Origin: an uncultured Bacteroidota bacterium
Lineage (GTDB): Bacteria > Bacteroidota > Bacteroidia > Chitinophagales > Chitinophagaceae
Assembly (NCBI GenBank): GCA_903878475.1
Contig: CAIRHQ010000181.1
Span: forward strand, 1-34,718
Length of the DNA: 34,718 nt
Direction of reading: 5' to 3'
Positions 1-34,718 of the stretch are shown piece after piece; position 1 is the stretch's first letter; each line of letters starts with the position of its first letter. The notes beneath the pieces are model-generated. The model had not been told where the DNA came from and did not search any database. It saw only the letters and a list, made by a program, of their open reading frames with translations. The translations under genes and the position numbers were made by a program.

Positions 1-1026
1 ATTGGTAAAGCCCTGAGCCAGGTGGATCTTACTATCTCGGCCGCGGTACTGTCCGTCGATATCCATATTGATATTGGGTACAACCATCGTGTGGTATAAG
101 GCTGTATAAAAAATATGCAGCTTCGAGAGGCTATCAGACTTAACTTCTATTTTACCCAATTCCTGATTCCAGATTTTAGTAGCATCGTTCTTTACTTTCG
201 CAAAATCCCATCCGGGCAATTCTGCTTTAAGGTTTTTTTCGGCACCCTCTGCATTTACCGCAGATAAAGCCACTTTAGCCATCACGATCTTACTGTTGAA
301 TCGGAAAAAAGATTTTACATTTTTTCCGCTTTTTTCCTTTTCCTTTCCAATGAGCTTGTCATCTAACCAGATGCCATAATCAGCAAAAGGAACTGAAAAT
401 TCGATCACAAAATAAACATACTGGTCATTGGCCCATGCCTTGCTTCGTCTTAATCCTGATATTGTATGATCATTGATGATCTTAATAGATGATTCGATCA
501 CTTCATCACGATGTTTCAGATCTAGGATCACCAGGGCATTTTCTGCAGAGGCAAAACTGTATTTATGAAAACCTACGCGATAGGTTGCTGTTAATTCAGC
601 CAGGATATTTTCATCATCGAGCTTTACGGAATAATAACCCGGACTGGCTTTTTCATGGGCATGTTGAAATTTACTTCCGTAAACTTTATTGTCGGGCGAA
701 GGCGTTCCCTGCATGGGCATTAGTAAAATATCGCCATAGTCGCTGCAACCTGTACCACTCAAATGCGTATGCGAGAAACCGAAAATAAAATTATCGCTGT
801 AATGGTATCCGCCGCAACCATCCCATCCATCCATTCGGGTATCGGGACTCAGTTGTACCATCCCATGCGGCAGTACCGCCCCTGGATAAGTATGTCCATG
901 ACCACCGGTACCGATTATGGGATTTACATATTGAGTAAAATTTTTCTGGGCACTGGTATTCAGGGCTTGGCCCATGATGTACACAGTGAAGCATGCAATC
1001 GAGAGTATTTTTTTCACAGCAAACAT
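1..1026 (-). CDS. GH92 family glycosidase (alpha-1,2-mannosidase-like), N-terminal part; truncated by the window edge
   Basis: Open minus-strand frame from ATG at 1026 to base 1, absent from the ORF track. Reads MFAVKKILSIACFTVYIMGQALNTSAQKNFTQYVNPIIGTGGHGHTYPGAVLPHGMVQLSPDT...GCGGYHYSD...GFSHTHLSGTGCSDYGD, the typical GH92 N-terminal motif series with a signal peptide. Confidence 0.93.
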   Translation of the reverse strand, partial: MFAVKKILSIACFTVYIMGQALNTSAQKNFTQYVNPIIGTGGHGHTYPGAVLPHGMVQLSPDTRMDGWDGCGGYHYSDNFIFGFSHTHLSGTGCSDYGDILLMPMQGTPSPDNKVYGSKFQHAHEKASPGYYSVKLDDENILAELTATYRVGFHKYSFASAENALVILDLKHRDEVIESSIKIINDHTISGLRRSKAWANDQYVYFVIEFSVPFADYGIWLDDKLIGKEKEKSGKNVKSFFRFNSKIVMAKVALSAVNAEGAEKNLKAELPGWDFAKVKNDATKIWNQELGKIEVKSDSLSKLHIFYTALYHTMVVPNINMDIDGQYRGRDSKIHLAQGFTN

Positions 1027-1060
1027 TTTGCACAAGATAAAACTTTATAAAAGTAGCAGC

Positions 1061-1086
1061 AATAAAAAAGCTCCGCAAGCGGAGCT
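1061..1086 (-). terminator. Rho-independent-type terminator downstream of ssb
   Basis: On the minus strand AGCTCCGC-TT-GCGGAGCT is followed by TTTTTATT, just after the ssb stop codon. Confidence 0.75.
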
Positions 1087-1111
1087 GTATAAATCATATA
1101 AAATAAAATCA

Positions 1112-1546
1112 TTAGAATGGAAGGTCGTCAGCACCTTCGGCAGTTCCGGCAGGAGCCGAAATGGCCACAGGCCCTTTGCTGATACCGGCGTTGCTTACAT
1201 TACCTGCATTGGAACCAGAACCCTCAGGGCTATTGCCCCCAAGCAATTGTACCGTTTGAACCCGCATGCGCAATGTAGAAGACACTTGTCCTTCTTTATT
1301 GGTATAAGCATCTGCTTCCGGTGATCCTTCTGCATATACCGTTCTGCCTTTTGTGAGGTACTGGGCTACAGCTGTCCTGTCTGTCCAGTAAGCACATTCC
1401 ACCCAGGTGGTGCGCTCTTTTTGGTTGCCCTGTGCATCTTTGAAGCGCTCGGTATGCGCTACACTGAAATTGATCACATTTTTTCCATTCACTTCTTTCA
1501 CGATACAATCTTTTCCAAGATTGCCGATGATCTGTAACTTAATCAT
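1112..1546 (-). CDS. ssb: Single-stranded DNA-binding protein
   Basis: 144 aa; OB-fold N-terminus MIKLQIIGNLGKDC...TTWVECAYWTDRTAVAQYLTKGRTVYAEG and acidic C-terminal tail DDLPF. Confidence 0.95.
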   Translation of the reverse strand: MIKLQIIGNLGKDCIVKEVNGKNVINFSVAHTERFKDAQGNQKERTTWVECAYWTDRTAVAQYLTKGRTVYAEGSPEADAYTNKEGQVSSTLRMRVQTVQLLGGNSPEGSGSNAGNVSNAGISKGPVAISAPAGTAEGADDLPF

Positions 1547-1618
1547 AACTGTTTGTTTTTAGTGTTTATTAATCGATGTATCTGAGTTGCTAAAGTTATG
1601 AATTTATGAACACAATCG

Positions 1619-2089
1619 CTAATCCCAAATGGCGGCCCTTGGGGCCTTTAGGGTGCGAAGATAATCCAGTAGCTGCCCGGCATGTACTGATTCATGATAG
1701 GCCATTATCAATAAAAAATCGCCCAGTTTCCGGTTCTGTTTTTTCTCCTTCCGGATAATGCGTACTTCCTCCAGTTCTTTCAAAGAAAAGCTGTTCACCA
1801 TCTTCAGGAATTTCTCGCGATAAGGCTGTGCATTTTTTAGTTCCTCATCAATAGAACCATAAGGATTACCGGTTAGGGGGCATTGATAGCTTCCCATTTC
1901 TCCCCGATGCAATACCAGATGATGATAGATATTTTCTGACTCCAATACATGCCGTATCATCTGGATACAATTCATCGCAGCCGGATCGGGTTTCCAGAAC
2001 AAATGTTCTTCAGAAATATTCATCCAGATCTTTATACTTCTGCGGCGAACCTCTTCAAAATTCAATATCAATAACTCTTTTGTGTTCAT
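1619..2089 (-). CDS. DinB family protein
   Basis: 156 aa; four-helix DinB pattern with spaced His residues (IRHVLESENIYHHLVLHRGE, AYHESVHAGQLLDYLR). Confidence 0.8.
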   Translation of the reverse strand: MNTKELLILNFEEVRRRSIKIWMNISEEHLFWKPDPAAMNCIQMIRHVLESENIYHHLVLHRGEMGSYQCPLTGNPYGSIDEELKNAQPYREKFLKMVNSFSLKELEEVRIIRKEKKQNRKLGDFLLIMAYHESVHAGQLLDYLRTLKAPRAAIWD

Positions 2090-2171
2090 AGTAATTCCTG
2101 CCTTGAAACAAGGTCATTTTTGCCGCTTGAGTTGCCGGTCCTTTAAAACCAGTGCTTCCAGATGGGGATGA

Positions 2172-2924
2172 TTAATTCATTTTCTTCTTTAATGTACTCA
2201 CCTGACTTTGCAGATTATTGACCATACTGGCCAGTGAGTTCACATCCCAGCGTTGCTGCTGGCTGATCTTACTGATCACCATCTGCGCCTGCCAGAGTTC
2301 CATTACATCCTCGGCATTGATCTGATAAGGCTGAAACTGAGGATTATCGCTGATCAGCGTCAATTTATTTTTACTGCGGTTATTCTTTTCCACGCGCTTG
2401 TATACGATCCCTTCATTTCGGCTGACCACTATATACGCCTGATTATTTTTAATATCGGAGGTGTTCTCAATTTTCTCCCCCACGATGATGCTGCCACTGG
2501 GTGTAGGCAGCATGCTATCCCCAATGATCTCGAATGCCCGGTAATTTCCACCGGCGAGCATGGGAAGCGTGAACGTATTGAGCTCATCGATGAACTCACT
2601 GTCGGCATAGCTGGCCAGATAACCCGCCGCTGCTTTCACCGGCACAAAATGAATCAGGTTCCTTTCGGCACTCATCATTTTTTGTTGCCTTCGCTTGGCC
2701 ATATAATTATCTGAGCTGATGCTCAGATCCTTGAGCAGGAGTTCATCCAGACTCAATTTAAATATATCGGCAATGATCTCCAGCACTTCCAGCCTGGGGT
2801 CTGCACGTTCTTCTTCATAGGCTCCGATCAAAGAACGTTTGATACCGAGTTTATTGGCAAATTCTTCCTGCGTCCACCCGCGGAGCTTGCGCAGATATTT
2901 GAGGTTTTGTCCGGCTACTGACAT
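2172..2924 (-). CDS. XRE-family transcriptional regulator with C-terminal S24/LexA-like peptidase domain
   Basis: N-terminal HTH (NLKYLRKLRGWTQEEFANKLGIKRSLIGAYEEERADP); C-terminal S24 signatures GDSM (Ser) and YKRV (Lys). Confidence 0.9.
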   Translation of the reverse strand: MSVAGQNLKYLRKLRGWTQEEFANKLGIKRSLIGAYEEERADPRLEVLEIIADIFKLSLDELLLKDLSISSDNYMAKRRQQKMMSAERNLIHFVPVKAAAGYLASYADSEFIDELNTFTLPMLAGGNYRAFEIIGDSMLPTPSGSIIVGEKIENTSDIKNNQAYIVVSRNEGIVYKRVEKNNRSKNKLTLISDNPQFQPYQINAEDVMELWQAQMVISKISQQQRWDVNSLASMVNNLQSQVSTLKKKMN

Positions 2925-2931
2925 GGTACAA

Positions 2932-2977
2932 CTAATTTGATTAGCACAAATATACTAATTTTTTTAGTTTCTCCAAA
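2932..2977 (-). promoter_or_regulatory. Promoter of the XRE/S24 gene with two candidate operators CTAA-N5-TTAG
   Basis: Minus strand: TTTG (2974-2977), 19-nt spacer, TATATTTG (2947-2954). Palindromes CTAATTTGATTAG (2932-2944) and CTAATTTTTTTAG (2955-2967) flank the -7 box. Confidence 0.7.
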
Positions 2978-3073
2978 TTTATTTTTTTTCCCTTATAAAA
3001 CTTCCCTTTCGGCCAGATATCGGGTTTTTTAAACGAAAACCCACCGGCCTTACCAGCATACGGGCAGTTCCCT

Positions 3074-3081
3074 TATTTTTG
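3074..3081 (+). promoter_or_regulatory. Bacteroidota-type -7 box upstream of the 3098 gene
   Basis: TATTTTTG matches TAnnTTTG, 17 nt before the ATG; no clear -33 TTTG. Confidence 0.45.
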
Positions 3082-3097
3082 CAACAAACTACAAACT

Positions 3098-3562
3098 ATG
3101 AACTATACTTTAGTCATTCACTCCATATTACGCTGGGCCGTTTTATTATTCGGGCTCTGGACCGTAATCAATGCCCTGTCGGGTGTTTTTTCAAAAACAA
3201 AATATACCAATAGCGACAATAGAACCAACCTGTTCTTTATGATCAGTTGTGATATTCAATTGTTACTCGGACTGGTACTTTATTTTAACGGCAGTTGGTT
3301 CAACCTGCTTAAAGCCAATGCTAAAGAAGTGATGAAAGATGGCGCAAACCGGTTCTTTGCTGTAGAACATATCAGCATGATGATCATCGCCTGGCTGCTG
3401 GTGCACCTGGGAAGAAGTATGGTTAAGCGCGCAGATACCGATGCCCAGAAACATAAAAAAAGCCTGATCTGGTTCGGTATTGCCCTGGTCCTGATCCTGG
3501 CTATGATCCCCTGGCCTTTCCGCCAGATAGGCATTTCAAGAGCACTGTTTCCTCAATTTTAA
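3098..3562 (+). CDS. Conserved membrane protein (cytochrome-b-like / DUF), 154 aa
   Basis: Four hydrophobic segments; His residues in HSILRWAVLLFG, EHISMMIIAWLLVHLGR. Confidence 0.6.
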   Translation: MNYTLVIHSILRWAVLLFGLWTVINALSGVFSKTKYTNSDNRTNLFFMISCDIQLLLGLVLYFNGSWFNLLKANAKEVMKDGANRFFAVEHISMMIIAWLLVHLGRSMVKRADTDAQKHKKSLIWFGIALVLILAMIPWPFRQIGISRALFPQF

Positions 3563-3581
3563 TTAAGCGTTTTAATCGTAC

Positions 3582-4367
3582 ATGGCAACCAAGAAGAAAG
3601 AAGAACCCGTAATATTGATCACCAATGACGACGGAATAACGGCACCGGGCATACGCAGTTTAGTAGAAGCTGCCCGTCCACTCGGTAAAGTAGTGGTAGT
3701 AGCCCCGGATAAACCACAAAGCGGTATGGGACATGCCATCACCATTGGTACCCCGCTGCGCATGAACAAAGTGGAAATATTTGAGGGTATTGAAGCCTGG
3801 CAAACATCGGGCACCCCGGTGGATTGCGTAAAGCTGGCGGTTGACAAGATACTTCACCGCAAACCCGATATCTGCCTGAGCGGCATCAACCATGGCGCCA
3901 ACCATTCTATTAATGTGATCTATAGCGGCACTATGAGTGCGGCCATGGAAGCCTCTATTGAAAGTATTCCCAGTATTGGATTCTCATTGCTCGACTACCG
4001 CTATGAAGCCGATTTCAGCGCCGCCATATTTTATGCCAACAAGATCATTAAGATGGTATTGGCCAATAAATTCGACAAACACCTGTTGTTGAATGTGAAC
4101 GTCCCTGCTGTTCCCAAAAATGAGATCAAGGGTATCCGCATCTGCAAACAGGCCTATGCCAAATACAAAGAAGAATTCGATGAACGCAAAGATCCCCAGG
4201 GTAAAAAATATTACTGGCTAACGGGAGAATTCATCAACTTTGATAAAGATAAGGATACCGATGTGTGGGCACTTCAGCATAATTATGTGAGTGTGGTACC
4301 GGTGCAGTTCGACCTGACCAATTATGCATTAAAAAAACAACTGGAAAAAAAGAACCCCTTCAAATGA
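3582..4367 (+). CDS. surE: 5'/3'-nucleotidase SurE
   Basis: 261 aa; ILITNDDGITAPGIRSL, VVAPDKPQSGMGHAIT, SGINHGANHSINVIYSGTMSAAMEA. Confidence 0.95.
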   Translation: MATKKKEEPVILITNDDGITAPGIRSLVEAARPLGKVVVVAPDKPQSGMGHAITIGTPLRMNKVEIFEGIEAWQTSGTPVDCVKLAVDKILHRKPDICLSGINHGANHSINVIYSGTMSAAMEASIESIPSIGFSLLDYRYEADFSAAIFYANKIIKMVLANKFDKHLLLNVNVPAVPKNEIKGIRICKQAYAKYKEEFDERKDPQGKKYYWLTGEFINFDKDKDTDVWALQHNYVSVVPVQFDLTNYALKKQLEKKNPFK

Positions 4368-4666
4368 TATTCAAAAAAGATAATTTTCTAATGGGATGTA
4401 TCCTCGGCTTTATTGGCCCCATGATCGGCATCCTCATTTTCAAGTTTGTAAAATTCAGCATCTTCTCTTTTAAAGAAGTGATCCAGTTCATGTATGTTGA
4501 ACCGGGGCACCGTACATTCAGTGTTGCCCTCAGTTTGGCCCTGCTGGTAAATGCCGTGCTGTTCACGCTCTACATCAATGCCCGCAAAGACAGTACAGCC
4601 AAAGGGATCTTCGCACTTACCTGTGCCTATGGCCTGCTGGTGCTCTGCATCAAAACATTCAGTTAA
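4364..4666 (+). CDS. Small 3-TM membrane protein between surE and lpxB
   Basis: 100 aa; start overlaps the surE stop (ATGA); hydrophobic segments. Confidence 0.75.
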   Translation: MIFKKDNFLMGCILGFIGPMIGILIFKFVKFSIFSFKEVIQFMYVEPGHRTFSVALSLALLVNAVLFTLYINARKDSTAKGIFALTCAYGLLVLCIKTFS

Positions 4667-4766
4667 TCACAGTCTGGCAGATCAGTGAAGCGATCCTATT
4701 TAATCACATCAGGCTTCAGCATTAATACCCTACAATCCTGTAAATTGCAAGAGCAATCAATAACCC

Positions 4767-5879
4767 ATGCGCTATTATATCATTGCCGGAGAAGCCAGTG
4801 GTGACCTGCACGGCAGTAACCTGATCAAAGAGATCTATAAGAACGATCCCGCAGCGAGTATACGTTGCTGGGGTGGCGATAAAATGCAAGCCGCCGGCGC
4901 AACCCTTGTTAAGCATTACCGCGAACTGGCCTTCATGGGATTCACAGAAGTACTCAAGAACCTGGGCACCATTTTTAAAAATCTGGCTTTTTGTAAGGAA
5001 GATATCAAGGCCTTCCAACCCGATACCATGATCCTGATCGATTACCCTGGCTTTAACCTCCGGATCGCAAAATGGGCAAAGGCCGAACATTTCAAGATCA
5101 TTTATTATATCTCACCACAGGTATGGGCATGGAAAGAGAACAGGGTGAAGATGATGAAACAATGCATCGACAAGATGCTGGTGATACTTCCTTTTGAAAA
5201 AGATTATTATCAAACGAAATGGAACTGGACCGTTGACTATGTAGGACATCCCTTAGTGGAAGTAGTAGAAGATTATCAAGAAGCCTATCCATCCATCAAC
5301 CAAGAAGCCCCTACCATTGCATTATTGCCCGGCAGCCGAAAACAGGAGATCCTGAAAAAACTTCCCATCATGCTGGAACAGGCAAAGCATTTTCCTGAAT
5401 TTCAGTTTGTGGTGGCACAGGCGCCCGGACAGGAAGCTTCTTTTTATGAACCCATGCTGAAGCCTTATAGCAATGTATCGGCTGTTGCAAACCAAACCTA
5501 TTCTCTTTTAATGCGATCCACTGCAGCCCTGGTCACCAGCGGCACCGCTACCCTGGAAACCGCTCTGTTTGGCGTGCCGGAAGTGATCTGCTATAAAGGC
5601 AATGCACTATCCTACCAACTGGCCAAAAGATTGATCAAGATCAAGTTCATCGGACTGGTAAACCTGATCATGGATAAAGAAGTGGTGAAAGAACTGATAC
5701 AGGATGAACTGAATGAAAAAAATCTGACACACGAGTTGAAACAACTGCTCAGCAATCCGGAAAAACAAAAACAAATTTCTGAAGACTACTCAAAGTTGAA
5801 ATCATTGTTAAGCCAGGGCGGACACGCCTCCGCCAATGCAGCAAAGATCATTGATGAATTTTTGACGGCTGGAAAATAA
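4767..5879 (+). CDS. lpxB: Lipid-A-disaccharide synthase
   Basis: 370 aa; MRYYIIAGEASGDLHGSNLIKEI, YISPQVWAWKENRVKMM, LLPGSRKQEI, TSGTATLETALFGVPEVICYK. Confidence 0.95.
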   Translation: MRYYIIAGEASGDLHGSNLIKEIYKNDPAASIRCWGGDKMQAAGATLVKHYRELAFMGFTEVLKNLGTIFKNLAFCKEDIKAFQPDTMILIDYPGFNLRIAKWAKAEHFKIIYYISPQVWAWKENRVKMMKQCIDKMLVILPFEKDYYQTKWNWTVDYVGHPLVEVVEDYQEAYPSINQEAPTIALLPGSRKQEILKKLPIMLEQAKHFPEFQFVVAQAPGQEASFYEPMLKPYSNVSAVANQTYSLLMRSTAALVTSGTATLETALFGVPEVICYKGNALSYQLAKRLIKIKFIGLVNLIMDKEVVKELIQDELNEKNLTHELKQLLSNPEKQKQISEDYSKLKSLLSQGGHASANAAKIIDEFLTAGK

Positions 5880-6006
5880 TTGAGCTATTATATCTTCCAT
5901 GATTTTACGGCCATCAGGATCTTCTCCTATACCCACCATTTAACTTTTCGGCTAAAAATTATGGCCTATATTTATACAAGAAAGACAGAAATAATAAACC
6001 CATACT

Positions 6007-6471
6007 ATGACAAAAAGGTTCCTTTTGGCGGCCCTCGTGATCGCCTTGGCTGCCTGTTCCAATGGCCAGATAAAAAAATATACGATCAATAAATCCGATG
6101 CAGCATGGAAGCAGCAACTGAGTGCCGAACAATTTGACGTAACCCGCAAAAAAGGAACGGAAAGGGCCTATTCAGGAAAGTACTGGGACAATCATGCTGC
6201 CGGACAATACAATTGTATCTGCTGCGGTCAACCCTTATTCAGTTCTGATACCAAATTTGATAGCGGAACAGGATGGCCCAGCTTCTGGAAAGCACTGAAC
6301 AAAAAAAACGTTGAAGAGATCACAGATAATAGTTTTGGTATGGTGCGCACAGAAGTGAATTGCAGCAGATGTGGCGCCCACCTGGGACATGTGTTCGATG
6401 ATGGGCCAAAACCTACGGGGCTAAGGTATTGTATGAATTCTGCCAGTTTGGTTTTTGTTGCGGGGAAGTAG
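6007..6471 (+). CDS. msrB: Peptide-methionine (R)-S-oxide reductase, predicted lipoprotein
   Basis: Lipobox LAACSN; MsrB motifs [45 protein letters not shown]. Confidence 0.93.
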
Positions 6472-6625
6472 TTTAAGGTTTAAAGTTTAAGGTTTAAAGT
6501 TCATTATAATTGAAGGATTTTACTGTTAACGAAATTCCCTAAACTTCTAAACTCTTAAACCCACCTTAAACTTTAAACTTTAAACCTTAAACGACTTAGA
6601 CCCTTAAACCCTTAAACCCTTAAAC
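6471..6625. repeat. Low-complexity intergenic repeat: (GTTTAAGGTTTAAA)n, a partial inverted copy, and three tandem CCCTTAAA units
   Basis: GTTTAAGGTTTAAAGTTTAAGGTTTAAAGTT at 6471-6501; ACTTTAAACTTTAAACCTTAAAC near 6570-6592; CCCTTAAACCCTTAAACCCTTAAAC at 6601-6625. Confidence 0.85.
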
Positions 6626-6637
6626 GTAAAACCGAAA

Positions 6638-7351
6638 GTGCAGCAAAGAACGATCATAAAAAAACACCCCCTGGCCATTCGTTGGTTTCACTGGATCAAT
6701 TTTCCGGTGCTGGCCATTATGATCTGGAGCGGATTGCTGATCTATTGGGCCAATGATATTTACAGATTAGGCTGGGGAGATAAAACCCTGTTGAAATTCT
6801 TTGATGCCCCGTTTTATAATACCCTGAATATCCCCTACCGGCTGGCAGAGGGCATGAGCTTTCATTTTGTGTTCATGTGGGTATTTTTTCTAAATGGATT
6901 GCTGTATGTGATGTACCTGATATTTTCCAAAGAATACAAACTCTTGCTGCCCAATAAGCAGGCCTGGAAAGAATCCTGGCAAGTGCTGCTGCATTACCTC
7001 AGGATCAGAAAAGGAATGCCGGCACAACTCAAATACAATGCTGCTCAGCGTATAGCCTATACCGTTGTCATACTGATGGGCATCGGATCCTTGCTCACCG
7101 GACTGGCCATTTACAAACCCGTTCAATTCCAGGGTTTGGTATACCTGCTGGGTGGATATGAATGGGCCAGGGCCGAACATTTTATCCTTACCTTATTGTT
7201 CTGTTTGTTCTTCCTGGTGCACCTGATCCAGGTCATTGCCGCTGGCTGGAATAATTTCAGGGGCATGATCACCGGGTTTGAAGTGGTCAAGAAGGCAGAT
7301 AACATAACTGAACAGGAAAAAGCTTCCGAACAAGAAACGAATACTCGTTAA
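6638..7351 (+). CDS. Cytochrome b561 / Ni-Fe-hydrogenase-type b-type cytochrome membrane subunit
   Basis: 237 aa; HPLAIRWFHWINFPVLAIMIWSGLLIYW and later His-containing TM helices (SFHFVFMWVFF, HFILTLLFCLFFLVHLIQ). Confidence 0.8.
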   Translation: MQQRTIIKKHPLAIRWFHWINFPVLAIMIWSGLLIYWANDIYRLGWGDKTLLKFFDAPFYNTLNIPYRLAEGMSFHFVFMWVFFLNGLLYVMYLIFSKEYKLLLPNKQAWKESWQVLLHYLRIRKGMPAQLKYNAAQRIAYTVVILMGIGSLLTGLAIYKPVQFQGLVYLLGGYEWARAEHFILTLLFCLFFLVHLIQVIAAGWNNFRGMITGFEVVKKADNITEQEKASEQETNTR

Positions 7352-7360
7352 ATCATTACC

Positions 7361-8134
7361 ATGAAAAATCAAACTGAAGAAATAGTATCCACTACACAGA
7401 TCAGAAAAAGAACGGTAACCGGGTTACTGGTTTTTGGATTGCTGGTAATCGTTATCGTGAGTATGGCTGCCTTATTCAGCAGGGATTGGAATAAGTCATC
7501 GTCAACAAGGGCTGCAGGTATTCCTACACAATTCAGGACCGTACTCAATGCCAACGAAAGTATTTTCGACCTGATCTTCAGTGAACAACATCTGGCCAAG
7601 ACCTACCCGGTAAACGACGCCGTAAAAAATGTGCGGGTAAACGGAAACTATGGCATGGGCAAAAACTTTGATTCATCTGCCTGGAAACTGCAACTCATCC
7701 GCAAGCCGGGAGATACGATTTACCTTACCCTGGAAGATATAAAAGCATTACCCAAAACCGATATCGTATTCGACTTCAAATGCATTGAAGGCTGGAGTCA
7801 GGTTACCCATTGGGGCGGTGTAAAGTTCAGTGATTTTATAAATAAGTTCGGACTGGATGAACAAGCGCATATGAAATATGTGGGTTTGCATACTCCCGAC
7901 AATGCCTATTATGTGGGCATCGACAGCAAAAGCATGCTGCATCCGCAAACCATTCTATGTTATGAAATGAATGGCAAACCACTGCCCATGAACCAAGGCG
8001 CCCCACTGCGGTTGATCATTCCTGTAAAATATGGGATCAAACACCTGAAACGCATCGGCACCCTTTTCTTCAGCAACCACCGACCTCCTGATTACTGGTA
8101 TGAAAAGGGGTATGACTATTATAGCGGGCTTTAA
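7361..8134 (+). CDS. Molybdopterin-dependent oxidoreductase of the sulfite oxidase/MsrP fold, membrane anchored
   Basis: One N-terminal TM, then FDFKCIEGWSQVTHWGGVKFSDF, HPQTILCYEMNGKPLPMNQGAPLRLIIPVKYGIKHLKRI; typical Oxidored_molyb motifs including the Cys ligand position. Confidence 0.85.
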   Translation: MKNQTEEIVSTTQIRKRTVTGLLVFGLLVIVIVSMAALFSRDWNKSSSTRAAGIPTQFRTVLNANESIFDLIFSEQHLAKTYPVNDAVKNVRVNGNYGMGKNFDSSAWKLQLIRKPGDTIYLTLEDIKALPKTDIVFDFKCIEGWSQVTHWGGVKFSDFINKFGLDEQAHMKYVGLHTPDNAYYVGIDSKSMLHPQTILCYEMNGKPLPMNQGAPLRLIIPVKYGIKHLKRIGTLFFSNHRPPDYWYEKGYDYYSGL

Positions 8135-8149
8135 TTAATTGCTGAAAGA

Positions 8150-8950
8150 CTATTTAGCTAACGGCTGATTGTAAAGCACCAAGGGTTTACCGGTTACCGG
8201 ATTGCTCATGATGCTGGTAGATACATCAAATACTTTGCTGATCAGATCCTCATTGATCAATGTTTCAGAAGAGCCCTGCGCAATCAGTTCACCTGCTTTC
8301 ATGAAAAATAATTGATCGGCATATTGAATGGCCAAGTTGATATCATGCATCACTGCAATGATCACAGTATTGGCATCACAGAAAGAACTGGCTATTTGTA
8401 AAAACTCTTGTTGGTAATTGATGTCTAAACTTGTCAAAGGCTCATCCAGAAAAAGATAACGGAATCCATCAGCAGGCTTTTCCCATATTTGAGCCAATAC
8501 CCTTGCAAACTGCACCCGCTGCTTCTCTCCCCCACTCAAGGTCAAATAATTTCTGTTGCGAAAATCGAGCAGGTGCATTCGCTCCATCACTGCATGGCAT
8601 ATCTCGTGATCTTTTTTATTGGGTTGAAAATGGAAATGCGGATAACGCCCCATCATCACCACTTCTTCTACCAGCAGTGGAAAACTTAATTCTGGTTGCT
8701 GACTCATTACGGCGCGATAACAGGCCAGCGTTTCTTTGCTGATCTGTTCAAGTGGAGTGCCTGCATAACTAATATTACCATCATATCGATTCAACTCACC
8801 ACTAAATATTTTCAAAAAACTGGATTTGCCCGAGCCATTGGGCCCCAGGATCATATTGAATTTGCCGGGAAGAAAATCTGCATTGATCCCATCCAGGATC
8901 AGTTTTTTTCCAATGCGATAATAGATATTACGGGTGCTAAGCATGCTCAC
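8150..8950 (-). CDS. hmuV: Heme ABC transporter ATP-binding protein
   Basis: Walker A GPNGSGKSS, signature LSGGEKQRVQFARVLAQ, Walker B YLFLDEP; adjacent to a FecCD permease. Confidence 0.88.
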   Translation of the reverse strand: MSMLSTRNIYYRIGKKLILDGINADFLPGKFNMILGPNGSGKSSFLKIFSGELNRYDGNISYAGTPLEQISKETLACYRAVMSQQPELSFPLLVEEVVMMGRYPHFHFQPNKKDHEICHAVMERMHLLDFRNRNYLTLSGGEKQRVQFARVLAQIWEKPADGFRYLFLDEPLTSLDINYQQEFLQIASSFCDANTVIIAVMHDINLAIQYADQLFFMKAGELIAQGSSETLINEDLISKVFDVSTSIMSNPVTGKPLVLYNQPLAK

Positions 8951-9989
8951 CTCCTTTGTTTTGCATCAGGTCGAACCGCTTCAGCAGGATGATAAAGACA
9001 GGAGCCCCCACAATTGAAGTAATGATCCCAATCGGCAATTCAGCCGGCGCCAGCAATAATCTTGCGCACATATCTGCCAGCGTGAGTAAGGCTGCACCCA
9101 ATAAGATGGCAGCAGGTAACAAACGTTTATTATCACTACCGATCAATAACCTCAATACATGCGGCACGATCAATCCCATGAAAGCGATCACACCCACAAA
9201 TGCCGTAGCCACCGCTACCATGGCCGTATTCAACAACATGATCCTTTTCTTCAATCGGTCTGGATCCACACCCAAGTATAAAGCCTCTTCTTCACCGAGT
9301 AACAAGGCATTCAATTGTTTTGAATAGCGGAATGAAATGATAAACCCGATCACTGCGATGGACCCCACAATAAAAACCTGTTGCCAGGAGGCCCCGGAAA
9401 AAGTTCCGAGGTTCCAGAACGTGATACTTCTTGCCTGTGGGTCACGGGCTATATAACTCATGAAACCGGTGCCGCTTAAACAAACGGCATTGATGGCAAT
9501 ACCGATCAGCAATAATGACAGCACGGATACACGCCGAGCATTCTTTGCTAACGAATACACGATAAAACTGGCCAGTAAAGCACCGCAAAATGCGGCAAGG
9601 GGAAGCAACCAGGGTCCGGTAAAACTTTTCATGGCAGGACTAAAAGCTGGTGCCAGTACAAAAACGATTGAAGCCCCCAATGCAGCACCGGAACTGGTAC
9701 CTACCAGCCCGGGTTCAACAATAGGATTGCGAAACAACCCTTGCATCAATACGCCGCTTACGGCCAGAATAGAACCTGTGATGGCACATAATAATACACG
9801 AGGTAAGCGCAACTGAATAAAAACACCTTCATAAATATTGCCTGCCGGCTTGCCCTGAAATAAATGCAACAAGGCATTGTACATATCAGCAACACTGATG
9901 GGCACTGCCCCAAAAGCAATGCCGGCAGTGAGTACAGCTATAAGCAGTACAAACAATGCAGGAAAAAAATATTTATTTTGTCGGAGCAA
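8937..9989 (-). CDS. hmuU: FecCD-family iron/heme ABC transporter permease
   Basis: 350 aa polytopic; RLPRVLLCAITGSILAVSGVLMQGLFRNPIVEPGLVGTSSGAALGA; GLIVPHVLRLLIGSDNKRLLPA. Confidence 0.9.
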   Translation of the reverse strand: MLRQNKYFFPALFVLLIAVLTAGIAFGAVPISVADMYNALLHLFQGKPAGNIYEGVFIQLRLPRVLLCAITGSILAVSGVLMQGLFRNPIVEPGLVGTSSGAALGASIVFVLAPAFSPAMKSFTGPWLLPLAAFCGALLASFIVYSLAKNARRVSVLSLLLIGIAINAVCLSGTGFMSYIARDPQARSITFWNLGTFSGASWQQVFIVGSIAVIGFIISFRYSKQLNALLLGEEEALYLGVDPDRLKKRIMLLNTAMVAVATAFVGVIAFMGLIVPHVLRLLIGSDNKRLLPAAILLGAALLTLADMCARLLLAPAELPIGIITSIVGAPVFIILLKRFDLMQNKGGEHA

Positions 9990-10866
9990 TGGTTGGTGTA
10001 TGTAAAAGGTTGATCAATTTAATGATATTAGCTCCCGAACGCGGGCCAAAATAAACGATATCATGTTCTTCAAATCGTACAATGCGTTTATTCTTTCCGG
10101 CGTTGGTAAGGGCCACTCCGGGAACACTGCTGATGAATTTATCCATGGTACCCATGCGATCAAATCCAAAATCGGTAGCAATGATGATATCCGGGTTGGC
10201 TAATGCCACTGCTTCGGCACTCATTTCCCGGGCACCTTTTCCATCATAGCTCGCAGGAGTACAACCAGCCAATCTTATCATTTTATCTCCCACCCCATTT
10301 CTTCCGCTCATCACAAAATAGTTATTGTTGCGTAATCCAAAATGAATGATCATCACTTTCAATGAATCTTTCAGTTGTAGGGATTTCAATGTATCGGCTG
10401 CACGGGCTAAGCCTGCTTCCATATCCGAAATGACCGAATCAGCTTTTTTACTTACACCAAAGAACTGTCCTAATTCTTTCAGCAATAATTTAGCACTATC
10501 GATGGTATTGGCACCGCCGAATGCTTTTATATTCAATCCGGCTTTTGTGATCTGGGGCAATACTGTTTCCGGACCAATATCGTTGCTGTGGATCACCAGG
10601 TCGGGATTCATAGCAATAATGCCTTCTGGATTCAATGCGCGGTGGTACCCCACTGTTTTCAATAGTTTGGCACTATCGGGATAAGTACTGCTGAGGTCAA
10701 CGGCCACCAGGTCATGGCCCTTACCCAGGGCAAAAACCATTTCGGTAAGTTGCTTCGACAAACACACAATGCGCATGTCCTTTGTACCATCAATTTCTTT
10801 ATTGCCAAAACGACCACAAGAAAATAAGCTGGCAGCAAGTATCAGAAAAGGGATTATTTTTTTCAT
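9973..10866 (-). CDS. hmuT: Heme/iron ABC transporter substrate-binding lipoprotein
   Basis: Lipobox ASLFSCG; RIVCLSKQLTEMVFALG, VGYHRALNPEGIIAMNPDLVI, a periplasmic binding protein fold. Confidence 0.85.
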   Translation of the reverse strand: MKKIIPFLILAASLFSCGRFGNKEIDGTKDMRIVCLSKQLTEMVFALGKGHDLVAVDLSSTYPDSAKLLKTVGYHRALNPEGIIAMNPDLVIHSNDIGPETVLPQITKAGLNIKAFGGANTIDSAKLLLKELGQFFGVSKKADSVISDMEAGLARAADTLKSLQLKDSLKVMIIHFGLRNNNYFVMSGRNGVGDKMIRLAGCTPASYDGKGAREMSAEAVALANPDIIIATDFGFDRMGTMDKFISSVPGVALTNAGKNKRIVRFEEHDIVYFGPRSGANIIKLINLLHTPTIAPTK

Positions 10867-10872
10867 ATTTCA

Positions 10873-10913
10873 ATTTTAAATAAAAAGGGCAGTTATCAAT
10901 CAACTGCCCTTTT
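10873..10913 (-). terminator. Intrinsic terminator or attenuator between the TonB receptor and hmuT
   Basis: Minus strand AAAAGGGCAGTT-N7-AACTGCCCTTTT, with the stem followed by TTTTTATTT; 12-bp perfect arms (10883-10894 / 10902-10913). Confidence 0.75.
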
Positions 10914-10919
10914 ATGATG

Positions 10920-13370
10920 TTAAAAATTATACTTCACATTCACGCCGCCATAAGCATTTGCTTTAAGCGGGGCAGGCAAATAAGCATCGGGCAATTGGTT
11001 GGCAAATACCATATATGGATACTGAGTTTTGGTGATATTGTCTACCCCAAAAAATGCATCCAGATCAATATGATTATTCAGTGATTTCCTGAAACCGATC
11101 TTTCCGTTCACCAGATTATAACTGGCTGCTTTACGTAAGATATTCACATTGCTGATGTTTTCAAAACCAATATTTACGCCATCCTTGTACAGGTGATATA
11201 CATTCAGATACAAACCATTGTTGAGGCCTACATCAACACCCCAGGTATTGGCGATCTTAGGAACACCAAACACATTCAAGCCACTATAATCCGTGGTTAT
11301 GATATTAGAAGTGGTGGAACCTGATTTATAAATAAAATTCTTGTATTTAAAATCGCTGTAAGCAAAATTGAGGAAGGGGGTAATATTTGCGATCAATCCT
11401 TTTCCGTCTTTCACCACTGCATATTTCAGCAAGGCTTCAATACCATTATGATCCTGTTCGCCACCATTTACTACATAACTATATGCAGTAGTGGTGTTGT
11501 TCAGCTGCACAGATACATTGGTCATTTTATTGGAGAAAACAGCATGGAAATAAGCCAACTGATAATTCAACTTACTGTTAAGCAAAGAGCCCTTGGTTCC
11601 TAATTCAAACTGACTGCCTCTTTCTGGCTTCAATGCCGAATTGAGTCTGGCTGTTGCCGCTGTTGCCGGTGAAGCAACCACCGGAGTTACAATATAGAAA
11701 TAGGCACTAATGGGTGCTTTATAACCGGTGCTATAAGAAGCATACACAGAGAAATTCTTATTGAATACTTTATTCACTGCGAAATGTGGCGACACCATAT
11801 TCTTGTAGCTAGTATCAAATTCAGAAGGCTTGGTTGCTGTTGCCGGATTCAATCGATCCTGCAGGTAGATCTTCATATTGCTGAATCCGAGTCCTGCTGT
11901 AAATGACAGATCATTTGGCAGTCCTAATGTCCATTCAGTAAATTCAGAAGTGGTATTGGTAATGGTGAATACATTCGAAGTAGTGGCATTGATCACCCAA
12001 TAAGGTTTTCCGATGGCCCATCCATTGGTTGTGGTATCCAACGGATTTTGTTTCATATTGTATCCGATCGTGTTGGCATGCTGGTGTTGTGTTTCAATTC
12101 CGGTGATACCACTGAGTGAAATTTTAGGGCTCAGGTTGAACTTGGTATTGAATGTAGAACGAAGTCCGATATTGATAGGCGCTTTATCGGTCCAACCAGC
12201 TGCCGAACTCACGTTCTGGTTTTGGCCTGTACCAAAAACAGTGGTAGAGTTAGAAAAATTATTGTTGAAAGAATAATTATGACTAATCCCTGCACGGTAG
12301 CTGATCACATTGCTATGTCCGTTCCTTTTAATGTAATCAACATTCCCTACACTGTAATCCTTGCTCTCGTATTGCGTGGTGGTGAGTTCGCCTCCGCGTT
12401 GATCGTAGCTGTTGGTATAGCCAAAATAAGTACTGATATTCTGTTTGGCATTGGGTTGAAATTCGCCCACAAAATTTACAAATTGTTTATCGGAACGGGT
12501 ATGCACCATATAACCATCTACGTGCTGGTTGCCATAGTTCAGCAGTATGGAAGACTTCTCAGTACCCATAGAAAAATGTGTGGTAAAACGACGCAAGCCA
12601 TAGCTGCCCAGTAAGATATCCTGTCCAAGGGTCGTTTGCCCCTTAACCGCTTTTACTGTTTTAAGGTTCACGGCACCCGCAATAGCCAGTCCGTATAAAG
12701 TACCCGCTGGCCCCTTGGTGACTTCCACATTGGCTACCGAACCAAAGTCGATATCATCCATCAGGGTAATGCCTTCTGCATCAGTAACCGGAATGCCATT
12801 GAGGTAAACTTTATATCCTTGTCCGTCGAAATTGCTGCTTACGCCCCTGGTTCCACGAGTACCATTGCCGTATCCGCGTAAATTAAATTGTTGCCCTGCA
12901 GCCACAGATCTTCTTTGCATACTCACACCGGGAATATTAGCATTAATGGCATCATCCAGGAATAAGCCCACACCCCTTTTTAATTCTACGGGAGTTAGTT
13001 TACTGATGGAGGCAGGCTGATACAGCAATGATTTATTGCTATTAGACGTAGCCGTTACTTCCACTTCTCCCAGGGTACCGGCAGTAGGGCTAAGGCGAAT
13101 ATTCAGTACCTCATCACAATTTTTAATGGTGAGTTTTCTCAATTCATATCCCACATGAGTGATTGTGATCGAAGTAGCTTTGCTGCAGTCGAATGAAAAA
13201 TTCCCTTCATTGTCACTGGTTGTACCAGTAGCCCCTGTACCGGTGATGGTGGCACCTGCCAAGGGATTATTATTTTCGGCATCCACGATTTTCCCTTTCA
13301 GTTTTGTTTGGGCAATGGAGGCCAGGGTGATGAAATTCAAAATCAGTATGGTAATAATTCTGCGTGTCAT
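10920..13370 (-). CDS. TonB-dependent receptor (heme/iron type) with N-terminal carboxypeptidase-like domain
   Basis: KLKGKIVDAENNNPLAGATITGTGATGTTSDNEGNFSF, plug domain, C-terminal beta strand ...GGVNVKYNF. The ORF track start 13436 is probably too long; MTRRIITILILNFITLASIAQ at 13370 is a signal peptide. Confidence 0.92.
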   Translation of the reverse strand: MTRRIITILILNFITLASIAQTKLKGKIVDAENNNPLAGATITGTGATGTTSDNEGNFSFDCSKATSITITHVGYELRKLTIKNCDEVLNIRLSPTAGTLGEVEVTATSNSNKSLLYQPASISKLTPVELKRGVGLFLDDAINANIPGVSMQRRSVAAGQQFNLRGYGNGTRGTRGVSSNFDGQGYKVYLNGIPVTDAEGITLMDDIDFGSVANVEVTKGPAGTLYGLAIAGAVNLKTVKAVKGQTTLGQDILLGSYGLRRFTTHFSMGTEKSSILLNYGNQHVDGYMVHTRSDKQFVNFVGEFQPNAKQNISTYFGYTNSYDQRGGELTTTQYESKDYSVGNVDYIKRNGHSNVISYRAGISHNYSFNNNFSNSTTVFGTGQNQNVSSAAGWTDKAPINIGLRSTFNTKFNLSPKISLSGITGIETQHQHANTIGYNMKQNPLDTTTNGWAIGKPYWVINATTSNVFTITNTTSEFTEWTLGLPNDLSFTAGLGFSNMKIYLQDRLNPATATKPSEFDTSYKNMVSPHFAVNKVFNKNFSVYASYSTGYKAPISAYFYIVTPVVASPATAATARLNSALKPERGSQFELGTKGSLLNSKLNYQLAYFHAVFSNKMTNVSVQLNNTTTAYSYVVNGGEQDHNGIEALLKYAVVKDGKGLIANITPFLNFAYSDFKYKNFIYKSGSTTSNIITTDYSGLNVFGVPKIANTWGVDVGLNNGLYLNVYHLYKDGVNIGFENISNVNILRKAASYNLVNGKIGFRKSLNNHIDLDAFFGVDNITKTQYPYMVFANQLPDAYLPAPLKANAYGGVNVKYNF

Positions 13371-13419
13371 AATTATAAAATGTAAATGGTGAAACAAATA
13401 GATATCATCACAAATCAGA

Positions 13420-13439
13420 TGTATGTTATTAAACATACA
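13420..13439. promoter_or_regulatory. Candidate operator upstream of the TonB receptor gene
   Basis: TGTATGTT-ATTA-AACATACA, 8-bp perfect arms, about 50 bp before the predicted ATG. Confidence 0.5.
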
Positions 13440-13476
13440 GTTGCGATGAAATCAAATAAAATAAATAAATGAAAAC

Positions 13477-14007
13477 CTATGCCCGGGGTGGCATTTTATT
13501 CACCTTCAGAAAAGAGGATATAAGTTTATCTGAAGTTTCAGTATAAACCAATTGAGTAAAAAACCTGTTTGCTTCTATTGGAACCAGTTCATGATTAATG
13601 AAGTCTGTCAATTGAAATTTAAATTGGTGCCTGCTGCCTTTTCCATTGGAACTTGCTTCATTTCCAGTTTGGGCATTATTGGCCAGATTTTTTATGATGG
13701 CATCTTCTCTGGAATCTTCCAGGCAGTATAAATAAGTAGCTCCATCTTTTACGGATGATTTAGCCACATCATACAGTTTCCCATTCAGGTAAAATTCCTT
13801 CCCCTCTTCTTCCCAGGAAATGGCGTTGCTGTTTTTTTCGAGAACAATAATTTGATAAGATTGATCTGGCAATCCGGCCAGCATAGCGGCTTTCATCTCA
13901 TGCTGAGCCGCTGCTCTTTCGCCTACATAGAAGAAATAGTAACCCATCTGGCATGCAAAAACCAGTAATAAGCAGGAGATGGTTAATATTTTACGCAAAT
14001 CACTCAA
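13477..14007 (-). CDS. Hypothetical membrane-anchored protein upstream of the TonB receptor
   Basis: 176 aa; N-terminal TM (ILTISCLLLVFACQMGYYFFYV). Predicted start is TTG; a TATTTTTG box (14018-14025) lies only about 10 nt upstream, so the start is uncertain. Confidence 0.7.
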   Translation of the reverse strand: MSDLRKILTISCLLLVFACQMGYYFFYVGERAAAQHEMKAAMLAGLPDQSYQIIVLEKNSNAISWEEEGKEFYLNGKLYDVAKSSVKDGATYLYCLEDSREDAIIKNLANNAQTGNEASSNGKGSRHQFKFQLTDFINHELVPIEANRFFTQLVYTETSDKLISSFLKVNKMPPRA

Positions 14008-14075
14008 TTGTAAGCCTCAAAAATATTGAATTTTATGATATTTAGTTCAGGTGGAAATGAGCTGTAAAAAAATAC

Positions 14076-14816
14076 TTATTTCTCAAACAGCCAGGCAAAT
14101 GGGCGGAATGGCTTTTCGGTATGGAGGTTGAATTTATCGATGCTGTTCTTTTTGATAAACGATATGGCTTCCTCCACTGAATCGGTGACCAGAAAAAGTG
14201 ACATATCTGAATCGGAGATGGTACCCGCAGCCTTCATCACAGCGATATGTTTCACCAGTTCCTGATGAAATTCTTTGCAAAAAATAACGATGGGAAATTC
14301 ACTGATCTTTTTTGTTTGGATCAGGGTGATGGCTTCAAAATATTCATCGAGGGTGCCGAATCCTCCAGGCATTACCACGAAGGCATAAGAGTATTTTATG
14401 AGCAATGTTTTACGCACAAAAAAGTAGCGAATATTCACCCATTTATCGAGGTAGGGATTTGGCTTTTGTTCCATGGGCAGTACAATATTGCAGCCTACAC
14501 TTCTACCACCTACTTGTTTTGCCCCTTTGTTGGCGGCTTCCATGATACCCGGACCGCCACCGGTCATGATGGTGAACCCCAATTGGGCAATTCTTCCCGA
14601 AACGGTTTCGGTAAGCTCATAATAAGGATGCCCGTCTTTAAAACGGGCAGAACCAAAAACGGTAACACAGGGGCCTACGAAATGCAATGCCCTGAACCCT
14701 TTGATAAATTCAAATAATACTTTAATGGAAAAGGCGAAATCTTTCCAGCGGCTTTGGGGACCTTCGAGGAACTTGATTTCCGACTTGATCTCAGGTTTGT
14801 CCTCCGGTGCTGTCAT
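14076..14816 (-). CDS. LOG family protein (TIGR00730-type Rossmann fold)
   Basis: MTGGGPGIMEAANKGAKQVGGRSVGCNI and MPGGFGTLDEYFEAITLIQT. Confidence 0.92.
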   Translation of the reverse strand: MTAPEDKPEIKSEIKFLEGPQSRWKDFAFSIKVLFEFIKGFRALHFVGPCVTVFGSARFKDGHPYYELTETVSGRIAQLGFTIMTGGGPGIMEAANKGAKQVGGRSVGCNIVLPMEQKPNPYLDKWVNIRYFFVRKTLLIKYSYAFVVMPGGFGTLDEYFEAITLIQTKKISEFPIVIFCKEFHQELVKHIAVMKAAGTISDSDMSLFLVTDSVEEAISFIKKNSIDKFNLHTEKPFRPFAWLFEK

Positions 14817-14862
14817 TGGCTATTGTACTTATCAGCCAGGCGGTTGGTAATTTCGATTACCC

Positions 14863-15489
14863 TTATACGTTATACGCCTTGGCTAGTTCACTTAGTTCTA
14901 AAATATTGTTTACTTCCAGTTTTTCAAACAACCTTGCCTTGTGTGTTCCGGCGGTAGAAGTATGGATATTGAGTGAATGAGAAATATCGCTAAGGGTCTT
15001 TCCTGATAACAAGAGCGAGGCGATCTCAAATTCTTTTGGAGAAAGCCTGTCGAATGGATTTACCGGGTTCCCTGATAAAGAATCCTCAGCCAGTTTATCG
15101 ATCAGGGTTTCACTGATGTACTTACGGTTATTGAGGATGATGTTGATGGCCCGTGTAATTTCATCCAAGGGTGCTTCTTTTGAAATAAATCCAAATGCGC
15201 CATCTTTCATGAAACGCTTCGCATATATATTTTCTGCACTCATCGAAAAGATCAGCACTTTGGTCTCTGGATAATTTTCGTGAATGTATTTCATCAACGC
15301 CAAACTATCGGTATTCGGCATTTGTATGTCGAGCATCACCAGGTCATACCGATTTTCTTTTAATTTGGCAATTGTACTATCACCATCGAAAGCCTCATGT
15401 ACTTCTGCAGGCTGGTAAATATCAGTCAACAGGGTCTTAATACCTGATCTTACAACGATATGATCATCAACTAAAAGGAACTTTTTCAT
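14863..15489 (-). CDS. Response regulator, NarL/LuxR family
   Basis: REC: LLVDDHIVVRSGIKTLL...DLVMLDIQMP; LuxR HTH: LSPKEFEIASLLLSGKTLSDISHSLNIHTSTAGTHKARLFEKL. Start MKKFLLVDD at 15489 is preferred over 15543. Confidence 0.9.
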   Translation of the reverse strand: MKKFLLVDDHIVVRSGIKTLLTDIYQPAEVHEAFDGDSTIAKLKENRYDLVMLDIQMPNTDSLALMKYIHENYPETKVLIFSMSAENIYAKRFMKDGAFGFISKEAPLDEITRAINIILNNRKYISETLIDKLAEDSLSGNPVNPFDRLSPKEFEIASLLLSGKTLSDISHSLNIHTSTAGTHKARLFEKLEVNNILELSELAKAYNV

Positions 15490-15902
15490 AATTTTTACAT
15501 AGTTAAGGATTACGGGGTTACATAAAGGTAGAATATATTCCACACAAAAAATATCAACTGCCGGGTGGACTAAAAAAATATGACATGAAATGTGCGATTT
15601 CTGGAAATTTTGAAGTCTACTATTTGAGTTCGTGGATTAAGTTTATTCGCAATTATTATAAACCTACAAAAAACAGTATCCCATGAAAGTCTTACCCAGC
15701 ATATATTTCAAACATTTTAGTGACAGAATTAAGATCAGCCATGATCTATTAATATACCCCTGTATTGCAGTCTCTGAAAAGACGGCTTGTAGTTATTTTT
15801 CTATCTAAAAAGGTATTTTATACTATTCGCCTAGGGTCTCTTTTTGAGCAGAATTCATAAAGGATGCTTTCAAAAACAGTAAAATTTGCAAATACTTCAT
15901 TA

Positions 15903-16817
15903 TCAACGTAATTCAGCAAAAAGCTTAAATGCCTGTTCCCGATCAAATAGATGAGTACCCTCATTCATGGTGGCCGCAGTGCCGCAAGCAATGCCAAATT
16001 TAAGGGTGTCTGATCTACTTGCCCCTTTCAACTGCATGTACAACATACCTGCCAGCATACTGTCGCCAGCTCCAACGGTACTCTTTTTTTCTACAGTTGG
16101 TGCCAGCACATAATCTTTCCCGGTGGAATCTACGAGCCAGGCTCCTTTAGGTCCCATGCTTACGGCTACCATTTCTGCATATCCCTCACTGATCAGTTTG
16201 GCGGCAGCAGCAGGCACTTCATCTTCTTCGATCCGATCGATCCCGATGATGGCGCATAACTCTCCCAAATTTGGTTTGATGAGAAAGGCTCCCTTCCCTT
16301 TTATCGCGTGCAAGGCTGGTCCGCTGGTATCAACGATATATTTTGCGCCTATTGCATTCGCTGCATCAGCAATACTTGCATAGATATTATCTGAAACCCC
16401 TTGGGGTATACTTCCGCTTGCCACAACAAATTCCGGAGCAAAAGCATGAAGTTGATCGATCAGGGTTTCGATGATCTGATCTTCTAAGGGCATTCCGGGA
16501 AAGGTGAATCTGTACTGGCGGTTGGTGCTTGTTTCCTGCATAACCCAGTTCTCGCGGGTTTCTACCTCAGTTTTCACAGCATGGTATTTTATTCCGGCTT
16601 TCCGCAATAATTCGTTCAACATATTGCCATTGTGCCCGCCCGAAGGGAATAAAGCCGTACTGCTGATATCTAATTTCATTAATGCCTTGCTTACATTGAT
16701 GCCTCCCCCGCCTGGTTCATACACAATTTCACTGCAACGCAATTTGGCTTCCGGCTGAAGGTTTTCTACCCGGCTACTTTTGTCAATACAAGGATTAAGG
16801 GTTATGGTTAGTACCAT
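15903..16817 (-). CDS. PfkB-family sugar kinase (1-/6-phosphofructokinase type)
   Basis: LTITLNPCIDKSSRV, EPGGGGINVSKAL, KPNLGEL, STVGAGDSMLAGML. Confidence 0.88.
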   Translation of the reverse strand: MVLTITLNPCIDKSSRVENLQPEAKLRCSEIVYEPGGGGINVSKALMKLDISSTALFPSGGHNGNMLNELLRKAGIKYHAVKTEVETRENWVMQETSTNRQYRFTFPGMPLEDQIIETLIDQLHAFAPEFVVASGSIPQGVSDNIYASIADAANAIGAKYIVDTSGPALHAIKGKGAFLIKPNLGELCAIIGIDRIEEDEVPAAAAKLISEGYAEMVAVSMGPKGAWLVDSTGKDYVLAPTVEKKSTVGAGDSMLAGMLYMQLKGASRSDTLKFGIACGTAATMNEGTHLFDREQAFKLFAELR

Positions 16818-16919
16818 CTTCTTTTTCTATAAAATTACACTTATTACCTGGTGACTTTGGGGCATTCTAACATAATACCCAACTGAATAATCAAAGCTAT
16901 TGCTGTTGTCATATATTTT

Positions 16920-16933
16920 TGATACGATTATCA
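16920..16933. promoter_or_regulatory. Candidate operator TGATA-N4-TATCA in the pfkB/microprotein divergent intergenic region
   Basis: TGATACGATTATCA, 5-4-5 perfect arms, with further symmetric CATATAT/ATATATG flanks. Confidence 0.35.
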
Positions 16934-16967
16934 TATATGCTGCTACATACCAGCCTTAGATAAGAGA

Positions 16968-16975
16968 TAATTTTG
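16968..16975 (+). promoter_or_regulatory. -7 box TAATTTTG upstream of the 47-aa ORF
   Basis: Perfect TAnnTTTG match 21 nt before the ATG at 16997; no obvious -33 box. Confidence 0.45.
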
Positions 16976-16996
16976 TTCCCTCAATCCAACCCTAAC

Positions 16997-17140
16997 ATGA
17001 AGCATTCATTATATACTGCAGGAATTTGTCTAATACTGGTATTGCTCTACCTATACGGATTGATCAGCAAGTCATTTCAAAACTCCCAAAACGGTCCACA
17101 ACAAAATAATTTGAAGGATCGAAACCTAAGAATGATCTAA
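16997..17140 (+). CDS. Putative single-pass membrane microprotein, 47 aa
   Basis: MKHSLYTAGICLILVLLYLYGLISKSFQNSQNGPQQNNLKDRNLRMI*; hydrophobic N-terminal helix, polar tail, preceded by a -7 box; below the size cut-off of the ORF track. Confidence 0.5.
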   Translation: MKHSLYTAGICLILVLLYLYGLISKSFQNSQNGPQQNNLKDRNLRMI

Positions 17141-17905
17141 TGATATTCTTTTATGGTCTGCTGGATCGTACTTCACAAAGATTATTTTTCCCGGCTGGTA
17201 TTTAGCAACAGATTCTTCCATGATGGTACCCCTTACCGTTCCCTGAAATGCAGGCTCATCATCTGGAAGTACTTCCAGTTCCAGCTCAGCATAAGGATTG
17301 TTGCCGTTCACATAAACTCCCAGCCATTGATAATTCTTAATGATGGCGCGGGCAGACTTACCCGTTAGTCGGATCGACTGTAACTCGGCATCCAGTTTTT
17401 CCATCTCGGCTTGCAGGGCTCTTTTTTTAGCTTCGGGGAATACCGATTCTTCTGCTATTGGATGCTCACCGGTTAGGTCAATCACCATTATTTTTTCATT
17501 TTCGGGATCTATCTTTACAGGGACCGTCATACCCGGCCGAAACATATCAGGTTGTAATCTGGAAACCAGTGTCTTTAATGTAGCAGAATATTTTTGTCCG
17601 AAAGAATTCTTCAGTTCCAATACCAGTTTTACCTGAGGACTATTATTGATCGTAACTCCGGTATCTTTTACCTCCAGGATTAACGCCTTTCCTGAAATTC
17701 CTGTTTTTTGTAACCGGTTTGACAAGAGCATGGGCGCAAAAAATAATTTATAAAAAAGCCACGCGATACTACCAAATATAGCAACTAGAATTGCTGCATA
17801 ATAAATACCAAATTCGCCACTACTAGTATAAACACTGATCACGGCTACAATCAAGCCCAGCAGGGCACCGGATAGGCCGATCCAAATTCCAATATTCATT
17901 TTCAT
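17126..17905 (-). CDS. Hypothetical 2-TM protein with two tandem related soluble domains
   Basis: 259 aa; two N-terminal TMs, then GKALILEVKDTGVTIN...FRPGMTVPVKIDPENEKIMVID and GKSARAIIKNYQWLGVYVN...YQPGKIIFVKYDPADHKRISLD. Confidence 0.75.
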   Translation of the reverse strand: MKMNIGIWIGLSGALLGLIVAVISVYTSSGEFGIYYAAILVAIFGSIAWLFYKLFFAPMLLSNRLQKTGISGKALILEVKDTGVTINNSPQVKLVLELKNSFGQKYSATLKTLVSRLQPDMFRPGMTVPVKIDPENEKIMVIDLTGEHPIAEESVFPEAKKRALQAEMEKLDAELQSIRLTGKSARAIIKNYQWLGVYVNGNNPYAELELEVLPDDEPAFQGTVRGTIMEESVAKYQPGKIIFVKYDPADHKRISLDHS

Positions 17906-18013
17906 GATAAGGCTTCAGGGGTCATTTACTCGTCCCCGAGAGTAAGGTAGAAAATTATACACAAAATTGCAAGGGGTAGCCATTATCTGAAAATTTACTT
18001 TTTTCTTTTTGAC

Positions 18014-18048
18014 CAAGTGCTAATTGTTGTAATTTTATCAATAATTAC
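18014..18048 (+). promoter_or_regulatory. Candidate promoter/dyad of the histidine kinase-REC/CRP operon
   Basis: TTTG-18 nt-TAATTTTA (one mismatch to TAnnTTTG), with dyad GTAATT-N8-AATTAC at 18029-18048 overlapping it. Confidence 0.4.
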
Positions 18049-18056
18049 ATTAATGC

Positions 18057-19322
18057 ATGCCATCAGGTTCGGTATTTACACCACAGTATAACAAAATAGA
18101 AAATGAACGTTTTGAAGCATTGTTTCAATTCGCTTCCATGGGTATATTGGTAGCCAACAGCGGTGGCGAAATTGTGTTGGCCAATGATTTCCTGATAACC
18201 TTATTCGGATACGATAATGCGGATGAACTGGTTGGGAATAAGATAGAAAAACTGATCCCCCAACGCTACCATTCAGGCCATGTACATCAACGCGATCATT
18301 ACATGCAGGAACCCAAGCGCAGGCCAATGGGGCGCGGCATTGACCTTTTTGCCAGCCGGAAAGATGGTTCTGAATTCCCGGTAGAGATCAGCCTGAGCAA
18401 TTATTCAACCGACGAGGGTAATTATGCCATTGCCTTTATCACTGATATCTCCAAAAGAAAGGAGATTGAAAATGCCGTGATGGAACAAAAAGAAGAACTG
18501 GCATCCATTAACCTGAAAATTGAGGAACTGAACAATGACCTGGAGAAAAAAGTAGAATTGCGAACCAAGCAATTAAGGGATACCATGAAACAACTGGAAA
18601 CTTCCAGGGATGAGATCACCAAGGCGCTCAGCAAGGAAAAAGAGCTCAGCGACCTGAAAAGTCGGTTTGTATCCATGGCTTCTCATGAATTCAGGACCCC
18701 ACTCAGCACCATCCTGTCTTCGGCCTCACTGGTAGCAAAATATACGGAAAGTGAGGAGCAGGATAAAAGAGACAGGCATATACAGCGTATTAAATCATCT
18801 GTAAACAACCTTACTGATATCCTGAATGAGTTTTTATCGCTGGGCAAAATCGAGGATGGAAAGATCGTTTCCCATTATGCAGATTTCAGCATCAAGGAAA
18901 TGGGAACAGCCATTTGTAATGAGCTTACAGGTATTGCCCGGCCAGGTCAACAATTGATATATACCCATCAGGGGAATGAAATTGTACACCTCGACCCTAC
19001 ACTATTTAGGAATGTGATCATCAATTTATTATCCAATGCCATTAAGTTCACCCCCGAAAATGGTACCATCACCATAACCAGTAAAGTAACTCCAAAAAAA
19101 ATCAGCCTTCGCATAAAAGACAATGGGTTAGGAATTTCGCCCGAAGATCAGAGCCATTTATTTGAACGATTCTTTAGAGGGGCAAATGTGATCAATATTC
19201 AGGGAACCGGATTAGGCCTGCATATTGTTGGAAAATATATAGAACTCATGAATGGCCAGATCGAATTTAATAGCGTGTTGGAAAAAGGTACAGAATTTAT
19301 CATTACTTTTAATACAGAATAA
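18057..19322 (+). CDS. Soluble PAS-domain sensor histidine kinase
   Basis: PAS (RFEALFQFASMGILVANSGGEIVLAN...RKDGSEFPVEISL), coiled coil, H-box SHEFRTPLSTIL, N-box NLLSNAIKFTPENG, G-boxes DNGLGI / GTGLGLHIV; no TM segment. Confidence 0.93.
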   Translation: MPSGSVFTPQYNKIENERFEALFQFASMGILVANSGGEIVLANDFLITLFGYDNADELVGNKIEKLIPQRYHSGHVHQRDHYMQEPKRRPMGRGIDLFASRKDGSEFPVEISLSNYSTDEGNYAIAFITDISKRKEIENAVMEQKEELASINLKIEELNNDLEKKVELRTKQLRDTMKQLETSRDEITKALSKEKELSDLKSRFVSMASHEFRTPLSTILSSASLVAKYTESEEQDKRDRHIQRIKSSVNNLTDILNEFLSLGKIEDGKIVSHYADFSIKEMGTAICNELTGIARPGQQLIYTHQGNEIVHLDPTLFRNVIINLLSNAIKFTPENGTITITSKVTPKKISLRIKDNGLGISPEDQSHLFERFFRGANVINIQGTGLGLHIVGKYIELMNGQIEFNSVLEKGTEFIITFNTE

Positions 19323-19342
19323 CCGAATCCAAATAAAACGAT

Positions 19343-20401
19343 ATGAAGCATTTATTGCTAATTGAAGACAATAACGAGATCAGAGAAAATACCGTAGAAA
19401 TTCTGGAACTCGCAGGCTATAAAGTACATTCTGCTGAAAATGGGAAAATTGGAGTTGAAACCGCTTTGCGGGAAAAGCCAGATCTGATCATTTGTGATAT
19501 CATGATGCCGGTACTGGATGGATATGGGGTTTTACATTTACTGAATATGAATCCCGAGATCAAAGGAACTCCCTTTATATTTCTGACAGCTAAGTCAGAA
19601 CGCAGTGATCTAAGAAAAGGAATGGAAATGGGAGCCGATGACTATATCACCAAACCTTTTAATGATATAGAACTGTTGAATGCCATTGAAAGCCGGCTGA
19701 AAAAAGTGGAACTCATGAAAAAGAATTATGAGTCCAGCGCAGACGGCATGCGGCAGATGCTCAGTGAATTCAACGGAAAAAATATATTGGAAGACATCAC
19801 CAAAGACAGAAATACCAATTATTACAAGAAGAAGCAGATCATCTATACAGAAAGCAATCACCCCTCTCGTCTATTTTATATCATCAAGGGTAAGGTAAAG
19901 ACCTACAAAACGAATAATGAAGGGAAGGAACTGACGGTGGGTCTTTTTAATGAGGGCGATTTTTTAGGATATACGGCGTTGCTGGAAGGTACCATTTATA
20001 AAGAAACAGCTGAAGCCATCGATGAAACGGAAACTGCCATCATTCCCAAAGAAGAATTTGAAGCGCTGATCAACAACAACAAGGAATTGACGCATAAGTT
20101 CATCCAATTGCTGGCCAAAAACATCAGTGAAAAAGAGGAACAATTACTCGGACTGGCATACAATTCATTAAGGAAACGAGTAGCCGATGCGTTGGTGACC
20201 CTGCAGAATAAATACAAAAAATCGGGACAGCAACCATTCTCCATTCATATTTCAAGAGAAGATCTGGCCAATATTGCAGGCACAGCCACTGAATCACTGA
20301 TCCGCACCCTAAGTGATTTTAAAAGCGAAAAATTGATCGAGATCAAGGAAGGAAATATCATCATCCTGAACGAGAAGAAATTGGCAGACATGCTCAATTG
20401 A
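19343..20401 (+). CDS. Response regulator fused to a CRP/FNR-type regulator (REC - cyclic-nucleotide-binding-like - HTH_Crp)
   Basis: REC: LLIEDNNEIRENT...LIICDIMMPVLDGYG...FLTAKSE...DDYITKPF; cNMP-like: SRLFYIIKGKVKTYKTNNEGKELTVGLFNEGDFLGYTALLEG; HTH: ISREDLANIAGTATESLIRTLSDFKSEKLIEI. Confidence 0.93.
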   Translation: MKHLLLIEDNNEIRENTVEILELAGYKVHSAENGKIGVETALREKPDLIICDIMMPVLDGYGVLHLLNMNPEIKGTPFIFLTAKSERSDLRKGMEMGADDYITKPFNDIELLNAIESRLKKVELMKKNYESSADGMRQMLSEFNGKNILEDITKDRNTNYYKKKQIIYTESNHPSRLFYIIKGKVKTYKTNNEGKELTVGLFNEGDFLGYTALLEGTIYKETAEAIDETETAIIPKEEFEALINNNKELTHKFIQLLAKNISEKEEQLLGLAYNSLRKRVADALVTLQNKYKKSGQQPFSIHISREDLANIAGTATESLIRTLSDFKSEKLIEIKEGNIIILNEKKLADMLN

Positions 20402-20412
20402 TGCATGCTGGC

Positions 20413-20802
20413 TTATAATTCAGTTGCCAGATATTTATTGAATTCATTTTTCAATTTGGTGAAATCCCGCTCCAGATATTCCATTTCATTGCGCAGCTTA
20501 TCCTGACGTTTCATATTCTTATCGCTCACCACATAAATGGAATTGCTGATATCATCTTTCAGCATCCTGGCCTGTGCATTGATATCATGTTTCAATTCAT
20601 CCATGAATTCATCTTTCAAAATAAACCGGTTTTGAAACTGTTCGGCCAATGCGAGAAATTCTTTGCTGCTTTCCTGGTCAACTACTTCAGATAACCGATT
20701 TTTCAGAAAACTATTTTCCTGCTTAAAAAAATCAATAGAGCGGCCCCATGTAAGATTTTCGTGGAGAAATTGTTGGTGTTTAGATAGTTTAGTAGTTGAC
20801 AT
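20413..20802 (-). CDS. Hypothetical coiled-coil protein
   Basis: 129 aa, charged and helical; own ATG, no recognised family. Confidence 0.65.
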   Translation of the reverse strand: MSTTKLSKHQQFLHENLTWGRSIDFFKQENSFLKNRLSEVVDQESSKEFLALAEQFQNRFILKDEFMDELKHDINAQARMLKDDISNSIYVVSDKNMKRQDKLRNEMEYLERDFTKLKNEFNKYLATEL

Positions 20803-20907
20803 AATATTCCCTGATTCAGAACAGCAGTATTTTAATTTATTGAATTAAAGATAATTTTAGTGTTAGTATAATTGAACGATAAAAATCATATATACGAATG
20901 AGATTCG

Positions 20908-21609
20908 TCAGGGTTTATAGCATTCTTGCATGGTCATTTTATTGGAAACAATATCAGGACTAACATACGGTATCCCCAATCCCATGCCGCGAAGGATCAG
21001 CAGACAGGCTATACAGACCATCAGGTATGGATAAACCTTGCGTATCTTCATCCTCACTCCCGCGCCAATATGATTCGCGAAGAAAATGATTGTCCACATA
21101 ACAGGCAATGTACCCACCCCAAAAGCTGCCATAAAAATCACACTGTCCAATATAGAACCGGATGATAGTCCTGCCGCCATCGCCATATACACCATACCAC
21201 AGGGCAATAAACCATTCAGCATACCGATCATTAGTAATGAACGGTAATTATTCTTTGTATATAGTTTTCCCATCAACTGGCGAACTATCTTGAAAAAATT
21301 TGCCACTGGTGGAAGATGATCAAAACTATACCTCATCAACAGGAAAAACAATATCAAGGTTCCTAATATGATGGACAACCACTGTTGGAACCCGAATAGA
21401 CTGGCCGATCTTCCTATCCAGCCCACCAACAACCCGAGCAAAGAATAGGTGATTATCCTTCCTGCATTATATAAGAATGAACCCATGAATTTGCGAAAAC
21501 TATTTTCACTTTGTATCGGCAAGGAAAGCGCCAATGGCCCGCACATTCCCACACAGTGGAAACTTCCGAGTAAGCCCAATGCTATACCTGCTGATAATAA
21601 TGCGATCAT
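20908..21609 (-). CDS. Sulfite exporter TauE/SafE (UreH-like) family membrane protein
   Basis: LLGSFHCVGMCGPLALSLPI...GRIITYSLLGLLVGWIG...GLLPCGMVYMAMAAG, typical of cbb3-cluster-associated members. Confidence 0.85.
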   Translation of the reverse strand: MIALLSAGIALGLLGSFHCVGMCGPLALSLPIQSENSFRKFMGSFLYNAGRIITYSLLGLLVGWIGRSASLFGFQQWLSIILGTLILFFLLMRYSFDHLPPVANFFKIVRQLMGKLYTKNNYRSLLMIGMLNGLLPCGMVYMAMAAGLSSGSILDSVIFMAAFGVGTLPVMWTIIFFANHIGAGVRMKIRKVYPYLMVCIACLLILRGMGLGIPYVSPDIVSNKMTMQECYKP

Positions 21610-21636
21610 ACTATTTTGTTAGTCTAAATAAATTTT

Positions 21637-22068
21637 TTAGAAAACTATTTTTTTCTCCGAATAATAATCAAGTCCATCTACCTGCCAATTGACATGTAAC
21701 TCATAAGCCCCCTTGTAGCCCGGAGGAATGGAAAGTGTATAACTGGTATCGGTTACTGAAAAATCTTTCCGGATATCCCTATTTTCATCTGATGGGCAAT
21801 ACAACAACACATTTCCTTTGATGAGTTTTCCGGCAAAATCCTTTGGAAAACTGATCTGCAACTGATTTTCTTTTAATGCGAATTGCAGCTCCGCCGACAA
21901 TGCATCGGCCCGTTTTGTTTGATCGATCCGCTGCTGGTATTTTAACTCCTGGGCATAATAATCAGGCGTTACCAGATCGTCCTTCTCGCCCGACACTTTG
22001 AATACCATGAATAATATTCCGGCAACAAATGCGAGATAAACAAAAAGTATTTTATGTCCCCAGTTCAT
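21637..22068 (-). CDS. FixH family protein
   Basis: MNWGHKILFVYLAFVAGILFMVFKVSGEKDDLVTPDYYAQELKYQQRIDQTKRA; located between ccoG and the TauE/SafE gene. Confidence 0.88.
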   Translation of the reverse strand: MNWGHKILFVYLAFVAGILFMVFKVSGEKDDLVTPDYYAQELKYQQRIDQTKRADALSAELQFALKENQLQISFPKDFAGKLIKGNVLLYCPSDENRDIRKDFSVTDTSYTLSIPPGYKGAYELHVNWQVDGLDYYSEKKIVF

Positions 22069-22093
22069 GTTGATTGTTTTAAAATTTAATAAA

Positions 22094-23512
22094 TCAATGA
22101 TACACTTCCGGTCCGATAAATTTGGCAGTAATGGTTTTCAATTTTTTTTCATTTTCATATAACCCAATGACCAATGCCGTTTTCCATCCATTCAATTGTT
22201 CTGGTTTTAGATTCACAAAGAATTGCAGGTTGGTATAATCCTCTTTTTTAACCACCAAGCTACTGCTTCCTACAAATGTGATCTCCCCCGCCATATTTTC
22301 AAGCTTCAACGTGAACGGAATATCTTCGTGTGTTTTGTTGGCCAGTTTAAGGCTATACAAGTTGGCAATTCGACCATCCGGCAATGTACTGTACGTCATA
22401 CCGGCTGTACGCATCAATCGGGCATCAAGGTTGGTACGACTTACCAACAGGAATACCAATAAGCTCAGGAGTATGGTCAGTACTACGGTGTAGGCTTTGA
22501 TACGAGCGGTGAATTTCAACTGCACTCCACTGGCAATACTATTTTCAGAAGCATACCGGATCAGACCCTTTGGTTTTTGAATACCTTCCATGATGGAATC
22601 GCAGGCATCAATACAGGCGGTACAATTCACGCATTCCAACTGGGTTCCATTGCGAATATCGATAGCCGTTGGACAAACCCTTACACAGGCAAAACAATCG
22701 ATACAATCACCTGATTCAGCAGGTTGATTGAGATCGTCTTTTCTGAATTTTCCCCTGGGCTCTCCACGCTTATTGTCGTAAGCTACCATGATGGAATTCT
22801 TATCAAGCAATACACCCTGTAATCTTCCATAGGGACATACCACGATACAAACCTGTTCCCTGAACCACCAGTACACAAAAAAGAATACAGAAGTAAACAC
22901 GATAAGGGAAACCAAGGTGCCTGTATTGGCACCCGGATTTTCCATATAGCCAATCAGTTTGTCCATACCGATCAGGTAGGCCAGAAAAAAATTTGCAATG
23001 ATGAATGAGATAGAAAAAAAGGTAATGAACTTGAATGTCCTTTTCATTAATTTTTCAGCATTCCAGGGCATTTCCCTGAGTTGCTTTTGCCTGCCGGCAT
23101 CGCCATCTATCCAATATTCAATTTTACGAAAGACCATTTCCATGAAAATGGTTTGGGGACAAGCCCATCCGCAAAATAATCTTCCAAAGATCACTGTGAA
23201 CACGATCACAAATACAATGAACGTCAGCATTGCGATCCCGAAGATGAAGAAATCCTGGGGCCAGAACACCATTCCAAAGATGATGAACTTGCGCTCCAGT
23301 ACATTCAGCATGAAGAGCGGCTCACCATGCAGCTTAATAAAAGGAAGTGTAAAAAATACTGCTAGGTAAAAAATACTGAACCAGGTGCGCAGGTTATATA
23401 ACCTGCCCTTGGGTTTTCGTGGATTTATGAAATTGCGTTTACCCTCACTGTTGATGGTCGCCACAGAATCCCTGAAAGACCCCTCTTCATCCAGTTCAAT
23501 AGTCTTTTTCAT
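22094..23512 (-). CDS. ccoG: Cytochrome c oxidase accessory protein CcoG (FixG/RdxA)
   Basis: GRLFCGWACPQTIFMEMVFRKIEYWIDGD; ferredoxin motifs CIDCFACVRVCP and CVNCTACIDACD; C-terminal IgG-like domain. Confidence 0.95.
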   Translation of the reverse strand: MKKTIELDEEGSFRDSVATINSEGKRNFINPRKPKGRLYNLRTWFSIFYLAVFFTLPFIKLHGEPLFMLNVLERKFIIFGMVFWPQDFFIFGIAMLTFIVFVIVFTVIFGRLFCGWACPQTIFMEMVFRKIEYWIDGDAGRQKQLREMPWNAEKLMKRTFKFITFFSISFIIANFFLAYLIGMDKLIGYMENPGANTGTLVSLIVFTSVFFFVYWWFREQVCIVVCPYGRLQGVLLDKNSIMVAYDNKRGEPRGKFRKDDLNQPAESGDCIDCFACVRVCPTAIDIRNGTQLECVNCTACIDACDSIMEGIQKPKGLIRYASENSIASGVQLKFTARIKAYTVVLTILLSLLVFLLVSRTNLDARLMRTAGMTYSTLPDGRIANLYSLKLANKTHEDIPFTLKLENMAGEITFVGSSSLVVKKEDYTNLQFFVNLKPEQLNGWKTALVIGLYENEKKLKTITAKFIGPEVYH

Positions 23513-23564
23513 AATACATATTTCTCAAATTCGTCTAAACAATATCTAATCAAAAAGACCATCC

Positions 23565-24761
23565 TTATGGCTTCTTCACTGTCACAGAATCCAGCTTCAC
23601 TACTTTAACAGTATCTTTTTTCACCCCGGCAGAATCTGCTTTAGGTGTAGTTGCCACATCCACATACATATCGCCCTGTGGCGCTTTGGCATTTGGCGGA
23701 TTGGTACCACGCAATGATTTTACATAACTCGCCAGCAAACTGATCTCCTTAGGATTGAATTTGGTGCTCCAGGATTGCATGCCCTTGTCGGGATAACCAA
23801 TCTTAATGCTCTTAAAAATATCATTCAATGATCCCTTGTGGATCCAGTAATCATCTGTTAAGTTCGGACCTACATTACCGGCACCACCCTTTAAATGGCA
23901 GGCCACACAATTAGCCTCAAACATTTGTTGAGCAGTGGCGAGGCCAGCTGCATCAGCCATGGGCACATTGTTCTCATCGATCTTATCCTTATTCTGTGCA
24001 TCATAGATATCCTTTTCCACCTTAGCTTTTTCCATTTCAGCTACATATTCCTGATCAGGATTTTTTCCGATCCCCAACACATGAAAATTAAGCAGGTATA
24101 CCAAGGCAATACCAATGGTGATATAGAATCCGTATTTCCACCAGGGTGGCAGGGCATTGTCAAGTTCATGGATGCCATCATAATCATGATCGAGCATCAC
24201 ATCTGCTTCCTTCTCTACGGGGATGGCCTTGGTAAATAATTTAGAATCCATTCTTGCCCACCAGCTACCGAGTGCCGATTTCTGACCAGCAACAACTTTT
24301 CTTTCGGGCATTAATTCATAATAAATCCTGCGGATAGAAAATGCCATGAACAAGATCACCAACACTTCGATGGCGATCACTGTTACAAAGAAGTAGAAGG
24401 TAGTTTCAGATAGTCCACCATAATTTGGCACTACTTTAACCGCTGCCGCAGCATCCTGAGCAAAGCTCTGCTGGGCCAATAAACTTCCTGCTATCAGCAA
24501 TAGCAAGCCCAATGCTTTAGGTGTATTCCTGCTTTTTTCCATTACCTGACGGCTGAGTTCTACTAATATCCTACCCATCCCCCAGATAACAAAAGATAGC
24601 ACAACGGTCATGATTACCAGTAAAACAGCCAATTGGTTGTTCCCGGAGGCTACCGTTTTTTCTGCAGTTGTTGCAGCATTCTGCGCCAGTATCACCTGTG
24701 CCATTGGAAGGCTGATTGCGGCAAGAAATATTTTCTTTTTTATAGATGAAATGAATTGCAT
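23565..24761 (-). CDS. ccoP: cbb3-type cytochrome c oxidase subunit III (CcoP-like, single CxxCH)
   Basis: PPWWKYGFYITIGIALVYLL; single heme motif FEANCVACHLKGG; start MQFISSIKKK at 24761 preferred because the longer ORF overlaps the upstream gene. Confidence 0.88.
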   Translation of the reverse strand: MQFISSIKKKIFLAAISLPMAQVILAQNAATTAEKTVASGNNQLAVLLVIMTVVLSFVIWGMGRILVELSRQVMEKSRNTPKALGLLLLIAGSLLAQQSFAQDAAAAVKVVPNYGGLSETTFYFFVTVIAIEVLVILFMAFSIRRIYYELMPERKVVAGQKSALGSWWARMDSKLFTKAIPVEKEADVMLDHDYDGIHELDNALPPWWKYGFYITIGIALVYLLNFHVLGIGKNPDQEYVAEMEKAKVEKDIYDAQNKDKIDENNVPMADAAGLATAQQMFEANCVACHLKGGAGNVGPNLTDDYWIHKGSLNDIFKSIKIGYPDKGMQSWSTKFNPKEISLLASYVKSLRGTNPPNAKAPQGDMYVDVATTPKADSAGVKKDTVKVVKLDSVTVKKP

Positions 24762-24771
24762 GTCTTTCAAT

Positions 24772-24963
24772 TTATAATGTTGAGTTAGATAATTCCTCTT
24801 TGTCAAAAGGGATATTCGATAATTCATCCAGTTTCGATTTTCTCATTCTTTTTACCAATACCAGTAAGATGACAAAGAAGAGAAAAAAGATCAGCAATGA
24901 GATCATCGGATAGATCTGCACATTGCTTATTGATTCAGCATATTGCTTAATGAATTTGAACAT
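24772..24963 (-). CDS. ccoQ: CcoQ-like small membrane subunit
   Basis: 63 aa; one TM (MISLLIFFLFFVILLVLVKRMRK), between ccoNO and ccoP. Confidence 0.75.
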   Translation of the reverse strand: MFKFIKQYAESISNVQIYPMISLLIFFLFFVILLVLVKRMRKSKLDELSNIPFDKEELSNSTL

Positions 24964-24970
24964 GTGTTAT

Positions 24971-27103
24971 TTATTTTTGACTGTTAGTGTTTGATTTCCC
25001 AATATCGGTACCCAGCCTTTGTAAATAAGCAATCACGGCGATGACCTCCTTCGTAGCAGGAACATCAATACCTTCTATTTTCAGGTTGATCCTGATTCCG
25101 TTTGCCTGCGCAGTCAGGTCGGCATTGGCCTGTGTATCATATCCCTTAGGATAAGGTACACCCAGCGTTTGCATGGCCCTTATTTTAGCAGGTGTTGTAC
25201 TGATATCAAGGTCTTGCTCGATCATAAATGCATAAGGAGGCATGATCGAACCTTCGCTCATGGAAGATGGTTCACGCAAGTGGCGGAAATGCCATCCATC
25301 CGATTTTTTCAGGTTACCTGAACCCTCTCTTCCCAGATCAGGACCGGTACGTTTACTTCCCCACTGGAATGGATGATCATACACAAATTCTCCTGCTTTT
25401 GAGTATTCTCCATATCGCTCTGTTTCGCTTCGGAAAGGACGGATCATCTGAGAGTGGCATACATAACAACCCTCTCTAACATAAATATCTCTTCCCTGTA
25501 ATTCAAGTGGAGTATATGGTTTAACGCTGGTAATCGTAGGTACATTCGACTTTATCAGGAATGTGGGTACCAACTCAATAAGTCCACCAATCAGGATCAC
25601 CACTAAACTCAGGATCATGAACTGAATAGGACGACGCTCGATCCAGCGATGCCAATGTTCGCCTGCATGTGGGGCCATTGACTTTTCAATAGGAGCCGCT
25701 TCTGCTGCTTCATTAGCCACCAGTGTTCCGGACTTAACTGTTTTATAAATATTGTACACCAATAAAACAGCACCGGTTAGGTATAATACACCACCCAGTG
25801 AACGCATGAAGTAGAAAGGCTTCATATAAGTCACTGTTTCCAGGAAAGTGTATTTCAACTGTCCTGCTTCAGTGAATTGTTTCCACATTAAACTTTGTTG
25901 GATACCGGCCCAATACATAGGAATGGCCCAAAAAAGGATACCCAAAGTAGCCAGCCAGAAATGGCGGTTGGCCATTTTCTTAGAATACAATTCAGTTTTG
26001 AAAATTCTTGGAATCAGCCAGTACAACACACCAAAGGTGAGCATACCGTTCCATCCCAATGCCCCAATATGTACGTGGGCAACTACCCAATCAGTATAGT
26101 GACTTACTGCACTAACACTCTTCAACGAAAGCATAGGACCTTCAAATGTAGCCATACCATATGCGGTTACTGCTACCACCATGAATTTAAGAATTACATC
26201 ATCACGCACCCTGTCCCAGGCACCACGAAGTGTAAGTAATCCATTGATCATACCTCCCCAGCTTGGGAAGATGAGCATCACAGAGAAAACAACACCCAGT
26301 GATTGCGCCCAGTTTGGAAGGGCAGTATATAATAAATGGTGAGGACCTGCCCAGATATATAAAAAGATGAGGGCCCAGAAGTGAATGATCGATAAACGAT
26401 AAGAATACACAGGACGATTGGCTGCCTTTGGCATGAAATAATACATCAAACCAAGGTAGGGCGTGGTGAGGAAGAATGCTACTGCATTATGACCATACCA
26501 CCATTGTACCAATGCATCCTGCACACCAGAATAAAAACTATAACTTTTCAACCAGGTATAAGGCAATTCACCTGAACGAACGAGGTGAAGCACCGCCACG
26601 GTGATGAATGTTGCGATATAGAACCAAATGGCTACATACAAATGTTTTTCCCTTCTTTTAATGATGGTACCAAACATATTCCAACCGAAAATAACCCAGA
26701 TCACGGTGATGGCCAGATCGATCGGCCAGATCAACTCGGCATACTCAGCACCATTGGTTAATCCAAGTGGAAGCGTAATCGCAGCCGATACAATGATCAA
26801 CTGCCAGCCCCAGAAATGGATATTGCTCAGTACATCACTGAACATCCTGGCCTTGCAAAGCCGTTGCAAAGAATAGTAAACTCCCATGAAGAGCCCATTG
26901 CCCACGAAGGCAAAGATCACAGCATTGGTATGCAGAGGCCTTAGCCTGCCGAAAGAACCATACTGCGTGATGTTCAGCTGGGGAAATACCAATTCCAATG
27001 CTACCCAGAGACCGGCCAGCATACCTACAACCCCCCATAGAATGGTGGCGTATGCGAAATTTTTTACAATCCGGTTGTCGTAATAAAATTTTTCTACCTG
27101 CAT
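24971..27103 (-). CDS. ccoNO: cbb3-type cytochrome c oxidase subunit I/II fusion (CcoN-CcoO)
   Basis: 710 aa; CcoN heme-copper segments (RPLHTNAVIFAFVGNGLF, VQWWYGHNAVAFFLTTPYLG, YTDWVVAHVHIGALGWNG) followed by a CcoO domain (YVREGCYVCHSQMIRPFRSETERYGEYSKAGE). Confidence 0.96.
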   Translation of the reverse strand: MQVEKFYYDNRIVKNFAYATILWGVVGMLAGLWVALELVFPQLNITQYGSFGRLRPLHTNAVIFAFVGNGLFMGVYYSLQRLCKARMFSDVLSNIHFWGWQLIIVSAAITLPLGLTNGAEYAELIWPIDLAITVIWVIFGWNMFGTIIKRREKHLYVAIWFYIATFITVAVLHLVRSGELPYTWLKSYSFYSGVQDALVQWWYGHNAVAFFLTTPYLGLMYYFMPKAANRPVYSYRLSIIHFWALIFLYIWAGPHHLLYTALPNWAQSLGVVFSVMLIFPSWGGMINGLLTLRGAWDRVRDDVILKFMVVAVTAYGMATFEGPMLSLKSVSAVSHYTDWVVAHVHIGALGWNGMLTFGVLYWLIPRIFKTELYSKKMANRHFWLATLGILFWAIPMYWAGIQQSLMWKQFTEAGQLKYTFLETVTYMKPFYFMRSLGGVLYLTGAVLLVYNIYKTVKSGTLVANEAAEAAPIEKSMAPHAGEHWHRWIERRPIQFMILSLVVILIGGLIELVPTFLIKSNVPTITSVKPYTPLELQGRDIYVREGCYVCHSQMIRPFRSETERYGEYSKAGEFVYDHPFQWGSKRTGPDLGREGSGNLKKSDGWHFRHLREPSSMSEGSIMPPYAFMIEQDLDISTTPAKIRAMQTLGVPYPKGYDTQANADLTAQANGIRINLKIEGIDVPATKEVIAVIAYLQRLGTDIGKSNTNSQK

Positions 27104-27107
27104 GTAA

Positions 27108-27284
27108 CTAGTTTTTGGTTTGTGTTAAATTGGCATCAGCCTTGGGCTCATCGTCAAACAACATCCGTACAGATGGAGTGTAATCGTCGTCGAACTGACC
27201 ATTCTTTACACTCCATAAAAAAGCGGCAAGAAAACTCCCTGCCACCAGTATACTAATACCGATAAGTATGAATAAGACGCTCAA
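27108..27284 (-). CDS. ccoS: cbb3-type cytochrome oxidase assembly protein CcoS
   Basis: SVLFILIGISILVAGSFLAAFLWSVKNGQFDDDYTPSVRMLFDD. The start is probably TTG at 27284; the ORF-track start at 27323 (also TTG) lies upstream of the inferred transcription start. Confidence 0.9.
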   Translation of the reverse strand: MSVLFILIGISILVAGSFLAAFLWSVKNGQFDDDYTPSVRMLFDDEPKADANLTQTKN

Positions 27285-27302
27285 TAGTGATGTTTTACCT
27301 TC

Positions 27303-27346
27303 CAAAAATATAAGAGCTACCAAAAAATCGGAATGACCGTTGTCAA
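27303..27346 (-). promoter_or_regulatory. Candidate cco operon promoter with FNR/CRP-like dyad
   Basis: Minus strand TTGAC-AACG-GTCAT (27333-27346), then TATTTTTG -7 box (27303-27310); no TTTG at -33. The dyad is centred about 40 bp from the inferred start. Confidence 0.5.
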
Positions 27347-27418
27347 AGGTTTAGATGATATAAATCAGTAGCTTTCATTTGGTTTTGGTCTAATTTTATA
27401 TAGACAAACTTATAATAT

Positions 27419-27646
27419 ATGAGTAAATTTTCAAAAATAGGCTTCGTATTTCTTGCTGGTGCTGCAATTGGTGCCATTGCCGGAATTCTGCTTGCCCCGG
27501 ATAAAGGTTCGGAAACCCGTAAAAAGATGGCCGACAAGGCCAAGGACTGGGGAGACGCTGTTAAAGAAAAAGCCCAAAAAGGCTTTGAAGAAGTAAACAA
27601 TATGAAGGAAAATTTTGTAAAAAAGTCGGAAGAAAGGTTTTCCTGA
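27419..27646 (+). CDS. YtxH domain-containing protein
   Basis: 75 aa; FVFLAGAAIGAIAGILLAPDKGSETRKKMADKAKDWGDAVKEKAQK. Confidence 0.9.
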   Translation: MSKFSKIGFVFLAGAAIGAIAGILLAPDKGSETRKKMADKAKDWGDAVKEKAQKGFEEVNNMKENFVKKSEERFS

Positions 27647-27693
27647 CCCGTTTTTCTCACCAATCGGTCAATATTAATGCTATAAGATTGGTA

Positions 27694-27701
27694 TACCTTT
27701 G
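27694..27701 (+). promoter_or_regulatory. -7 box TACCTTTG upstream of the 27744 gene
   Basis: Perfect TAnnTTTG; supports translation start at 27744 rather than 27699. Confidence 0.45.
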
Positions 27702-27743
27702 GTAAAAGCCACCCATTTCAGTATAGCATTTGCGACTACCAAT

Positions 27744-28100
27744 ATGGAAAAAGATCCCAATCAATTTGAACAACTATACCAGGACATTCGCGAATATGTG
27801 AATATCCGGCAGGAGTTATTGAAACTTCAGGTAACAGAAAAGTCTACCCGATTTACTGCCCACCTGATCTCTTTCCTGATCATCATCCCTTTTTTCTTTT
27901 TGGCATTTCTTTTTATCAGTTTTGCCCTTGCACATTTGTTTGCGGAATGGTGGGGACATGAATATGCGGGATACCTCACGGTTACGCTATTATACCTGAT
28001 CATTGGGATGATTCTCCTGATCTTCAGGAAGCGTTTATTGGTAAAGCCCCTGAAAAATGGCATGATCAAAATGATCTTTTCAAAAAAAACGGATGACTGA
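27744..28100 (+). CDS. Phage-holin-superfamily-like (Actinobacterial holin/DUF1469-type) membrane protein
   Basis: MEKDPNQFEQLYQDIREYVNIRQELLKLQVTEKSTRFTAHLISFLIIIPFFFLAFLFISFALAHLFAEWWGHEYAGYL...; two TM hairpins. Confidence 0.7.
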   Translation: MEKDPNQFEQLYQDIREYVNIRQELLKLQVTEKSTRFTAHLISFLIIIPFFFLAFLFISFALAHLFAEWWGHEYAGYLTVTLLYLIIGMILLIFRKRLLVKPLKNGMIKMIFSKKTDD

Positions 28101-28482
28101 TATCAAAAACAGTAAAGATCTCCATGCTGCCATTGCACAATTGCAGGCTGATGTTCAACAACAGGAACATCGGATCAAAGCTGATTTCCATGCCCTCAAG
28201 GAACAATTCAAACCAGCCAATATATTGTCTAATAGTTTTGAAAAGATCACTGGTGTTCCCATCCTTCAAAAAAAGGGTGGCATTGCTGGTGGAATAATTA
28301 AAATTGGACTATCCCTCCTATTGGGAAAGATCATGGTGAAGGCTGAAGAAAAACTGGAGCACCAGGTGTACGACCTGATCGATCAGGGTTTCGACAAATT
28401 GAAAAACTTTTTGTCAACCCGTTTCCAAAAATCACCTGAGAAAGAAGAACCACCAGCTTTTGAAAATGAATTCAATGATTAA
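28093..28482 (+). CDS. Hypothetical protein translationally coupled to the holin-like gene
   Basis: 129 aa; overlaps the upstream gene by 8 nt; Gly-rich hydrophobic segment GGIAGGIIKIGLSLLLGKIMVKAEEKLEHQ. Confidence 0.7.
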   Translation: MTDIKNSKDLHAAIAQLQADVQQQEHRIKADFHALKEQFKPANILSNSFEKITGVPILQKKGGIAGGIIKIGLSLLLGKIMVKAEEKLEHQVYDLIDQGFDKLKNFLSTRFQKSPEKEEPPAFENEFND

Positions 28483-28485
28483 CCT

Positions 28486-29583
28486 ATGCAAAGCATTCAC
28501 ATGAGATTAATATTCTTCATTGCCTTAACCCTTGCCTGTTTCTCTTCCTGCAAAAAAGCCAAAGAAAAAACACAGGTTTCCAGTGCCAATATCACCGAAT
28601 CGGTGTATGCATCCGGCATTGTAAAAAGCAAAAATCAATACCAGGTTTTTTCAACAGTGAACGGATTGATCGCCAAACTGCTGGTAACCGAAGGCGATAC
28701 TGTTAAGAAAGGTGATCCCATCATCATCATTTCAAATGAAATACAGCAACTGAATAATGAAAATGCACAACTGGCGGCCCAGTTCGCAGCAGCCAATATC
28801 AATTCCGATAAACTGAACGAATTAAATGCGAATATCGAGTTGGCCAAGATCAAAATGAACAATGATCAATCGCTGTTACAAAGACAACGAAACCTTTGGA
28901 CCCAGGGCATCGGTTCAAAAAATGAGCTGGACCAACGGGAACTTTCCTATAACAACTCCACCACTGCCTATCAGGCTGCACAGATGCGCTACAATGACCT
29001 GAAAAAACAATTGCAATTCAGTTCCGCACAGTCGCAAAAAAGCCTACAGATCAGCAGCAGTATAGCAAAAGATTATACCCTCAAAAGCAACAACAGCGGC
29101 AGGGTCTACAGCCTGTTGAAAAAACAGGGTGAACTGGTCAATACCCAGGGCCCGGTGGCCATCATTGGAGATGCCCATGCCTTTATGCTGGAACTGCAAG
29201 TAGATGAATACGATATTGCCAAAATCAGGTTGGGACAGCATATTGCGATTAGCCTCGACAGTTATAAAGGGCAGGCATTTGACGCAGTGGTCACCAAGAT
29301 CAACCCATTGATGAATGACCGAACCCGGTCGTTTACCATTGAAGCAGATTTTGTTACCGAGCCCGCTTCCCTATTCCCCAATCTTTCCGTGGAAGCCAAT
29401 ATCATCATTCAAACAAAAGAAAAAGCATTGCTGATACCCCGTAATTTTTTGGTCAATGATACCACGGTGATCTTAGAAAATAATGAAAAAAGAAAAATTA
29501 CCACCGGATTAAAAGATTATCAGCGGGTTGAGGTACTGAGCGGATTAAACAATGGTGATATCATCCTCAAGCCGGTGAAATGA
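28486..29583 (+). CDS. Efflux periplasmic adaptor (HlyD/MacA/DevB-like) lipoprotein
   Basis: Lipobox ACFSSCKK; biotinyl-lipoyl-like GLIAKLLVTEGDTVKKGDPIIIISN; coiled coil; C-terminal beta domain. Start may be 28501. Confidence 0.88.
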   Translation: MQSIHMRLIFFIALTLACFSSCKKAKEKTQVSSANITESVYASGIVKSKNQYQVFSTVNGLIAKLLVTEGDTVKKGDPIIIISNEIQQLNNENAQLAAQFAAANINSDKLNELNANIELAKIKMNNDQSLLQRQRNLWTQGIGSKNELDQRELSYNNSTTAYQAAQMRYNDLKKQLQFSSAQSQKSLQISSSIAKDYTLKSNNSGRVYSLLKKQGELVNTQGPVAIIGDAHAFMLELQVDEYDIAKIRLGQHIAISLDSYKGQAFDAVVTKINPLMNDRTRSFTIEADFVTEPASLFPNLSVEANIIIQTKEKALLIPRNFLVNDTTVILENNEKRKITTGLKDYQRVEVLSGLNNGDIILKPVK

Positions 29584-30839
29584 ATTACAAATTAATTTTC
29601 AACATCGCAAAATCGCTGTTACTCGCCAGGTGGAAACAAACCCTGGTGGCCGCTATTGGTGTAACGTTCAGCATCACCATGTTCATCACCTTGTTGAGTT
29701 TTATGACCGGGCTCAACGATCTTCTCGACGGACTGATCCTCAACCGTACCCCGCATGTACGATTGTTCAACGACATCAAACCCAATAAACATCAGCCCAT
29801 CAATAGCACGGTAACTTATGGAAAGGATTACAATTTTATCAATTCTATAAAATCAAGTTCGAGCCGTCAGGAAATTTACAACAGCGGTGCCATTATGGAA
29901 TCCCTGACTAAAGATGTTAATGTGATGGGGCTTGCGCCAAAGATCATTGCTCCCGTTTTTTTTAATGACGGCTCCATCGATATCACCGGCGTGATCAATG
30001 GCATTGATGTGGAAGAAGAAAGCAGATTATTGCATTTCAACGAATATGTTACAACAGGCAACCCGCTCGATCTGAAAAATGTTTCCAACAGCATTATTTT
30101 AGGAAAAGGTTTGGCCGACAAGTTAATCGCCAACATTGGAGATGTTGTGCAGATCACTACTTCCAAGGGTGAACGGTTTCAATTAAAAGTGATCGGTTTC
30201 TTTCAGTCGGGCCTTCTCGAATTCGACAAAACCCAAAGCTTTGCCACCCTAGGCACGGTGCAAAAAATTCTGGGCAAACCCAATTCCTATATCACCGACA
30301 TTCAGGTAAAACTGTATGATATCAAAAAAGCACCTGCCCTTGCCCGTGAGTATACCCAACTGTATGGCGCCGATGCTGAAGATATTCAAACCGCCAATTC
30401 ACAATTTGAAACCGGCAGTTTTGTTCGTTCCCTGATCTCTTATGCTGTGGGCATCACCTTGCTGGTGGTAGCCGGCTTTGGCATTTACAATATATTGAAC
30501 ATGATGATCTATGAGAAGATGGATTCCATCGCCATCCTAAAAGCCACTGGCTTTTCGGGAACCGATGTGAAACGCATCTTCCTGGTGATTGCACTGACCA
30601 TTGGTTTATTTGGGGGAACACTCGGACTGGCATTTGGATTTCTGTTATCCTCGGTGATCGACCAGATCCCTTTTAACACAGCAGCTTTACCCACCGTAAC
30701 CACTTATCCCATCAACTATAATCCGGTATTTTATTTAATCGGTTCATCATTTTCACTGATCACTACCTACCTGGCTGGATTTTTCCCTGCCAGAAAGGCA
30801 AGTAAAGTGGATCCGGTGATCATCATAAGAGGAAAATAA
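29580..30839 (+). CDS. ABC transporter permease (FtsX/LolC/DevC-like)
   Basis: N-terminal TM, large periplasmic domain, three C-terminal TMs (YAVGITLLVVAGFGIYNILNMMIYEKMDSIAILKATGFSGTDVKRIFL); ATGA overlap with the adaptor. Confidence 0.88.
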   Translation: MNYKLIFNIAKSLLLARWKQTLVAAIGVTFSITMFITLLSFMTGLNDLLDGLILNRTPHVRLFNDIKPNKHQPINSTVTYGKDYNFINSIKSSSSRQEIYNSGAIMESLTKDVNVMGLAPKIIAPVFFNDGSIDITGVINGIDVEEESRLLHFNEYVTTGNPLDLKNVSNSIILGKGLADKLIANIGDVVQITTSKGERFQLKVIGFFQSGLLEFDKTQSFATLGTVQKILGKPNSYITDIQVKLYDIKKAPALAREYTQLYGADAEDIQTANSQFETGSFVRSLISYAVGITLLVVAGFGIYNILNMMIYEKMDSIAILKATGFSGTDVKRIFLVIALTIGLFGGTLGLAFGFLLSSVIDQIPFNTAALPTVTTYPINYNPVFYLIGSSFSLITTYLAGFFPARKASKVDPVIIIRGK

Positions 30840-30840
30840 T

Positions 30841-31518
30841 ATGAGCGACATCATTCTTGAAGCCAGGGGCATCTGCAAATATTTCTACGATCCGGTTAAG
30901 GTTAAAGTATTGAATGAGATCAACTTCAGCATCAACAAAGGTGATTTTGTGGCCGTAACTGGAAAGTCGGGATGCGGAAAATCAACCCTGCTTTATATCC
31001 TATCCACCATGGATACTGATTACGAAGGCGAACTACTGATCGATGGAGAACTCATGAAAGGAAAAAAAGAAAAACAACTGGCTCGCATCAGAAATGAAAA
31101 AATCGGCTTCGTTTTCCAGTTTCATTACCTGCTCAATGAATTCAGTGTACTAAAAAATGTGATGTTGCCCGGTTTAAAACTTGGCAAATACAGTGATACA
31201 GAAGTAGCTGACCGGGCCATGGAAAAATTAAAAATGCTGGGCATTGAAAATCTGGGTATGAAAAAAGCCAATCAGTTGTCGGGCGGCGAAAAACAACGGG
31301 TAGCCATTGCCCGTGCGCTCATCAACGACCCGCTGATCATCATGGGCGATGAACCCACCGGAAATCTTGATAAAAAGAACAGTGAGATCGTTTTCGATAT
31401 TTTTAAAGAACTGGCCGAACGGTATAAGCAAACGCTGTTGATCGTTACCCATGACCAGGGCTTTGCAGCTAACACACATCGCATCATTGAAATGGAAGAT
31501 GGAAAGATCATTAAATAA
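30841..31518 (+). CDS. ABC transporter ATP-binding protein (LolD/MacB/DevA-like)
   Basis: Walker A GKSGCGKST, LSGGEKQRVAIARALIN, Walker B IIMGDEPTGNLD. Confidence 0.93.
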   Translation: MSDIILEARGICKYFYDPVKVKVLNEINFSINKGDFVAVTGKSGCGKSTLLYILSTMDTDYEGELLIDGELMKGKKEKQLARIRNEKIGFVFQFHYLLNEFSVLKNVMLPGLKLGKYSDTEVADRAMEKLKMLGIENLGMKKANQLSGGEKQRVAIARALINDPLIIMGDEPTGNLDKKNSEIVFDIFKELAERYKQTLLIVTHDQGFAANTHRIIEMEDGKIIK

Positions 31519-31547
31519 AACAGATCCATGCACCCCAATCGCCTTTC

Positions 31548-32801
31548 ATGAAATCAAAAAATAGGTTAACGGCATTTTGGAAAATACTGGGCCCCGGCCT
31601 CATTACCGGAGCCAGCGATGATGATCCCTCGGGCATTGCCACATACTCGCAGGCGGGTGCTAAATTCGGACTCACCACCTTATGGGCCGCAGTGGTTTCT
31701 TATCCATTGATGTATGTGATCCAGGAAATGTGCGCAAGGATCGGTATTGTAACCAACCGAGGACTGGCGGGTGTGGTAAAAGACAATTACCCTAAATGGG
31801 TATTATATGTATTGCTGTTATTCAGTTGTCCGGCCATCATTCTTAATATCGCAGCTGATATTGCCGGCATGGGAGCCGTTAGTCACCTGATCTTTCCAGC
31901 TGTTCCCGCCCCCTTCTTCAGCATTGGCTTTACGCTACTGCTCCTATTCGTTACCGTTAAATTATCGTATCGAAAGCTGGCGGCCATCATGAAATGGCTT
32001 TGCCTGGTATTACTGGTATACCTGGTTGTTCCCTTCCTTTCTCATCAGGATATAAAACATATCATCCGCAGTACTTTTATACCAAATTTTTCGCTCACCA
32101 AAGATTATATGATGGTGCTCGTGGGTGTACTGGGTACTACCATCTCGCCTTATCTTTTTTTCTGGCAAACTTCCATGGAAACTGAAATATATCAAGGAAG
32201 AAAAAAGCATATCATCCTGGATAAATTTATCCTGCCCAATATGAAAAAAGACATCCGCTATGGCATGTTCTTTTCGGTGATGATCATGTATTTTATTACC
32301 CTCACCGCAGGCACGGTACTGCACAATAATGGCGTACTGGAGATCAATACTGTTGAAGATGCAGCAAAAGCCCTGCAACCATTGGCAGGCGATATGGCCT
32401 ATTCCTTGTTTGCGATTGGTGTGATTGGCATCAGTTTTCTGGCGATCCCGGTATTGGCCGGATCCTTATCCTATATCATTACCGAAACCCTGGGATGGAA
32501 AGAAGGGCTGAACAAAAAATTTCATGAAGCCAAAGAGTTTTATGGGGTGATGATCGTTTCTACCCTACTCGGACTGATATTACAATTGGCAGGTATCGAT
32601 CCTGTAAAAGCCCTGTTGTATACCGCCATTTTATATGGCATCACCGCACCGGTAATGATCGGCATCATCCTGCATATCTGCAACAGCAAAAAGATCATGG
32701 AAGAATATACCAATAGCCTCTACAAGAACATCATTGGCATGATCGCCCTCTTGCTGATGGCCGCATCGGCAGTATTACTGGCCGTGTTCATCCTGAGGTA
32801 A
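31548..32801 (+). CDS. NRAMP-family divalent metal transporter, atypical substrate-site motifs
   Basis: GPGLITGASDDDPSGIATYSQAGAKFG; VLGTTISPYLFFWQTSMETE; polytopic 417 aa. Confidence 0.85.
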   Translation: MKSKNRLTAFWKILGPGLITGASDDDPSGIATYSQAGAKFGLTTLWAAVVSYPLMYVIQEMCARIGIVTNRGLAGVVKDNYPKWVLYVLLLFSCPAIILNIAADIAGMGAVSHLIFPAVPAPFFSIGFTLLLLFVTVKLSYRKLAAIMKWLCLVLLVYLVVPFLSHQDIKHIIRSTFIPNFSLTKDYMMVLVGVLGTTISPYLFFWQTSMETEIYQGRKKHIILDKFILPNMKKDIRYGMFFSVMIMYFITLTAGTVLHNNGVLEINTVEDAAKALQPLAGDMAYSLFAIGVIGISFLAIPVLAGSLSYIITETLGWKEGLNKKFHEAKEFYGVMIVSTLLGLILQLAGIDPVKALLYTAILYGITAPVMIGIILHICNSKKIMEEYTNSLYKNIIGMIALLLMAASAVLLAVFILR

Positions 32802-32953
32802 TAAATATTAATAATTTCTATAACAAAATTTTAAACATATCCGCAGCCAATCAACAATACCTGCTTGACTGATAATAATTTTATGTTTTCCTAACATTTG
32901 TCACCCGATGATTATGCAATAAGTTGTTACTTTGCCCACCATTAAATAATAAT

Positions 32954-34243
32954 ATGATTCATCCCTATCAATATGTTTCGCCACAAGAAGCATTATCCAT
33001 TATCCAGAGTAATCAACGTGTTTTTGTTCAAGGCAGTGCCTGTACACCCGTTTATCTGCTGCACCAGCTGGCGCTGGAGGCGCATCGCCTCAACAATGTA
33101 GAACTTGTTTTCATCAGTGTACAGGGTGATGTGGAAGTGGACAAGCCGATCTATAAAGACGCTTTCCATATCAATTGCCTGTTTGTATCTTCTTCCATCC
33201 GCGAATCTGTGAATAACGGCTATGCCGATTTTATTCCTGTTTTCTTAAGTGATATACCGGATCTTTTCAAAAAGAATATCCTGCCCCTGGATGTGGCCAT
33301 CGTTCAGGTATCGCCTCCCGATCAACATGGCTATTGCTCATTGGGCGTATCGGTAGATATTGCCCGCACGGCCGTAAATACCGCCAAATATGTGATCGCA
33401 CAGGTGAACCCGCAGATCCCCCGTACCCATGGCGATGGCATGATCCATACCGATCGCTTTACCAAAATGGTATTGCATGAAGAAGCCTTGCCGGAAATAG
33501 ATTATGCCGCAAAAATTGGTCCCGATGAATTGACCATTGGTCGCTATGTTGCCGAACTGATCGATGATGGAAGCACTTTACAAATGGGTATCGGCACCAT
33601 TCCGGATGCCGTGATGCGTTCCCTGTATAACCATAAACACCTGGGCGTTCATACAGAGATGTGCAGTGATGGCATCATTGACCTGGTAGAAAAAGACGTG
33701 ATCGATAACAGCAGGAAAAGTATCCATCCCAATAAAACCGTTACGAGCTTTGCACTGGGCACCAAAAAATTATACGATTATGTGGATGATAATCCTGCCT
33801 TCGCTTTTCTTGACATTGATTATGTGAACGACCCCCATGTGATCAGGCGGAATAAAAAAGTGATCGCCATCAACAGTGCTATTGAAGTAGATATTACCGG
33901 ACAGGTTTGTGCCGATAGTATTGGCACCAAGCAATACAGTGGCATTGGCGGACAAATGGATTTTATGCGTGGGGCTGCATTGAGTGAAGGCGGTAAACCC
34001 ATCATTGCGCTCACCAGCAGAACCAAAAGCGGAATATCGAGGATCGTACCCACCCTGAAAGAAGGTGCCGGGGTTGTAACCACCCGCGGGCATATTCATT
34101 ATGTGGTTACAGAATACGGCGTGGCATTTTTATATGGAAGAAATCTTAGACAAAGAGCAACAGAACTGATCAATATTTCCCATCCGGATGACCGGGAAAT
34201 GCTATACCGCTATTGTTATGAGCGTTTCAAGATCTTCCCATAG
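32954..34243 (+). CDS. Acetyl-CoA hydrolase/transferase family protein (4-hydroxybutyrate CoA-transferase-like)
   Basis: VQVSPPDQHGYCSLGVSVD, LQMGIGTIPDAV, GVHTEMCSDG, GIGGQMDFMRGA; ATG at 32954 preferred over the TTG at 32924. Confidence 0.9.
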   Translation: MIHPYQYVSPQEALSIIQSNQRVFVQGSACTPVYLLHQLALEAHRLNNVELVFISVQGDVEVDKPIYKDAFHINCLFVSSSIRESVNNGYADFIPVFLSDIPDLFKKNILPLDVAIVQVSPPDQHGYCSLGVSVDIARTAVNTAKYVIAQVNPQIPRTHGDGMIHTDRFTKMVLHEEALPEIDYAAKIGPDELTIGRYVAELIDDGSTLQMGIGTIPDAVMRSLYNHKHLGVHTEMCSDGIIDLVEKDVIDNSRKSIHPNKTVTSFALGTKKLYDYVDDNPAFAFLDIDYVNDPHVIRRNKKVIAINSAIEVDITGQVCADSIGTKQYSGIGGQMDFMRGAALSEGGKPIIALTSRTKSGISRIVPTLKEGAGVVTTRGHIHYVVTEYGVAFLYGRNLRQRATELINISHPDDREMLYRYCYERFKIFP

Positions 34244-34718
34244 GATGCTGCTGCAATAATTTCAGCCAGCTGAAGAATAATCTTTGCTTGGCCAGAAGGA
34301 TCACAAATTTCTTCTCATCTTTTGTTTTCTTATGAAAAAGATCCAGCAAGTTTTTGAAAGCTGAAGGATCTACGACTGTATGTTCATGCAGCATATCGGC
34401 TATGAGCAATACAGATAAAGGCACAGGCTGCTTTACAGGACCATATTTTTTCAGCAATTTCTTTTGAGCAAGTTCTCTGTTGAACCCATACTTGTTTCCA
34501 ATATGGTGACTGATGGCATTGCTGATCGCGTTGATGTCGTAAAAAATTTGTTGCCTTGCAGCAGTTGATTGCAATTGCATGATGGAACCACTAAGTTTTT
34601 TTAACAAGGCTGCTGATCTTAGCGAGGCAGGAGTTGATCTTTTATCTTCAAATGCAGATGCAGCCAATTTTTTAAGATCGGGCTGCATGGGCCTGAATCC
34701 CATTTTATAGTAGAACCA
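34227..34718 (-). CDS. Hypothetical protein, truncated by the window edge
   Basis: The frame stays open past the listed ATG at 34703 (W-F-Y-Y-K-M-G-F-R-P...), so the real N-terminus may be outside the window. Confidence 0.55.
   Translation of the reverse strand, partial: WFYYKMGFRPMQPDLKKLAASAFEDKRSTPASLRSAALLKKLSGSIMQLQSTAARQQIFYDINAISNAISHHIGNKYGFNRELAQKKLLKKYGPVKQPVPLSVLLIADMLHEHTVVDPSAFKNLLDLFHKKTKDEKKFVILLAKQRLFFSWLKLLQQHPMGRS

What the first reader, a model, noticed from the sequence alone, without database searches (positions are those of the whole stretch)
2932..2977. Paired identical-geometry operators bracket a textbook promoter of the XRE/S24 regulator
Minus strand carries TTTG, 19 nt, TATATTTG, a near-ideal Bacteroidota promoter. 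CTAATTTTTTTAG (2955-2967) fills the -33/-7 spacer and CTAATTTGATTAG (2932-2944) covers the start region. Both fit CTAA-N5-TTAG and are spaced 23 bp centre to centre. With a retained GDSM Ser and YKRV Lys in the S24 domain, this suggests an autorepressed, possibly self-cleaving repressor, with dinB-family and ssb genes downstream on the same strand.
Basis: partly seen in the sequence, partly recalled or inferred. Interest (0 to 1): 0.6.

Follow-up and report, generated by a model that had tools for sequence, protein, structure and literature searches.

The report
Bacteroidota SOS repressor's paired operators
The two short mirror-image DNA sites sit on the promoter of a gene for an already described DNA-damage (SOS) repressor of this bacterial phylum, so the finding is real but mostly a rediscovery; the apparently unreported part is that the two sites keep the same 23-bp spacing at two different SOS promoters.

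Summary
CTAATTTGATTAG (2932-2944) and CTAATTTTTTTAG (2955-2967) lie 23 bp apart over a minus-strand TTTG-N19-TATATTTG promoter, 7 nt before the ATG of a 250-aa HTH_3/Peptidase_S24 gene. This is the 'non-canonical LexA' of Bacteroidetes (Sanchez-Osuna et al. 2021, PMC8565304), whose published motif is exactly CTAA-N5-TTAG and whose reported range includes Chitinophagaceae.

Tests here support membership. Of 130 family orthologues, 124 have an exact operator. The Ala-Gly cleavage bond and the Ser/Lys dyad are invariant in all 130. Operators also sit before recA (30/30 genomes), and in some relatives before a Y-family polymerase, SRAP and umuD-like genes. The host genome has no classical LexA and only this one S24 protein.

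Its 'dinB-family' clue is wrong: that gene is DinB_2, not polymerase IV.

What I did not find in that paper's main text is the paired geometry. A second operator sits 22-24 bp away in 100/130 lexA promoters, where the -7 box fills the gap, and in 22/30 recA promoters, where it mostly does not. It is at 23 bp in 5/5 promoters of a distant family. I infer lambda-CI-like cooperative dimer pairs; this is untested.

The parts
2172..2924 (-). lexA-like gene (non-canonical Bacteroidetes LexA), 250 aa: HTH_3 8-62, cleavage bond Ala100-Gly101, Peptidase_S24 97-207 with Ser137 and Lys176, C-terminal helix 228-248
   Evidence: ORF, Pfam, residue conservation in 130 orthologues, AlphaFold2 model and Foldseek matches to lambda/186 CI and LexA
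2932..2944 (.). proximal operator CTAATTTGATTAG, downstream of the -7 box, over the expected transcription start, 7 nt before the ATG
   Evidence: conserved in family
2955..2967 (.). distal operator CTAATTTTTTTAG, in the -33/-7 spacer, abutting the -7 box
   Evidence: conserved in family
2947..2954 (-). -7 box TATATTTG (TAnnTTTG type), filling the gap between the two operators
   Evidence: the linker begins TA in 98 of 101 orthologous pairs
2974..2977 (-). -33 element TTTG, 19 nt from the -7 box
   Evidence: TTTG at 18-19 nt from the linker is the commonest arrangement in orthologues
1112..1546 (-). ssb, possible downstream operon member (co-transcription not shown)
   Evidence: PF00436; downstream of the orthologue in the 3 congeners and in two g46 loci
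1619..2089 (-). DinB_2-superfamily gene between lexA and ssb; not DNA polymerase IV and not a conserved partner
   Evidence: PF12867; linked in one other congener only

Best explanation
The gene encodes the chromosomal SOS master repressor of this Chitinophagaceae (Ferruginibacter-like) bacterium, the known non-canonical, CI-derived LexA of Bacteroidetes. Two dimers bind the two CTAA-N5-TTAG operators. One operator lies in the -33/-7 spacer and one over the start site, with the -7 box between them, so RNA polymerase is excluded and the gene represses itself. After DNA damage, RecA filaments trigger cleavage at Ala100-Gly101 by Ser137/Lys176, which releases this promoter and others such as recA. 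The second operator's fixed 22-24 bp distance most likely reflects contact between neighbouring dimers, as in lambda CI. Shown here: sequence anatomy, conservation, regulon and spacing. Shown by others for relatives: binding and DNA-damage induction. Inferred: cleavage, and cooperativity between dimers. The confidence below is for the identity and the autorepression; cooperativity alone is about 0.5.
For: Exact published motif and family (PMC8565304). Operator in 124/130 orthologues; pair at 22-24 bp in 100/130 against 0 in controls; -7 TA directly after the distal operator in 98/101 pairs. A98, A100, G101, S137, K176 invariant in 130/130. recA has an exact operator in 30/30 genomes, the host included. 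Operator pairs in relatives also precede a Y-family polymerase, SRAP, UmuD-like, 2'-5' RNA ligase and radical-SAM genes. No LexA_DNA_bind domain and a single S24 protein in the genome. Best PDB folds are 186/lambda CI and LexA. Spacing: at recA the -23 offset stands out (z 6.3) although the linker is mostly not a -7 box (3 of 30 begin TA). Five of five f3-family homologues at 42-46% identity keep 23 bp. Family-wide, 161 of 187 exact pairs with gaps of 0-30 fall in gaps 9-11 (my sum of the tables, arithmetic); the reversed pattern gives 1.
Against: No binding, cleavage or induction data exist for this protein. The family sample shares ancestry, so counts are not independent events. The distal recA operator is usually one mismatch off, and about a quarter of lexA promoters lack a second site by my criterion. 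The host's own Y-family polymerase gene has no operator close upstream, so the regulon here is small. The AlphaFold2 model is weak around the cleavage segment (pLDDT below 50 at 86-107).
Confidence: 0.93

Rival explanations
1. The 23-bp spacing is only a by-product of promoter geometry: two independent dimers happen to flank an 8-bp -7 box, with no contact between them.
For: At lexA the linker is almost always the -7 box, TA in 98/101 pairs, so the box could set the distance.
Against: At recA the same 23 bp is kept (19 of 22 pairs) although the linker is mostly not a -7 box; 3/30 linkers begin TA and 5/30 contain TTTG, and the likely promoter lies downstream. In f3-family homologues the linker also lacks TAnnTTTG on the coding strand.
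Confidence: 0.3
2. It is the CI-type repressor of a prophage or mobile element rather than the host's SOS regulator.
For: HTH_3 plus S24 is CI-like; best folds are 186 and lambda CI. NCBIfam gives only sub-threshold hits to phage and antitoxin repressors.
Against: Orthologues in 182/200 genomes of the family, mostly single copy; nearest flanking genes look chromosomal (SSB by Pfam; SurE- and LpxB-like by inspection); the same operator precedes recA in 30/30.
Confidence: 0.03
3. It is an autoregulated XRE/S24 stress regulator with no SOS role and no self-cleavage.
For: No experiment on this protein; the host's Y-family polymerase lacks an operator.
Against: Operator conserved before recA in 30/30 and before other SOS genes in relatives; cleavage residues invariant; published induction data for relatives (PMC8565304).
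Confidence: 0.04

Closest known systems
Non-canonical LexA of Bacteroidetes, CTAA-N5-TTAG group (Sanchez-Osuna et al. 2021, NAR 49:11050, PMC8565304; EMSA-tested example Pontibacter actiniarum WP_025606010.1)
   Same: HTH_3 plus S24 architecture, Ala-Gly and Ser/Lys, motif, self-regulation, recA and other SOS targets, presence in Chitinophagaceae, extra C-terminal helix
   Different: The main text reports two or more sites in some promoters but I found no fixed inter-operator spacing and no relation to the -7 box in it. I could not fetch the P. actiniarum sequence for direct comparison.
Phage lambda / 186 CI repressors
   Same: Helical HTH plus S24 C-terminal domain; adjacent operators at similar centre-to-centre distance (lambda OR1-OR2 24 bp, OR2-OR3 23 bp, from own knowledge)
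   Different: Here a chromosomal master regulator; rigid 13-bp dyads; predicted long C-terminal helix
Canonical LexA (PF01726 winged HTH)
   Same: S24 cleavage domain, SOS regulon, autorepression
   Different: DNA-binding domain is HTH_3; no PF01726 match in the genome

Membership tests
Non-canonical Bacteroidetes LexA, CTAA-N5-TTAG group | N-terminal HTH_3 (PF01381) plus C-terminal Peptidase_S24 (PF00717) | tested here: met
   Both above Pfam cut-off
Non-canonical Bacteroidetes LexA, CTAA-N5-TTAG group | Ala-Gly cleavage bond and Ser/Lys dyad | tested here: met
   A100-G101, S137, K176 present and invariant in 130/130
Non-canonical Bacteroidetes LexA, CTAA-N5-TTAG group | CTAA-N5-TTAG in its own promoter | tested here: met
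   Two exact copies; 124/130 orthologues
Non-canonical Bacteroidetes LexA, CTAA-N5-TTAG group | Same motif before canonical SOS genes | tested here: met
   recA 30/30 including the host, GIY-YIG exonuclease in the host; Y-family polymerase, SRAP, UmuD-like in relatives; host polymerase gene lacks it
Non-canonical Bacteroidetes LexA, CTAA-N5-TTAG group | Specific binding, RecA-dependent cleavage, damage induction | not testable with these tools
   Wet experiment needed for this protein
Non-canonical Bacteroidetes LexA, CTAA-N5-TTAG group | Direct sequence similarity to the EMSA-tested P. actiniarum regulator | not tested
   Sequence not retrievable; no Pontibacter among the 80 named loci returned
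Canonical LexA | LexA_DNA_bind winged HTH (PF01726) | tested here: not met
   Protein has HTH_3; no match in the genome
Lambda-CI-like cooperative operator pair | Fixed spacing of adjacent operators independent of promoter layout | tested here: met
   lexA and recA both at 22-24 bp with different promoter positions
Lambda-CI-like cooperative operator pair | Measured cooperative binding | not testable with these tools
   Needs binding curves

The most novel reading that the evidence does not exclude
The Bacteroidota LexA uses a fixed two-operator module (23 bp centre to centre, about 2.2 turns) at lexA and recA, bound cooperatively by two dimers as in lambda CI, possibly through its extra C-terminal helix. 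The SOS switch of this phylum would then work as a cooperative, phage-like switch rather than by independent LexA dimers.
Probability: 0.5. Interest if true: 0.45.

Novelty: new member of a known kind. Interest (0 to 1): 0.27.

Why it matters
It places this organism's SOS system within a described family and extends the operator and cleavage-site evidence to over a hundred genomes. The conserved spacing adds a simple testable prediction about how the phage-derived LexA of Bacteroidota binds: in cooperative pairs, with the recA distal site usually too degenerate to be found by exact motif searches. That would affect how regulons are predicted in this phylum.

Tried and rejected
mreB as a target: the host has an operator 152 bp upstream of mreB, but 0 of 29 relatives do, so it is chance or species-specific. 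Conserved regulation of the GIY-YIG exonuclease: exact site in only 4 of 30, host included. dinB_2/ssb as a conserved SOS operon: rejected except ssb in the genus and g46. Host Y-family polymerase under the operator: no site within the upstream 280 bp at up to one mismatch. Direct comparison with the P. actiniarum regulator: sequence not obtainable. Literature searches for operator spacing or cooperativity in this family found nothing; supplementary files of PMC8565304 could not be read.

Full report
What is there. On the minus strand, 2977 to 2922 reads TTTG-N19-TATATTTG, then CTAATCAAATTAG, seven bases, and ATG. The two palindromes at 2932-2944 and 2955-2967 are the only CTAA-N5-TTAG sites in the window. 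The gene (2172-2924, minus) encodes 250 aa with HTH_3 and Peptidase_S24.

Known identity. Sanchez-Osuna et al. 2021 (PMC8565304) described a family of CI-like HTH_3/S24 repressors that run the SOS response in Bacteroidetes. One of their two motifs is exactly CTAA-N5-TTAG, found upstream of the regulator itself, umuDC, recA, dinB, splB, SRAP, ssb and others. EMSA and mutagenesis proved binding, and large regulons are reported for Chitinophagaceae. The closest named relatives of the window protein are Ferruginibacter and other Chitinophagaceae records, the best at 85-93% identity.

Tests of membership. In 200 genomes of the same family, 182 carry a homologue. I extracted 130 of the best-scoring orthologues with flanks. 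124 have an exact operator within 110 bp of the start, against a Markov-control mean of 0.52. Of 80 named-collection relatives, 78 have one. Ala100, Gly101, Ser137 and Lys176 are invariant in all 130. The host genome has only 11 exact sites; apart from the two here, they include recA and a GIY-YIG/RNase_T exonuclease of the type named in the paper. The genome has no LexA_DNA_bind domain and only this S24 protein. An AlphaFold2 model (mean pLDDT 72) matches 186 and lambda CI and LexA and shows a C-terminal helix like the additional one mentioned in the paper.

Spacing. Among the 130 lexA promoters, 100 have two operators at 22-24 bp with at most one mismatch in total, and none in controls; 67 are exact pairs. 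Measured from the proximal operator, a partner with at most one mismatch occurs at 22-24 bp in 92 of 124, and in 0-2 of 124 in the three-base windows tested that do not overlap 22-24. At lexA the linker is the -7 box, so promoter geometry alone could explain the spacing. At recA, 30/30 genomes (host included) have an exact operator and 22/30 a partner at 22-24 bp, 19 of them at 23. The offset -23 stands out at z = 6.3. The linker there is mostly not a -7 box, and the sequence after the proximal operator often carries TTG and then TAnnTTTG, so the promoter probably lies downstream of the pair. In a different family of the same class (f3; 42-46% identity to the window protein) all five promoters keep a pair at exactly 23 bp. 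Across 200 genomes, exact pairs with gaps of 9-11 bp number 161 of 187 found with gaps of 0-30; the reversed pattern gives 1 and 23 (my sums; arithmetic). In two genomes (G124, G125) many copies lie in a repeated element; leaving out 17 of them the figures are 144 of 170.

Mechanism. Shown: anatomy, conservation, regulon overlap, spacing. Shown by others in relatives: binding and damage induction. Inferred: cleavage of this protein at Ala100-Gly101 and cooperative dimer pairs. Lambda CI operators sit 23-24 bp apart and bind cooperatively (own knowledge); this is a resemblance, not a test.

The 'dinB-family' gene is DinB_2 (PF12867), not polymerase IV, and is linked in only one other congener. 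ssb is linked in the three congeners and in two g46 loci. The promoter, dyads, Ser and Lys are correct.

Limits. Genomes are related, so counts are not independent. The 130 orthologues are the top of the hit list, so weak paralogues are under-represented. I could not read the supplementary tables of the key paper, which may already list site pairs.

Noticed in passing
L299, L300, L302-L309 (genomes G124, G125, G074), e.g. L306:1-151: A repeated element, mostly at contig ends, carries tandem CTAA-N5-TTAG operators with a -7-like TA..TTG between them, directly before an ORF whose first 37 aa resemble an IS1595-type transposase (Zn_ribbon_IS1595, E 0.013, below cut-off). It may be an insertion sequence under SOS control.
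   Followed up: partly
own genome G000: Exact CTAA-N5-TTAG is depleted: 11 sites in 2.85 Mb against 58 for the reversed pattern; congeners show the same tendency.
   Followed up: partly
L002:1501-1513: Operator followed by a TATTTG box 152 bp upstream of mreB in the host genome, not conserved in 29 relatives.
   Followed up: yes
L409 and L412 (family f4): More distant homologues carry different paired palindromes (GATAC..GTATC in L409) about 33 bp apart with TATATTTG between them, roughly one helical turn more than 23 bp; seen by eye only.
   Followed up: no
window 3098-3562: A divergent gene for a 154-aa membrane-like protein without a Pfam match neighbours lexA in the three congeners and in three more distant loci; unknown whether the operators affect it.
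   Followed up: partly
L078:2196-2244: In a congener (G129) three operators lie in a row between a UmuD-like S24 gene and a 2'-5' RNA ligase gene; a 2'-5' RNA ligase also follows an operator pair in L090, which suggests an SOS-regulated RNA ligase.
   Followed up: partly
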